Assembly: GCA_023807065.1 (NCBI GenBank)
Contig: JAJJLU010000360.1
Coordinates: 1-64,000 of the forward strand
Direction of reading: 5' to 3'
Length of the DNA stretch: 64,000 nt
Origin: Isotricha intestinalis
Taxonomy: Eukaryota > Ciliophora > Litostomatea > Vestibuliferida > Isotrichidae
Shown here: positions 1 through 64,000 of the stretch, in pieces
Layout: every line of letters begins with the position of its first letter
Numbering within the stretch: position 1 is the stretch's first letter
Position numbers and translations under genes: made by a program
Notes under the pieces: model-generated
The model's input: the letters and a program-made list of their open reading frames with translations, nothing else
The model's database searches: none
What the model was told of the DNA's origin: nothing

Positions 1-117
1 AGATTTTGGATTTATATCAATAATATTATTCCCATTTAATTTCAAATTATTTGTATCTCTACAACTTATACTAAATTTATTATAATTAACATTCCTTTTA
101 TTTCTTTCTGCATTATC
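1..117 (-). repeat. 117-bp exact inverted repeat, copy 1
   Basis: The reverse complement of 1-117 is identical to 5361-5477, base for base by eye. Both copies lie in coding sequence in the same frame (each begins at an Asp codon, GAT). Because it reaches base 1, the repeat may continue outside the window. Confidence 0.95.
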
Positions 118-1197
118 ACTTAAATAAATAACTTCTTCATTATAAATATTATTATTATTCAAAATAATTTTATTATCTAAATTAAGATTATTATGATTAT
201 TAATATTATTATTTTTTCCAATTAACATAATAATTTCATATTTTCCATTAATTTTAATAGCTTCATATTCATTTTTATAACTTTCAATAGTTTTTAAAAT
301 TATTCCATCAATATAAATTAAACCAACTTTTTTATTACAAATTGGACAACAAAATCTACTATTTTTAATTTGCATATAAAAAAAATTTTTTAATTCAAAA
401 CAACTTATATGTTCACATTTCCATCCTCTTGCAGGAACTTCAATTATATCAGTTTTTGATATTGGATCTATAAAATTTATTTTTTCTAAATTGATATTGT
501 AACATTTTGTTAATTGAATTAATATATTTGTATCTTCTATAAATTTTACTTCTTTCATTATTTCTTCTACATTATTTATATATTCTATATAATCTAATGA
601 TATTATGTATTTAGAATATTTTTTTTTTTCAGTTTTTTTAAAATTTATTATTATTTCATTTTCTTCATTTATTTTAAAATAATCAAAAGCTTGACCAATA
701 AATTTTTTAAAATGAATAATTTCTTTCTCAATAGGAAAAATAGGGAAAGCTAATTGTTCATAAATTTGTCTTTTATATTTATCTTTTCTTTGATTAACAC
801 TATAAATAATTTTATTATTATTATTAATATATAAATCAATTTTATCAGGCCATTCAACACAAAAACCTTCTTCAGTTAATTTTAAACATCTTAAAATTAA
901 GAAATTATCTTTATTTGGAGGATCCATATTAAAAATTGAATTTTCTAAATTAAATTTAAATGATTTTAATCCTTGTTCATCATTTTTTATTATTGTTGGA
1001 ATTAAAAAATGAAATTTTATTTTTAAATATGGATCAAATAAAGATAATTGACATAATGGACAAATATATATTTCTGATTTATCCATTGGAGATATACAAT
1101 TTTTATGCTGGTAACATTCACAATTACCACATTTAATTATTTTGTCTTTTTCATATTTTGAATTATTACATGGACAATTTATTAATAATTCTTCCAT
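1..1197 (-). CDS. PIAS/Siz-type SUMO E3 ligase (PHD + SP-RING), 3' end outside window
   Basis: Partial gene: the ATG is at 1197 and the frame stays open for 399 codons to base 1. The N-terminus is a PHD-type finger with C8, C10, C23, C26, H31, C34, C46 and C49 (Cys4-His-Cys3). A PINIT-like stretch follows. An SP-RING lies at about residues 244-300, with DPISKTDIIEVPARGWKCEH, then a Cys and a final CCPICNKK. In the Siz/PIAS family the SP-RING binds the SUMO-charged E2 Ubc9 and promotes sumoylation in the nucleus. PHD next to PINIT and SP-RING recalls plant SIZ1, but no N-terminal SAP domain is seen. After the SP-RING the chain is Asn-rich, and its last 39 visible residues are identical to part of the CDKL-like kinase tail at 5361-5477. 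The family call is firm; the shared tail is the oddity. Confidence 0.88.
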   Translation of the reverse strand, partial: MEELLINCPCNNSKYEKDKIIKCGNCECYQHKNCISPMDKSEIYICPLCQLSLFDPYLKIKFHFLIPTIIKNDEQGLKSFKFNLENSIFNMDPPNKDNFLILRCLKLTEEGFCVEWPDKIDLYINNNNKIIYSVNQRKDKYKRQIYEQLAFPIFPIEKEIIHFKKFIGQAFDYFKINEENEIIINFKKTEKKKYSKYIISLDYIEYINNVEEIMKEVKFIEDTNILIQLTKCYNINLEKINFIDPISKTDIIEVPARGWKCEHISCFELKNFFYMQIKNSRFCCPICNKKVGLIYIDGIILKTIESYKNEYEAIKINGKYEIIMLIGKNNNINNHNNLNLDNKIILNNNNIYNEEVIYLSDNAERNKRNVNYNKFSISCRDTNNLKLNGNNIIDINPKS

Positions 1198-1413
1198 TTG
1201 ACAATTTATTAAATTATTAATAAAAATAATCTTTATAAATAAAAAAATAAAATTTAATAAAAGATTTCATTGAAGAAAAATAAAATTTATTTTTACTCAA
1301 ATATTAATTAAATAAATGTGTATTTAATCTAATAAAAAATAAAAAGAATCAATATTTTTTTTCACACAGAAAAAAAATTATAGAAGAATTTAAAAAATAA
1401 AGTAATTATTAAA

Positions 1414-3075
1414 TTATATTTTACTAGCAAATCTAACCCATTTTCTTCTTCTAACATAATTTCCTTCTTTTTTTTTAACAAAAGAAGAATTAAAATCAGA
1501 AGAATATTCCCAACCATTATCATCAGTATTAATACTTTTTTCAATTTTCCATTCTCCAATCCATTTATATTTATCTTTATTATTATTAGGTAAAAAAACC
1601 ATATTTAAATCACAAAAATTTTTTTTGTCATTTACTTTACACCATAAAGGAATTTCATTTTTAATCATATTTTTTTTCCATCCTACAAGCATCCACCATC
1701 TTTCATTTTCATATATTTCATATTTTAATATTTCATTATTTTCGTTTTTCTTTTCATTTTCTATTTTATTTTTTAAAAGATTATTTCCTGAGGAAAATGA
1801 TATTGAATTTCTTTTCATTGTATTTGCATTTATAGGTGATATATTATTATTATTTTCTAACTGTTCTTGTGATATTGAATGAGATAATGAATATGTTTTA
1901 TTACTATTTTCCATGTTTTCATCAGAAACAAAATTTATTATATTATAAAATGGAATTGTATATGATAAAATTGTTTTTATTGTTGATATGTATATTTTTG
2001 ATTTTTTGGATTTTAATATTGGAGTTATTTTAAAGTTTATTAAGGAAAAAATAAATAATTCAAAAGAATAAAAAGATGGATTGAAACTTAATACTAGAAT
2101 CCACATACAGAATATAAAGATTAATGGTAAATTTAAGTAATTTAATCCTCCCATATAAAAAATTATGAAGTTAAATATAAATATTATAATAATTGATTTG
2201 TATAATTCATAAACAAAATATACATCCCCAATAATAAGTTTATTCACAGTAAATTCATAAAAATCAAATAATCTATTATAATAATCTAATATCATATAAA
2301 ATAAATATGAATTTTCTCCATTTAAAGAATTAGATGATTTTTCAATTAAAAATGATTGAATTTTATCTTTAAATTTTAAATGATAGAAAATAAAACCTAA
2401 AGGCAAAATAAAAACAAAAAAAAATTTAAAATTTAATATTATAAGAGTAAGCATAAATAAATATGATAAAGTTTGCCATTTATTTTCCCATCTAATAACT
2501 TTTTCAACGAAAACTAAAAAAAATTTTAAATATTCTAAATTTTGAATAAATAAACTACATACAGGAATATCATAAATGTTATTATTATTCTTTAATAAAT
2601 CTTTAATTGAAAGAGGAGCACTTTGATTATTTGAATTATTTTCATTATTTTTAATAACATTATCATTATTTTCTTTTTCTAAATTTTCTTTATTATTAAA
2701 TTCAAAATCAAAATATACAATAGCACAATTTTCACCTTTATTATTTTTTAAACCAATTAAATAACTTTTTCCATGAGTTGTTTTTTGTAAATTTTTTTCT
2801 TCTGAAACAGAAGCTTTAAATAAAATATTATCTGGTATTTTTTCATCATATATTTCAAAAATTATTGATTTAAATTTATTCACATTATCTTCTAAATCAT
2901 AATATTGAGATAAAATACATTTATTATCTTTATCAAATTCTAAAATTTGAGTTTTTATCGGATTTGAATTATTAACTTGGAAATATAAGTAATAATTATT
3001 ATTCTTTTCTGGAGTTATTAACATTTTAATCCCAATAATTTGAATTCTATTTTTTATTTCTTTTATTTTTTCCAT
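1414..3075 (-). CDS. Pex30/dysferlin-domain membrane protein
   Basis: 553 aa. The N-terminus (about 1-130) looks like a C2-type beta domain and is followed by an Asn-rich linker. A hydrophobic block at about 170-350 has several membrane segments in hairpin-like pairs, first after a KVIRWENKWQT motif. That motif resembles the amphipathic/TM start of MCTP and Pex30-type reticulon-like regions. The C-terminus (about 455-553) is a peroxin/dysferlin (DysF) domain: NERWWMLVGW, later KWIGEWKI, then RRRKWVR. Pex30/Pex24-type proteins shape ER membrane and act at ER-peroxisome or ER-lipid droplet contacts. By inference this is an ER-shaping protein; an anaerobe might lack peroxisomes, so the peroxisomal part is uncertain. 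It is divergent from the next gene with only 63 bp between starts, which suggests a shared promoter. Confidence 0.7.
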   Translation of the reverse strand: MEKIKEIKNRIQIIGIKMLITPEKNNNYYLYFQVNNSNPIKTQILEFDKDNKCILSQYYDLEDNVNKFKSIIFEIYDEKIPDNILFKASVSEEKNLQKTTHGKSYLIGLKNNKGENCAIVYFDFEFNNKENLEKENNDNVIKNNENNSNNQSAPLSIKDLLKNNNNIYDIPVCSLFIQNLEYLKFFLVFVEKVIRWENKWQTLSYLFMLTLIILNFKFFFVFILPLGFIFYHLKFKDKIQSFLIEKSSNSLNGENSYLFYMILDYYNRLFDFYEFTVNKLIIGDVYFVYELYKSIIIIFIFNFIIFYMGGLNYLNLPLIFIFCMWILVLSFNPSFYSFELFIFSLINFKITPILKSKKSKIYISTIKTILSYTIPFYNIINFVSDENMENSNKTYSLSHSISQEQLENNNNISPINANTMKRNSISFSSGNNLLKNKIENEKKNENNEILKYEIYENERWWMLVGWKKNMIKNEIPLWCKVNDKKNFCDLNMVFLPNNNKDKYKWIGEWKIEKSINTDDNGWEYSSDFNSSFVKKKEGNYVRRRKWVRFASKI

Positions 3076-3138
3076 AATAAATTAATAAATAAAGAATATA
3101 ATTATTGAATTAATAAATAAAATTAATTAAATTCATAA

Positions 3139-4032
3139 ATGAAAAATCGATTAATTAAAAGAACACCATCAAATTATTTTGAAAATGGAAATTCAAATGA
3201 TTCAATAACAACAAAATTTACTTCTGAATTTTCTTCTTGTAATTCAAAATATTTTTCTCCTATTAATTCTTTAAAAAGTTCTTATTCTAATTTTTTTAGT
3301 TCTGATAATAAAAAAAATCAAATTAATTCAAAGAAAAAAAATAAGAAAACTCTTTCAAAAAGCATAACTGATTTAACTAATAAAAAAAATAAAAGTTTAA
3401 AAATTATATCTTATGATTCTTATATAAATAAAGTTAAATCTCCTTCTAAATATGATAATTTGAATTCTTTTCAATTACTTAATAAAATTAAATATGAAAT
3501 TAAAGATAAAATAAAAAGGAATTTAAAAAATAAAAAAAAAAGAAATTTTTCTTTAATTGAGAGTATTAATTATTTAAAAGAAAGTCTCCATAAAGAAAAT
3601 CAAAATTATATTTTTAGTCAAAATAATAAACAAGATATATATAGTTCTACTGAAATATTAAAACAAAATCATCAATTTAATGAAATTGTAAATGATAATA
3701 TTAATTATGAAATTCAATTAATTATAGATGAAAATAATAAAATGGAAAATTTAATTAATAATTTAAATGTTAATACTCAAGAAAAAAATAATTTAATTAA
3801 AGAATTAACTTTTATTTTACAAAAAGCAAAAAATAAATGCTTTGAGTTATCAAATCAAGTAAATAAATTAATTGAAGATAAAAAATATTTAACTTCTTGT
3901 TTATTAGATAAAAAAGATAAAATTTCAAAATTAAAAGAAAAACTATATCAACAAAATTTAAAATCCCATCAAATGGATTCTCACTTAAAATCAATAATAA
4001 TAAAGTTTGAAAATAGTAATTTAACAGAATAA
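3139..4032 (+). CDS. Hypothetical coiled-coil protein
   Basis: 297 aa, not recognised. The first 140 residues are Ser/Asn/Lys-rich and basic, with no clear domain. From about 185 to 285 there is a heptad-like coiled coil (IDENNKMENLINNLN onwards, with regular Leu/Ile spacing). The Ser-rich head plus C-terminal coil is common among cytoskeletal and basal-body proteins of protists, but nothing here fixes a function. It shares a 63-bp divergent promoter region with the DysF gene and lies 131 bp upstream of the CDKL-like kinase on the same strand. Confidence 0.6.
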   Translation: MKNRLIKRTPSNYFENGNSNDSITTKFTSEFSSCNSKYFSPINSLKSSYSNFFSSDNKKNQINSKKKNKKTLSKSITDLTNKKNKSLKIISYDSYINKVKSPSKYDNLNSFQLLNKIKYEIKDKIKRNLKNKKKRNFSLIESINYLKESLHKENQNYIFSQNNKQDIYSSTEILKQNHQFNEIVNDNINYEIQLIIDENNKMENLINNLNVNTQEKNNLIKELTFILQKAKNKCFELSNQVNKLIEDKKYLTSCLLDKKDKISKLKEKLYQQNLKSHQMDSHLKSIIIKFENSNLTE

Positions 4033-4163
4033 AAAAAATAACTTAAAAAAAATATTTTTTTTAGTTTAATTTAAACATATAAATAAAATAATAAACATAT
4101 TTTAAACAAAAAAAAAATTTGAAATTTTAACTAAAAAAAAACTATTAAAAATTAAAAAAAAAA

Positions 4164-6317
4164 ATGCACAAAAAATATGAAATTCTATCAGTAGTAGGAG
4201 AAGGGGCATATGGTATAGTATATAAATGTAGAAATAAAGAAACAAAAGAAATAGTAGCATTAAAGAAATTTAAAGAAACAGATGATGAATTAGTAATAAA
4301 AACAATGAGAAGAGAATTAGAAATGTTAAATAAAATAAAGCATGAAAATATAGTAGAATTTAAAGAATCATTTATCCACAAAAAAAATTTATATTTAGTA
4401 TTTGAATTTGTAGAAAAAAACTTATTAGAACTTCTTCAAGAAACACCTGATGGTTTAAACGAAAATAAAATTAAATATATAATATATCAATTAATAAAAG
4501 CAATAAAATATCTTCATTCACAAAATATAATTCACCGTGATATAAAGCCAGAAAATTTATTAATATCAAAAGATTTAAAATTAAAATTATGTGATTTTGG
4601 ATTTTCTCGAAATGTAATATTAAATGAAGAAAAAGTAAATATATCTCAAATGACGGATTATGTTGCAACAAGATGGTATAGATCTCCTGAATTATTATTA
4701 AATGAAGGTTATTATGGTTTTGAAGTTGATTATTGGAGTATTGGATGTATTATGGGAGAATTAACTGATGGAAATCCTATTTTTCCAGGAGAAGATGAAA
4801 TTGATCAATTAAATTGTATTATTAAAATTTTAGGAAATTTACCTCCAAAGTTAGTTGATTCTTTTAATATTAATAATAATTTTAATCATAAAAAACTCAC
4901 TTTTTGTCATCATCCTTATGGATTATCTAATCTATATTATGGGAAGTTAAGTAATCTTGCTATTGATTTTATGCAAGGGTTACTTCAATTAGATAAGGAA
5001 AAAAGATTAAATGGAGATAATGTTCTAAAACATAAATATTTTCAAGGTTATTTAGATAATCAAAGTGAAGAGATAGAAAAAGAAATGGAAATGGAAATGG
5101 AAACGGAAAATGAAAATGAAAATGATGAAAAGTTATTTATTGAGAGATTTAATCATCATAATTATAAGGAAAATGAGGATATTTCAAATTTTCTTAAGAA
5201 TTATAATGAGAATAATAATAAAATTAATGATGAGAATATATTTCATGAAAACGTTAATGATATAAATAATGATAATAATAAGGATGATATTGTTAATTAT
5301 AATATTAATGATAATATTAAAAATGTAATAAATAATAATGATGCGGATATTTATATTAAAGATAATGCAGAAAGAAATAAAAGGAATGTTAATTATAATA
5401 AATTTAGTATAAGTTGTAGAGATACAAATAATTTGAAATTAAATGGGAATAATATTATTGATATAAATCCAAAATCTTTACTTAAGATTAAGGAGGAAAA
5501 AGAAAAGATGAAAAAAAATATAAATGATAAAAAAGAAAAAATCTTAATTAACGAAGAAAAAAAAGATTATCAAAACCAAATAGAATATATAAAACCAAAA
5601 AAAAATTTATATAAAATAAAACAAGGAAAAGTAGATTTTTCTCCTCCAAAAATAAAAAATCAATCACCTGAGATTCCAAAGAGATATATAACTATAATTA
5701 AAAATAATATAAAATTATCTCAAAATTCAAAAATAACAAATAATCCAGATTCAATAAATAATAAAATAAAACCTTTATTTAAAAATCATAGTAAAAATAA
5801 TATAAATGTAAAATATAATCAAAATTTAAATCAAGTAAGTGAACTTAGAAACAGTCAACCAAATTTAATTTCAATTATGCCAAATGGTCATTTAACAGGG
5901 TTTAATACATATTTAAATCAAAAAAATGATAAATATAATTATCAAATTAAGACTAATTTTAATAACAAAAACAATAATTATAAATTTATTAATAATTTCC
6001 CTATTATAAAAGAAAAAGAAGAATTTAAACAAGAAAATATACACACTAAAAAAATTAAATTAAAAAAAGTTTCTAGTCAAAATAATAAATTATCAATTTA
6101 TTATTTAGGTAATTTTGATCAAAATAAAACAAAAGATAAAATGTTTAAAACCGAAACAGAAAAATTTAATGATAATAAATTTATTTATATTTCACATAAT
6201 GGTAAATCAAAAATAACATTTAAATTACCTCAATTATTTCAATTTTATAAGAATTTATCTGGTAATAATATAATAAAAAAGAATAATAAAGATTTTCAAT
6301 TTAAAAAAATTAATTAG
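4164..6317 (+). CDS. CDKL-family Ser/Thr protein kinase
   Basis: 717 aa. The kinase domain fills residues 1-290: glycine loop GEGAYG at 12-17, VAL-KKF lysine, HRDIKPENLL catalytic loop, DFGFSR, and a TDYVATRWYRSPE activation segment. The T-D-Y lip and CMGC insert are typical of cyclin-dependent-kinase-like kinases (CDKL1-5), which regulate cilium and flagellum length in several lineages. The remaining 420 residues are low complexity (Asn/Lys/Asp, including a Met-Glu repeat near 5085-5105) with no domain. That tail carries the second copy of the 117-bp inverted repeat at residues 400-438. It ends in TAG, 45 bp from the convergent importin-like gene. The kinase call is firm; a ciliary role is inferred from the family. 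Confidence 0.9.
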   Translation: MHKKYEILSVVGEGAYGIVYKCRNKETKEIVALKKFKETDDELVIKTMRRELEMLNKIKHENIVEFKESFIHKKNLYLVFEFVEKNLLELLQETPDGLNENKIKYIIYQLIKAIKYLHSQNIIHRDIKPENLLISKDLKLKLCDFGFSRNVILNEEKVNISQMTDYVATRWYRSPELLLNEGYYGFEVDYWSIGCIMGELTDGNPIFPGEDEIDQLNCIIKILGNLPPKLVDSFNINNNFNHKKLTFCHHPYGLSNLYYGKLSNLAIDFMQGLLQLDKEKRLNGDNVLKHKYFQGYLDNQSEEIEKEMEMEMETENENENDEKLFIERFNHHNYKENEDISNFLKNYNENNNKINDENIFHENVNDINNDNNKDDIVNYNINDNIKNVINNNDADIYIKDNAERNKRNVNYNKFSISCRDTNNLKLNGNNIIDINPKSLLKIKEEKEKMKKNINDKKEKILINEEKKDYQNQIEYIKPKKNLYKIKQGKVDFSPPKIKNQSPEIPKRYITIIKNNIKLSQNSKITNNPDSINNKIKPLFKNHSKNNINVKYNQNLNQVSELRNSQPNLISIMPNGHLTGFNTYLNQKNDKYNYQIKTNFNNKNNNYKFINNFPIIKEKEEFKQENIHTKKIKLKKVSSQNNKLSIYYLGNFDQNKTKDKMFKTETEKFNDNKFIYISHNGKSKITFKLPQLFQFYKNLSGNNIIKKNNKDFQFKKIN
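5361..5477 (+). repeat. 117-bp exact inverted repeat, copy 2
   Basis: Identical to the reverse complement of 1-117. It lies in the low-complexity C-terminal tail of the CDKL-like kinase, residues 400-438. Upstream of the GAT codon the two copies diverge at once at DNA level, although both proteins have an Ile-Tyr pair five and four residues before it. Confidence 0.95.
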
Positions 6318-6362
6318 TATAATAATTAAATAATAATTTTTTTCAATAAAAAGGTATGAAAT

Positions 6363-7961
6363 TTATATTTTATAGTTCAAAAGTTCAATAATTTTTTCAG
6401 CATTTAAACTTATATTTTCATTTTTTTTTTGAGTAATTAGATTTTGAACTAATTGTGTAATATTTAATTCATCAAAAGAATTTTTAAGGAAATTTCCTTT
6501 TGATTGAATGTTACTTAAATTTTCGCAAAATTCAAGAATAATAGATAAAATATAATTTAATTCTTCATTTGTAGTATTTGAATCTTGTAAAAATTTTAAT
6601 AAAACTTTTTTATGAAAATCATTACATAATAAATCCATATAAATCATTTTATCAGAATCTTTTGTCATTTCATAGAAAAAAGATAATATCATTTCAACCG
6701 ACATTTTATTTAAGTTTTCTTTATTTAAAATTTCAGTAAAATTTTGTATTATATTTGTTTTCTTTATTATTATTGGTCTTGATTCTTGATCAATTGAAAT
6801 ATTATTTAAAAATAAACTCATTTCATATAAAACATCATCTTTTTTATATTGTAAATTATTATAATTATCTAATAATTCTCCTGTTTTTTCAATTAAATTG
6901 TTATCATCTTCATCAATTATTTCATAAATAATTTTATTATTTAAATAACATAAACTTGATAAAATAGAATAAATTTCAATTAAAATTCTTTCATTTTCTT
7001 CTTTATTTTCATAAGTATAATTTAAAAAAGGATAAAAAAAATTTAAATCAATAAAATTAAAAGATTGATCATAATAAAAACTATCTTTTTGTAAATTTCT
7101 AAAATATTTTCCAATAATTTGAAAAGAACATCCAGTTAAAGTTAAACTGTATTTAATTTTAATATATTTAAAAAGAGAAGGAATACAAGATAAAATATCA
7201 TTCATAATTAAATTAATAGTATTATTTCTTATTAAAGCATTAAAAGAAGAAACAACAACTTCAATAAAATCAAATGAAATATCTTTTACTTCATTACCAA
7301 CTTTTATTATTAATGAAGATACTAAAAATTTTTCTATTGAAGTTTCTTTTAAAATTATCATATAATCATTTTCCATTAAACAATTACAAAATATATTTAA
7401 AAAAATACTTTGAATATTTTTATTTTGAACAGATAAAATTGCATCAAGTTTTTTAATATTATCTTTTTTAGAACAATATAAACAAACAGCCTCAGAAATA
7501 CAAGTCGCAGCACTAAAAATTTGTGCGAAAATATATATAATATTAGAATTAAATCTATATTCATACATTAAATTTATTATTTTAGTTATTGAATTTTCTG
7601 AAAAACAACTTTCAAGTCTTTTTGAAGAATTATTTTGAATTGGTTCTAAAAGAGAATAAACAAATATTCTTAAATTTAATATTATATAATTTAGTAAATT
7701 ATTTTCTATTGGAAAATGAGATATTAAGTAATTTACAAGAAAAGATTCTTTATCTAAAGAATTATAAAATGAATTTTTAAAATTCATATCTATTGGTATT
7801 TCTTCTGGATTTATATCTAATATTTGAGATTTATCTTTATATATTTCCATTAATCTTCTTTTTAATTGAGAATTTGATATTTTCATTTTTCTTAATGTTA
7901 ATTGAGTATTCATTCTCTCATTTGTAATTTTTACTTCTTTTTTAGGCGCAATTCCTAACAT
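6363..7961 (-). CDS. Importin-alpha-like armadillo protein
   Basis: 532 aa. Residues 14-43 resemble an importin-beta-binding segment (NERMNTQLTLRKMKISNSQL, then KRR). The rest is alpha-helical with the pattern of degenerate armadillo repeats. Importin-alpha carries nuclear-localisation-signal cargo and binds importin-beta through the IBB. The usual Trp-x-x-x-Asn arrays for NLS binding are not apparent, so this may be a divergent paralogue or another ARM protein. It converges on the kinase gene with 45 bp between stops and is the first of five minus-strand genes. Confidence 0.5.
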   Translation of the reverse strand: MLGIAPKKEVKITNERMNTQLTLRKMKISNSQLKRRLMEIYKDKSQILDINPEEIPIDMNFKNSFYNSLDKESFLVNYLISHFPIENNLLNYIILNLRIFVYSLLEPIQNNSSKRLESCFSENSITKIINLMYEYRFNSNIIYIFAQIFSAATCISEAVCLYCSKKDNIKKLDAILSVQNKNIQSIFLNIFCNCLMENDYMIILKETSIEKFLVSSLIIKVGNEVKDISFDFIEVVVSSFNALIRNNTINLIMNDILSCIPSLFKYIKIKYSLTLTGCSFQIIGKYFRNLQKDSFYYDQSFNFIDLNFFYPFLNYTYENKEENERILIEIYSILSSLCYLNNKIIYEIIDEDDNNLIEKTGELLDNYNNLQYKKDDVLYEMSLFLNNISIDQESRPIIIKKTNIIQNFTEILNKENLNKMSVEMILSFFYEMTKDSDKMIYMDLLCNDFHKKVLLKFLQDSNTTNEELNYILSIILEFCENLSNIQSKGNFLKNSFDELNITQLVQNLITQKKNENISLNAEKIIELLNYKI

Positions 7962-8056
7962 TTTTTTTTGAAATTAAATTTTTTTTTAAAAATTTTCCAA
8001 TTTAATTTTAAATATTTATATTTTTATACAATAAATATTTAATTTTTATTTTTTAT

Positions 8057-9355
8057 TTATTTATATTTACTATCTTCTTGAGTAAAATAATCATTTATTA
8101 TAATTGTTTTTTTATTTTTTAATTTATTTATATTTGTTATTGGAAGATGAGTTTTAAGGTAATTAACATTAAAAAATTTTTTTTCATTTTCAATTTCAAT
8201 TAATTGTTTTTTATATAAAAATTCTTGTCTATTTCTTACATATTTATTTATTTGTTCTATATTTTTAAGAATAAAAGAAATATCATTTTTAATTTCTTTT
8301 TTGTAAATTTTTGGAGTAAAAGAACATTCTTTTAATTCTTTTAATGTATTTTTTCTTAATAATATTTCAGATTTATTTCTTACTTTTTCTTTCCATTGAA
8401 TATTTCTCTTATAAAAATTATCATATGATTTATCATATTTTTTATTTGAATAAAATACATTTTTTTTTTTTCTTTTTAAAATATTTGGAGAAAATGAAAA
8501 AGTTTTATATAAATTTTCTCTTTCTTCTAAAATTTTTTTTCTTTTTTTTTCTTTTTCAATTATCTTTTTTATTCCTTTTTGATAAAGTGATTCACTTGGA
8601 TTTGTATAATTAAAATTAATATTTAATTTATTATTTCTTGAATTATTTTTTTTATTTTTTAAATCTAAATATTTTTTCTCAATTAATTCCACTTCAATAA
8701 TTTTTGTATTATTACTTTTATCATAAATATTTTTTATTGGAATTTTATTTAATCTTATAAATGAACTTTCTAATTTTTCTGCAATTCTTATTGAATTTTT
8801 ACTTAATTTTGGTTTAAAAGAAAAAAATTCTTGTTTTTTATTTTTTTTATTTTCTTTAGTATAAATATTATTATCTTTCCCAAAAATTTCTCTTTCTGTA
8901 ATGTCTAATTTATTTATTTTATTTAAAGGATTAAATTTTTTATAAAATAAATTAGAATTTTTTTTTATATTTTTTTCTGTTATTATTGGCATTGATTTTT
9001 TATTATAATTTAAATTAGAATTATTATTATTTTTTACTTTTTTTTTATTATTTAAAGAATATAATAATTCACTTTTACTTCTGTTATAAGATTTTGATGT
9101 TGATAAAATTGATAAATCAATATTACTTTCATAATTTCTTGATTTATTCGTTATTGAACCGTTAAAATTTTTATTTAAAATTTCTGAAATATTATATGAA
9201 TGAATTGTTGAATTTTTGTTTTTTGAAATCTGATTTTTTGATAAAGTTAATTTTTCTGTTTGTAATGATATATTTAATGAGGGTGTTTGTTTCGTATAAT
9301 TTATAATATTACTTCTTGAAGAAGGAGTATTATTTTTAATTTTTGAAATTTCCAT
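8057..9355 (-). CDS. Hypothetical Lys/Ser-rich protein with repeated F-x-P motifs
   Basis: 432 aa, not recognised. The first 130 residues are Ser/Asn-rich. The C-terminal half is very basic and contains spaced short motifs: FSFKPKLSKNS, FSFSPNILKRK and CSFTPKIYKKE. Each pairs an aromatic with a Pro, separated by 40-100 residues of helical Lys/Glu-rich sequence. Similar spaced [FC]-x-F-x-P patterns occur in the product of 26343-27851, so the two may be distant relatives. Such motifs occur in protist cytoskeleton-associated proteins, but I cannot name a family. It sits 95 bp from the ARM gene and 112 bp from the UBX gene, all on the same strand. Confidence 0.55.
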   Translation of the reverse strand: MEISKIKNNTPSSRSNIINYTKQTPSLNISLQTEKLTLSKNQISKNKNSTIHSYNISEILNKNFNGSITNKSRNYESNIDLSILSTSKSYNRSKSELLYSLNNKKKVKNNNNSNLNYNKKSMPIITEKNIKKNSNLFYKKFNPLNKINKLDITEREIFGKDNNIYTKENKKNKKQEFFSFKPKLSKNSIRIAEKLESSFIRLNKIPIKNIYDKSNNTKIIEVELIEKKYLDLKNKKNNSRNNKLNINFNYTNPSESLYQKGIKKIIEKEKKRKKILEERENLYKTFSFSPNILKRKKKNVFYSNKKYDKSYDNFYKRNIQWKEKVRNKSEILLRKNTLKELKECSFTPKIYKKEIKNDISFILKNIEQINKYVRNRQEFLYKKQLIEIENEKKFFNVNYLKTHLPITNINKLKNKKTIIINDYFTQEDSKYK

Positions 9356-9467
9356 TTTTTTTATTTTTTTTAAAAATTAATATATTTACTTTATTATCAT
9401 AAATTTAATACTTTTAAAAACAAAATAAATATTCAAAAAATATTAATGATAAAAGATTAATTCTAAT

Positions 9468-10703
9468 TCATTTTGCAATTTCAATATCAATAATTCCATC
9501 AGGATATAAATAAGCATCTTCAAACGTTTCTTCAAAATCATTGAAAATTTTTTTAGGAAAAGGTTGAGAAATATTAAAATTTTGATAATTAATTTCTTTA
9601 AGAATTTCTTCATTACTTACAATATAATTATATAATGATTGAATTGTATCTGTTTTATAAAATCTTCTTGAAGATCTCTTTCCTGTTTTTGGATGTCTTA
9701 TTATTATTTCAGTACCATCTAAATTATTTTCATCTGGTTCTTCATTTAAATTTTTTTTTGCTTCTTCTATTTCTTCTTCTTTAAAATAATGTTCTTCATT
9801 TTTATAATTATCATCTTCATTATTATATGCATTTATTTTATTGTTTAATAAATCATAACTATTTTCGATCTTATATTTATTGTTATTATTTAATTCCATA
9901 TTATATCTTTCTTCATTTTTTTCATCTATATTATCATAATCATTATCTTTAAATTCTTTATTCATTAAATTTTCATTTGGAGTAATAAAATTATATTTGT
10001 TTTTTTCTCTTTCATCTTCAAAATAATATTGATTGATATTTTCATTATTATTCATTTCATTTATATTTTTCTCTGTCTCTATTTTATCTTTAAGTAAACT
10101 TAATAAAATATCGATAAAATATTCTTTATCATTTAAATCTTCAAAAATATATTTAATACAAGATTGATTAAATTCAAAATCATCACTATCTTTTTGAATA
10201 AATAAAATTAAAGGAAAATTAATATCTTTAACATTTTTATCTAAAAAAGTAAGAGTTACATTAAAATTTATTTTTTCTTCTTCTGAATCTAAGAAATATA
10301 AATAAGAATATTTTAGAATATATTCTACATATTGATCAGCTAAATTATTATAAAGAGAGAAAAATAATGTTTTTATTTGATTTAAACAATATTTTCTATC
10401 ATTTTTCATTAATATTATTATTCCTACTTTTTGATTTAATGCTTTATAAAATAAGTTAAAGTTAATTTGATTAGTATTTTCATTCATATCTTTTAAAGCA
10501 AAATTATTTTTCTGAAAAAATTTATTTATTGTTTTTCCTTCATTTAAATTTTGTTTTTCTGTCCTAAATTCATCATATTGTAAATCTATTTCATTTATTT
10601 TATTATAATATTCATGATTAAAAATCACATTTTCAAGAAATTCATTTGCTTTTAAATGGGTTTTTTTTGAATTTTCATTTTCAATTTCATTCGTATTTCC
10701 CAT
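9468..10703 (-). CDS. UBX-domain protein, FAF/UBXD8-like
   Basis: 411 aa. Residues about 45-200 look like a thioredoxin-like UAS domain (IIILMKNDRKYCL start, FPLILFIQKDSDDF). An acidic, Asn-rich linker follows. The last 80 residues form a UBX domain: TEIIIRHPKTGKRSSRRF, YNYIVSN and a FPKKIFND turn. In place of the usual FPR p97-binding turn there is F-P-K. UAS-UBX proteins recruit the AAA ATPase p97/Cdc48 to ubiquitylated substrates, often at the ER or lipid droplets. No UBA domain or membrane hairpin is obvious. The protein begins MGNTNE, so Gly2 may be myristoylated, which could supply the membrane anchor. The stop is TGA, which shows that TGA is not reassigned here. Confidence 0.72.
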   Translation of the reverse strand: MGNTNEIENENSKKTHLKANEFLENVIFNHEYYNKINEIDLQYDEFRTEKQNLNEGKTINKFFQKNNFALKDMNENTNQINFNLFYKALNQKVGIIILMKNDRKYCLNQIKTLFFSLYNNLADQYVEYILKYSYLYFLDSEEEKINFNVTLTFLDKNVKDINFPLILFIQKDSDDFEFNQSCIKYIFEDLNDKEYFIDILLSLLKDKIETEKNINEMNNNENINQYYFEDEREKNKYNFITPNENLMNKEFKDNDYDNIDEKNEERYNMELNNNNKYKIENSYDLLNNKINAYNNEDDNYKNEEHYFKEEEIEEAKKNLNEEPDENNLDGTEIIIRHPKTGKRSSRRFYKTDTIQSLYNYIVSNEEILKEINYQNFNISQPFPKKIFNDFEETFEDAYLYPDGIIDIEIAK

Positions 10704-10745
10704 TTTTTTTTTTTAAAAAATTAATTAAAAAAAAAATGTTTTTTA

Positions 10746-12614
10746 TTATCTTTTTTTTGATATTTCTTTAATTAATAAATCCCTTCTAATTTTTAACTTA
10801 GAATCAAAAAATTTTTGAGATTGCTGCATAAGAAATATATTAGTAATTTTTTTATTATCTTGTTTATTATTTATATCATTAAGAATTAATTGCTTCAAAT
10901 TTTCAATTTCTTTTTCAGGATTTTCCCAATTTAAATTATGATTTAATTGTCCAATTAAAACAATTTCTTTATTTTCATAATTAAAAGATTCAAATAAATT
11001 ATTAATTTGGCCATTATAATCACAAATATTATTTAATTCGAAATTTAAAGGAGAAATAAAAATATGATTATTTAAATTTATAAAATTATTAATTTTATCA
11101 ATAAAAAAATAATCTTCTTTTTCATTATCAAAAATAGCTTTTACAATAAAATCATTTGAAGTAAATAAAGTTCTATTAATTGAATCATTAATATATTTAT
11201 TAAAAATATTATCTGACATAATAACACATTCACCAGAAATATTAATATTATAATTTATATTATTATTAATTGAAGGTATTAAATTATATTTAATATTATT
11301 TTGTATTATTTTTATTTTTCTTGAAGGAAGAAAAATTCCTAAACTTGAATTTCTTTCTTTATTTAATGAAATAAATCCTAAAGTTTCAGTTGTTCCATAT
11401 ATTGAAATTAATGGAGATTTTAATGAAATTTCAAAAAAATCTTTTATTGTATTATTTATTATATTTGATGATGAAAATAAAATTTTAACTTTACCTCCAA
11501 ATTTTATATTTATTTTATTAAATATTAATTTATCCCAAATATTATGTTCATTTCTTTCTTGTTCAGTTAAATTATTAATATTATTTTTTTCTTTTTCATT
11601 CATTCTTATTTTTATTGCTTTTTCAGCCATTGTTTTTTTATTTCCTTTTAATTGAGATATAATATTATTTATTGAAGAATATATTTTTTTCCAAACAATT
11701 GGATAATTATTTAATATTGTTGGATGAAGTAATTCAATTTCATCAAAAAATTTTGAAAAATGAGAATTAAAAGAAAATTTACTTCCTCCTTCTATTAATA
11801 ATAAAATAAATATTATTTCTGTTATATCACCTAATGAATTATATAAATAATATATGTCAAATTCTGTAAATTGAAAACATTGAAATGTTAATAAATCTTT
11901 TATTGTTTGTAAAATTGATTTTTCTGCAAATTCACATATTTTATATTCTGTTGATGTTAAAGAATAATAATTAAATTTATTTAATTTATTTATTTCTATT
12001 TCTTTATTATTATCTTTTTTATTTTCTTCATTTTGAAAAAAACAAGAAAAATCTAATATATTAATTCCTTTAATTTCTCCTATAGTTTTTTTATTAAAAT
12101 TTATATTATCAAATAATATTATTATTTCTATTTTAATTTCTTTATTATTTAATATTTCTTTTAAAATGTTAAATTGGGTTTCTCCTATACATATTATTTT
12201 TAATGAACTTTCAATTAAAATTTTCTTAAGGTTATTTTTATCTATTTGAATATTATACATTTGAAGTATATTAAATTCTTTTTTTATAAAACTTGATAAT
12301 AATAATAAAAGAATATTATAATTATTATCAGAAAATATTCCAATAAGAGGATTATTATAATTATTAATTTTTAAATAAGAAATAATTTGATTTGAAATTA
12401 TTTCTATGTCTTTATAAACTTCATTATATTTTTTCCATTTATATTCAAATTCAAATTGCTTTTTAGTTTTTATTTTACCATTTCTTGAAAAAGTAAAATT
12501 TTTTCTTTCTGGAATTGAAGTTTCTCCTATAAAACCATAAAAATTACTACTTTCATATTTTTTAAAATTTTCATCTATAAAATTTGTTAGAGAATAAAAT
12601 CTACTTTCATCCAT
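10746..12614 (-). CDS. Degenerate long-chain acyl-CoA synthetase-like protein
   Basis: 622 aa, about the usual length of the long-chain acyl-CoA synthetase (ACSL) branch of AMP-forming enzymes. Recognisable parts are the N-terminal region, the IGIFSDNNYNILLLLLS core, the ELLHPTILNNYPIVWKKI helix and the adenine-binding YGTTETLGF. The usual Thr/Ser/Gly-rich P-loop (TSGTTGxPKG) is replaced by LTSTEYKICEFAEKS. The later TGD and DRxK motifs are also changed: TSNDF, and FFIDKINNFI lacks the Arg and Lys. The fold is thus ACSL, but the ATP and adenylate chemistry looks lost. It could be a lipid-binding or regulatory pseudoenzyme, or a very fast-evolving enzyme. It lies 42 bp downstream of the UBX gene in reading order. 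Confidence 0.65.
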   Translation of the reverse strand: MDESRFYSLTNFIDENFKKYESSNFYGFIGETSIPERKNFTFSRNGKIKTKKQFEFEYKWKKYNEVYKDIEIISNQIISYLKINNYNNPLIGIFSDNNYNILLLLLSSFIKKEFNILQMYNIQIDKNNLKKILIESSLKIICIGETQFNILKEILNNKEIKIEIIILFDNINFNKKTIGEIKGINILDFSCFFQNEENKKDNNKEIEINKLNKFNYYSLTSTEYKICEFAEKSILQTIKDLLTFQCFQFTEFDIYYLYNSLGDITEIIFILLLIEGGSKFSFNSHFSKFFDEIELLHPTILNNYPIVWKKIYSSINNIISQLKGNKKTMAEKAIKIRMNEKEKNNINNLTEQERNEHNIWDKLIFNKINIKFGGKVKILFSSSNIINNTIKDFFEISLKSPLISIYGTTETLGFISLNKERNSSLGIFLPSRKIKIIQNNIKYNLIPSINNNINYNINISGECVIMSDNIFNKYINDSINRTLFTSNDFIVKAIFDNEKEDYFFIDKINNFINLNNHIFISPLNFELNNICDYNGQINNLFESFNYENKEIVLIGQLNHNLNWENPEKEIENLKQLILNDINNKQDNKKITNIFLMQQSQKFFDSKLKIRRDLLIKEISKKR

Positions 12615-12711
12615 AAAATAAAATAAATAATTTAATAATTAATAAAAAAAAATTTAAATTATAAAATAAACTTTCTCTATTTTTTATATTAATATTTGTA
12701 ATTTAAAATAT

Positions 12712-13344
12712 TTAATTTTCTATAATTATAGTACATTCACCTTTTTCCAATGAAATAATAACTTTATCTTCTTCAATTATATTTGAAATACCTCCAACAA
12801 AACCAAACATTAAATTCACAGAATCTAATTTCCACTTTAAACCTTCAGATTTAATTTTTTCAACATTAGTCATAGGAATGATAGATAAAGTTTTACCTTT
12901 TTTATTATTAATTTCAAGATAATTTTTCAAATAATAAATTGTTTGATTTTTAGTTATTATTTTTGCTTTAATTGAATTTGGTATTTTTTTCAATATTAAA
13001 ATATTTCCAATTAAATGATCAATTCTATCATTTGAAATACAATAAATCATATTAATTTCTTTTAAATTATTATATTTTGATATTATCATTCTAATTGCAA
13101 ATTCAATATCTGTTTCATCTTGATTATCTTTATATATTTTTTTTTCTTTTGGAAAATTATTTAAATCTTCTATTTCTTTTATTGAATCAAAATCACCTAT
13201 AATTAAATCTGGTATTATATTTAAATTTAATTTTTTTAAATTGGAATATCCTCCATCTATGCATATTATTTTATCATATAAATCAAAAAAATCTTTTGTA
13301 TATTCTGTTTCAAAAGACCCATTAAGTATTAATAGAATATTCAT
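12712..13344 (-). CDS. TPK1: Thiamine pyrophosphokinase
   Basis: 210 aa, close to the compact bacterial-type enzyme. It transfers pyrophosphate from ATP to thiamine, making thiamine diphosphate for 2-oxoacid enzymes. Visible motifs are CIDGGYSNLKKL, IIGDFDSI, DETDIEFAIRM (acidic metal/ATP site) and DRIDHLIGNILIL. The C-terminal beta domain ends in GECTIIIEN. The usual Gly-x-x-Gly-Gly-R-x-D-H is reduced to SNDRIDH, but the Arg and Asp-His are kept. The start at 13344 gives the standard MxxLLILNG beta strand. Its small size and close match to the ThiN-like form leave bacterial ancestry possible. Confidence 0.87.
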   Translation of the reverse strand: MNILLILNGSFETEYTKDFFDLYDKIICIDGGYSNLKKLNLNIIPDLIIGDFDSIKEIEDLNNFPKEKKIYKDNQDETDIEFAIRMIISKYNNLKEINMIYCISNDRIDHLIGNILILKKIPNSIKAKIITKNQTIYYLKNYLEINNKKGKTLSIIPMTNVEKIKSEGLKWKLDSVNLMFGFVGGISNIIEEDKVIISLEKGECTIIIEN

Positions 13345-13665
13345 TTATTTAAAAAATAATAATAATAAATAATTGTAATAAATAAAAAAAAATTAATTAA
13401 AAAATTAATAAATAAATAATAAATATATAAAAAATAATAATAATAAAACTAAAAAAATAATAAAAAAAATATAAAAAAATAAAAAACCTTAAAATCAAAC
13501 AGCAAAAAAAAAAAAAAAAAAATTAAAATCCTCCAAAAAAATTCTAGAATCAAAAAATAATAAATTTTTCTCACAAAAAAAAAAATTAACATAAAAAAAA
13601 AAAGAATATAAATCACACTAAAAATAAATATAAACAAAATAAAAAAAGAAAGAAGAAAAAGAAAA

Positions 13666-14013
13666 ATGAGTTCAGAATGTAAATGTGGAGGTGATAAATG
13701 TAATTGTAAAGGACATTTATTTACAATAAAATGTTTAAAAGAAGATAAAACTGAATGTTGCCCTTTAAAAAATTGTGGAAATACATTAAAAGGAATGAAA
13801 GTAGGTTGTAAAGGAAAATTATTTGAAATCTGTGGAGATGGAAATATTAAAGAAACTAATGAATCAACTGACAAATGCAAATGTGTTTGTTTATGTGGTG
13901 GAAATGGTTGTACTTGCTCTTATGAATGTGATTGTAAAGATGGAAGGTATATGATTGTTGAAGGAAATGGAAAAAAATATGAAATTTCTAAAGATTATGC
14001 TAAAGTAATTTAA
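13666..14013 (+). CDS. Cys-rich metallothionein-like protein
   Basis: 115 aa with 18 Cys, at positions 5, 7, 12, 14, 23, 31, 32, 37, 48, 56, 71, 73, 75, 77, 82, 84, 88 and 90. CxC pairs dominate, as in metallothioneins. The decapeptide CxCGGxxCxC occurs twice (5-14 and 75-84). A C-K-[GD]-x-x-[FY]-x-I unit occurs three times (NCKGHLFTIKC, GCKGKLFEICG, DCKDGRYMIVE). The C-terminal 25 residues have no Cys and end in YEISKDYAKVI. There is no signal peptide, so it is probably cytosolic and binds Zn, Cu or Cd, by inference. Coding base composition is clearly richer in G than the flanks. The hydrophobic, Cys-free stretches are unusual for metallothionein, so a small zinc-ribbon-like protein is an alternative. 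Confidence 0.7.
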   Translation: MSSECKCGGDKCNCKGHLFTIKCLKEDKTECCPLKNCGNTLKGMKVGCKGKLFEICGDGNIKETNESTDKCKCVCLCGGNGCTCSYECDCKDGRYMIVEGNGKKYEISKDYAKVI

Positions 14014-14169
14014 AGTTTTAATCTTTTTATATTTTAAATTTTTATAAATTCTTTTCTAAACATTTTATTTTTTTTTTGGATTTTTTTTTCAGAAAATGAA
14101 ATGTTTTTATAAATCTTCTTTGTTATTTAAATTATATCATAATTCTTTTTTTGAAGTAAATTTATATAT

Positions 14170-14346
14170 ATCATTGTAAAATTAATCATTTCAATTCAAA
14201 AGTATATTTCATAGGAAAAGGAATTGATACTGTAGCTTATGCAATTCCATTAAATGCAACTGATAATAGACCAGTTACAGGAGGAGTATTTATCAATTAT
14301 TTTTTAACTAAATCTAAATCAATATTATATTATCCTTCTATAATAT
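14170..14346 (+). pseudogene. Short coding relic
   Basis: One frame reads GIDTVAYAIPLNATDNRPVT, then GGVFINYF, and ends at a TAA at 14344. Its GC content is above that of the flanks. There is no ATG near the start, and an in-frame stop lies just upstream near 14156. The R-P-V-x-G-x-x-x-x-N spacing is faintly like the leishmanolysin (M8) family, but this is too short to assign. It looks like a leftover exon or a decayed gene. Confidence 0.35.
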
Positions 14347-14349
14347 AAT

Positions 14350-14395
14350 CTAATATATTTACATTGATAAGCTCATTAAAATGTGAATATATTAG
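14350..14395. repeat. Imperfect hairpin (16-bp arms)
   Basis: Arm 14350-14365 pairs with 14380-14395 with one G-T wobble across a 14-nt loop. In such AT-rich DNA it could arise by chance. Confidence 0.4.
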
Positions 14396-14834
14396 TATAT
14401 CTATTATTTAATGAGTTTCTAAATTAAATGATATATTTTCTAGTGTTTTTAAAAAAGATATTTAATAAAAATAAATTAAATAAATATTCGTATGAAATAC
14501 TTTAAACATGAATTATTAATTTATTGTATCTTTTATATTCCAATTTCCCTATTATTTTTTCTTTCTTTATCTTTTTTATTCTTATATATATTATAATAGA
14601 AAAAATTGATTGAATAAATAATATATTGTTATTTAATAAGATTTCTTTTTATGTAATTAAGATATATATATTTGATGTTTATTATATATTAGATTTTTAT
14701 GAAAGAATTCTAATAGTTCATAATAATATTAAAACAATTAATATATAATAAAAAATTTAATCCAAAAATAAAAATTTAAAAATATATAAAAAAAACTTTA
14801 AAAAAAAAATAAAAAAAACCCTTCAAAAAAAAAA

Positions 14835-16055
14835 ATGAACTCCCAATATTATGGTCAAATAGAAAATGGAGGATCATCATATGAATCATCCTACAAATCA
14901 AATCCGATAAAAAATCCATCTCAAACATCTCGAATTCAATCATCACATACAGGAAATACATCAAGTAATAACTATGGTCAATATGATAACAATCAAAATT
15001 TCCAAATTTTAAAACGTCCATCGCAGACACCATATAGAGTAAATTCGAATGAAATGTCATTGAATCAATTTAATTATTCTCCAAATCCTAAATCAATAGA
15101 TGATTCAATAAATGATCAAATAGCAAAATTAAGAAATGATGTTAATAGACAATATATGGAAATGAGTAATTTATTAGGAAAATTAAAAATGGATGTTGCT
15201 GAAGCAAATCAAATGAGAAATGAAGCTGAAAGAGAATTACAATATATTAGAGAAGAAGTTATGAAAAGTAAACTGAATAAAATATTATATGAAAATAAAT
15301 TAGGTAAAGTTTTAGAAAAATATGCTCCTTATAATAATTTACATATTAATGTAAAAGATGTTGATCCTTTATATTCTTTACAACATACTAAGAAAGATTT
15401 ACAAAGTACTAGTAATATGATTTATGCTACTGATATGGTTAATGAAGGAAATGTTAATAGAATTAGACAATTAAGTGCTCTTGCTCAAGTTGGACAAAGT
15501 TTAGTTGGAGAAAGTGAATTTATTCCTATTAATGATAATGGCAATGGGTATGGAAATAGAAATAATAATACTTTTAATTTTGTGAATGGTAGTTTTAATA
15601 ATAATATTAATAATAATAGTAATATTAATAATAATAATAGTAATATTTATAATAGTAATATTAGTAATAATAATAATAATATAAATTTTGAAGGAACTTT
15701 TAATCAAGGTAATAATAATAATTCTAAAACTGGATCATTTAATCAGAATTTAAATCAAAGCAATAATAATAATTATAATAATATTAATAATTCTCAAAAT
15801 AATTTAATGCAAAGTAATGAACCTAAAATTTTAGACTCATATATGCAAAAAGGAGATTTTCATGATATGTACAATGATTTAACTGATATTGCTAATATTA
15901 ATCATCAAATGAATCCAGAAAATAAATATAAGAGTTTAAATCATAATTTTGATATTGATTATAATGAAATTTCAAATAGAAATAATAATACTCAAAAACT
16001 TGAAATTGATAAATTAAATAAAATGATGGAAGAAATTGATGGAAAGAATAATTAA
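14835..16055 (+). CDS. Hypothetical coiled-coil protein with poly-Asn tract
   Basis: 406 aa. The first 90 residues are Ser/Asn/Gln-rich. Residues 92-165 form a charged coiled coil (DQIAKLRNDVNRQYMEMSN onwards). A conserved-looking segment follows: YAPYNNLHINVKDVDPLYSL, then LAQVGQSLVGESEFIPI. From 15590 to 15790 the DNA is a run of AAT/AGT triplets coding a poly-Asn/Ser tract. The C-terminus is a short second helix (KLEIDKLNKMMEEIDG). The ESEFIPI end of the central block looks like a real folded or binding motif, but I do not recognise the family. A cytoskeletal or centrosomal role is possible but only guessed. Confidence 0.65.
   Translation: MNSQYYGQIENGGSSYESSYKSNPIKNPSQTSRIQSSHTGNTSSNNYGQYDNNQNFQILKRPSQTPYRVNSNEMSLNQFNYSPNPKSIDDSINDQIAKLRNDVNRQYMEMSNLLGKLKMDVAEANQMRNEAERELQYIREEVMKSKLNKILYENKLGKVLEKYAPYNNLHINVKDVDPLYSLQHTKKDLQSTSNMIYATDMVNEGNVNRIRQLSALAQVGQSLVGESEFIPINDNGNGYGNRNNNTFNFVNGSFNNNINNNSNINNNNSNIYNSNISNNNNNINFEGTFNQGNNNNSKTGSFNQNLNQSNNNNYNNINNSQNNLMQSNEPKILDSYMQKGDFHDMYNDLTDIANINHQMNPENKYKSLNHNFDIDYNEISNRNNNTQKLEIDKLNKMMEEIDGKNN
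15588..15700 (+). repeat. Poly-Asn triplet microsatellite inside a gene
   Basis: Imperfect AAT/AGT/ATT triplets code mainly Asn, Ser and Ile. The tract is in frame and likely variable in length between strains. Confidence 0.75.
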
Positions 16056-16657
16056 ATATATCATATTTTATATATTATTATTCTTAAACTATTTTTATTT
16101 TTTATAAATTAAAATTTAAATGTTTTTATTGTTTTTTAAGATTTTCAAATATTAAATTATTAATTTTATTTGTAACTTATTTTTTATATGTTTAATAATT
16201 AATTTTTTATTTAATTGTTAATATATGTATTACATTAAATTAAGTTTTAAACCCAAATATTTAAATTTAAATTTTTAAATTGGTTTAAAATAAAAAGAAA
16301 AGAAAATTTTTTTTATTTATCAAAAATAAGAATAATTAATCATATAGAGATTCAAATATAAATTATTTTTTTATAAAAAATATTCATTAAATAAATTTAA
16401 TTGAACAGTAATAAATAGAAAAAAATATATGAATTAATAAAACAAATAAAAAAACCAAAAACTATTTTTATAGAGAATAAAGAAAGTATAAAATTAAAAA
16501 AATACTTAAGAAACAAAGGTAAACAAATGAAATAAAGCTATTTAACAAAAAATAAAACATAATAATAGAAAAACTTTAAATAAAACGATGATATAAAATA
16601 TTTGAATATTAAAGAAAAAAATTAAATATTTTTTTAAATTTTTAAAAAAAACAATAA
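16056..16657. other. 602-bp intergenic gap
   Basis: A/T homopolymer-rich DNA. No ORF, RNA gene or repeat is recognised. Confidence 0.7.
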
Positions 16658-19006
16658 ATGGAAGGTAAAAAAGAAGAAGAATATAATAAAAATATGATAT
16701 CAAATGATTATTCTCAAAATAATTTTACAATAAAAATTCCATCACATTCAGTAGAACATTTATATACAAAAAGTAAAAATCAACAAAATTCATTAAATAC
16801 AAAAAATTCAATTCAATCAATTAATTCTTTTTCTCAATTTCAATATGTTTTTTCAGATCAATTTGGAATGAATAATTCTTTTATTAATGTTATTCTTCAT
16901 TTATGCTATAGAATAAATCCAATATATAATTTTTATATGAAAAAAGTTAATAAAGTAAGTAATAAATTTTCTATTCATTTACATAATATTTTTGTTAATT
17001 GTAATAATAATTATGATAATAAAATTATTGATATTTCTAAATTAAAAAGTAGTTTATTTAATATTAATTCTAATTTTGAAATTAATGATATTAATGAACC
17101 AATAAATTTATTTAATTTAATTATTGAAAATGCTTGTTTAAAAGATTATTTTTCTTTTAAAAATGTTAAAATAAAAGATGTATGTGATTGTGGTTATTCA
17201 ATTAGTTTTTATATTGATAAATTACAAAATATTTTTGATATTCCTTTATTTGATATTTTAAAATTAAGTGAAAATCATTCTAATTCAATTTATTATAATA
17301 AAGGAAGATTAATTAGTTTTTATAAATCTTTAATTGAACATAATTTTTCTAAAAAAATAAATTGTCCTTTAAATAGTATTGATTGTAATTATAATAGAAT
17401 AACTAGAAATTTTTATATTAATCCTGATGAAAGTAATAATTCAAATATGAATTTTCTTTTATTTGATTATATAATTGGAAATAGAAATAATTTATCAATG
17501 ATTAATTTATTACAATCTCTTATTTTAATTCCTATGAGTTTTGATATGGAAGATCTTTTAAATTTCATTGAAGGGAAAAATATTTATGAAAATACAGAAA
17601 ATAATTTTGAAAAATATATTTTAAAAGGATGTATATTTAAAACTAATTCAAAATCTTATACATGTGTTTTTAATAATAAATCTCAATGGATTTATTATGA
17701 TGATAATGAAAATATATTTACTTTTTCAAGTTGGTTTAAAGTAATTCAATTTGTTTTAAAAAATAATATATTTCCATATTTATTATATTATTCATTAAGT
17801 ACAGAAATTCCAAATGAAAATTTATCAAAAGAAGAATTTAATATATTAGAAAATTATGCTTTTAAATATGATGAATATAAAGAAATTCCATCAATGAGAA
17901 TTAAATTATATGAATATGTAAATATTAAAATTAGAGAAGATACAGATAATATTAAATTTGAAGAAAATGAAGAAACTTCTGTTAGTAGACATTCATTACC
18001 TAAAAATCCTTATAAAAGAGATAAAAAAAATAATTCTTATAGTAAAGATTTATCTAATGGTTCCAGTAAAAATAATAATAATAATTATCCTCTTCAATTA
18101 ACTGAAGAACAACAAAATTATTATATAAATAATACAAATAATTATGATGAAGGTAATCAAACTTTAAAAAAATGTAAATCTACTAATTTACATCATCAAA
18201 AGAAAATAAATTATAATTTTAATATTAATGGTAAAAGTTCAGATGAAAATACAATACGATTATATAAAGAAGAAAATAAATATTATAAAGAAAATAAGAA
18301 TAATAAATCTGAAAATTCAAAAATTTCACAAAAATATATTTGTCCAATATGTTCTACAAAAGGATATGATTCAAAATGTAAAAAATGTAGAACAATATAT
18401 AATAATTTAAATGAAGATTTAAAACCAAATAATCTAAAAAAACCAAAAACAGAAGAAAGAAAATTTGATAATATAGAGAAAAGACAATATATAAATACAT
18501 ATGAAGAAACAATAACAAAGAAAAAAAATATATTTTCAAAAGTTGAAAACACAAATATAAGATCAGTTTTTAAGAGAATTGGAGTAGAATCAAATGAAAA
18601 TAAGAATAATAATAATAATAACAATAATAATAACACAAATAGTACAGATTTAGAAAATTCAAAATATAAAGGAAAGAAATATATTAATATTCCAAATTAT
18701 AGAAAAAATAGTAATTATACTGAACCAGGGATTAAACCTGAAATAATTACACAAAATAAATCTATTAATAATTGCACAGTTGATAGTGTTAGAAGTAGTA
18801 TTCAAAATAAAAATAAAAATTCATATAGATCTAATAAAGAAGGAAGTTATAGAAATAAAAATGATGATTGTAGTAATTATACTATTATTCCTAATAGGAA
18901 AAATAGTTCAAGAATTAATCATGAAAAAATCAGTGAAAGAGATTTATTAAAACAAAATAATAATAATAATACTTTAAAAAATGTTCAAAGAAAAAAATAT
19001 AATTAA
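16658..19006 (+). CDS. Catalytically dead USP-family (ubiquitin protease-like) protein
   Basis: 782 aa. Residues 60-390 follow the ubiquitin-specific protease fold. The Cys box is present as FGMNNSFINVILHLCYR, but the catalytic Cys is Ser (N-N-S-F-I-N for N-T-C-F-L-N). A CDCGYSISF finger-like element lies near residue 180. The His box reads SYTCVFNNKSQWIYYDD, with Ser for His, followed by FPYLLYYSL, the usual final strand. Both catalytic residues are lost, so it should not cleave ubiquitin. Known pseudo-USPs (USP53/54 type, PAN2) act as scaffolds. The C-terminal half is disordered, with poly-Asn at 18604-18635. A four-Cys zinc motif, ICPICSTKGYDSKCKKC, lies near residue 565. Partners are unknown. 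Confidence 0.65.
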   Translation: MEGKKEEEYNKNMISNDYSQNNFTIKIPSHSVEHLYTKSKNQQNSLNTKNSIQSINSFSQFQYVFSDQFGMNNSFINVILHLCYRINPIYNFYMKKVNKVSNKFSIHLHNIFVNCNNNYDNKIIDISKLKSSLFNINSNFEINDINEPINLFNLIIENACLKDYFSFKNVKIKDVCDCGYSISFYIDKLQNIFDIPLFDILKLSENHSNSIYYNKGRLISFYKSLIEHNFSKKINCPLNSIDCNYNRITRNFYINPDESNNSNMNFLLFDYIIGNRNNLSMINLLQSLILIPMSFDMEDLLNFIEGKNIYENTENNFEKYILKGCIFKTNSKSYTCVFNNKSQWIYYDDNENIFTFSSWFKVIQFVLKNNIFPYLLYYSLSTEIPNENLSKEEFNILENYAFKYDEYKEIPSMRIKLYEYVNIKIREDTDNIKFEENEETSVSRHSLPKNPYKRDKKNNSYSKDLSNGSSKNNNNNYPLQLTEEQQNYYINNTNNYDEGNQTLKKCKSTNLHHQKKINYNFNINGKSSDENTIRLYKEENKYYKENKNNKSENSKISQKYICPICSTKGYDSKCKKCRTIYNNLNEDLKPNNLKKPKTEERKFDNIEKRQYINTYEETITKKKNIFSKVENTNIRSVFKRIGVESNENKNNNNNNNNNNTNSTDLENSKYKGKKYINIPNYRKNSNYTEPGIKPEIITQNKSINNCTVDSVRSSIQNKNKNSYRSNKEGSYRNKNDDCSNYTIIPNRKNSSRINHEKISERDLLKQNNNNNTLKNVQRKKYN

Positions 19007-19447
19007 TTAACTAAAAAATAAAGAAAAAAAAAGATAGAAAATTTTTTAAAAGTTATATATAAATTTATAAACTTAAAATATAATAAAATAATTATATTAA
19101 AAGAATTTATATTTTATTAATTTATAAAATCTTTTCTAATTTTTATCAAATTAACATTTTTAAGATAAATATTGGATAAATAATTTTTTTTTATAAAGGA
19201 TCTTATAAAGTTACTTTTATAAAATATTTAAAAAAAATTTTTAAAAAATACTATACAATTTTTAATAAATAAATTTAGTTTTATGAAAAAATCAAACTAA
19301 TTATAAAACATTTGAAAAAAGAAATAAAAACAAAATATCATAATATAATCATAAAAAACACTTATTTTACATGAATTCTTTCCTTTAAAGGATATAAATT
19401 AAATTTTTAACATAATAATATATAAAAAATAAAAATATTACATATAA
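19007..19447. other. 441-bp intergenic gap between convergent genes
   Basis: Only A/T-rich sequence, probably the two 3' UTRs and terminators. No ORF or structure is recognised. Confidence 0.7.
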
Positions 19448-20311
19448 TCAATCACTTTTAGTTAAATAATCTAATAATCTTCCAACTCTATTTTTTTCTT
19501 TAACTGCTTGTTTTTTAAATTTGGTATATCTATCAAAAGGTTTTCCTTTATCTTGAAGATAATCTTCCATAATTTCATCAGGATCAATTAATTTTAAAAT
19601 AAATCTATCAACTAAATTATTTTTATTTAATCCTATTTCTTTATTTTCTTCTTCTTTTGACATTTCTTTTGTTATTATTGATGAATCTTCAAAACCTAAT
19701 AATTTTTTTTTTTTTGTTTTATTTACATTTACAATTAACATTTTATTTTCTTTTACTTTATCATTAATAAAATTTACTAATCTAGATAATCTCCTTGATT
19801 TAAATGTATTTGTTTTTTTTATTTTTTTTATATCACTTGTTGAATTGTTTTTTTTATGTATATCTCTTATTAATATTTTTGGATTTGAACTTAAAAATCC
19901 TATATGTAAATTATCTTTTGTTAAATTATTTAATTCTTTCTTATTTAAATATTTATAAAATGGATTTTGTTTTAATATATTATTCGTTGATATTGATTTT
20001 TTTAAATTTAATGAAATTTTTATTTCTTTTATGTAATTTGGTTTTTTCTTTATTTTATTATCATGAAATAAAAAATCTGTTTTATCTAAATTATTTATAT
20101 TTTGGAATAAATGAGTTTTTGGACTTAATTTACATATTTTTTTTGGATATAAACTGCTTTTTGGAGAAAATATTAATGTTGTTGGGTCTAAAACATAATT
20201 TAAACTTTCTTTATTTGATTCGTTTATGTAATTACAATTTAATTTTTTCGGTCTTAATTTTTTCAATGCTGAAAAACATTTATTTAGTTTTTTATCTATT
20301 TTAAAATTCAT
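19448..20311 (-). CDS. Hypothetical basic protein
   Basis: 287 aa, not recognised. It is Lys- and Asn-rich throughout. The C-terminal 60 residues look the most conserved (LVDRFILKLIDPDEIMEDYL, then GKPFDRYTKFKKQAVKEKNR), with mixed charge and aromatic residues. There is no membrane segment, signal peptide or zinc motif. It is divergent from the TmcB-like gene with 205 bp between starts, so the two may share a control region. Confidence 0.55.
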   Translation of the reverse strand: MNFKIDKKLNKCFSALKKLRPKKLNCNYINESNKESLNYVLDPTTLIFSPKSSLYPKKICKLSPKTHLFQNINNLDKTDFLFHDNKIKKKPNYIKEIKISLNLKKSISTNNILKQNPFYKYLNKKELNNLTKDNLHIGFLSSNPKILIRDIHKKNNSTSDIKKIKKTNTFKSRRLSRLVNFINDKVKENKMLIVNVNKTKKKKLLGFEDSSIITKEMSKEEENKEIGLNKNNLVDRFILKLIDPDEIMEDYLQDKGKPFDRYTKFKKQAVKEKNRVGRLLDYLTKSD

Positions 20312-20516
20312 TTATTATTTGTCTAAAAATAAAATATTACTTTATTATAAAATATAATTATATAAAACTTTATATTGATATAAATAAAAATATAATATAT
20401 AAAATAATAAAAATAATAAGAATTAATAAATGATATCAAAAAATAATTAATAAAAAGAACATCATCTTATTATTTTATAATGTTTAAAAAATATATTATT
20501 AGAAATTAAAAACAAA

Positions 20517-23500
20517 ATGGAGCATAAAGATTATTACAAATATTATATAGATCAAAACAATTATATTTCTAAAAATTATAAAATTCATTCATTATTATAT
20601 ATAATTGATATGATATTAACTTATTTAAGTACAGTTGATGGAATAGGAAAAAAATTTAATAATTCAGAAGAAAAATTATATTCTTTACCAAATATATTAG
20701 CAAAATTAATTTATGAAAAAACTCCACAATATTTTCTTTTTATTATTTTAATAGGATTTATTTTTGTAAATATTTTTTTATTTAGTTTCTATAATAAACT
20801 TTTCAAAAAGAAAAAATCAATATATTTATATATAAATTATAATGAAATAATTAATTTAAGATTTCTTCCAATTTTTTATTTTACTATAATGGCAAAATTA
20901 AAAAATGATCTTTTATTTTTTGGAATAATAATTATGATAGTTTTTATATGTATAGCAGAACATCATTTTTATTTTTATCATTCTGATTTTTTTTGTCCTG
21001 ATTTTACTTTATCTCCATATGATAATTTTTCAAAAATTTTTGATCAATTTTTACTTATTGTTAAATTTTGTCTTCCTTTTTCTTTAAAAAATCAATCAGT
21101 TAAAAATTTATCAATAACTGTTTCTTATACAATAACAGTTTTTTTAATGTTTTTTATAATTTATTTAATAATATTTAAACCTTTTTATTTAATTTTAAAT
21201 CTCAATTTAAATTTAATAAAAATAGCATGTCATAGTTTTTTTTTTCTTATGTTTTCTATTTTTTTAACTTTTCGAGGACAACAATTCACAAGTACAGGAA
21301 TTATAATTTTTGAAGTAACTTCAATAATCAGTGTAATATTTTTAGTATATTCTTGTTTTATTCCTTTTAGAAGAATTCAATTAACTAAATTTAATAATGA
21401 AAATATATATTATTTCTTCTTATTTTATTATAATAAAAATTATGAATTTAGATTAAATTTTTTAGGAGCTTTTAATGAACATTATAAAATTTGTAAAGAT
21501 TGTCAAATTTGTAGAAAAATAAAACTTTCTCATCATCAAAATGTAAAAAAAATAAATCCTTCAGAAATAATAAATAATAGAACTCATTTTGATTTTTTAA
21601 CTACATTAACTTTTATAATGGAATGTTATATAACTTCTGGTTTTCAAGGTTTATCAAAAAATAAAAGAATATTATTATCTTTATTAAATACTTTAAGTGA
21701 TCCAATATTTAGAAAAAATAATATTTTTCAATATTTAAATTTATATACTATATATAAACAATTAGGTAAAGCAAATGAAGCAGAAATGGAAAAAGTAACT
21801 TTATTAATGTCTGAATTACATTCTGTAAATCAATTTATTGAAATTTCTTCTGTGTTAATTAATAATTTAAATGATATTTTTCATACTGAACCAAGTTCAA
21901 TTAAAATAGAAAAAATTTTAGATATTGTTGGTAATTCTGCCAAATTAAAAAGTAAAAACTTTAGAAAAAATTTATTTTCAAATAAAGAAGTCAAAGAAAT
22001 TTTATATCAATTAACAATATGTTCAATATTATATGAAGAAATATTTAATGAACCTTTAGTAAAAATGAATGTAATTCAAATTAGAGAACATTATCAAGAT
22101 TTAGAAGAAACTTTAAATTTATTTGAAAGTAATAAACAAATTACTTTTAAATTAGATATATTTAATGGTAAAATGGAATTTTTAAGAAGTGGACAAGAAT
22201 TTCATAATTATATTCATTCTGATTTCTATGATATTTTTCCAAGAGATTTATTAGAATATCAAAAAAATTTATTAAGAAGTTATTTATATAATCCTGAAGT
22301 AGGAATTTCAGGTTCTCCAAAATCAATGAATATTAAATTAGTTTATATAATTGATAAAATAAAAAGATTATATGGTATTATTCATTTAAATTTTACTGTT
22401 TTATTACAAAAAGATCATTTTAATATTATAATAGTAGATGGATTATATTATATAACATCAAATAATTTAATATCATTTATAAAAAATGGTAAAGAATATT
22501 TTTATGGAAGTTCAATAGAATATTCAGATGAAAATGAGAATAAATTATCTTCATTTAAGAATTTTTTAATAAAAAATAATATATCTGAAAAAGACATAAA
22601 ATTAAGTTATTCATTTATTCAAGAAGATAAAGTAGAATTTAAAGTATATAATTATGGTGAAGAATATAAAGAAGAATCAATAAGTGTAATAGAGCATACA
22701 AGAGATGAAATAAATGAAGAAAGAATATTTGCAAATATGAAAGCTTATGATGAATCTTCAGTTCAAGGAAGTTTAGCAAGTATAAATTCCACAAGAGGAA
22801 CTTCATATTTAGGTAATTTTAAAGGAAGAAGAACTGTTCAAACTAAAAAAGAATCAAATAATAAATTTTTTTTATATCAGAGATTAATGATAATATTAAT
22901 TTGTATATTATTTATTTTAACAATAATAGAATTAGTTCAAAAAGAAAAAAAGAAAAAATCTTTAATATTAAATTATGGTGTTTTTACTTCTTTTAGATTA
23001 GTAAGTAGAACTTATTTTTATATGGTTTCTTCTTTTAGAGCTCCAACATGTTTAATTTTACCAGGAAATGAAAAATGTAGAAATTATATAGAAGAATATA
23101 ATACTAATTTTAATTTATCTTATCCAAAATCTTCTTTTGATATGATTAGATATTTATTAATATCAAATGAATTAAAAATTAGACATGAATCTGTTTATTC
23201 TAATCAATTATGGAATAATATTTATCATGTTACTGATAAAAAAACTAGACTTTTATTTGAAGAATATATAAATTATTATACAGTTAGTTTTATTGATAAA
23301 AAAGGTTTTTTAAATGTTAATATTGATAACATCACTTTTATGGATGCTTTTAAAGCTACTATTAATTCTTTTACTGTTATTGCTAATAGTGGAAGTAATT
23401 ATATTAGAAATCCTTTTTTTGTTGTTGATTTAAATACTTATTATTTATTAAATTATAATAACCCTAAACCTGAAGATTGGAGATTTGATCTTTATAATCT

Positions 23501-24815
23501 TATTATTAATTATGAAAATTTTTGCGATCAATTTGATTTTATTAATAGTAATTTTAATGAAAAACTTTTAGAACAACTTTCAAATTATCAAAAATTAACT
23601 ATTATATATTTAAGTATTAATTTATTTATTGAATTAAGTGAAGTTATAATAATAATATTATATATTTATAGTTTTGAAATGGTTATGGTTGAAATATATG
23701 TTTTTGTGAAAAAAAGAGTTTCAACAAATGATTTTTCAAAAACTTATAAAACTAAATTAAAACATTTAAAATTATTACTTCAAATATATGCAATTCATCC
23801 AAAAAAAGTTTTAGAAGATTTACAAGATTTATATTCATCACATAAGAAGAAAGTAAAAGAAGAAAAAAAAAATAAAGCTACAGAAAAAACAAATGAATTT
23901 GAAAGAAATTATTCTTCTTCAAAATTATTATTAGATTTAAATACAAATAAACAAATATTAAAATCAGTAAAAAATACATCAATCTGTGTATTTTATCAAG
24001 CAATATCAAATTTAACTTTTTCAATATCATTATTTATATTTTTAACATTTTTATTTTTATGGATAAATTGTTTTGCAGAAACAAAATGTTTATTTAAAAC
24101 AATAAGTGATGGTTCTCAAATAGAAAGTTATGGATATCAATTTTTTTCTTTTTATCAAAATAGAATATATACTACAATAAAAACAGAAGAAAAAAGTAAA
24201 AGAATGAAAACAGATTTTATAAAATTAATTCTTTCCCAAGAAGAAGAAGTTTCTAAAGTAAAAAGAAATCAAAATAAAATAGAAAAAATATTTAAAAGAT
24301 TTTATAAAGATTTAGGTTTAACATGTGATACATTTTATGATTCAGTTCAAGATGTTAGGGTTGTTCAAATGGATAAAGAAAATCCAAATGATCATTTTAC
24401 TGAAAAAATAATTGAAATTTGTAAAGGAATGAATTTTTTATCTTATGAAAATATTGAATTTATTATGCAAAAAACTTTTAGTTTAATTTATAGAGGAATG
24501 ATGAGCATCGAAAATATAAATAATGAAAATAGAGAACTTTTTTTAACTAATATTACTTATTATTTTGATTCTGCTTATTATAATAATTTATTAATTAGAA
24601 TGTTTAGAACTGGAATTAATAAATTAATTTTTACTCCTTCTATTAATTATTATATGAATCAAATTACTTTATTGTTTATTATGAGTGCTGTTGTTGAATT
24701 TATCTTTGAAGTTACTTTTCTTCTTGTTGTTATGTTTCTTTTTGTTTTTAAAATTAATAAATTGTATAAAAAAATGCTTAGAGTTTCAAAAATTATAAAA
24801 ATATGTAAAGATTAA
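20517..24815 (+). CDS. TmcB-like multi-pass membrane protein with PAS-like region
   Basis: 1432 aa. The N-terminal 300 residues contain about eight hydrophobic membrane segments. A Cys/His patch follows: YKICKDCQICRKIKLSHHQ. Helical repeats follow at 350-540. At about 570-670 a PAS-like region begins IFPRDLLEYQKNLLRSYL. A second hydrophobic domain (about 785-1400) has single spans at 785-805, 1045-1070, 1155-1180 and 1385-1415 around a large extracytoplasmic loop with Cys residues (RAPTCLILPGNEKC). This arrangement matches the 'tiny macrocysts' TmcB/TmcC-like family, widespread in ciliates, amoebae and parabasalids, where it is sometimes fused to cyclases or kinases. No catalytic domain is attached here. 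It is probably a plasma-membrane sensor, but its ligand is unknown. Confidence 0.75.
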   Translation: MEHKDYYKYYIDQNNYISKNYKIHSLLYIIDMILTYLSTVDGIGKKFNNSEEKLYSLPNILAKLIYEKTPQYFLFIILIGFIFVNIFLFSFYNKLFKKKKSIYLYINYNEIINLRFLPIFYFTIMAKLKNDLLFFGIIIMIVFICIAEHHFYFYHSDFFCPDFTLSPYDNFSKIFDQFLLIVKFCLPFSLKNQSVKNLSITVSYTITVFLMFFIIYLIIFKPFYLILNLNLNLIKIACHSFFFLMFSIFLTFRGQQFTSTGIIIFEVTSIISVIFLVYSCFIPFRRIQLTKFNNENIYYFFLFYYNKNYEFRLNFLGAFNEHYKICKDCQICRKIKLSHHQNVKKINPSEIINNRTHFDFLTTLTFIMECYITSGFQGLSKNKRILLSLLNTLSDPIFRKNNIFQYLNLYTIYKQLGKANEAEMEKVTLLMSELHSVNQFIEISSVLINNLNDIFHTEPSSIKIEKILDIVGNSAKLKSKNFRKNLFSNKEVKEILYQLTICSILYEEIFNEPLVKMNVIQIREHYQDLEETLNLFESNKQITFKLDIFNGKMEFLRSGQEFHNYIHSDFYDIFPRDLLEYQKNLLRSYLYNPEVGISGSPKSMNIKLVYIIDKIKRLYGIIHLNFTVLLQKDHFNIIIVDGLYYITSNNLISFIKNGKEYFYGSSIEYSDENENKLSSFKNFLIKNNISEKDIKLSYSFIQEDKVEFKVYNYGEEYKEESISVIEHTRDEINEERIFANMKAYDESSVQGSLASINSTRGTSYLGNFKGRRTVQTKKESNNKFFLYQRLMIILICILFILTIIELVQKEKKKKSLILNYGVFTSFRLVSRTYFYMVSSFRAPTCLILPGNEKCRNYIEEYNTNFNLSYPKSSFDMIRYLLISNELKIRHESVYSNQLWNNIYHVTDKKTRLLFEEYINYYTVSFIDKKGFLNVNIDNITFMDAFKATINSFTVIANSGSNYIRNPFFVVDLNTYYLLNYNNPKPEDWRFDLYNLIINYENFCDQFDFINSNFNEKLLEQLSNYQKLTIIYLSINLFIELSEVIIIILYIYSFEMVMVEIYVFVKKRVSTNDFSKTYKTKLKHLKLLLQIYAIHPKKVLEDLQDLYSSHKKKVKEEKKNKATEKTNEFERNYSSSKLLLDLNTNKQILKSVKNTSICVFYQAISNLTFSISLFIFLTFLFLWINCFAETKCLFKTISDGSQIESYGYQFFSFYQNRIYTTIKTEEKSKRMKTDFIKLILSQEEEVSKVKRNQNKIEKIFKRFYKDLGLTCDTFYDSVQDVRVVQMDKENPNDHFTEKIIEICKGMNFLSYENIEFIMQKTFSLIYRGMMSIENINNENRELFLTNITYYFDSAYYNNLLIRMFRTGINKLIFTPSINYYMNQITLLFIMSAVVEFIFEVTFLLVVMFLFVFKINKLYKKMLRVSKIIKICKD

Positions 24816-24894
24816 AATATATTAGGTATATATATATTAATATCTAATTTTTTTATTGTTTTATTTTATACATTAAACTTTTTTAAATTTAAAT

Positions 24895-26223
24895 ATGGAA
24901 AATAAAAATAAAAAAATTCATATTCGTTTTGATAATAAAAAAAAAGAAATTGAATATATAAGTGAATATGAAGATTTTATTGAGAAAATTAAAGAAATTT
25001 TTAATTTACCTCAAAATATTAAAATTTATTTATTTAATATTGATTTTGAAAACGAAAAAATATCAATTGAAAATCAAGAAGATTATGAATCATGTGAATA
25101 TGATTATAAAGGAAATTTATTTTTTGAAGTTGAAATAAAATTAGAAAATTTATTTGTAAATAATGAAAAAGAAAATAAATCAAATGATAATAATGAAAAA
25201 GAAAATAAATCAAATAATAATAATGAAAAAGAAAATAAATCAAATAATAATAATGAAAATATATCAAAAAATAATTATATAAATAATAATAATACTTTTA
25301 AAAATAGTTTTTATGATGTTAATAAGGAAATTATAGATATTGATTCTATTGAAAATGAATTAAAAAAAGAAATAAAATTAGAAATTAATTCAAAATTTGA
25401 TAAACTTCATGAGCAATTAAAAGAATATATTAATATAAAATTAAATGAAATAAATGATAATATAGAGCAAAAATTTGAGAATATAAATTGTATATTAAAT
25501 ACATTGTCAAAAAATGATAATTCAATATTAACAGAAAATTCAGATAAAACTTTAAATTTCCAAAAAACAAAAAGTGATTCATTTTCAATTTTAAATTTTC
25601 CAAAAAATATAAATCATTCATTTAGTACAAATAAAATAAATACATCAAGCATTTCAAATAAATCAATTCCTAAAGCAAGTAATTTTTTATGTGAAATTAT
25701 TTTAGAAAAAAAACAATATAATTTTAATACTAATGAATTAAAGAACCAATTTATAAATGTTAAAATAAAAAATAAAAGTAACAGAATTTTACCTAAAGGA
25801 TGTATTTTATCCTCTGAAGATGATAAAGATATTAAAATTTATCATGAAATAAATCAATATATAAAAGTTAATGAAGAAATTTCATTTCCTTGTGAAATTA
25901 TTTTTAATGAAATTCAAGAAAATAAAATTATTTCAACCAAATTAAAAATTTCTCATAATAATAAAAACTATAGTTTTAAATATAATAATTCTAATGTATA
26001 TTTTATGATTGTTAAAGGGAATAATAATAAAATTGAACTTAATAATAGATTAACTATTGGATTAATGAAAGATTTAATGATAAATAAAAGTAGAAAAAAT
26101 ATTTTTAAATTTGAAACTATTAAACAAAATAAAAGAAAAAATAAAAATAATTGTATTAAATTAGATAAATTTAATTATAATAGTATAGAAGATAATGTTA
26201 AATATAAAGAAAGAAAATATTAA
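24895..26223 (+). CDS. PB1-domain protein, possibly NBR1-like
   Basis: 442 aa. Residues 5-85 look like a PB1 domain: KIHIRFDNKKKEIEY, an acidic loop, YLFNIDFENEKISIENQEDY. A 10-residue tandem repeat (NEKENKSN[DN]N, three copies) is at residues 90-120, and a coiled coil at about 150-205. At about 260-380 a beta-rich domain reads VKIKNKSNRILPKGCILSS, then STKLKISHNNKNYSFKY, a layout recalling the FW (four-tryptophan) Ig-like domain of NBR1, though its Trp residues are absent. NBR1/p62 are autophagy receptors that oligomerise through PB1. No UBA or zinc finger is present. The PB1 call is moderate and the NBR1 link is speculative. It lies 79 bp after the TmcB-like gene on the same strand. Confidence 0.55.
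   Translation: MENKNKKIHIRFDNKKKEIEYISEYEDFIEKIKEIFNLPQNIKIYLFNIDFENEKISIENQEDYESCEYDYKGNLFFEVEIKLENLFVNNEKENKSNDNNEKENKSNNNNEKENKSNNNNENISKNNYINNNNTFKNSFYDVNKEIIDIDSIENELKKEIKLEINSKFDKLHEQLKEYINIKLNEINDNIEQKFENINCILNTLSKNDNSILTENSDKTLNFQKTKSDSFSILNFPKNINHSFSTNKINTSSISNKSIPKASNFLCEIILEKKQYNFNTNELKNQFINVKIKNKSNRILPKGCILSSEDDKDIKIYHEINQYIKVNEEISFPCEIIFNEIQENKIISTKLKISHNNKNYSFKYNNSNVYFMIVKGNNNKIELNNRLTIGLMKDLMINKSRKNIFKFETIKQNKRKNKNNCIKLDKFNYNSIEDNVKYKERKY
25164..25253 (+). repeat. 30-bp tandem repeat, three copies, in coding sequence
   Basis: The 30-bp unit coding N-N-E-K-E-N-K-S-N-[DN] occurs three times with one or two changes, and a partial fourth copy follows. In frame, so copy-number changes would not break the protein. 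Confidence 0.85.
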
Positions 26224-26342
26224 ATTTTTTATTGTTATTTTTTTCTTTTATTCTTTGAATTATATATATAAATTATTTATTTATTATTATATATCATATT
26301 TTTTTGCTTTAAAAAAAAGTAATAATTTATTTTATATTAATA

Positions 26343-27851
26343 TTAATTATTATTATTATTTGTTTGACTTGAAAAACTATATCCGATTTTTTTTTTAAAA
26401 GAACTAGAACAAGTTTCAAAAGAAGATTTTCTGATAATTTTATTTCTTTTTTTTAATTTTTTACTTGTGGTTTCATTAATATATAATCTATCTAAAACAT
26501 TATTAACAATATTATTTCTATTTTTATTTTTCCATTTTTCATAACCAACTAAATTACAAATTTGATTATTTTTAAATTCTTTATTATAATTAGTTAAATT
26601 AACTTCTTTTTCATAAATATAATTTTTTTCTCTTTCCATAAAAGTAGAATTAATTCTATTATGATATTTATCATGATGAATAAAAGGTTGATAAGTAATT
26701 CCATTATCAAGATCGTATTTTTTTTGTAGATTTTTTTTAAATAATTTTTTTTCTTTATATTCATTATATAATTGTTCAATTTTTAAAGGGTCAATTTTGT
26801 ATAAATTTCTATTAGCTTCTTTTTTAATTCTATTATTTTCTTTTAATTGAGCATTATTATAAGTAATTACTCTATATTGGAAATCATTATATAATCTTAT
26901 ATGAGTTGGAGTAAAAGAATGTGAATGAGCTAAATTATGTGAAATTTCATTTAATTCTGGAATAAATGTACATGAATTTGATATATTTAATTCTTTATCA
27001 AATGATTTATTTTTAATGTATTCTTTTCTTCTTTTTAACAATGAATTTTGTCTTTCATAAAATGATTCTTTTAATGGATGATATATCTTCTTTTCTTTTT
27101 TATAATTAAAATATATTTTATTATTTATTGGAATAAATTCTATTAATGATTTATTTGTATTTGATGTCTCTGTTTTAAATGATTTATTTGAACTTTGTCT
27201 ATTTAAATTTATATTTTTTTGTTTGTCTTTTATGTTTGATGAACTCTTATTTGAATTTAAAATATTTTCTGTTATATTATTTGAATAATTATTTTCTGTT
27301 AATAAATGGTTATTTCTTGTTTTTAGTTCTGATAATAGTTTTTTTGTTTTTATATTATTTTCTGATAATAAATGATTATTTATATATTTGTTTTTATTAT
27401 TATATAATATTGTATTTTTTATTATTTTGGGCTTTGTTATATTTTTTTTATTTGAAGAAATTTTTATATTTTTAATTGGAATTCTTTTTATTGAAAATGG
27501 AATTCCTTTTTTTTTTATTGTTTTCTTCCATAATAATAAATAATATTTTAAATCATAACTTTTTATTCTTGACATAATTAATATTGATTCTTTTAATTTT
27601 TTTATTTTTTCCAGTTGATTTCTTATTAGAAATTTTTTAACTATATTTTCGGTAAAAATAAACTTCTGTTCATCATTTAATCCAAAAATAAAATTAACTA
27701 AACTTTTCTTCATTTGTTCAATAAAACTTTCTTCAACATTTAAATTATCATTTCTAAATGAATTTACTGCAGAAAATTTACCTAAAGAATCATTCGATAA
27801 AATCCCAATATTATATAAATATTCAATAAAATCATTAATAAGTTTATTCAT
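26343..27851 (-). CDS. Hypothetical basic protein with F-x-P motifs
   Basis: 502 aa, not recognised. The N-terminal 110 residues are helical and may form a LisH-like or other dimerising region (MNKLINDFIEYLYNIGILS). The centre is Ser/Asn-rich. Residues 290-440 hold spaced motifs, SCTFIPELNEI, HSFTPTHIRLYNDF and GITYQPFIHHDKYH, each separated by helical, charged sequence. The motif style resembles the product of 8057-9355. Tail-to-tail with the PB1 gene (119 bp) and divergent from the large repeat protein (215 bp between starts). Possibly cytoskeletal or ciliary, by general resemblance only. Confidence 0.6.
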   Translation of the reverse strand: MNKLINDFIEYLYNIGILSNDSLGKFSAVNSFRNDNLNVEESFIEQMKKSLVNFIFGLNDEQKFIFTENIVKKFLIRNQLEKIKKLKESILIMSRIKSYDLKYYLLLWKKTIKKKGIPFSIKRIPIKNIKISSNKKNITKPKIIKNTILYNNKNKYINNHLLSENNIKTKKLLSELKTRNNHLLTENNYSNNITENILNSNKSSSNIKDKQKNINLNRQSSNKSFKTETSNTNKSLIEFIPINNKIYFNYKKEKKIYHPLKESFYERQNSLLKRRKEYIKNKSFDKELNISNSCTFIPELNEISHNLAHSHSFTPTHIRLYNDFQYRVITYNNAQLKENNRIKKEANRNLYKIDPLKIEQLYNEYKEKKLFKKNLQKKYDLDNGITYQPFIHHDKYHNRINSTFMEREKNYIYEKEVNLTNYNKEFKNNQICNLVGYEKWKNKNRNNIVNNVLDRLYINETTSKKLKKRNKIIRKSSFETCSSSFKKKIGYSFSSQTNNNNN

Positions 27852-28066
27852 ATTTAAAAAAATTTAATTTTAAATTTACTTTATTATTTATTATTATAAT
27901 TAAAGTATAATTCGATATCAAAATTAAGAAATTTTTCCATTAATAATATAAAAGGAAATTTTATGTTCAAAATTAATATTATCAATTAATTTAAATAAAT
28001 GTAATTGATTCTAATTGTATAATATTTATTTTTATTTTTTCTAATTGAATAATTATAATTTTTTTA

Positions 28067-31000
28067 ATGTCAGATAATGAAAAGAAATTTGTTCCTTCTG
28101 ATGAAAAAAAAGATTATGTTAATTTTCTTGAGAAAAAAAACAATTTAAAAATAGTAAATCCTAATTTTTCAATAAATTTGAAATTTTCATCATATAAAAA
28201 AATATTAAACCAAATAGAAACTCCTTTAGAACTTTTCGTAAACTATATAACATTTAGAACAATATCTCAAAATATAAAGTATGAAACTCAAACAATAACA
28301 GATTATAATGTTTCAGATGAATATAAAAAATTATTAGAAGTAACAAAATATTTTTATGTAATAAAACCAGAATATTCAAATTTAGAAGACGAAGAAAAAA
28401 TGGAACATCAAATAATCTTAAGAAATAATTCTTTAAGAAAAATAATGAAATTAATAGGAGAAGATTTTATTCAAAGTTTATCATTTATTGAAATTATAAT
28501 TACTACAATAACTTATGAATACTTAATTCATAGAAAGAAAAAAGAAAAAAATTTAAATGATAATATTAAAAGATTATTAGATTATTATTTAATATATAAT
28601 ATTGGAGATAATATTATTATTAGTGATTATTCTATTAAAAAAATTTTATCTCTTGCTAAATTAGATTTATATGATTTACCGGATTATTTAAAAATAAAAA
28701 AATTTAATGGAGATGAAGAATTAAGGAAAAAAAAAATAAATAATTTAATAAAGATAACAAAAAATTTAAGTAATATTCAAGAAATTAAAAAAAATAAAAA
28801 AAATACTCTTAAAAATTTTACAATTGGATATGATATATCTGAAAAAAATAAAGAAATTAATATTGATGATATTGAATTCGCTTTTAATGAAGCTTCTAAT
28901 TTAATGGATGATATTATTAATAAATTAAATAATAAGAAAAAGGAAATTAATAATAATTGTAATAATGAGAATAATTTATTTATTTATATTAAAGATAAAG
29001 ATGGAAATGATGTTTTTATTAGGAAAAGTTATGTTAAATTAATTGAGAATTATCCTAATGATAAAATTAATAATTTTAATGTTTTAGATATTAATAATAA
29101 AAATGTTTTAATTCCTAAAAATAATTTAAAGAATATTTTAAATGAAAATAATTATGTTTTAATTAAAAATAATAATAATGAAAGTTTATTAGTTAAAAAA
29201 GATGATTTGAAAAAATTATATAATGAATGGAAAAATTTAAAAGAGAAAAAAGAAATAAATAGTAAAAATCCAGAAAAACTAAAAGAAATAGAACTTTTAA
29301 ATAATGATATTATTATTCAAAAAGAAATAAATAATTTACCTAATCAAAGTGAAGAAGAAGAATTAAATAAATTAGAAAATGAAAAAGAAGAAACAGAAAA
29401 AATATTAAATGAAAAGAAAAATAATTTAATAAAAGAAATAGAAAATCCAATTAATAATAAATTAATAGAAATACAACCAAATAAATTAATAAACTCTTCA
29501 TTATATAATCAAATAATAAATAATAATGAAGAAAATGATAATTATACTATTCCAGAATATTTAACAAAAAAAAAAATTTCAGTATCAAAAAAAAATTTAA
29601 ATTCAATAAATTTAAAAGAAGATAATCAATGTATTTTATTGGAAGAAGCATCAAAAAATAAAAAAATAATATTAAGAATAAATTATATAAAAGAAAAATT
29701 AAATAAACCAAATTTAGAAAAAAAGCAAATTTTAAAATGTTATGAAGGAAATGAAGAAGAAGTAGATTTATTAGATTTAAATATATCAAAATTAGAAGAT
29801 GAAAAATTAGAAAATAATAATAATAATCCAGCAAATGATAATTTAAAAAAAATGTTAGAAAATCCTTTAATCTTAATAAAAATAGGTGAAAATTTAATCC
29901 CAAAAAATATAATAGATACAATTAATGAAGATAAATCAAATAAAAATGAATTTGAAGTTGTTTCTTTTCAATCTGAATTAGAACCTAAAAATAAATATGT
30001 TAAAATTACTAAATCTGAAGCTAAAAAAATTAATGATTATCCTCATTTTGTTGAAATTAATATTGAAGAACCTGAAATTGAAGATAATAAAAAAAAAAGA
30101 TTTGTTAAAAAAAATGATGTTGAAAAAAGTATTAATGATAATAATGAGGAAATAAATTTAAATGATTTTAAAAATGTTAATTTTAAAGCTAAAAAAAATA
30201 AAGTGCTTATTTCACAATATAATACTAATTATAATTTAGGAAAACAAAGTAAAGATTATATTAATGATATTAAAAAAAATATTGATTTTAATAAAACTTT
30301 AATTGATGTATTTGATGAAAATGGAAAAAATAGTTTAGTAAGAAAAGAATATATTAATTTAATTAAAAATGATAATAATATAATAGATAGATATGAAATT
30401 CCAAATGTGAAAGGAGAAAATATTTTTGTTTCCAAAAAAAATTTAAATAATACTATTAATTATAATGAATATATTCCAATTACAAATATAGAAAATAATA
30501 AATTACATTATATAAATATTCAAAATATAAATGATCTAAATAATAAATTTATAGATGAAAATTATGAATTTAATGAATTTAACAACAATAATAAATTACC
30601 TATTAAAGTGAAAAATATTATTATTTCCCAAGATAAAAATAATATAATAAAATTACCTTTGCAAAAAGAAGAAATATTTATGAAAGACTTAATAAAAAAA
30701 AGACAAATAATAAATCAAAATAATAATGATTCTGATATAATATTAATGAATGATAATAATAATCAACCAATGTATGTTTTTTATAAAAATATAAATGATA
30801 TTAATAATGATATTCAAAAATTTGATTTGGATAAAAATTTAAATCAAAAATATAATAAAAGAGAAAATTATAAAATTATTGATGTTAAAGGAGTTGAACA
30901 TAAAATCAATATAAATAATTTAAATAAAGCTAAAAATTCTCCTAAATATTGTATTATTATTGTTAATAAACAAAGGAAATTAGTTGATAAAAATAATTTA

Positions 31001-31423
31001 AATAATGAATTAAATAAAGCTGATAATTCAAAATATAAAATGAATTTAAAAAATGCAATTAATAATAATGAAAATATTATTATTTCACCACAAGATTTTC
31101 AATTTGATGTTATTCAAGCTTTTAATCTTCCTGAACAAGATAAATTAACTGAAAAAACAATTCCTTCTTTGAATATTGGAAATAATAATGAAATTAATAG
31201 TAATATTTATAGTAATTTAGATAGTAAAAAAGATTTTCCTTTAGATTTAAATAAAGGAAATCAAAATAAAATTGAAATGAAAATGGATGAAATAACAAAT
31301 GAGAAAAAACCAATTTCTTTTAAATCAAAACCTAAAAAAATTGAACAAATAAAATTACCTCCTAAAAATTATTATAATATAAGAAGAGCAATAATAAGAA
31401 AGAGACAATCAGATGATGAATAA
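28067..31423 (+). CDS. Large protein of an unrecognised short-repeat family
   Basis: 1118 aa. The N-terminal 250 residues are helical (LRNNSLRKIMKLIGEDFIQS) without a known domain. From about 300 to 1010 there are at least ten degenerate units of about 14-17 residues, spaced 25-60 residues apart. Their pattern is [IV]-x-D-x-[DN]-G-x-x-x-[FIL]-[IV]-x-[KR]-x-x-[ILV]; examples are IKDKDGNDVFIRKSYV, VLDINNKNVLIPKNNL, FDENGKNSLVRKEYI and VKGENIFVSKKNL. Each looks like a small beta hairpin followed by a helix. The C-terminus is basic and Pro-containing (KPKKIEQIKLPPKNYYNIRR). The product of 59581-61008 has the same units. Function is unknown; repeat scaffolds often bind proteins or filaments. There is no membrane segment or signal peptide. 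Confidence 0.7.
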   Translation: MSDNEKKFVPSDEKKDYVNFLEKKNNLKIVNPNFSINLKFSSYKKILNQIETPLELFVNYITFRTISQNIKYETQTITDYNVSDEYKKLLEVTKYFYVIKPEYSNLEDEEKMEHQIILRNNSLRKIMKLIGEDFIQSLSFIEIIITTITYEYLIHRKKKEKNLNDNIKRLLDYYLIYNIGDNIIISDYSIKKILSLAKLDLYDLPDYLKIKKFNGDEELRKKKINNLIKITKNLSNIQEIKKNKKNTLKNFTIGYDISEKNKEINIDDIEFAFNEASNLMDDIINKLNNKKKEINNNCNNENNLFIYIKDKDGNDVFIRKSYVKLIENYPNDKINNFNVLDINNKNVLIPKNNLKNILNENNYVLIKNNNNESLLVKKDDLKKLYNEWKNLKEKKEINSKNPEKLKEIELLNNDIIIQKEINNLPNQSEEEELNKLENEKEETEKILNEKKNNLIKEIENPINNKLIEIQPNKLINSSLYNQIINNNEENDNYTIPEYLTKKKISVSKKNLNSINLKEDNQCILLEEASKNKKIILRINYIKEKLNKPNLEKKQILKCYEGNEEEVDLLDLNISKLEDEKLENNNNNPANDNLKKMLENPLILIKIGENLIPKNIIDTINEDKSNKNEFEVVSFQSELEPKNKYVKITKSEAKKINDYPHFVEINIEEPEIEDNKKKRFVKKNDVEKSINDNNEEINLNDFKNVNFKAKKNKVLISQYNTNYNLGKQSKDYINDIKKNIDFNKTLIDVFDENGKNSLVRKEYINLIKNDNNIIDRYEIPNVKGENIFVSKKNLNNTINYNEYIPITNIENNKLHYINIQNINDLNNKFIDENYEFNEFNNNNKLPIKVKNIIISQDKNNIIKLPLQKEEIFMKDLIKKRQIINQNNNDSDIILMNDNNNQPMYVFYKNINDINNDIQKFDLDKNLNQKYNKRENYKIIDVKGVEHKININNLNKAKNSPKYCIIIVNKQRKLVDKNNLNNELNKADNSKYKMNLKNAINNNENIIISPQDFQFDVIQAFNLPEQDKLTEKTIPSLNIGNNNEINSNIYSNLDSKKDFPLDLNKGNQNKIEMKMDEITNEKKPISFKSKPKKIEQIKLPPKNYYNIRRAIIRKRQSDDE

Positions 31424-31580
31424 TTATTTATATAAATTAAAATATAAAAAACAAAACAAAAATTATAATAATTTAAAAAAAATATATAATTAAAGTCATT
31501 TATTATAAAATGTTACCAATAAATTTAAAGATTAAATAAATTTTAAATTAAATAAAAAAACAAAAAATTAAAGGTAATTA

Positions 31581-32978
31581 TTATTGCACTTCCATAGACA
31601 ATTCTAATTTTCCAACATTTTCATCAAACAAACGAAGACAATTATTTAAATCTTGAAATAAAGAATCTCTTTTTTCATTTACTTTTTCTAAATGATTTCT
31701 AAAATTATTAGAAAGAATAATATTATTTAATTTATCATATTCAGAAATTAATCGATTTAAACAAAAACCATATTTTTTTCTTAATTTATTTAATTCTTTC
31801 TGTTCAACTTTTTTAATTAAATTAATATCATCATAACTTAAATATAAAGTCATAAAATCATATTTAGCATTATCATATTCAGTATAAAATTTCATAAAAT
31901 CAGAAATGAAAGAATGAATATATTTAAAAAATTCTTTAAATTCAATTTGAAAAATATCTTTTTGTTTTTTATATCCTTCACTCCAATTTTGTGTAATATT
32001 TTTATAATTATTTAAAATATTTTTAACTTGAATATTATCATTAAAATTATTAGCTAATTGAGAAAAAGAATTACTTACTTGTATCATTTTTTCAGAGAAA
32101 ATTTGGAATTGAAAAATAATTTCTTTTAAAGCTTTATTTAAATCAATGAAAGAATTATTTTTTTTTAAAATACTATTTTTTATTTTTTCAGCATAATCAT
32201 CTTTTTCTTTTCCAGTTTCAATATTAACATAACCATTTAAAGTCATATATTTTTTAATTGAAGTTGGTGGTTCTTCATTATAATAAGTTTCTTTAACATT
32301 ATTTAATTCTTCTTCATTTGAAGTTAAAAAATCTAAAAAAATAGGAGTTGATCTGATTAAAATATTTTGTGATAAACAAATTAAAAATTTATTAAAATAT
32401 CTTTTTTTTCTTTTTAAATAATTATCGTTTGTTTTATGAAAAAAAGGAATTTTTGGAATTGGAGGAATATAAGCTGTTGGATAAAATGTTTCTAAAGTTT
32501 TTTTTAACCATATAAAATCTGAAAATGATCTTTCTACTTTTGAATCTAATTCTTTCACTTCTATTGTTAATATATATTCACTAAAAAATATTCCTGTTTT
32601 ACTTTTTGAATATTTTGTTATTTCTATATTTAAATTTTGAATTTCTGTTAATTTATTTCTTGGTAATATTTTTGTAGGGACAAAATCTTTTTCTTTTTTT
32701 TCTTTCTTTTCTTTTTCTTTAATTTCAAAGTGAACTGTTTTTTTTTTGTTGTAATCTATATTTATAAATTCTGAATGTGATGTCATATATGATGTTGATT
32801 GAATTTCTTGAAATGCTTTCACATATTTTTCTATGTTCTCATATGACCATGTTGACATATTTATTTCTTCTAAACCTGTTTCTTTTTTTAAAAAATCCTC
32901 AAATTCATTTATGTCATATTTCTTGTCTAAAATTTCTTTCTGGATTAATGAACGCTTTTTTTCTGAATCATCTGACAT
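31581..32978 (-). CDS. Sorting nexin, PX-BAR type (SNX1/2/Vps5-like)
   Basis: 465 aa. A PX domain fills about residues 110-240: VERSFSDFIWLKKTL, then YIPPIPKI and a KRKKRYFNKFL helix, the phosphoinositide-binding layout (R-x-[FY]-x-x-[FL] followed by a Pro-rich loop). Residues 265-460 form three long amphipathic helices, a BAR domain. SNX-BAR proteins bind PtdIns(3)P on endosomes and tubulate membrane for retromer-dependent sorting. The length and PX-BAR order match Vps5/SNX1 without a long N-terminal tail. With TSG101 (38372) it makes two endosomal genes within 8 kb, though not co-directional. Confidence 0.85.
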   Translation of the reverse strand: MSDDSEKKRSLIQKEILDKKYDINEFEDFLKKETGLEEINMSTWSYENIEKYVKAFQEIQSTSYMTSHSEFINIDYNKKKTVHFEIKEKEKKEKKEKDFVPTKILPRNKLTEIQNLNIEITKYSKSKTGIFFSEYILTIEVKELDSKVERSFSDFIWLKKTLETFYPTAYIPPIPKIPFFHKTNDNYLKRKKRYFNKFLICLSQNILIRSTPIFLDFLTSNEEELNNVKETYYNEEPPTSIKKYMTLNGYVNIETGKEKDDYAEKIKNSILKKNNSFIDLNKALKEIIFQFQIFSEKMIQVSNSFSQLANNFNDNIQVKNILNNYKNITQNWSEGYKKQKDIFQIEFKEFFKYIHSFISDFMKFYTEYDNAKYDFMTLYLSYDDINLIKKVEQKELNKLRKKYGFCLNRLISEYDKLNNIILSNNFRNHLEKVNEKRDSLFQDLNNCLRLFDENVGKLELSMEVQ

Positions 32979-33482
32979 TTTTTTAATTTTTTTATTTTTA
33001 GTGATGTTTATGGTTAGTTAATTTTTTTTTTTATTTTTTTTCATTTAGAAGATAATATTAATTTTTTATAATAATATATTTTCAAACGGAAAAATAGATA
33101 AAAAAGAAATTTTAATTTTTGAAATAACAATCATTTTATGAAATTTTATTAAAATTAAAAACTATAGAAATTATAATATAAAATGCATATATTATTAAAT
33201 CAAAACAATAATTTATATCTTTAAAAAAATAGATAATAATATAATAATAATAAATTTCTTTAAATCCTTAAAATTTATTTATATTATAATAAAAAATACA
33301 AATAATAAAAATAAAAAAAATAAACAATTAAAAAATAAAAAATATAATAAATCTAATTCCATTTAATGTATTCAACTAAATTTTTTTTTTGCTCTTTATG
33401 AACATTTTATATATAATCAAATAATATAAATACAAATATTAAAAGTGCTATTATTAAAATAATAGCATTAATTATAATTATT
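32979..33482. other. 504-bp intergenic gap
   Basis: A/T-rich. No ORF, RNA gene or clear repeat is seen. Confidence 0.7.
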
Positions 33483-34301
33483 TTAATAATCATCCTCATC
33501 AAAATAAACATCGAAAAGTTCATTATTATTGTTAAACAAAGAATTAGTTTGTAAATCTAAATTTTTTCTTTCATCCTTCTCATTTTTATTAAAAGAAGGT
33601 TGATACGACAATTTTACATTTGTCGAATTATCTTTAAAATTAACATTATTAATATTACCATTAACATTATTAATATTATTATTATTATAACTTAAAGAAC
33701 TACCTTCAGTAGAATTAAGAGGATAATTTTTATTTAATGAATCTTTATTATTAAAACAAATATTATTAATACTACAATTATTATAATATTTTTTTTTAAG
33801 AGAAGAATAAAATCTATTTTTAATCATATCAGTAGTTCGATTGTTAAAGTAAGAATTAATTTTTGCCCATTTAGCTCCATATTTTTCATATAATTTAATA
33901 ATTAGAAAATCTTCATCACTTGAAAATTTATTTTTATTTATATTAGGAGATAAAACATTAATATATCTATCTCTTATTTGTTTTCCATTTCTAGTTTTAA
34001 TAATATTACTTATTTTAGACCATGATTTACCATATTCTTTAATTAAATTTAATATTAAAGTGTCTTCTTCTTTCTTCCAACTTCCTTTATTTATTCCTGG
34101 TCTTATTCTTTTATATCTACTAAAACATTGATGATATGTTTTATTATGAAATTGTAATGCTATTTCTTTCCAATTTTTACCTTTGTTTTCTTCTACTAAT
34201 TTTATTAATTTTTTATCTTCTTCTTTTGACCATTTCTTTTGGTTTATTACTTTCTTTATTTCAAATATTTTCTTTTTCTTTTTTAATGGATTTTCCTCCA
34301 T
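33483..34301 (-). CDS. Three-repeat Myb transcription factor
   Basis: 272 aa. Three tandem Myb/SANT repeats lie at about residues 20-175: KKWSKEEDKKLIKLVEENKG, GSWKKEEDTLILNLIKEYGK and KFSSDEDFLIIKLYEKYGAK. Each has the Trp/aromatic spacing and a recognition helix ending in a basic Arg-Tyr. The three-repeat order is that of c-Myb/3R-Myb and Cdc5-like proteins. 3R-Myb proteins bind DNA and often control cell-cycle genes. The third repeat replaces its first Trp with Phe. The C-terminal 95 residues are Asn/Ser-rich and end in an acidic patch (YFDEDDY), which could be an activation segment. Confidence 0.87.
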   Translation of the reverse strand: MEENPLKKKKKIFEIKKVINQKKWSKEEDKKLIKLVEENKGKNWKEIALQFHNKTYHQCFSRYKRIRPGINKGSWKKEEDTLILNLIKEYGKSWSKISNIIKTRNGKQIRDRYINVLSPNINKNKFSSDEDFLIIKLYEKYGAKWAKINSYFNNRTTDMIKNRFYSSLKKKYYNNCSINNICFNNKDSLNKNYPLNSTEGSSLSYNNNNINNVNGNINNVNFKDNSTNVKLSYQPSFNKNEKDERKNLDLQTNSLFNNNNELFDVYFDEDDY

Positions 34302-34857
34302 TTTAATATTTTTATTTTTTATTATTTATAAGATTTCTTCATATCTTTTTATCTTATTATTTTTTTATTAAGCTTTTTTAATTTTTTTTTTTGTTTTGAT
34401 TAAAAAAGGTTTTTTAGGTTTTTGAATATAAATTAATCAAAAATTTTATTAATTATTTTTCAATTTTTCTTTTAGAGAGTTAATACTTTTTTCTTTGTGA
34501 TAATATTTTCGTTGAAAAGGTTAAAATATTGTAGTTTAGTAAATTGTGAGTTTTTTAATAATTTTATTAATTTAATAAAATAAGAATATGCTTTTTTGAT
34601 TGTAAAAAATATTATTCATATAAAGTATATTTTATATTCTTTATAAATTAATTAAGAAAAGTGAAAATACTTAATTATTAACTTTAATTTTTAATAATAT
34701 TTGCTTTTTAATAATAACGAATTTCCATTTTTTAAAAAACAGAATAAATTAATTTTTATTTTTTTTTAAAACAAAAAAAATAAAAAATTAAATAATAAAC
34801 ATATATATTTTGAATTACTGAAAAAACTTCTTATTTTCAAATTTAATTAAATATTTA
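34302..34857. other. 556-bp divergent intergenic region
   Basis: This lies between the Myb and lectin/CAP gene starts, so it should hold two promoters. No specific motif can be defended in DNA of this composition. Confidence 0.6.
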
Positions 34858-36036
34858 ATGGGAGTATGTACTTCACAAAATAAAAATGACAACGAAACAA
34901 TATTATCAAATAACTTATCTCAAAATAAAAATATTAAAATTAAAAATAAAAGAGACAGTTTAACAGGAACATATCAACAATCAATAAAGGAGTCATTCAT
35001 TTCAAAAGACAAAAAAAGAAAAATTTCAAATTCAATAGAACCCAATTTTCAAAAAATAAATAATAATTCATTATTATCAATAAATATAATAGATAATACA
35101 AATAATAAAAATTCAAAAGAGTATAAATTAGATTTTCCTGCTTCAATAGGAGAATATGAATCACCAATTTTTGTAAATGAAAATGAAAAAATAGAAATAA
35201 CAATAAAAACAAAAGAAAATATGATTTGGTCTTTTTTAAATGATGAAAATACTGATTATAAAGGATATAATAATATTAAACATAATAAATTAAATTTAGG
35301 TTGTCTTTTATGTAGATTTTCAGAAAGTAAAGAAATATTTGAAATTAATAACAATAAAGTAATTATTGAAAATCATTCTAAAGGAATTTTAATTTTATTT
35401 TGTAATTTAGATTTAAATGATGTTTCAAATTATCGGTTTAAAGGATATATTACTTTAAAAATAAAAGGAGGAAAGAAATTAGATTATAACAAATTATATA
35501 ATTTATGTGGATATAAATTATCTGAAAATGCGGTTTTAAATGATATTAATAATGACAGTGAACTTCAAATATTTAGATATATTAATATGGCAAGAATATC
35601 TCCTAAAAAATTTAGTGAAGATTATTTATATTTTTTAAATGAAAATGAAGAAATAATTAAAATAATGAAAAAAAATAAATCTTTAAATGAATTTAATATA
35701 AGTTTACAATTGACTAATGCTGCTAAAATTCATAATAAAGATTTATTTAATAATTGTACTATTGGTCATGTTGGAAGTGATAAAACAAATATAAAAAATA
35801 GAATTAATAAATTTGAGAGTGATATTAATTATTTTGGAGAAAATCTTTATTTTGGAATTAATAATCCTCTTTTAATTGTTATTAATATGCTTATTGATAA
35901 ATATGGAAATGATAAAGTTAATAGAAATAATATTTTAGATAATAATTTTCAAGATATTGGAATTTCTTTAACAGAACATTTAATTTATGGTTTTTCTTGT
36001 GTTATTGTTTTTGGAAAAAAAAAAAATATATTTTAA
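34858..36036 (+). CDS. CAP-domain protein with lectin-like domain and acylation signal
   Basis: 392 aa. It starts MGVCTSQNK: Gly2 and Cys4 fit dual N-myristoylation and palmitoylation, and there is no signal peptide. Residues about 85-205 resemble the LecA/PA-IL-like beta-sandwich (FPASIGEYESPIFV, then GCLLCRFSES and a GYITLKIKGG end). Residues 220-390 are a CAP/SCP domain: YINMARISPKKFSEDYL, a NAAKIHNKDLF helix, TIGHVGSD, YFGENLYFG and DIGISLTEHL. CAP proteins are usually secreted; an acyl-anchored intracellular form with a lectin-like module is unusual. The Cys pairs of secreted CAP proteins are absent, in line with a cytosolic location. Confidence 0.8.
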   Translation: MGVCTSQNKNDNETILSNNLSQNKNIKIKNKRDSLTGTYQQSIKESFISKDKKRKISNSIEPNFQKINNNSLLSINIIDNTNNKNSKEYKLDFPASIGEYESPIFVNENEKIEITIKTKENMIWSFLNDENTDYKGYNNIKHNKLNLGCLLCRFSESKEIFEINNNKVIIENHSKGILILFCNLDLNDVSNYRFKGYITLKIKGGKKLDYNKLYNLCGYKLSENAVLNDINNDSELQIFRYINMARISPKKFSEDYLYFLNENEEIIKIMKKNKSLNEFNISLQLTNAAKIHNKDLFNNCTIGHVGSDKTNIKNRINKFESDINYFGENLYFGINNPLLIVINMLIDKYGNDKVNRNNILDNNFQDIGISLTEHLIYGFSCVIVFGKKKNIF

Positions 36037-36338
36037 TATATACTCTTATTTTAGTATTTTTTATTTATATAGATGTTATTAAATTTGTTTTTAAATTAAT
36101 ATTTTCTGTTAAATCCTAAATTTAAATTTCAAAAAAATACTTTAATCAAAAAATTTATTGTATCAAATATTTATTTTTTTTTATTCTTTAATCCTTTTTT
36201 AAAATTAAATCACACATCAGTCAATTTTTATTTTATGATTTCTACAATTATTATAAATTAATTAAAAAATTGTCTTATGATATAAATTTTTAATTATATT
36301 ATTGAAATAAATATTTTATTAATTAAATTTTTTAAATT
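36037..36338. other. 302-bp intergenic gap
   Basis: A/T-rich. Nothing is recognised in it. Confidence 0.65.
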
Positions 36339-36893
36339 ATGAAAGATGAATATCAAATTGTAATTGATGCTTTACCTTATATTGATAATAATATAATAGA
36401 TGATGAAAGTGTTGAAAATTTAATAGAAAAAGAAATGAATAATATCAACAAAAAAATAATTGATGATGAAATTAATAATAAATATAAATTAAATGTTGAA
36501 GAAATTAATAAGGATAAAATAGATAATATTAATTTTTTTGATTTTGTAAAATTTGATATTCCAAAAGAAAAAAACAATGAAAATGAATGGAATAAAATTT
36601 TTAAAAATTTAAATTGTGAAATTGAAAATTTACAAAATGATTCTTTGAATTTAGAATTAATGAATACAATTGGAGTTAAATATTGGGAAAGTTTTATTAA
36701 AAATTTTAGAAATGTTATTAATACAATGGAACAAGAAAAAAATACTTTAAATTCAGAAATATTATATTTAAATAAAAAAAGAAAATTTAATCAATTAAAT
36801 TATAAAGATGAATTAGATAAATTACAATTAGAAATAAATACTCAAAAACAATTATTAAAAGAATCAAAAACAAAAAAAAATGAAAAAAAATAA
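36339..36893 (+). CDS. BCAS2: BCAS2/SPF27 spliceosome subunit
   Basis: 184 aa. The N-terminus YQIVIDALPYIDN matches the family signature VVDALPYxD. The C-terminal half has LELMNTIGVKYWESF and the coiled coil that follows, as in BCAS2/SPF27 (fission yeast Cwf7). The protein is a small core subunit of the Prp19 (NineTeen) complex, which activates the spliceosome, so it acts in the nucleus. It is shorter than the human protein (225 aa), mainly in the middle and at the C-terminus. Its presence agrees with an active spliceosome, shown here by the two introns at 56000 and 56156. Confidence 0.85.
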   Translation: MKDEYQIVIDALPYIDNNIIDDESVENLIEKEMNNINKKIIDDEINNKYKLNVEEINKDKIDNINFFDFVKFDIPKEKNNENEWNKIFKNLNCEIENLQNDSLNLELMNTIGVKYWESFIKNFRNVINTMEQEKNTLNSEILYLNKKRKFNQLNYKDELDKLQLEINTQKQLLKESKTKKNEKK

Positions 36894-37067
36894 AATATTT
36901 AAAAATATTTAACTATATAAAGTCCCTATAATAAATATAAATATATAAAACAATAAACAATCTTTTAAAAAACAAAACAAAAAAAAATTTAATTTATAAA
37001 CTTAACTCAACAAAAATTAAAAATCCTATATAACTAATTTTTAACCTTAATTAAAAAAGAAAAATGA

Positions 37068-37862
37068 TCAAGCACTCATAAATCTATTTCTTTTATTAAC
37101 ATTAAAGTAAAAATTAGAATTATTATTATTAGAAGAAACAGTAGTATTATCATCAGATAATTTATTATGATTAACAGAAATAAAATCTTCATATAATTGA
37201 ATTCTATTTTCTTTAGTTTCTTCTTGATTAGAATGATAAATAATTTCAAAAGTTAATAATCTTGGTCTTTTAAGCATATTTTCATCTATTTTTTCAAAGT
37301 GATTAAATTCATTTAAACATTTTAAATAACTAACATAATAATTATCAGATAATTTTTTATGACTAAATTGACATCTGCTTCCATAATTACAATAGCCATT
37401 TTCAAAAAATTGTTTACATAATTTTGTTTTATAATTAAAACTCATTTTTCGATTTTTTAATTCATTTTCTCCATGAGCAAAAGCACAATTATCACCATAT
37501 TTACAATAATTATTCATTTCCCAATAATGACATATTTCTGTTTTCCATTTTGTTCTAAAATCTTTTGTGTCTCCACTTTTTTTCTTCTTTTTTTTTTCAC
37601 TCTTTTTATCTATTTCTATTTCTATGTTTTTATTATATGATAATCCTGAATATTCATCTTCTATTAATTCTTCTATTTCTTTCTCTTTTCTTTCTAGTTC
37701 TTTTGATATGTTTAAAATCTTTTCTTCTTCTATTTCTTTTTCTTTAATTTTTGTTTTTTCTACTTTTTCTTTTTTTAGATTTTCATTTTCTCTTTCATAT
37801 TTTTTTCCAGAGTTATTTTGATTTTTTTTTTTCGAAATTTGATATTTTTTTATATTCGACAT
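37068..37862 (-). CDS. Tandem CCCH zinc-finger protein (TTP-like)
   Basis: 264 aa. Two C-x8-C-x5-C-x3-H fingers lie at about residues 108-180: ICHYWEMNNYCKYGDNCAFA-H, and KLCKQFFENGYCNYGSRC followed by QFSH. The lead-in KWKTEIC and YKTKLCK are the R/K-Y/W-K-T-E-x-C motifs of tristetraprolin-like proteins. These bind AU-rich elements in mRNA 3' UTRs and promote decay, a striking fit for such an AU-rich transcriptome. The N-terminal 100 residues are a charged Lys/Glu coil, and the C-terminus is Asn-rich. The stop is TGA. Confidence 0.88.
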   Translation of the reverse strand: MSNIKKYQISKKKNQNNSGKKYERENENLKKEKVEKTKIKEKEIEEEKILNISKELERKEKEIEELIEDEYSGLSYNKNIEIEIDKKSEKKKKKKSGDTKDFRTKWKTEICHYWEMNNYCKYGDNCAFAHGENELKNRKMSFNYKTKLCKQFFENGYCNYGSRCQFSHKKLSDNYYVSYLKCLNEFNHFEKIDENMLKRPRLLTFEIIYHSNQEETKENRIQLYEDFISVNHNKLSDDNTTVSSNNNNSNFYFNVNKRNRFMSA

Positions 37863-38371
37863 TTTTTTTTATTTTTTTTTAATATAGTTTTGTATAAATT
37901 ATAATATTTTTTATTATTTTTTAATTAAAAAGTAATTGAATATTCTTTTATATTATTTATTATTATTAATTTCTTTTTTTATTTCATTAAATTGAAAATG
38001 CTAAATCTTGCAGAATAACTATGATTTTTATAAATTTTTTTTATCTTTAATTCTAATTTTTTCTGTTAATAATTTCAATTCCATTGTCCAAATAAATTAT
38101 CATTAAAATCAATAAAAATAATTTATATTTTATCATTTTTATCTAAAATAAAAATATAAAAAGGAAAATATTTATTTTGAGTGGATTTAATTTTTTGATT
38201 AATATCAAGATTAATATTATTAAATTTTTTTAAATATTATTTAAAATAATTATTACTATTTTAATATTTTATTTTTTTTCTCAATTAAAAAAGGAAAAAT
38301 AAAATAAAAGAAAAAATTTTTAAAAAACATCATATTAAATTTTTATCCAAAAAAACTAAACAATAAAGTTT
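37863..38371. other. 509-bp intergenic gap
   Basis: Contains a 27-codon minus-strand ORF (38053-38136) with a hydrophobic, signal-peptide-like start, too short to call. The rest is A/T-rich. Confidence 0.55.
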
Positions 38372-39418
38372 TTAAACTCCTAATTGTTTAATTTTATGAT
38401 GAACATAAAAAATATCTTGAGAATTTTTTCTAAAAGCTTTAATTCCTTCTTTAATATTAATAGCATTTTTTCCTAAACCAGTTTTTAAAGTAAGTAAAAA
38501 ATTTTCAATAGTATCAATTTTAGATTGTAACTCGATTTTAGTTTTAGAATTATTAGGAACATTAACAAATTTATTAATTAAATTTTCAATACTATCATCA
38601 TTAACTTTTAATTTATTAATTTCTTCTTTAATATTGTTTTCAGTTTTTTCATAATCAGTTAATAAATTTTGATATATATTTTTATATTTATGTAATTCAT
38701 TTATATCATCTGCCACTTTTTTATTTTCTTCTTTAATCAATTTAATTTGAATATTTATATTATTATTTTGTTGTTGAAAATAATTAATTTGATTTTTTAA
38801 AGTTTGATTTTTTTTTTCTGAAATTAATTTCCTTAATTTTTGATGTTCTGTTGTATTACATTCAATATTATCTTCTAAATTAATTTGAGACTTTAATTTA
38901 AACGAATTTCCTTTTAAAATTGTTCCTTCAGTATCAGAACTTACTTTTATTAAAGTTGCATCTTCTAAAGTACAAATTGGATCATAATAAATATTTTTAT
39001 TTGAGTCTATAAAGGGAAAACTTTTTTTAAATTTATCTTGAATTACTTTTACTATTTCATCAAAAAAATCTATTTTATTATTCCATTTTAATAAAGATTC
39101 ATATTTAAATTTTAATGTTGATTTTGCTATTATATTATTATATTCATCTTTTAGTTTTTTTGAAGGATTTCCTTGAAAAACTATTGTTGGTCCTTTTTTT
39201 AATAAGTTGTTATATAAAAAAAAATATGTTTGAAGACTGTTTTTTTCTATTTCAATTTTATAACTTATTAATATTATTTTATTACTTCCTTCTTCATTGT
39301 CTTGATATAAAAATATTTCTGCATTTTTTAATTTCTTTTTTATCATTTCTATTATAAAACTCTTGGTTGCTTCATTATATGGAGTTTGACTTAATGCTTG
39401 AGTTATGTTTAGAACCAT
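38372..39418 (-). CDS. TSG101: ESCRT-I subunit TSG101/Vps23
   Basis: 348 aa. Residues 1-145 match a UEV domain: a beta sheet around IILISYKIEI, then the YESLLKWNNKIDFFDEIVKV helix and a final FPF. A coiled coil runs from about 190 to 275. The C-terminal 60 residues match the Vps23 'steadiness box': KIDTIENFLLTLKTGLGKNA, then FRKNSQDIFYVHHKIKQL. TSG101 binds ubiquitin and P[ST]AP motifs and sorts cargo on endosomes as part of ESCRT-I. The Pro-rich linker of animal proteins is missing, giving a compact form. The start at 39418 gives the full UEV. Confidence 0.75.
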   Translation of the reverse strand: MVLNITQALSQTPYNEATKSFIIEMIKKKLKNAEIFLYQDNEEGSNKIILISYKIEIEKNSLQTYFFLYNNLLKKGPTIVFQGNPSKKLKDEYNNIIAKSTLKFKYESLLKWNNKIDFFDEIVKVIQDKFKKSFPFIDSNKNIYYDPICTLEDATLIKVSSDTEGTILKGNSFKLKSQINLEDNIECNTTEHQKLRKLISEKKNQTLKNQINYFQQQNNNINIQIKLIKEENKKVADDINELHKYKNIYQNLLTDYEKTENNIKEEINKLKVNDDSIENLINKFVNVPNNSKTKIELQSKIDTIENFLLTLKTGLGKNAINIKEGIKAFRKNSQDIFYVHHKIKQLGV

Positions 39419-40020
39419 CTTTTATTTTTATTTTTTATTTTTTTATTTATTTTGTCTATTTTAAAAGTTATTCTTAAATTGATTTTTTTCTTTTTTTTAA
39501 TTTTTTTGAATAAGTATTATTTGGGTTTTGAGATTTTAAATTATATCTTTATTTGTTTAATTGATTATTTTTTCAGATAATATAATAAATTAATAATTCA
39601 TATTTATTTTTTGAAATTATAAATTAATCATAAAAAACAATTAAAAACCCATAATTTCTTAAAAGAAATAAAAAAAAAATAATTCAAATACTTATTTTTT
39701 CTGAAATATAATTTTTGTTTAAATGTTACATTTTAAATATTTTTTCTGATAAGATTCCTCTTAATAAATTTGATATTATTTTTTTGTTTTTTTTTCTTTA
39801 CTTGGAGCAATATCATTATAAGTTAAATTTATTGTTTGATTTAAATTTACTCTATTTCCCATGATTTACTTTTTAGATTTTTTTAGTTACTCACTTTTGT
39901 TGTTTAAAATCAATGAGTCTTATTAATTTTTATTTTAATATTTATATCAATAAAATTTTGATTAATTAAAAAAAAATAAATTTAAAAAATATTTAAATTC
40001 AAAAAAATAGAAATATTATA
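39419..40020. other. 602-bp divergent gap with a 28-codon ORF
   Basis: Holds a small minus-strand ORF (39776-39862) listed separately. The rest is A/T-rich and would contain the promoters of the TSG101 and RCC1-like genes. Confidence 0.6.
39776..39862 (-). CDS. Possible 28-codon small ORF or first exon
   Basis: Reads MGNRVNLNQTINLTYNDIAP then a Lys-rich end and TAA. The codon use and slightly higher GC stand out from the flanks. It could be a small protein, a first exon (a GT in SKEK could open an intron) or chance. MGN would allow myristoylation. No homologue is known to me. Confidence 0.25.
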   Translation of the reverse strand: MGNRVNLNQTINLTYNDIAPSKEKKTKK

Positions 40021-42000
40021 ATGACAGAAAATATAAATTTTAATGATTACATAGAAAATAATTGTTTCCTAGCTTCACAATATAATTTTATGAATCAAGT
40101 TGATTTTGATAATGATAATACTTTTGAAATGAAAATGAAAGATTGTTTAAAAGCAATTTTTAAAGATATAAAATTTAAATCAATAATTTTTGATGTTCCA
40201 TATTTAATAAATAATGAAGTAAGAAAAAATAATTTAAAGAAATATATTGAAAGAGAAGAAAATAAAATATACAATTTAACTTCATTTTCATTTGGAATTA
40301 ATTCTGAATATTATATAATTTCAAAAGTTTCAGAAGTTAATTTTTTTCAAAAGAATGAAATTGATTTTAGTGAATTTTTATTAGATAAATTTGAACAAAT
40401 AAAAATATCTTTAATTAATGATAGAATAAAAGAACAAATGATTGATGAAAAAGAGAAAAAAGAATTAGAAGAAACTTTAGAACAATTAGAAAGAGAAAGA
40501 GAAGTTATAAAAATTCCGATGATAAAAAAAGTAGAAAATATTATTTTAGAAAATGATATTATTAAAATAATAATTAAAGGAATTAAAAAAGAAATTTTAT
40601 TTAATAAAAATTCCTTACATAAAAATTTTGAAGAAAATTACAAAAAATGTGAAATTGGATATGCAATTTTTTTAACAAAATTAGGAGAAAAAGATTATAT
40701 AACACAAACAAATTTTAATATTGATAATTCAGGGAATATAATATTTACATTAAATAATTTAGAAGAAAATACTTTATATGTATTTAGAATATCAATAACA
40801 TTTGAAAGATTTTTTTCAGAACCAAATTATTCTTTTTATTTTTTTTATCCTGAAAAAAACCCTAAAAAAAATTTAATATTTTATTCAAATGAAACGATAT
40901 CAATATTTCCAATTGAAAATGAAGAAACAGAAACAAATAAAGTTCCAATATTATTTAAAGAAAAAGTATTTGATTCTTCTTATTATACAAATACTTCATT
41001 AACAATAATCAATAAAGGAGAAGTTATTATTTCAGGGAATGTAAAAGTTAAAGAAATTGAAGAAGGACAATTTTGTACTTTTAATATTGAAGATGTTGAT
41101 AATGAAAAAATAAAAAATCAAATATTAAAAAAAAATATTTTAGACTTACCAAAAAAAACACATATTAAAAAAATAAGTTTAGGAGATGAATTTGGTTTAT
41201 TATTAGATATTTATGGAAAAATTTATTCTTTTGGAAATAATGAAAATGGACAATTAGGTTTAAATTTAAATAATTCTTCTCTTGTTGGAAATCCAAAAGA
41301 AATTAAATTAAATGAAGAAATATTTTTTTATGATATTGCATGTTGTGATAATGCATCTTTAGCTTTGGGATTTAAAAATAATAATAAAGTCTTATTTTTT
41401 TGGGGAAATTGTTTTAATGAAAAAATTAATCATTTTCAAAACACTCCTCACAAAATAAATTTTGTTAATTGTGAAAATATTATTAAAATTTTTGGAAAAA
41501 ATTCTTCTTTTGGAATTTTATGTTATGATTATAATAAAAATATTAATAAATTTTATGTTATGGGAAATAATAAATTTTATAATTTTGGTGTTGATAATAA
41601 AAAAGAAATTTTTGATGAATTTGATTTAATAAATTTTTTCTATGATAATTGTTTTTCTGTTGAAAATGTTTCTTTTGAAGAAAATTATACTGTGGTTATG
41701 GGAGTTAATCAAAATAAAGAAAAAGAAATTTATTATAGTGGAACTCCTAATTTTTTAACTAATGTTAAAAATTGGGTTAAAATTGAAAAAAATTGGATTA
41801 AAGATGTTTTATGTTTTTATACTTGTTCTCAAAGCATTAATTTCTTTTTATCTAATGGATTTTTGAAAGTTTATAATAGTGAAAAAGAAGAAAAAGAAGA
41901 AAATATTAAATTAATTGAAAATGAAAGTTTGTTGAATAATGTTGATAAAAATAATATTAAAATTGAAGGAGATGAATATAATTTAATTTTATTATTTTAA
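40021..42000 (+). CDS. RCC1-repeat protein with FN3-like domain
   Basis: 659 aa. The N-terminal 135 residues are unrecognised; a short Glu-rich coil lies at about 139-160. At about 165-285 a fibronectin-III-like beta domain ends NTLYVFRISITFE. From about 375 the chain carries RCC1-type units: GDEFGLLLDIYGKIYSFGNN with ENGQLGL, then degenerate repeats (VLFFWGNCFN, FYVMGNNKFYNFG). RCC1-like propellers often act as scaffolds or as exchange factors for small GTPases. Only one repeat is canonical, so the propeller is divergent. Head-to-head with TSG101 across 602 bp. Confidence 0.7.
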   Translation: MTENINFNDYIENNCFLASQYNFMNQVDFDNDNTFEMKMKDCLKAIFKDIKFKSIIFDVPYLINNEVRKNNLKKYIEREENKIYNLTSFSFGINSEYYIISKVSEVNFFQKNEIDFSEFLLDKFEQIKISLINDRIKEQMIDEKEKKELEETLEQLEREREVIKIPMIKKVENIILENDIIKIIIKGIKKEILFNKNSLHKNFEENYKKCEIGYAIFLTKLGEKDYITQTNFNIDNSGNIIFTLNNLEENTLYVFRISITFERFFSEPNYSFYFFYPEKNPKKNLIFYSNETISIFPIENEETETNKVPILFKEKVFDSSYYTNTSLTIINKGEVIISGNVKVKEIEEGQFCTFNIEDVDNEKIKNQILKKNILDLPKKTHIKKISLGDEFGLLLDIYGKIYSFGNNENGQLGLNLNNSSLVGNPKEIKLNEEIFFYDIACCDNASLALGFKNNNKVLFFWGNCFNEKINHFQNTPHKINFVNCENIIKIFGKNSSFGILCYDYNKNINKFYVMGNNKFYNFGVDNKKEIFDEFDLINFFYDNCFSVENVSFEENYTVVMGVNQNKEKEIYYSGTPNFLTNVKNWVKIEKNWIKDVLCFYTCSQSINFFLSNGFLKVYNSEKEEKEENIKLIENESLLNNVDKNNIKIEGDEYNLILLF

Positions 42001-42146
42001 TAAAAAAATTATAATTGATTTAAATATTTTCTTTCTAATTAAAAAAAAGAATGAATAATAAATTTTTTTATTATAACATTATTAAAAAATAATTTTTATA
42101 TAAAATTTATATTTGAAAATTTTTATTGTTCAATGAAAAAACCAAA

Positions 42147-44087
42147 TTAATTCTTAACAAAGAAATTATTTTTTTTCGATAAAGAATTAAAAATAGGAAA
42201 TTTGATTTTAATTAAAGATAAATTATTTCCAATTTTTTGAGATAAACAAACATTATTATTTTTTTTTAAATTATTATTTCTTTTAGAATATTTAGTTTTT
42301 TCATTAACACTATTTTTCCTTTCTTTTTGGGAATTATATTTATGAACTAATACTAATTTATAATTAGTATAAAGTTTTATTTTTTCACATGAACTTTTTC
42401 TTTTTAAAGCATCATATTCTAAACTTTTTAAATCTTTAAATTGATTAATTTTTGGCAATGTTAATTTTGTTCTATTATTTTCATTATCTTTTGATTCTAA
42501 ATTATTATTTGATTTTAATTCATATAAATTTTTCATTATTTTATTCTTAAATTCATTTTTCATAAAAATTTTTTTTCTCAAATTTTCAAAATTGGATTCA
42601 TTTTCATTTGAATTATTAATTAAATCATAATTTATTTCTTTTAGATTACTTAAAGCTCTTTTCAATGTTTCAATATTATTATCATTTTCAATAATCTTAG
42701 TTTTTTTTTTAACCCAATTAGCATAATTTTTAATAAATTGTTTTTTTTCAAAGAATCCTAAACAATCATTAATTTCTTTAGTATTAACTGTAATATCATG
42801 TAAATCTTGAATTAAAAGTAATGGAACACAATTTTCATTTAACCATTTATTTCTGAGTACATCTTTAATTGTAAATCTTTTATTTGGATCTTTTTCTAAA
42901 CAACCTCTAATAAAATCTTTAAATCCATCACTTAAATGAACATTACTATAATCTAAATTTTTTTTACTTACATTACTATAATCATCTTCACAAATACTAA
43001 AATTAACATTGTAAGTATTTGTTATATTATCATTACTCAAATTACCAAAATTATCTTTATCATTACAATTAAAATTATTATTTATTATATTAATATTATT
43101 ACCATTTTTATTATCAATAGTATTATTCATATTAAAACTAGTATTAGAATTATTATTAACATTATTATTATCTACAATAATTTCATCAGGGAATTGTAAT
43201 TGATTATTAATTATAGTTTCAAATAAATCAAAAGAAGAATCAACATCTCCTAATTTAAAAGGAAAAATTCTATAAGCAAGAATAAAAGAAGTAATACCAA
43301 GAGCCCAAATATCAAGTGGTTTACCTTTTAAATTTTTCGTTTTTCCATTTTCATCAGTAGTACAAGTTTCAGGTGCTCTAAATAAATTTGTTCCTTCTAC
43401 TTTTTTACCTATATTATCATCTTTTGAATCTGGTAACATTGCACTAACATTAAAATCTATTATTTTACATTGATAATTTTTTGATAATAATATATTTTCT
43501 GGTTTTATATCTCTATGAATTATTCCTTGATGATGAAGATAATTTATTCCTAATGATATATCTCTTATAAAATTTTTTATTTCTAATTCTGAATAAAATG
43601 ATTCTTCAGTATTTTTTTTGTCTTTTTTATAATTGTTATTTATATAAAATATTTCTTCTTCTTCATTATAATATATTAAATTACCTTTTTCTATATATTC
43701 TAATATTAAATATACTTTATTTTTATCATTATTATATATTATTTCATAAAGTTTTATTATATTTTTGTGATTTATTTTTTTTAATATTGCTATTTCTTTC
43801 ATTACATTCTCTAAAAGAGGATTTACTAAAATTTTTCCTTCTTTGCTTATTTGGAAACAATTTTTTTTTCTTAAAGCATCTTTATTTATTATTTTCATTG
43901 CATATTTTTTTCCATTTTTTTCTACTAATTTAACTTTACTAAATGCTCCAAATCCTAAAAGTTTTATTTTTTTATATCCATTCATTATTTTATTCCCAAA
44001 TTCATCTTTCTTTTTTTCTATTTCTATTTCAGGAACTTTTCTATTTTCTTTTTCATATAAGTAGTTTTTTTTCTCAAAAAAATTCAT
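42147..44087 (-). CDS. CaMKK-like protein kinase with altered DFG motif
   Basis: 646 aa. The kinase domain spans about 35-430: LLGFGAFSKVKLVEKNGKKY, AMKIINK, EIAILKKINHKNIIKLYEI, HRDIKPENILL, then DFNVSA in place of DFGVS, and GTNLFRAPETC. A basic insert after the AMK lysine and the GINYLHHQ helix match the CaMKK group (CaMKK, yeast Elm1/Sak1), which phosphorylates AMPK/SNF1-type kinases. An SNF1-like kinase is encoded at 62377, so the pair could form a cascade (inference). An Asn-rich insert of about 60 residues splits the C-lobe near 300-370. The Gly-to-Asn change in DFG may alter metal binding. The tail is basic and disordered. Confidence 0.82.
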   Translation of the reverse strand: MNFFEKKNYLYEKENRKVPEIEIEKKKDEFGNKIMNGYKKIKLLGFGAFSKVKLVEKNGKKYAMKIINKDALRKKNCFQISKEGKILVNPLLENVMKEIAILKKINHKNIIKLYEIIYNNDKNKVYLILEYIEKGNLIYYNEEEEIFYINNNYKKDKKNTEESFYSELEIKNFIRDISLGINYLHHQGIIHRDIKPENILLSKNYQCKIIDFNVSAMLPDSKDDNIGKKVEGTNLFRAPETCTTDENGKTKNLKGKPLDIWALGITSFILAYRIFPFKLGDVDSSFDLFETIINNQLQFPDEIIVDNNNVNNNSNTSFNMNNTIDNKNGNNINIINNNFNCNDKDNFGNLSNDNITNTYNVNFSICEDDYSNVSKKNLDYSNVHLSDGFKDFIRGCLEKDPNKRFTIKDVLRNKWLNENCVPLLLIQDLHDITVNTKEINDCLGFFEKKQFIKNYANWVKKKTKIIENDNNIETLKRALSNLKEINYDLINNSNENESNFENLRKKIFMKNEFKNKIMKNLYELKSNNNLESKDNENNRTKLTLPKINQFKDLKSLEYDALKRKSSCEKIKLYTNYKLVLVHKYNSQKERKNSVNEKTKYSKRNNNLKKNNNVCLSQKIGNNLSLIKIKFPIFNSLSKKNNFFVKN

Positions 44088-44489
44088 TCTAACAAATATT
44101 TTTTTTTAATTTTAAAAAAATATAAATAAAAAGTTATTTGAAAAATGCTGTTTTAAAAATTTAAAAAGTAATTTTTAATAAATTGAATTAATTTTTATTT
44201 ATATATTATTAATTTAATGATTAAAACTTTCAATTCATACTGTTTGATATATAAATTAATTTCATCTTAAAATTACAATTTATTATTCTTTATTCCTTAT
44301 TATTCTCCAATTTATTTTGTATAAACAAAACCTAAATTTAAATTTGAAAAAATTATTTATATACTTTTCAGACTTTATTAATTAAATGAAAATAAACAAA
44401 ATATAATTGCATTATATCAACAATTAAATACAAAAAAAAATAAATTAATAGCATCAGGGAGATTTCATATTTCTGATATAAAAGTATTT

Positions 44490-45113
44490 TTAATTCAAAA
44501 AAGAATAAATTTTGTTATTGAACTTCTTGGCATATATGATATAGGAAATTAAATCTCCTATTACTTTTTCTGGTTTTATACTTCCTTGAATTAAAAAATA
44601 TACTTTTTTGTCTAAGTAATCTTGATTTGTTTTTTCTACTTTTTTATTTTTTGTTGGTTCTGATATTTCTGACTTGTGTTAATTTATTTGATTTATTTGC
44701 AGAATCTTCAACTTCTTCTTTAACGGGTGATAATTGAGTTTTATTAAAATAATATATTTTTTTATTGTATTATTTTCTTTTAATAAGTTAACAATATTTA
44801 TATTATCAATATCAATTTTTTCTTTAATTTGATAATTTTTATTATTTAAAGATATAGTTAATGCATTATTTGTAGTTAATAAAGTTTTTACTACACAAAT
44901 TGCTTGATATGAATCTTTTTATAAATCATTAAATAAATGTATCATTTCTTCATTATTTTTTAAAAAAAGTCATTTGAATTATTTTCTTTGACTATTTTAT
45001 TTATTTTTATTATTTTTTTTTCCTTTGATTCAAGTTTTCTAATTAAATATTCTATTATATGCATATTAGATAACGCAATAATTTTATTTCCATTTATAAT
45101 TTTAAATTTAAAT
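44490..45113 (-). pseudogene. Decayed gene, several frameshifts
   Basis: Protein-like pieces appear in successive frames on the minus strand. They include NGNKIIALSNMHIIEYLIRK, YQAICVVKTLLTTNNALTIS, a QLSPVKEEVEDSANKS piece and YFLIQGSIKPEKVIGDLISY. They are separated by at least three frame changes and an in-frame stop, and the last piece ends at a TAA at 44490-44492. The first piece has the G-N-x-x-x-x-L-x-x-x-x-I look of the repeat family at 28067 and 59581, but that link is weak. No intact start is visible. It is a real decayed gene by codon character; unspliced introns are less likely because clean GT..AG borders are missing. Confidence 0.55.
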
Positions 45114-45186
45114 TAAATAATATAAAAACTATTATATATAAATATATTTTGAATTAACATTTTGATATGGATATTCCTTTGAATAA

Positions 45187-45267
45187 ATATTAAATAAATC
45201 TTAAATTATTAAATGGGGATTGAGGATTGGATAATCCCCATTTAATAATTTAAGATATATTTAATAT
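45187..45267. repeat. Long hairpin (35-bp arms, 11-nt loop)
   Basis: The inner arms 45198-45221 and 45233-45256 are perfectly complementary over 24 bp, around the loop 45222-45232 (gaggattggat). After one mismatch (45197/45257) the pairing continues for 10 more bp, giving arms 45187-45221 and 45233-45267. The inner arms contain GGGGATT/AATCCCC, unusual in this DNA, which argues against chance. It could be a small inverted-repeat element, a structured RNA or a cruciform site. Confidence 0.85.
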
Positions 45268-45386
45268 AATTTTTAAAAAATCTAGTGAATAATAATAAAT
45301 ATCTTTTATAATTAATCAATAAAATAATAGTTAAAATATAAAATTTAAAAAAAATTAATTTATTAAAAAAAAGAATTTAATGATAG

Positions 45387-45794
45387 TTAATTATCTAATT
45401 CTTTTAATATCTCATATGCATATTTTTTTATTTTTTTAAATTTTTCTTCGTTTTCTTCTTTTTCTTTCTTATCTTTCCAAAAATTAAATATTATATTATT
45501 TGAACTTTCTATTTGAGTAATATACTTTTCTTGATTTTTTAATTTTGTTTCCACCTCTTCTAATTTATTATTTAATTGATTTATTTTTAATTCTTGAATT
45601 CTTATTACTTCTTTATTATTTTTTTTTCTTCATTATTCTTTTTTTTTAATTTTTCTATTTCTTCAGATAAATCTTCTTTTTCTTCATTATTCTTTTTTTT
45701 TAATTCTTCTTTTTCTTCAGATAAATCTTTAATTTTTTTTTCTTTATCTTCTTTTTCTTCTTTTTGCTCAATATATATTTTTTTTTTTTGACAT
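45387..45794 (-). pseudogene. Coiled-coil gene broken at two homopolymers
   Basis: An ATG at 45794 is followed by A12, after which the frame soon hits TGA. A one-base change in that A run would open a long Lys/Glu coil. The coil contains an 18-residue (54-bp) tandem duplication of the type DLSEE-x-E-x-LKKKNNEEK. A second shift at the A9 run near 45620-45630 moves to the frame that ends in FNFWKDKKEKEENEEKF, a short helix and TAA at 45387-45389. The two breaks fall at poly-A runs, so a sequencing error in homopolymers, slippage expression or true decay are all possible. Confidence 0.6.
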
Positions 45795-46049
45795 ATATAT
45801 ATAATTAATTATTAAATTATTTTTTCATTTATTTTTCTTTTTTAAAATAGATTTTTAAAAAAAATTTATTTTTAAATCTGTTTTTTCTGGATTTAATATT
45901 TATTATCTTTAATTCCTGTGATTTTTATGATTCTTTTGTCTATTGTAAATCATTATTTTTTAATAAAAGATTATTATAGTAATTTTAAGTTAATTTTTAT
46001 ACATTTATATATATATATTTAAATTATTAATTTTATTTATTTAATTTTT

Positions 46050-47573
46050 CTAATTAAAAATTTCATCAAATTTATCTTGTGAAAGTAACATTTCAGATTC
46101 TAAACAAGCATTTTGAATTAAAGAGAAATTATTATTTTTAAACCATTCTTTAATTAAATCATTATATAAAACATTAGTAGAATCTATTTTAAATGGAATT
46201 TCAATATTTTTTAAATATAAATTATACATAATATTTTGGAAAGTTAAAGTCATATTTTTTTTATAGAAATCTTCAACAATTTGATCTAAAATTTCAGGAA
46301 TAATAAAATTTAAATTCCATTTTTTTCTCCATTTTCTAAGAAAAAAACATAAAATTTGTTTATTTTCTAACATAATAAATTTCATTTGTTCAAGTAAAAT
46401 ATTATTAACAATATTACTTTCTTTTTTTTGTTCAATATCAATAAAATAACAACAAATTTTAATATTAGAATATTCAATCAATTGAATTTCATAAACTATA
46501 ATATTTTTTTGTTGATTTAAATTAAAAGATAAATCTTTTCCAGATAAATTTAAATCACCAATTAAAATTCCTTTGATTAAATTTTTAATAATTTCATAAT
46601 TATTAAAATTTAATTTTTCTAAATTTGAACAAGTAAATAGAATATCAATATTAATATTTTTTTCATAAATTGCAGAATCAATTCCAAATCTATGAAAGCT
46701 TCCTATTAAATAAGGTCCTGAAAAAGTATTTTCTAAGCCTGTTGATTTAATATCTTTTATTTTATTTATTATATTTTTTATACAATCTAATATTTCCTTT
46801 TTAATATTATTATTCTTTTTATATTCAGATAAATATTTATTAAATCTTTCTTCAATTTCTAATGGATTTAAATTCTTTTTTATTTTATTCATATTTATTA
46901 ATATTTTCTGATTGTTCTCTTTTCTTGGAATTAATTTGGGAAGATTATTTTCATTTAGTTTATTTAATTCTACTATATTTTCGAAAGTATTATTTAAATT
47001 AATTTCATTATCTGAATGATTTGTAATATTCAATGTTTTTACATTATTTACTTCTAAACTATTATTTAAATTATTTTGAATGTTGATTCTTTTATTAATT
47101 TTTGAAAATATATTATTTGATTTATTAAACGACTCATTATCATTTATTGTTGATTCTAAATTTTCTATTGACATATTACTATTTTCATTAAAATTACTTT
47201 TATTATTTTTCTTTAAGTCACTTTCACCTATTTCTTTTAATATTTCACTTATATTACTTTCATCTATAAATAAATCATCATTTTCTTGATTTGATTTTTC
47301 AGATATTTTTTCCTTTTTTATTAAATTTATTTTATATTTGTGATTTTGATTACTTACTTTTTTATAATTACTATTATTAATTACATTATTTTTAATCTTG
47401 GAGTTAGTTAAATTATCAATTTTTATTATATTTTTATTTTGTTCACTCTGATTTATATTATTTAAATTTCTGTTACTTTTATTAATATTATTTGAAAATA
47501 ATGAAAAAAGATCCCTATAATCTTTCAAAATTTTGTATGTTAATTCCTTATTTGAAATTCTCAAACTTTCCAT
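46050..47573 (-). CDS. Nucleotidyltransferase-fold-like protein
   Basis: 507 aa. The first 240 residues are disordered Asn/Ser-rich sequence. At about 290-340 there is a nucleotidyltransferase-type start: GPYLIGSFHRFGIDSAIYEK, then NIDILFTC. The G-S and a single Asp are kept, but the usual D-x-D is N-I-D-I. A C-terminal helical region has CFFLRKWRKKWNLNFIIPEI, like the helical core after the palm in TUTase/poly(A)-polymerase or DZF proteins. If the first Asp is truly lost, it may be an inactive, DZF-like (NF45/NF90-type) scaffold rather than a polymerase. The assignment is tentative. Confidence 0.45.
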   Translation of the reverse strand: MESLRISNKELTYKILKDYRDLFSLFSNNINKSNRNLNNINQSEQNKNIIKIDNLTNSKIKNNVINNSNYKKVSNQNHKYKINLIKKEKISEKSNQENDDLFIDESNISEILKEIGESDLKKNNKSNFNENSNMSIENLESTINDNESFNKSNNIFSKINKRINIQNNLNNSLEVNNVKTLNITNHSDNEINLNNTFENIVELNKLNENNLPKLIPRKENNQKILINMNKIKKNLNPLEIEERFNKYLSEYKKNNNIKKEILDCIKNIINKIKDIKSTGLENTFSGPYLIGSFHRFGIDSAIYEKNINIDILFTCSNLEKLNFNNYEIIKNLIKGILIGDLNLSGKDLSFNLNQQKNIIVYEIQLIEYSNIKICCYFIDIEQKKESNIVNNILLEQMKFIMLENKQILCFFLRKWRKKWNLNFIIPEILDQIVEDFYKKNMTLTFQNIMYNLYLKNIEIPFKIDSTNVLYNDLIKEWFKNNNFSLIQNACLESEMLLSQDKFDEIFN

Positions 47574-48062
47574 TTAAAAAAAATGATAAAAATTACATAT
47601 AAATAGAAAAAACAAAAAAAAATCAAATTTAAAAAAATAATAAATGAAAAAAAAGAAAATTAAATTATGTGTTATATAAAAATAAAAATATAATGAAACT
47701 AATTAAAAAACTTTATTTTGATTTAATAATCTTATATTATTTGAATTTATGTTTAATTTTGTTTGTGTAAAATTAATGTGTCAGACCATTTATTACACGT
47801 ATATTTTAAACAAGAAAGGAAATTATAATTTATATATAAATTTACTTTATGATTTATATATTGATGATATTTGAATCAAATTCAAAGAATATTTAATCAA
47901 TTTTCTTTTTTTATTAATTAAATTAATACTTTACTAAATGAAAAAATATAAAAACTCTTCTACTTAAATTTCTTTAACATAATTATTTATTTTTTCAGGT
48001 TAATTAATGAAAATTTAATTAATTTTTTTTAATTATTTATTTACAATAATTCTCAAATATTA
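47574..48062. other. 489-bp intergenic gap
   Basis: A/T-rich with nothing recognisable. Confidence 0.65.
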
Positions 48063-49553
48063 TTAACTTGAATTTTCTTCAATCTTTTTTTTAACAACAT
48101 TGTGATAAGCTTGAATAAAAACATCATCATCATTATAAATTTGATTAGGATTAACTGGTTTATCTTCTTTATCATATCTCCAACTTTTATTTTTATTAAT
48201 TTCTTTTTTATATTGAGTTTCAGTTAATGGATATTTACTTTTAAATTCATTTTTTTCTTTTATTTTTCTTCCAAATTTATTTTTTAACAACAATTCATGT
48301 TTCATTCTTCTTTTATGTTCTTCTAATAATTTATCTTTAATATTTTCTTCTTCTTTATGAATTTCATCTCCATCTTCAACTAAAGGCTTTAAAAATTCTT
48401 TTTTAAAATCAATTTTTGATTTTTTATTTTTATTACTTATTGATTTTTTAAACCAATTTATATCTTTTATTTCATTTAATAACATCATTTTATTTATTAA
48501 ATCTGAATCATTCCATCTAAATCTTTCCTTTTCTAATTCTATTTCTTTTAATTTCTTCTTATCTATTTTTCCAATTATTTCATTATATTTTTCTCTTTCA
48601 ATATTATACATTCTTTTATCTGTTAAAGCATTTATTTTTTCAGGGAAATTTAATCCTGGATTTTCATGAATTATTTCTTTTTTTATTTTTTCTCTTTCAA
48701 ATTGACTTAAACTTTTTGCTTTTTTCATATTCTTTATAAAATCAATTGTATTTTCATATGGTTTTCTATAAGGTTTAAAATATCTTTTAACTTCTATTTT
48801 TCTTCTTTCTGGAGATATTTTAAAAGCACTTTTATTTCTTCTATTTTCTTCATTTTCTTTCCAATATATTTCACTATTACTTTTAGCTAATTCATTTATA
48901 TCATTTAATCTTTTTAATTCTTCTGATTTTACTCCATTATATTCATCATTTGTGCTTGAATTCCATATTTTATTTTTTACTTTGTATTTATTTCTACTAT
49001 CACATCCTTCATAAATATATTTATTTCTTTTTAATGGTGTTATTTTAAAATCATTAAAATGATGATTTAAATCAAATAAAACTTTTTCTATATCTACTCC
49101 TTTAGATGAATTTTTTACATTTAAATCTGAGGAATTATCCCATTCTTTCTTATTTAATTTTAATATATCTAAATCTGTTAATTTTTTTACATATTCAATC
49201 GATTCTTCTATTTTCGGAGAGTAATTTAATGGAGGAAATTTTTGTTCTTCTGGAAAAAAATTTAATTCTTCTTTTTGATCATATGATTGTCTTAAATTCT
49301 TTAATGAAAATTGATTCTGCCATTCTTTGTCATCTAATAATCTTAATTGATTTGTTGAATTTATTTCTTCTGGAAGTGATTTTTTAAAAGAGAATAATTT
49401 TAAAGGATTTTGTGGTAATGGTTTATAAGGAAATAAAGGAGGATTTGATTCTACTTGAACAAATTCGTTTTCAAAGTTACTTAAACTTTGAGGTATTCCT
49501 TCTAATAAGGAATATTTCTTCATTCTTTTATCAAAGGTTTTTTTAAGAAACAT
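48063..49553 (-). CDS. Hypothetical charged protein, conserved-looking
   Basis: 496 aa, not recognised. Unlike the disordered proteins nearby it has few poly-Asn runs and many Trp and aromatic residues in charged helices, suggesting real constraint: DKEWQNQFSLKNLRQSYDQ, LNKKEWDNSSDLNVK, IWNSSTNDEYNGVKSEELK, RRKIEVKRYFKPYRKPYENT and FRWNDSDLINKMMLLNEIKD. No membrane segment, zinc motif or enzyme motif is seen. The spaced W-x-x-S/N motifs and long Lys/Glu helices are typical of axonemal or basal-body structural proteins of ciliated protists, but that is only resemblance. It lies on the minus strand, 150 bp from the RibD-like gene. Confidence 0.65.
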   Translation of the reverse strand: MFLKKTFDKRMKKYSLLEGIPQSLSNFENEFVQVESNPPLFPYKPLPQNPLKLFSFKKSLPEEINSTNQLRLLDDKEWQNQFSLKNLRQSYDQKEELNFFPEEQKFPPLNYSPKIEESIEYVKKLTDLDILKLNKKEWDNSSDLNVKNSSKGVDIEKVLFDLNHHFNDFKITPLKRNKYIYEGCDSRNKYKVKNKIWNSSTNDEYNGVKSEELKRLNDINELAKSNSEIYWKENEENRRNKSAFKISPERRKIEVKRYFKPYRKPYENTIDFIKNMKKAKSLSQFEREKIKKEIIHENPGLNFPEKINALTDKRMYNIEREKYNEIIGKIDKKKLKEIELEKERFRWNDSDLINKMMLLNEIKDINWFKKSISNKNKKSKIDFKKEFLKPLVEDGDEIHKEEENIKDKLLEEHKRRMKHELLLKNKFGRKIKEKNEFKSKYPLTETQYKKEINKNKSWRYDKEDKPVNPNQIYNDDDVFIQAYHNVVKKKIEENSS

Positions 49554-49703
49554 AACTGAATAAAAATTTTTTTAATAAATTAAAAAAAAGATTAAAAACT
49601 TAATAGAGAGAAAAAAAAATTATTTTAACATTTGAAAAACTGATTAAAAACCTTCTCAAAAAAAGCACAAAAAAAAAACCTCTTACAAAACCAAAAAAAC
49701 TAA

Positions 49704-50435
49704 TTAACCATCTCTATCACTTTCATCACTTTCTTCCTCTAATTCATTTTTAACTTTATAATTAAGTAAAATTCCTCCATCTCCAACAGGTTCACTTTTA
49801 ACTAAAGTAAACCTTTCTAATACTCCATTAGTGAATAAAGATTTATCTCCACTTTCTCCAGTAATAGGAACCATAATAACATTAATTTCATCGATACATT
49901 TTTCTCTAAGGAAAGCACCATTAATAGTGCTTCCTCCTTCGAGAACTAAATATTTAATTCCAAAGAATTTTTTTAATTTTTTTAAAGCAAGTGGAATAAT
50001 AATATTATCTTCTCCTGAAAATAAATAAGAACATCTAATTCCTTGTAAATAAGATAAATAAGCGGGATCAACATCTTGACTTATAATCTCAATAACATGT
50101 TTATCTTTTGATTCAGGTAAATGTCCTATTTTCCATCCTAATGTTCCATGTGTGTCAAAGGCTACTGCATATGATTTAGCTTCGGCATTTGCTATATAAT
50201 CTCCTCCTTTCAATTTTTTCCCTTTGAAACCATTTAAATTAGGATGGAAGTTATGAGTGTAAGATTCTGACATTGTCGTTTTTCCACATATAAAACCGTT
50301 TGATGGAAATTCTTTACGTTTTTTTGAATATATTTCTAAAAATGGTAAACATTTCTCAGAAGAAAGAAAATTCCCTGTTACTTTTCCATCTATTGACATT
50401 ATCATTAAGAGGTTTATATATGGACGGGATTCCAT
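49704..50435 (-). CDS. RibD C-terminal/DHFR-like reductase, probable bacterial transfer
   Basis: 243 aa, single domain. N-terminal RPYINLLMIMSIDGKVTGNF matches the start of the RibD reductase (2,5-diamino-6-ribosylaminopyrimidinone phosphate reductase) and DHFR-like fold. Also seen are GFICGKTTMSE, a YLVLEGGSTINGAFLREKCI substrate/NADPH element and the VGDGGILLNYKV end. Family members reduce pterin- or pyrimidine-like substrates with NADPH. No deaminase domain is attached, so a role in riboflavin synthesis is unproven. The gene is clearly richer in GC than its neighbours, lacks poly-Asn, and looks bacterial in style, suggesting lateral transfer. The DESDRDG C-terminal extension is a local addition. 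Confidence 0.82.
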   Translation of the reverse strand: MESRPYINLLMIMSIDGKVTGNFLSSEKCLPFLEIYSKKRKEFPSNGFICGKTTMSESYTHNFHPNLNGFKGKKLKGGDYIANAEAKSYAVAFDTHGTLGWKIGHLPESKDKHVIEIISQDVDPAYLSYLQGIRCSYLFSGEDNIIIPLALKKLKKFFGIKYLVLEGGSTINGAFLREKCIDEINVIMVPITGESGDKSLFTNGVLERFTLVKSEPVGDGGILLNYKVKNELEEESDESDRDG

Positions 50436-50689
50436 TATTTATATTTTAAATATATTTTTTATTTTTTTATTTTTTTTATTTTATTTCCTTCATTGTTCTA
50501 TTTTTTTTGGAATGGATTTTTAATCTTTAATATCATATTTTTTCTATAATTAAAAAAAATTTCTATTTTTATTTTCGTTTTATCATATTTAATTATTTTC
50601 ATATAAATTTTAATTTAAACAATTATAATAATAAAAATAAAACATTAATATTTCTAATAATACAATATATATTTATACAAAGATTAATA

Positions 50690-51583
50690 TCAATTAATTT
50701 CAAATTTTTTTTCAATATCTTTTCTATTTTGATAGATACAAACAAAATAAAAATGCAATTCTTCAGGACATTCAATATTTTTAAAATTAATACTATCATT
50801 TTCATTATTACAAGAATTAGAATTTGATTTAGTTTTTTTTTTATTTAAAGTACTTTGTGATGTTGAAAATTTTGTTTGTAATTGAATACTTTTTTCTATT
50901 TTATTTTTTTTATTTTTTGTTTCTGATTTATTTACTCTTTTAAAAAAATCATTATAATATATATTTATATTAAATGAATTTGATGAACAATCTTCTGAAG
51001 AAATATTATTTCTTGGAGTAAAGATGTTTCTTTTTTTATTTTTTTTAATCAATTGTTTTTTAATGATTGATTTAAATTTATTTCTTTGTGTTGTACTTAC
51101 ATTATAATTTTGTTTAAGAAATTTATTATTATTAGAAGAAATATTATTTGAAGTAAACATTTCATAAAAATTTCTATTTCTTAAATTTTTATCAACTGAA
51201 GAAGGTTTTTTATTTTTATTAAAACTTTCATTATTATTTATATTTGATGTATTTTTAGAATAATGTGTTAAAGAAGAATATAAAGAAACTAAATTTTGAG
51301 TTATTTTTTTTTTTATACTTTTTGATTTTTTATTACTTGAATGTGCTGATTTTATTTTTCTATTTGAATAATTGTTATGATATAATTTTTTGATTATTTT
51401 ATTTTGATTTAAATAATTTGATATGTTATTTAAGTTGGTTTGATTATTTGATAATGTTACTATTCTTTTTGATTCTGATATTATATTTTGTATATTCAAT
51501 TTCTTTTTGGTTAACGATGATGGATATATTATATTTTTTAAATGAAGTTCTCTTTTATTATCATTTGAAATAATCTTTGACAT
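50690..51583 (-). CDS. Hypothetical Ser/Asn/Lys-rich protein
   Basis: 297 aa, not recognised. It is basic and disordered for 270 residues, with no domain. The last 30 residues are different (INFKNIECPEELHFYFVCIY, then QNRKDIEKKFEIN) and look like a folded helix or binding motif: an acidic-aromatic E-E-L-H-F-Y-F-V. Such a C-terminal short motif after a disordered body is common in adaptor proteins. The stop is TGA. Confidence 0.5.
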   Translation of the reverse strand: MSKIISNDNKRELHLKNIIYPSSLTKKKLNIQNIISESKRIVTLSNNQTNLNNISNYLNQNKIIKKLYHNNYSNRKIKSAHSSNKKSKSIKKKITQNLVSLYSSLTHYSKNTSNINNNESFNKNKKPSSVDKNLRNRNFYEMFTSNNISSNNNKFLKQNYNVSTTQRNKFKSIIKKQLIKKNKKRNIFTPRNNISSEDCSSNSFNINIYYNDFFKRVNKSETKNKKNKIEKSIQLQTKFSTSQSTLNKKKTKSNSNSCNNENDSINFKNIECPEELHFYFVCIYQNRKDIEKKFEIN

Positions 51584-52013
51584 ATTATTAAAATAATATT
51601 GTTTCTTTTTTTAATTTTTTAATATTTTTTTTTTTATTATTTAAAAGTTTAATATTATACATTTAAATATTAATTTATTAATATTATTATTAAATATATT
51701 ATATTAACATATATTTAATTATTATTTTATTTATTTTTATAATATTTGAATATTTTATTAATTTAATTCTAATGTTTAATTTATCATAAATTTTAATGTT
51801 TACCTTATCAAAAATTTAACAAAGATTATTTCTATTTAATAATCGATTAAAAAAATTAGATATCTTCATTTTTAATTTCAAACAAAAAAACTTAAAAATT
51901 AATTTATAAAAAAATAAAATGATTAATATCTTTTTCAAAACTTAAATTTTTTTCCATGATTGTAATAAAAAAAATAAGTAAAAAAAAATTATCCAAAAAC
52001 CAAAAACAAAAAA
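51584..52013. other. 430-bp divergent intergenic region
   Basis: Between the starts of the hypothetical gene and FCF1. A/T-rich with no specific signal defended. Confidence 0.65.
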
Positions 52014-52610
52014 ATGGGAAAAACAAATAAATCAAAAAAATTTGCAAAAATAAAGCGAACATTAAACCCAAACGACAAAAGATTAAAATCAGTAAATGAA
52101 AAATTAAAAAAGAAGGAAGAAATGAAAAAATCTGAAAACAACATAACAAGAGATTTAAGAATAAGAGAATTAGAGCAGAATCCTGTTCACTTATATTTTT
52201 CATACAATAAATCTTTAGGTCCTCCATATCAAATATTAATAGACACAAATTTTATAAATTTATCAATTCAACATAAAATAGATATTTTCGAAGGAATGAT
52301 GAATTGTTTATTAGCAAAATGTATTCCAGTAATAACAGATTGTGTAATGGCAGAATTAGAAAAATTTGGAAGTAAATATAGATTAGCTTTAAGAGTAGTT
52401 AAAGATCCTAGATTTAGAAGATTTATTTGTGATCATGATGGTAATTATGCTGATGATTGTCTTGTTAATGTATGTCAACAACATAAATGTTTTATTATAG
52501 CTACTTGTGATAGACAGTTAAAAAATAGAATTAGAAAAATTCCTGGTACTCCTATTATGAGTATTCTTGCTAGGAAATATTCTATTGAAAGGTTTGTTGA
52601 TGTTAGTTAA
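52014..52610 (+). CDS. FCF1: FCF1/Utp24 rRNA-processing PIN nuclease
   Basis: 198 aa, the normal family length. A basic N-terminus (MGKTNKSKKFAKIKRTLNPN) precedes a PIN domain with its acidic site: ILIDTNFINLSI, CVMAELEKFGSKYRLALRV, YADDCLVNVC and CDRQLKNRIRKIPGTPIMSI. FCF1/Utp24 acts in the small-subunit processome and cleaves pre-rRNA at the A1/A2 sites flanking 18S rRNA in the nucleolus. All four catalytic acidic positions appear to be kept, so it should be active. It is one of the most clearly conserved genes in the window. Confidence 0.96.
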   Translation: MGKTNKSKKFAKIKRTLNPNDKRLKSVNEKLKKKEEMKKSENNITRDLRIRELEQNPVHLYFSYNKSLGPPYQILIDTNFINLSIQHKIDIFEGMMNCLLAKCIPVITDCVMAELEKFGSKYRLALRVVKDPRFRRFICDHDGNYADDCLVNVCQQHKCFIIATCDRQLKNRIRKIPGTPIMSILARKYSIERFVDVS

Positions 52611-52670
52611 ATATAAAACAATTGTTTCTTTTATTTTTTAAAATATAATATTTATATTTTATTAATTATT

Positions 52671-54158
52671 TTATTTCACTTCGTTTTCTTCTTCGTAGTC
52701 ATAATTCGTTCCTGTTTCTTTTGTTATTATTTTATCCATTAAGGATTTATTTGATGGATTATAATTATTTTCTTTTAATAATTTTTTTAAATTATTTATT
52801 TCTGAAAATAAATCAGAATTTAATTTCTCTTTTTTCTTAATTTTATTTTTTGTTTTATTTAATGAATTTGTTATATGATTTAATTTTGTTTCAAGAGTAA
52901 TTTTAGAATTTTTATAATCTTCAATTTGAATTTCATAATTTTGAATTTTATCTTCTTTTAATTTTAAATTTGTTTTTAAAATATTTAATTGTTCTTTTTT
53001 TGAATTATAATATTCTTCATTTTCTTTTTCAAAATCATTAATTTCATTTTCTCTTCTTTTTAAATATTTTTCAATATTATAAATATTTTTTAAAAAAGTT
53101 TCAAATTGTTCTAAATTATCATTATAATATTTTTCCATTATATCAATTTCATCTTTTGTTATTGTTGTAATTTCTTCTTTTAATTTATTTATATTTTCCA
53201 AGAAAATATGATTAAACATTTTAGAATTATTAAAAGAACTTTTTGATTTTTTTTTTTCTTCATTTTGTTTTCTTAATTTTATATTTTCTTTATATTGAAT
53301 AAAAGCTAAAATACTTTTATTATTTATATTATCTAAATTATCAAATCTTAATTTTATTTTTTTTGATTGTTCTTGTTGTCTAATTATATCTAATTCAATA
53401 TTTTTTATTTTTCTTTTTAATTCTTCTTTTTCATTATCACATTTTAAATGGTTTTTTAAATAAAAATTCAATTGATAAATTTCTTTTTTTAATTTTTGAT
53501 TTTCAATTAATTTAGCATTTATTTTAGAATCTAATTCAATAACAGAAGATTTAATTTGATACTCAATTAATTTTTTTATTCTTTTATTATCTTTTAAAAA
53601 TATATTTTCTAAATTTAATGAATTTTTAATTTCATCTTTTAATATTTCTAAATTTTTTTCAGGATTTACTTTTTGTTCTAATAATGATATTCTACTTGAT
53701 GTTGATTTTTTTAATATTTTATCCATTTCATAATTTAAATCTTGAAGTGAAGATCTTAAATTAGAATTTTTCAAAGAAACATTTTTAACATTTTTATTTT
53801 GATAATTCAATTTATTTTTTAATTGTTTTATATTTTCAAGATGATTTATTTTTTCTTCTTCAATTTCTTTTTTTAATTTATTTACTGTATTTAAATAATT
53901 ATTTTCATTATTATTTTCATTTTTTATTTCTGTTATATTTGTTTCTGATTTAGAATAAATTTTTTCTTTTTCAAAATTATTATCATCATTATTTTCTTTT
54001 TCTTCATTTCCATTATTATCTTCATTTAATATTTCATTTAAATTTTCTGAATCTTTCAATATTTGTGTTGAAGGAATTTGACCTTTATTACTTTGAATTT
54101 CACTATTTATATCTTCTTTAACTGAATCAAGTTTATTTTCATTTAAATCACTACTCAT
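52671..54158 (-). CDS. Hypothetical long coiled-coil protein
   Basis: 495 aa. The first 90 residues are acidic and Asn-rich. From about 90 to 475 the chain is a near-continuous coiled coil (for example IKQLKNKLNYQNKNVKNVSL and EIQIEDYKNSKITLETKLNH) with one break near 300. The C-terminus ends MDKIITKETGTNYDYEEENE. There is no head domain or motor. It could be a centriole, basal-body or axonemal coiled-coil protein, but this cannot be told from coil alone. It is head-to-head with the BEACH gene, only 48 bp between starts, so the two must share a very compact promoter. Confidence 0.65.
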   Translation of the reverse strand: MSSDLNENKLDSVKEDINSEIQSNKGQIPSTQILKDSENLNEILNEDNNGNEEKENNDDNNFEKEKIYSKSETNITEIKNENNNENNYLNTVNKLKKEIEEEKINHLENIKQLKNKLNYQNKNVKNVSLKNSNLRSSLQDLNYEMDKILKKSTSSRISLLEQKVNPEKNLEILKDEIKNSLNLENIFLKDNKRIKKLIEYQIKSSVIELDSKINAKLIENQKLKKEIYQLNFYLKNHLKCDNEKEELKRKIKNIELDIIRQQEQSKKIKLRFDNLDNINNKSILAFIQYKENIKLRKQNEEKKKSKSSFNNSKMFNHIFLENINKLKEEITTITKDEIDIMEKYYNDNLEQFETFLKNIYNIEKYLKRRENEINDFEKENEEYYNSKKEQLNILKTNLKLKEDKIQNYEIQIEDYKNSKITLETKLNHITNSLNKTKNKIKKKEKLNSDLFSEINNLKKLLKENNYNPSNKSLMDKIITKETGTNYDYEEENEVK

Positions 54159-54206
54159 TTTTTTTAATTAAGTTTTTTTTTTATTAATTTATTAATTTTT
54201 ATATAA

Positions 54207-57200
54207 ATGAAAGGTACGAGAAAAAAAAGTTTATCTGTTATTTCTTTTCAGGATTTTTTTAATGTTTCTATTACTATTAAATCTATTATTTCTATTAATG
54301 ATTTTACTAAAAAAATCATTGAAGAATATTCTTTACATAAAGAAAATAAGGAAAATTATAAATTGGAAAATTTAATTTTATCCGAACGTGATGTCAAATT
54401 TTTTTATCTTATTTTTTCTAAAAAAATTATTAAACTAAAAAAAATTTGTCATGTTATTATTATAGATAAATATATCAAAAAAAAAGACTTTAATTTAAAT
54501 TTAGAAAAATTTTTAATTTTCTTTTTTAGTTTCATTCATAATGAAGATTTTTATCGTATTCAAGAAATAAAAAAAATTAAACAAAAATATTTATTTCCTC
54601 TTCAATTTTATGATGATTTGTTTTTTAAATTAATTCTTCTATTTCTTAAAAACAACTTAATTAAAATAAGTTTTTGTGAAGTTATTTTCAAAATTATATT
54701 TTTTTATTATAAGACATATTTTATAAACAATTTTTTAATATTTATAAATTACTTTATGAATTTATGTATAAATATTGAACAGTATTTAAATAATGAAGAT
54801 TATAATGATTTTATTGTAAAAATATTTACATTTTTAGAAGAAAATATTATTAAAAAAAAACATCAAAATTTAATTTTCTATTTCAATTTAAATCAAAGTT
54901 CTGTTATTTTAAAAATTTTAAATTTGATTAATTCAAAAAAAATTTCGGATGAAACGCAATCGTTTTTATATTTGTTTTTGACAAATTGCTTAATTTTCAA
55001 TTTAAATTTTAATCATATGAAATATTTAAATCTAGAGTTAAAGAGATTATTACTTAAACCAAAAGCAAATTCTAAAGATATTCTATTTATAAATAATATA
55101 TTTCGTTTGTTAAAGGAAATAAAAAATAAAGAAAATAATGGAAATAATTGTTTACAAAATCAAATAAATGATGGAATTATTTTTTTTGGAAATAAGATAA
55201 GATCACAGATTAAATATGATAATATTTTTATTTTAAAAAATAATTTCACTTTAATTTTCTCATTTAAAGCTTATGATATTTCAAATATACAAATTTTATT
55301 TTCTTTATGTAAAAAAAGAAACAATCCAATTTTTTCAATAATTTTAGAAAGAGATAATTTATTTTTAATTTCAGAGGATAATGACCGTCTTTCATTAAAT
55401 TTAAATAAAGAAATTGAATTAAATAAAGATTATATTATATGTATATCTTATCATTTCCAAAAAGGATTTTTCAAAAATTCAAAAACAATTGATGTTTATT
55501 TAAATGAAATAAAAACAAATCAAAGTTCAGTTAAATTTACAATTCCTTCAGATGAATTATCAATATTATTAGATTTTAAAGAACAAGAAAGTAAAGGAAT
55601 TAAGGATAATAAACAATTAAAAAATTTTAAAGGAGTATTAGGTCAAATTCTTTTATTTGATAAAAATATTGATTTGAATAATTTGAAATATATATTAAAA
55701 GATAATTTGTTTTATAATAATATTCAAGAAGAATATTTTGGAATTAAACAAGAATTTTACACCACAAATGAATTTAAAGGAGATAATGATTCTATTATTT
55801 TAAAAATTAATTCAGAAAAAATAAAAAATTTTTTTTTCAAAAAAAAAAATAAAAATGAGAATAATTATTTTATATTTAAAAATACAGATATAATTAAATG
55901 GATTTTATTAAATGATGGGATTAGTTTTTTAACTTTAGTTCTTGAATATTTTAATAATATTATTAATAATTCAAAAGCAGTTGAATATCAAAAAGAAATG
56001 TAAGTTATAAATTATTATAATATTTTAGGTTTCTAACTTTATCTTCTTTAATAGAATTTCTAACTTTTATAATTGAAAAAAGTGATATTGGAGAAAATAC
56101 TAAGAAAGAATTGTTTAATAAATTATATTTCAGTTTATTTAAACTCTTTGATTTAGTAAATTTTTTTTAATATTTAGATGAGTAAATATATAAAAAGTTT
56201 ATTCAATTCAAACTATTTATTCAAAGTTTTATTTGAACAATTAAATGTTTTAAAAAAAAAAGATAATTATTTTTTTAAAGAAATCAAATATAAATTATTT
56301 TGTTCTTTATTAAATCCTGATTTTTTTGATAAAAATGATTTTGAAAAAATAAATAATGATATTTTGAAGTTTATATTAGAAAATAAAAATGACAGAGAAA
56401 TTTTTAGTAAAACTTTTTTTGAACAAATTATAAAATTTGATTTATTTTTTAGTGATGAAAAAACAAAAAATAATTTTAATGAAGTATTAAAATTAATCAT
56501 AAATAATCTTCCAAAATCAGAAGTTGAAGAATTAATATTAAAGCATAAAGAAATAATTTCGGATTTAAATTTTGAGTTAAATAATAATGAAGATAAAAAA
56601 ACAAAAACTAAGAAAAATTTTTCTTTTTATAACATAAATATAGAAGATTCAATAATTTGTTTAAAACGTGATTTGCTTCTTAAACATCTTTCAATTTATT
56701 TTAATGATATATATTTTAATGATAAATACTTTCAATTATTATATTTAACATATAATGAATTATATTATAAAAACAAAAATTATTGTAATAATTATACAGT
56801 GTATGATAATGAAATTCATCTTCCTTTCCCTTCAAGAATTAAAAATTTTTCAAATTCTGAACTTTTTCTTCCAAAAATTTTTTTAACTTATGAATCAAAG
56901 TTTTTTAAGTTAAAAACTTTTCCAATAGGACATAATTACTTTAAAATAAATAAATTAAAAAATTTAACTCCAAAAATTTCTCATTATTTCCCAGTCAATG
57001 ATCAAGGTTTATTATTTCATGGAAATAATATTTATACATCAAATTATATTATTTATAATCTTGATTGTGAATTAATCACTAATAAAGATATTATTTTTGG
57101 TTCTATGTTTTTAACAAATGAATATTTTATATTTCAATCTAAATTTAATTTTGATGAATATAATAATGATATTAATTATATTTTTTCTACTGGAGAATCA

Positions 57201-59495
57201 GATTTAACTAAAAGAAAAAAACAAATAATTATTAAGTATAAAAATATTGAAGAAGTATTTTCAAGAAGATTTTTATTTATGTATCAAGCTCTTGAATTTT
57301 TTCTTTTAGATGGTAAAAGTTATTTTTTTAATTTATTTAAAATTGAAAATGCAAAAACGACAATAGAAAAATTAAAAGAAATAAAAAATAAAAAAAACAT
57401 TATATTTAATATAGTAGAAAATCCATGTGATGAATTTAAAAAAAAGAAAATAGAAAAAAAATGGAATTGTGTTGAAATTGAAACATATCAATTTTTATTG
57501 TATATAAATAAATATGGAGGAAGATCATATAATGATCCAAATCAATATCCAATTTTTCCTTGGATAGTATTAAATTTTGAAATAAAAAATACAAAAGATG
57601 ATAAAAAAAAATATACGGAAAATTATAGAAAATTTCAATATCCAATCTCTGTTCAATATAAAGAACAAAGAGAATTAGCAGAAATGAATTTTCAAAATTC
57701 AAAAGAAGAAAATCCTGAATTTCCATTTCATTTTAGATTGCATTATTCAAATGGAGCTTATGTAATATTATATTTATCAAGATTATCTCCTTATACTGAA
57801 GCACAAATAAAATTACAAAATTCTAAATTTGATTCTCCAGATAGACAATTTACTTCTTATGAAGAATTAATTAATATCTTATTAACGAATAATGATAATA
57901 GAGAATTAATTCCTGATTTATTTTATTCTTTTGAATATTTTTATAATATGAATTATAATTTTTTTGGTGTTAGACATGGTGATAAACAATTAATTAATAA
58001 TTTAAGAATTCCTTATTCTTTTAATTCTCCTGCTGAATATGTTTATTATATGAGATATTTAATTAATAATAAAGAAAGAACAAAAAAAGAAAAAGACATT
58101 AAAAAAAACATCCATTATTGGATTAATAATATTTTTGGTGTTTATCAATATGAAAAAAAACCTGATATTCAAAGATATAATACTTTTAATCCTTTTTCTT
58201 ACGCTCAAAATTGCAAATTTAAAAAAATTATTGGGGATGATAAATTAGATGAGATGGAGAAAAAAAAACAAATTTTGGAAAAAAAAATTTCTATTTTATT
58301 ATTTGGACAAAGTCCTGAAGTTCTTTTTAATGAAAGATGTGAATTTTCCATACAAGAAACTAATGCTGAAAAAAAAAATGATGAATTTATTGGTCTTGGA
58401 GATGAATTATTCAAATTAAAGCGAACAGTTGAAATTAGTAAAAATGAAATTATTAATTTTTGGGTTGTTGATTTTAATGAAAAAGAGTATTATTTTTTTC
58501 TTATTAAAGAAAATGGAAAATTTTATATTGAAATAAGGAAAGATTCAAAAAATTTTAAAGAGTTAAAAATTAAAATATGTATTGATAAAGTTAAATTATT
58601 TAGAAAAGAAATTTTTGATAAAAGAAATGTAGGATTGGGAGAAAAAAAAACAATAAAAATATATAAACTAAATTTAAAATATCTCATGTTTGAAAAAATA
58701 ATAGAAGTAAATAAAGAAATCATATTTTACATTTTTATTTGTAGAAATGATGATAATACTTTAAGAATATATTCTTCAAATAATAATATTTCAAAAAAAA
58801 TAAAAGTAGATTCTTTTATTTCAACATTACATAAAATAAATGAAAATAATTTTTTTTCAGGTCATGAAAATGGAAGATTGATGGAATGGGAAGTTGATGA
58901 TAAAATAAATTTAAAAATTAAAAGAGATATTTTTGCTCATGATAATAGTATGATTTGTTCAATTAATTATATTAAAATACATAATATTTTAGCTACTTCT
59001 TCATTAGATGGAAATATTTATATAAGAAAATATTTTGATTTTGAATTATTAACTATTATTAATATCAATAAAAATGAATTTGTTAATGATATTATTTTTT
59101 CTAATTATGATATGTATTATTTACTTAAATTTAATAAACTTTCACTAAAGTTTAATTTTTCCATTTATTCTATTAATGGATTAAAAGTTATTTCTGAAAA
59201 TCAAGAATTATATATTAATGATTTTTCTACTGTTAAAAATGGTAAAATTTTATTTACTTTTTTTGATGAGCATGATCATCTTTTTTATTATTCTTTAATT
59301 GATAATTCTTTTAAAAAATTTAATTTAAAGGAAGAGTTAAAGTATAAAAATCAAGAATTAAAAAAATTTATTTATGATGAAAAAAAAGATTTATTTTATA
59401 TTTTATTTACAAATGGTTATTTATGGAGATTTTCAAATGAAAATATTAAAAAAAAAATAGATGAAATAAAAAGAAAAGTAAAAAATGAAAATTAA
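54207..59495 (+). CDS. BEACH-domain protein (three exons, 1745 aa)
   Basis: Exons 54207-55999, 56029-56155 and 56178-59495 join in frame (5238 nt). The N-terminal part is helical; a concanavalin-like lectin domain lies at about 300-500 (IFILKNNFTLIFSFKAYD). Exon 3 holds a PH-BEACH region, then the BEACH domain: FPWIVLNFEIKN, FHFRLHYSNGAYVILYLSRL, ELIPDLFYSFEYF and HYWINNIFGVYQYEKKP. WD40-like repeats follow (GHENGRLMEWEVDDK, ATSSLDGNIYIRKYF). This is the LRBA/neurobeachin/LvsA layout; such proteins govern vesicle traffic and lysosome-related organelles. The usual N-L-E-S-Y near the BEACH start is altered. Without splicing the frame stops at 56003, so the introns are required. Confidence 0.88.
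56000..56028 (+). other. 29-nt spliceosomal intron
   Basis: GTAAGT at the 5' end and TTTTAG at the 3' end. It interrupts the second/third base of a Met codon (AT|G). Its removal restores the BEACH reading frame. Confidence 0.88.
56156..56177 (+). other. 22-nt spliceosomal intron
   Basis: GTAAAT at the 5' end and TTTAG at the 3' end, phase 0. Removal joins LFKLFDL to MSKYIKSL in frame; unspliced reading ends at TAA in the intron tract. Confidence 0.85.
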
Positions 59496-59580
59496 TTTAT
59501 TTAATGGTTTAATATATTTAAACAAAGAGGTTAAATTATATAATTTATAAATTATATATTAATTATTTTTTTTAAATTTC

Positions 59581-61008
59581 ATGGAATCAAATTTAGAAAT
59601 AATAAATAAAGACAAAACAATAATAGAAGTTCTGGATAAAAAATGGAAGAAATATTTAATTCCAAGAAATAACATTTTAAAAGCAAAATACATAATATCC
59701 CAAGAAAAAAATATTTCCCCAGAAACAACAATAAATATATATGACAAAGATAATAATGAAATAACATTAATGAGAGAAATATTAATAGATTTAAATGAAA
59801 ATAATTTAACTTATCATTGGTTATATATTCCAGATATAGAAAATAAAGAAATATTAGTAAAAAAAGAACAATTAATTGAATTTAAAATATCAAATGAAGA
59901 AACTTTAATAATGGATTATTTTGCAAAAAAAAAGAAAATTATTACTGGAAATGTTTGTAGAATTGCTAAAAAATATCATTCAACAAAAAATGAAAAAGGA
60001 AATGAAAACATATTATTTAAAATTAAAGATAATAAAGGAATCTATCATTTTGTTCCTAAACCTATTATTAAATTTGCTAAAAAAAAAAGAATATTAAATG
60101 ATGAAATTTCAATTATAGAAATTACTGATAAAGATAATAGAATAATTTATATTCCTTATGAAATTATTAGAGATTTTGATGAAGAAAATTCATATAATGA
60201 ATGGTGTGAAATTGATGATTTAAATGGAGAAAAAATTATTGTTTTAAAAAGAGATTTACAAGATTTAAAAGAAAGTTTTGATAAAAATTATGAAAAAACA
60301 ATTCAAGAAATACAAGATTTTAATTATAAGAAACATGAAATTGATAGTGAAAATGAATATATAAAATTATTTCCTGAACAATATTCTTATTTATCATCAA
60401 ATGGAAGAAGAGAAGAATTTTCAACAATAAAAGATTTAGAAAAAAAAGAAGTGAAAATAAAAACAAGTTTAATAGAACATTTATTAGGAGAAGAATTAGA
60501 AGAATTAGGATATTATATGGAATCAAATGATGAAAAAGGAGAAAAAATAAAATTTAATCCTTATGAAATAATAAAAGATATATTAATTAAATATGATGAT
60601 ATTATTTGTTCTTCTGGTCCTTATATTCAAATAATAACTCAAAGTGGAAATAAACATTTAATTAAAAGAGGAACTATTATTAAAGCTATTCAATTATCAG
60701 AAAAATCAAATAATAATAATATGGTTATTAGTATTAAAGATAGTTTCAATACTAAAATTATGACTACTCTTCAAAAATTAAAAGATATTGATTTAAATAA
60801 TAATGATTTACTTCTTATTCCTTTAATTGATGATAATGGAAATAATGTTTTTATTAGAAAAAATACTGTTATTGAAATTGTTAATAAAATTATTGAAGGA
60901 AAAGAAATTGGAGAAAGTGAAAAAGTTAAAGATTATTTAGATCAAATTAAAGTTATTAATGTTAGTCAAATTAATATGAAAAATTCAAGAATTAAAAAAA
61001 ATTACTAA
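59581..61008 (+). CDS. Second member of the unrecognised short-repeat family
   Basis: 475 aa. About nine units share the pattern of the large protein at 28067: VLDKKWKKYLIPRNNIL, IYDKDNNEITLMREIL, IPDIENKEILVKKEQLI, IKDNKGIYHFVPKPII, ITDKDNRIIYIPYEII, IDDLNGEKIIVLKRDL, ITQSGNKHLIKRGTII and LIDDNGNNVFIRKNTV. Spacing is about 40-55 residues. A break near 270-320 holds YSYLSSNGRREEF. There is no N-terminal helical domain like that of the larger paralogue, so this is nearly all repeat. The G-N-[DN]-V-F-I-R-K string is shared with the paralogue. The function is unknown. It begins 85 bp after the BEACH stop and precedes ADAT3 on the same strand. Confidence 0.72.
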   Translation: MESNLEIINKDKTIIEVLDKKWKKYLIPRNNILKAKYIISQEKNISPETTINIYDKDNNEITLMREILIDLNENNLTYHWLYIPDIENKEILVKKEQLIEFKISNEETLIMDYFAKKKKIITGNVCRIAKKYHSTKNEKGNENILFKIKDNKGIYHFVPKPIIKFAKKKRILNDEISIIEITDKDNRIIYIPYEIIRDFDEENSYNEWCEIDDLNGEKIIVLKRDLQDLKESFDKNYEKTIQEIQDFNYKKHEIDSENEYIKLFPEQYSYLSSNGRREEFSTIKDLEKKEVKIKTSLIEHLLGEELEELGYYMESNDEKGEKIKFNPYEIIKDILIKYDDIICSSGPYIQIITQSGNKHLIKRGTIIKAIQLSEKSNNNNMVISIKDSFNTKIMTTLQKLKDIDLNNNDLLLIPLIDDNGNNVFIRKNTVIEIVNKIIEGKEIGESEKVKDYLDQIKVINVSQINMKNSRIKKNY

Positions 61009-61192
61009 TTTTTTTATTATTATTATCTTTATTTATTTTTATCATAAAAAAATTAAATTATTGGATTATAAATAATTTAAAATTTTTTTTGTTTTAAATG
61101 ATGAAAATTTTTTTTATTGTATGAATTATGATTAAAATCATTTTTCACCATCTTTCGACTGAAAAAAATAATACAAATTAAAATAAAATATA

Positions 61193-62206
61193 ATGGAAAA
61201 AGTAAATGAAAAATATTTAATTGAGCAAATTTTACCTTATTATATAACTGCAAAAATACCTATTAAAAAAGGAATTTGTATTCAAATTGAAAAGAAATTA
61301 ACAACTAATATAATAAAGAGTTTAAAACAAAAAGATATAAATTTAGATAGTGTATATTTAAAAGATAATAATTTTCTAAAACAAAATTTAAATGAATATG
61401 AAAAAAGTTCTTTTGATAATAATATAAATAATGAATATATAATATATGATTGTTCATTTTTGAAAAGAGTGAAAAATTTAAATGAATCAAAAAATTTAAT
61501 ATTAATAAGTTTTAAGGAAGATATAGAATATAAAAAAATAAATTTAAAAGATTTATGTTCAGAATTGAAAATATTAGAAAAAGATATATTAGAATATGAT
61601 ATTCCCTCAATACAACCAATTTCAAATGAACAATATGAAGAAGCAAAAGCTTATTGGCCAATTTCATGTTTAATATCTCCTAAAGAAAAATATATTTATC
61701 AACATAATTTAGAGGAAGAAAATAAAATTTTAAATATTTATAATAATTTAAAAAATGATGAAAAAGGTTTTACTTGTTATTTATATAATCCAAAAAATGA
61801 TAAAATATTATGTAAAGGAAAAAAAAATAATAAAAGTTTAATTGAACATGATATTATGAATTTGTTAAATAATTATTCTAATTATTTAAAAGATTCAGAA
61901 AATGAAAATTTTCATTTTAATCTAGGAGTAAAAAATGAGAAAGGACCAAAAGAAAATACTGATTTGTTATTTAATCAAAATTTAGAAAATAATTTACAAT
62001 ATTATTGTGAAAATTTATATATTATTTGCATTAATGAACCTTGTATTATGTGTTCAATGGCTTTAGTTCATAATAGAATTTCTAGAATTTATTTTGAAAA
62101 AGAAAATAAAGAAGATGGAGGATTAATTTCTAAATTAAAATTAAATGATTATAATTTAAATCATCATTATTTAATATATAAAATTATTTCAAAAGATAAT
62201 AATTAA
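61193..62206 (+). CDS. ADAT3: ADAT3-like tRNA adenosine deaminase subunit
   Basis: 337 aa. The N-terminal half is unlike the catalytic fold, as in ADAT3. The WPISCLI motif precedes the deaminase domain. The zinc site is kept as LIEHDIMNLL and NEPCIMCSMALVHNRISRIY, that is H and PCxxC. The catalytic Glu that follows the His in ADAT2 (H-A-E) is Ile (H-D-I), as expected for the non-catalytic ADAT3. The subunit pairs with ADAT2 to turn A34 of tRNA anticodons into inosine. Its partner is not in the window. Confidence 0.85.
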   Translation: MEKVNEKYLIEQILPYYITAKIPIKKGICIQIEKKLTTNIIKSLKQKDINLDSVYLKDNNFLKQNLNEYEKSSFDNNINNEYIIYDCSFLKRVKNLNESKNLILISFKEDIEYKKINLKDLCSELKILEKDILEYDIPSIQPISNEQYEEAKAYWPISCLISPKEKYIYQHNLEEENKILNIYNNLKNDEKGFTCYLYNPKNDKILCKGKKNNKSLIEHDIMNLLNNYSNYLKDSENENFHFNLGVKNEKGPKENTDLLFNQNLENNLQYYCENLYIICINEPCIMCSMALVHNRISRIYFEKENKEDGGLISKLKLNDYNLNHHYLIYKIISKDNN

Positions 62207-62376
62207 CATGAGAAAATATTCTTTCTTTAAATTTTTTAATTAAATTATTTATTAAAAAATAATTTATTTATTGCTTATTGAAAATTAAAAATTAATTTAA
62301 ATTTTCCTTTTAAATCATATTATTAATAAAAATAATTTTTATCACTGATATACAATTGAATTATTCTTAAAAATTA

Positions 62377-64000
62377 ATGGAAAAAGAAAATACAAATTAT
62401 TTTAATATGGAAGAAGCAAAAATAAACGATAGTAATAATAATACTTTTAAGATAAATGAAAAAATGATGAAAAACTTTTCAAAAAAAAAAAACGAAGGTC
62501 AATTCATATTAGGTAAAAAATTAGGAGAAGGAACATTTGGAGTAGTAAGAGTAGCAACCCATTATTTAACAGGAGAAAAAGTAGCAGTAAAAATATTAGA
62601 TAAGAAAAAAATATTAGAAGAAACAGATAAAACAAGATTAGAAAGAGAAATAAAATTAATGAAAATATTGCGTCATCCAAACATAGTTCATTTATATAGT
62701 GTAATTCAAACAACTCAATTTATATATTTAATAATGGAATATGTAAGTGGAAAAGAATTATTTGATTATATAATAAAAAAAGTGAAATTACAAGAAATAG
62801 AAGCATGTAAATTTTATCAGCAAATAATAAGTGGAATAGAATATTTACATAAATTAAAAATAGTTCATAGAGATTTAAAGCCAGAAAATTTATTATTGGA
62901 TTCAAAGAAAAATATAAAAATAGTAGATTTTGGTTTAAGTAACATGTACCCAAAAAATGAATTACTTTCAACTGCATGTGGTTCTCCTTGTTATGCTGCT
63001 CCTGAAATGATTAATGGTGATAAATATAATGGATTATTAGTTGATATTTGGAGCTCTGGTATTGTTTTATATGCTATGCTTTGTGGTTATTTACCTTTTG
63101 AAGATAAAGATAATGACCTTTTATATGATAAAATTTGTGAAGGAAAATTTGAGGTTCCTAATTTTATTTCTGATTTAGCTAATGATTTCTTACATAAAAT
63201 TTTAAATGTTGATCCTAAAAAAAGATATAATTTATCACAAATTAAAAATCATCCTTGGTTTAATTTAATTAATCAAAAAATTAATATTTGTGAAGGATTA
63301 AATTTAAATTTGTTTATTATTCCCATTGATGAAGATTTAATTGAAAAAATGGAAGAAATGAATTATAAAAAAGATGAAGTTAAAAAATGTATTTTAAGTA
63401 ATAGACATAATCATATTACTACTACTTATTATTTACTATTGAAACAAAAAATTAAAAAAGGATTAGAAAGTGTTTCTGATATTAAATCAAAATCTTTTAA
63501 AAAATATATCAATGATCCATGTAATTTATTATCTTCTTATGATAATGATTTAGACAAAATTATTAACGATAGAGTATACAATAATAAAGAGGAGAAAGAA
63601 ACACAAAATAATATTTTAACTGAAAAATTAGCTATGGATATTATAAATAAATATAGAGCAGAAAATAATAAGAAATTAAATCAAATTTCTACATGTGATA
63701 GTGTTGAAAAAGAATCAAATCATCATACTGAAAATTTTAGTAATAGTTTATTTACTGATAATTCTAAAAAAAGTAATAAGAAAGATTCTAAAAAAAATAA
63801 TGAAAAAAAGAATATTAAAAATAATCTAAATAATACAATTAATGAAAAAAATATGAAAAATCCTAAAACACAGAAATTAAAACAAATGAAGGAAATTGAG
63901 AAGAAAAAAAATAATGAATCTTTAATTGAAAGAAAAATAAATCAATATTTAAATAATAATAATAGTAAGAAAATTAATAATAGTAATTTGAATAATAAGG
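62377..64000 (+). CDS. SNF1/AMPK-like protein kinase, 3' end outside window
   Basis: Partial, 541 codons visible from the ATG at 62377. Kinase domain at about 44-300: ILGKKLGEGTFGVVRVA, VAVKILDKKKI, EIKLMKILRHPNIVHLYSVI, HRDLKPENLLLD, DFGLS and LSTACGSPCYAAPEMI, with the AMPK/SNF1-type T-loop. A UBA-like segment follows (EDLIEKMEEMNYKKDEVKKC, then NRHNHITTTYYLLL), as in SNF1/MARK-type kinases. The tail is Asn/Lys-rich and low complexity. AMPK kinases are phosphorylated in the T-loop by LKB1 or CaMKK-type kinases; a CaMKK-like gene lies at 42147. Role inferred as energy or stress signalling. Confidence 0.9.
   Translation, partial: MEKENTNYFNMEEAKINDSNNNTFKINEKMMKNFSKKKNEGQFILGKKLGEGTFGVVRVATHYLTGEKVAVKILDKKKILEETDKTRLEREIKLMKILRHPNIVHLYSVIQTTQFIYLIMEYVSGKELFDYIIKKVKLQEIEACKFYQQIISGIEYLHKLKIVHRDLKPENLLLDSKKNIKIVDFGLSNMYPKNELLSTACGSPCYAAPEMINGDKYNGLLVDIWSSGIVLYAMLCGYLPFEDKDNDLLYDKICEGKFEVPNFISDLANDFLHKILNVDPKKRYNLSQIKNHPWFNLINQKINICEGLNLNLFIIPIDEDLIEKMEEMNYKKDEVKKCILSNRHNHITTTYYLLLKQKIKKGLESVSDIKSKSFKKYINDPCNLLSSYDNDLDKIINDRVYNNKEEKETQNNILTEKLAMDIINKYRAENNKKLNQISTCDSVEKESNHHTENFSNSLFTDNSKKSNKKDSKKNNEKKNIKNNLNNTINEKNMKNPKTQKLKQMKEIEKKKNNESLIERKINQYLNNNNSKKINNSNLNNK

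Follow-up and report, generated by a model that had tools for sequence, protein, structure and literature searches.

Why should the tails of two unrelated predicted genes, one for a PIAS-like SUMO ligase and one for a protein kinase, be identical base for base in opposite orientation, with one of the two copies beginning at the very end of a contig? The question is raised by the window analysed here, the stretch of 64,000 nucleotides C160:1-64000, in which base 1 is also base 1 of the 70,356-bp contig C160. An exact 117-bp inverted repeat read in frame by both genes had been described in an earlier note, and direct comparison bore this out. Reversed and complemented, bases 1-117 reproduce bases 5361-5477 with 0 mismatches, both copies sit inside open frames in the same reading frame (1-1197 on the minus strand and 4164-6317 on the plus strand), and 39 identical residues are encoded by them in the PIAS-like frame and the kinase frame. 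The features of the locus are listed here with the evidence for each.

1-117, minus strand: copy 1, the final 39 residues of the PIAS-like frame, taken for a chimeric arm (reverse complement of 5361-5477; contig end; tail unshared by PIAS relatives and paralogues)
115-117, minus strand: the joint, a GAT codon common to the PIAS and kinase sides, a putative 3-nt microhomology (two C1063 alignments end at base 115)
118-1197, minus strand: native part of the PIAS-like (MIZ/SP-RING) gene, truncated at the contig end (zf-MIZ E 3.9e-11; relatives P0001-P0014; paralogues on C1063, C425, C1059 and C648)
331-462, minus strand: MIZ/SP-RING zinc finger, residues 246-289 (Pfam PF02891; coordinates converted by hand)
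4164-6317, plus strand: gene for a CDK-like protein kinase whose long tail is rich in Asn (Pkinase E 5.3e-73)
5361-5477, plus strand: copy 2, native kinase-tail segment of 39 residues (same position, flanked on both sides, in the orthologues P0016 and P0017)

The inverted repeat and its contig

An exact identity of 117 bp is far beyond chance. When the window was simulated 10 times with an order-2 Markov model, the longest exact inverted repeat arising by chance was 20-30 bp, and the 117-bp pair was the sole exact inverted repeat of at least 28 bp in a scan of the 64-kb window. When the 117 bp were searched against the assembly (57.3 Mb in 2,153 contigs), two places were matched, both on C160, and the further genomic copies that the earlier note had thought worth looking for did not appear. 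At the joint the minus strand at base 118 passes to the plus strand at base 5361, 5.2 kb away, and the second segment is thus in inverted orientation.

The sequence before the repeat diverges, as had been claimed, collinear ungapped identity past the repeat dropping to 64 of 97 positions (118-214 against the reverse complement of 5264-5360). Among the 2,056 registers of the kinase gene, for which the mean is 37.4, this one ranks first, and the local same-frame mean is 48.6 (sd 5.3). Throughout the window 64 matches are reached in 5 of 127,206 placements, the other four lying in an Asn-rich tract and starting at 15,560-15,614. Likeness of this kind between the flanking Asn-rich tracts would equally favour an amplification chimera and recombination in the cell, and does not separate the two.

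The repeat was also said to reach the window start, which it does, the window start being the physical end of C160. A CCCCAAT-type telomere is present at the right end of the contig and no CCCCAAT telomere was found when the left end was read. CCCCAAT repeats begin 16 of the 35 contig starts read, and the available excerpt of PMC11316547 gives this telomere motif for the gut litostome Muniziella cunhai. The G+C content of the window is 16.5%, and of the 23 frames whose stop codons were read, 20 close with TAA, 2 with TAG and 1 with TGA. Given the CCCCAAT telomeres, the G+C content and the stop usage, the window most likely comes from the macronucleus of a gut ciliate, with base 1 of C160 as a broken chromosome end. 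The left end of another contig, C1200:1-60, is without a CCCCAAT cap and carries GGGGGATTGGGG about 12 bp in, oriented as a right-end telomere would be.

The kinase tail and the PIAS-like tail

The two genes had been named a PHD/SP-RING SUMO ligase and a CDKL-like kinase, names that hold in part: Pfam recovers the zf-MIZ and Pkinase domains, but no PHD family in the PIAS-like frame at E 0.001, the PHD-like Cys/His pattern there having been judged by eye. The kinase frame encodes 717 aa (Pkinase E 5.3e-73), and the JGI name "cyclin-dependent kinase-like" is attached to 2 of the 120 relatives listed. In the orthologue P0016 (96%) 38 of the 39 residues of the segment are identical, and in the orthologue P0017 (93%) 33 of 39, each with collinear flanks on both sides. 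For these two and for the kinase fragment P0015, 0 of 300 shuffled tails reached the observed 39-residue score. The kinases P0019 and P0020, 73% identical over the kinase part, lack the stretch and match it no better than they match shuffled tails. Since the stretch keeps its position and both flanks in P0016 and P0017, copy 2 is, as judged from these orthologues, the genuine kinase tail. P0015 itself (280 aa, on a 1,189-bp contig) is a form of this kinase that has lost internal sequence between two GTTAATTATAAT repeats (at 5292 and 5388) and has an altered end.

The frame at 1-1197 encodes 399 aa on the minus strand and runs off the contig end. Its zf-MIZ (SP-RING) match to PF02891 scores 43 bits against a cut-off of 33.5 (E 3.9e-11), and this MIZ/SP-RING finger places the frame in a predicted PIAS-like SUMO ligase gene. 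A protein search with the frame, from which kinases above 698 aa were excluded by its length limits, returned 15 proteins, namely 14 PIAS-like proteins and the kinase fragment P0015, and among these 15 the 39-residue segment occurs in P0015 alone. In a multiple alignment of P0001-P0005, the four proteins P0002-P0005 extend past the joint with a common [VI]-I-x-L-x-D motif and then continue into different tails, while P0001 is the same at all of residues 1-325 but stops at 327, before the joint, and has no bearing on it. Pairwise tail scores were used for P0006-P0014. When the 39-residue tail was scored against all 14 PIAS relatives and all four same-genome paralogues, the observed score was reached by 48-280 of 300 shuffles.

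The paralogues, located on C1063, C425, C1059 and C648, were also compared at the DNA level. The closest, on C1063, aligns to window bases 115-1262 at 78%, and a second C1063 alignment likewise ends at window base 115. The PIAS-like frame and this paralogue agree at the codon level through GAT and then part. Because the C1063 sequence stops aligning at base 115, homology is lost where the repeat begins; the 3 nt of GAT shared at the joint are deduced from this paralogue, a relative, and not from the native continuation of the PIAS gene. Under lenient DNA scoring the C1059 paralogue could be aligned 43 bases beyond the joint, to window base 75. However, 15 of 87 other kinase-gene segments swapped in for the arm as controls ran as far or farther, and the C1059 extension is therefore no evidence of a shared tail. 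Matches of other contigs to the body of the PIAS gene did not exceed 78% in the assembly search, those above 78% being short stretches in the Asn-rich region and close to its beginning, and no relative of the PIAS gene was found in the viral contigs scanned. By these comparisons the PIAS copy at 1-117 looks foreign to its gene.

Two of the paralogue loci have features of their own. At C425:1-1300 a PIAS-like paralogue near P0005 has its coding tail cut by a CCCCAAT telomere, so that the frame ends in telomere-encoded residues; this gene end is either a de novo telomere addition within the gene or another end artefact. At C1063:1801-4100, downstream of the PIAS-like paralogue, another frame in the same direction appears, on visual inspection, to open with a similar Cys/His-rich stretch, which suggests that the neighbouring frames are a tandem family.

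Contig ends across the assembly

Nineteen telomere-less left ends, 10 scanned over 3 kb and 9 over 10 kb, were searched for a repeat of the terminus in inverted orientation elsewhere on the contig, and one was found in 3 of the 19: C160, C200 and C2153. The arm of C160 is exact over 117 bp. The fold-back of C200, whose right end also carries a CCCCAAT telomere, is exact over 71 bp and 96% identical over 109 bp, with its partner at 279-387. That of C2153 is exact over 26 bp at bases 21-46, up to the end of the fetched piece, and 96% identical over 46 bp from base 1, with its partner at 2975-3020. The arms of C200 and C2153 are inexact and may represent another kind of event. No exact inverted repeat of at least 26 bp without a contig-end arm was found within any single fetched locus of at least 2.3 kb.

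In addition, 18 right ends and 9 left ends were run as joined queries against the whole assembly, with the best 40 candidates scored for each query. Among those best 40 candidates none of the 27 ends recurred exactly or almost exactly, in inverted form, on the contig it belongs to; C159 had an inverted copy at 88%, 23.6 kb away on its own contig. In a hand count of the rows among the same best 40 candidates, 13 of the 27 ends (C131, C132, C133, C139, C157, C161, C163, C500, C648, C1000, C1059, C1063 and C1200) matched another contig over 100 query bases or more with an identity of 92% or higher. C132 shares its terminal 141 bp exactly with C1033, C1200 overlaps bases 1-141 of C1330 through its last 142 bp with a single indel, and 117 bp at the end of C1000 have a copy inside C165 with one indel. 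C133 matches C1511 over 231 bp at 97.8%, and C131 matches C143 over 178 bp at 94.9%. Contig ends in this assembly are thus often bound by repeats, and stopping in a true repeat is also normal, so that the argument from contig-end position alone is weakened. C139 repeats its left 300 bp exactly, in direct orientation, at C139:14518-14817 (a match of at least 300 bp, about 14.5 kb off), and over 260 bp the same left end is 98.5% identical to the right end of C418.

Origin of the joint

The 117-bp mirror is very probably a fold-back chimera at a broken contig end, made in DNA amplification or assembly and not by biology. Among the readings that the earlier note had offered, a fold-back chimera at a contig end is thus the one that gains, from the contig-end position, the native kinase copy and the foreign-looking PIAS tail, while a mobile segment and a shared functional motif lose ground. 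The event would have taken place in whole-genome amplification, most likely phi29 multiple displacement amplification (MDA) of one or a few ciliate cells, or in library making. A strand copied through the PIAS gene up to the GAT codon would have annealed by its 3' end to the displaced kinase strand some 5.2 kb off on the same molecule, the partly complementary Asn-rich tracts aiding this annealing, and would then have been extended on the kinase strand. The assembler would have tracked the chimeric reads for 117 bp beyond the joint before breaking off, so that the telomere-less end of C160 carries a fold-back. The amplification method, the priming step and the absence of the joint from the molecules of the cell are inferred. 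The start of the repeat at base 1 of the contig, together with a right end that is telomeric and a left end that is not, counts for an artefact. Against it count the 3 nt of deduced microhomology, fewer than the published peak of 6, and the distance of 5.2 kb, far from the published 250-300 nt.

Recent gene conversion, or a short inverted duplication, would have copied the kinase-tail segment over the end of the PIAS gene, with the contig stopping inside the copy. The two genes lie close together, both have Asn-rich tails, the reading frame stays open across the joint, and other contig ends also lie in sequence with copies elsewhere. The flanks also match better in this register than elsewhere, and such likeness would promote recombination in the cell just as readily. 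This origin is nevertheless unlikely, as the contig end would have to fall inside the copy, presumably a small target in 70 kb, and such a tail is carried by 0 of the 14 PIAS relatives found and 0 of the four paralogues.

It is quite improbable that part of the macronuclear copies carry a real PIAS-kinase fold-back joint, whether as a somatic palindrome or through template-switch repair at a broken end. If it were true, the joint would make an in-frame fusion tail and replace the normal chromosome end, and fold-back joining of chromosome ends would take place in a ciliate macronucleus. The specific form in which some copies of the macronuclear chromosome end in a large palindrome, an extension to the left mirroring the sequence from 5361 to the right telomere, is highly improbable. 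Its inverted geometry and the lack of a left telomere in the contig fit, and in some ciliates the rDNA is known to form palindromic molecules in the macronucleus. The rDNA chromosomes are alike in having an inverted joint at a chromosome end, but C160 shows only 117 bp of mirror, in protein genes, and a joint without independent support. A new cellular process would also be required where a known laboratory artefact suffices. A narrow literature search found nothing on palindromic or fold-back inverted duplication in ciliate macronuclei, which is weak evidence either way.

A pure artefact of the assembly graph, in which a k-mer overlap or a wrong path at a repeat produced the joint and no chimeric molecules existed, has very little probability. 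The 141 bp exact between C132 and C1033 and the 141-142 bp with one indel between C1200 and C1330 do look like k-mer overlaps, but 117 bp differs from 141, the remaining two fold-backs have arms of 109 and 46 bp, and a graph path would normally need reads that hold the joint. A fixed k-mer overlap as the sole cause is disfavoured by these varying arm lengths (117, 109 and 46 bp) despite the C132 overlap. The mobile coding segment is rejected, with both of its places in 57.3 Mb on C160 and no unrelated loci, and so is the shared functional motif, the kinase relatives P0019 and P0020, the 14 PIAS relatives and the four paralogues all matching the tail no better than shuffled tails.

If the mirror is the chimera preferred here, the predicted PIAS-like protein of C160 would bear a false 39-residue tail identical to the kinase tail. 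A few other contig ends show similar signs, and telomere-less fold-back ends should be trimmed before gene prediction.

In the available excerpt of PMC10838670, 69 single-cell amplified genomes of ruminal ciliates are described and MDA is named as the step employed, and the present assembly is presumably one of these. From one E. coli cell, 406 of 475 MDA chimeras were inverted, the inverted segments tended to lie less than 10 kb apart, and complementarity of at least 2 bp and up to 21 was seen at 76.8% of chimera joints, according to the excerpt available of Lasken and Stockwell 2007 (PMC1855051). That of PMC4595205 puts about 70% of MDA chimeras between reverse strands, at distances from 0 to more than 5,000 nt, 250-300 nt being most probable, and with overlap lengths peaking at 6 nt. 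The C160 joint falls inside the ranges given in these excerpts and off both peaks (5.2 kb; 3 nt as deduced). It resembles the inverted MDA chimeras of PMC1855051 and PMC4595205, as far as these are described there, in being inverted, in joining segments less than 10 kb apart, in a putative short shared sequence at the joint and in copying the second template exactly; it differs in being a contig end and not a read, in that the putative shared sequence, deduced from paralogues, is only 3 nt long, and in spanning a distance longer than 250-300 nt.
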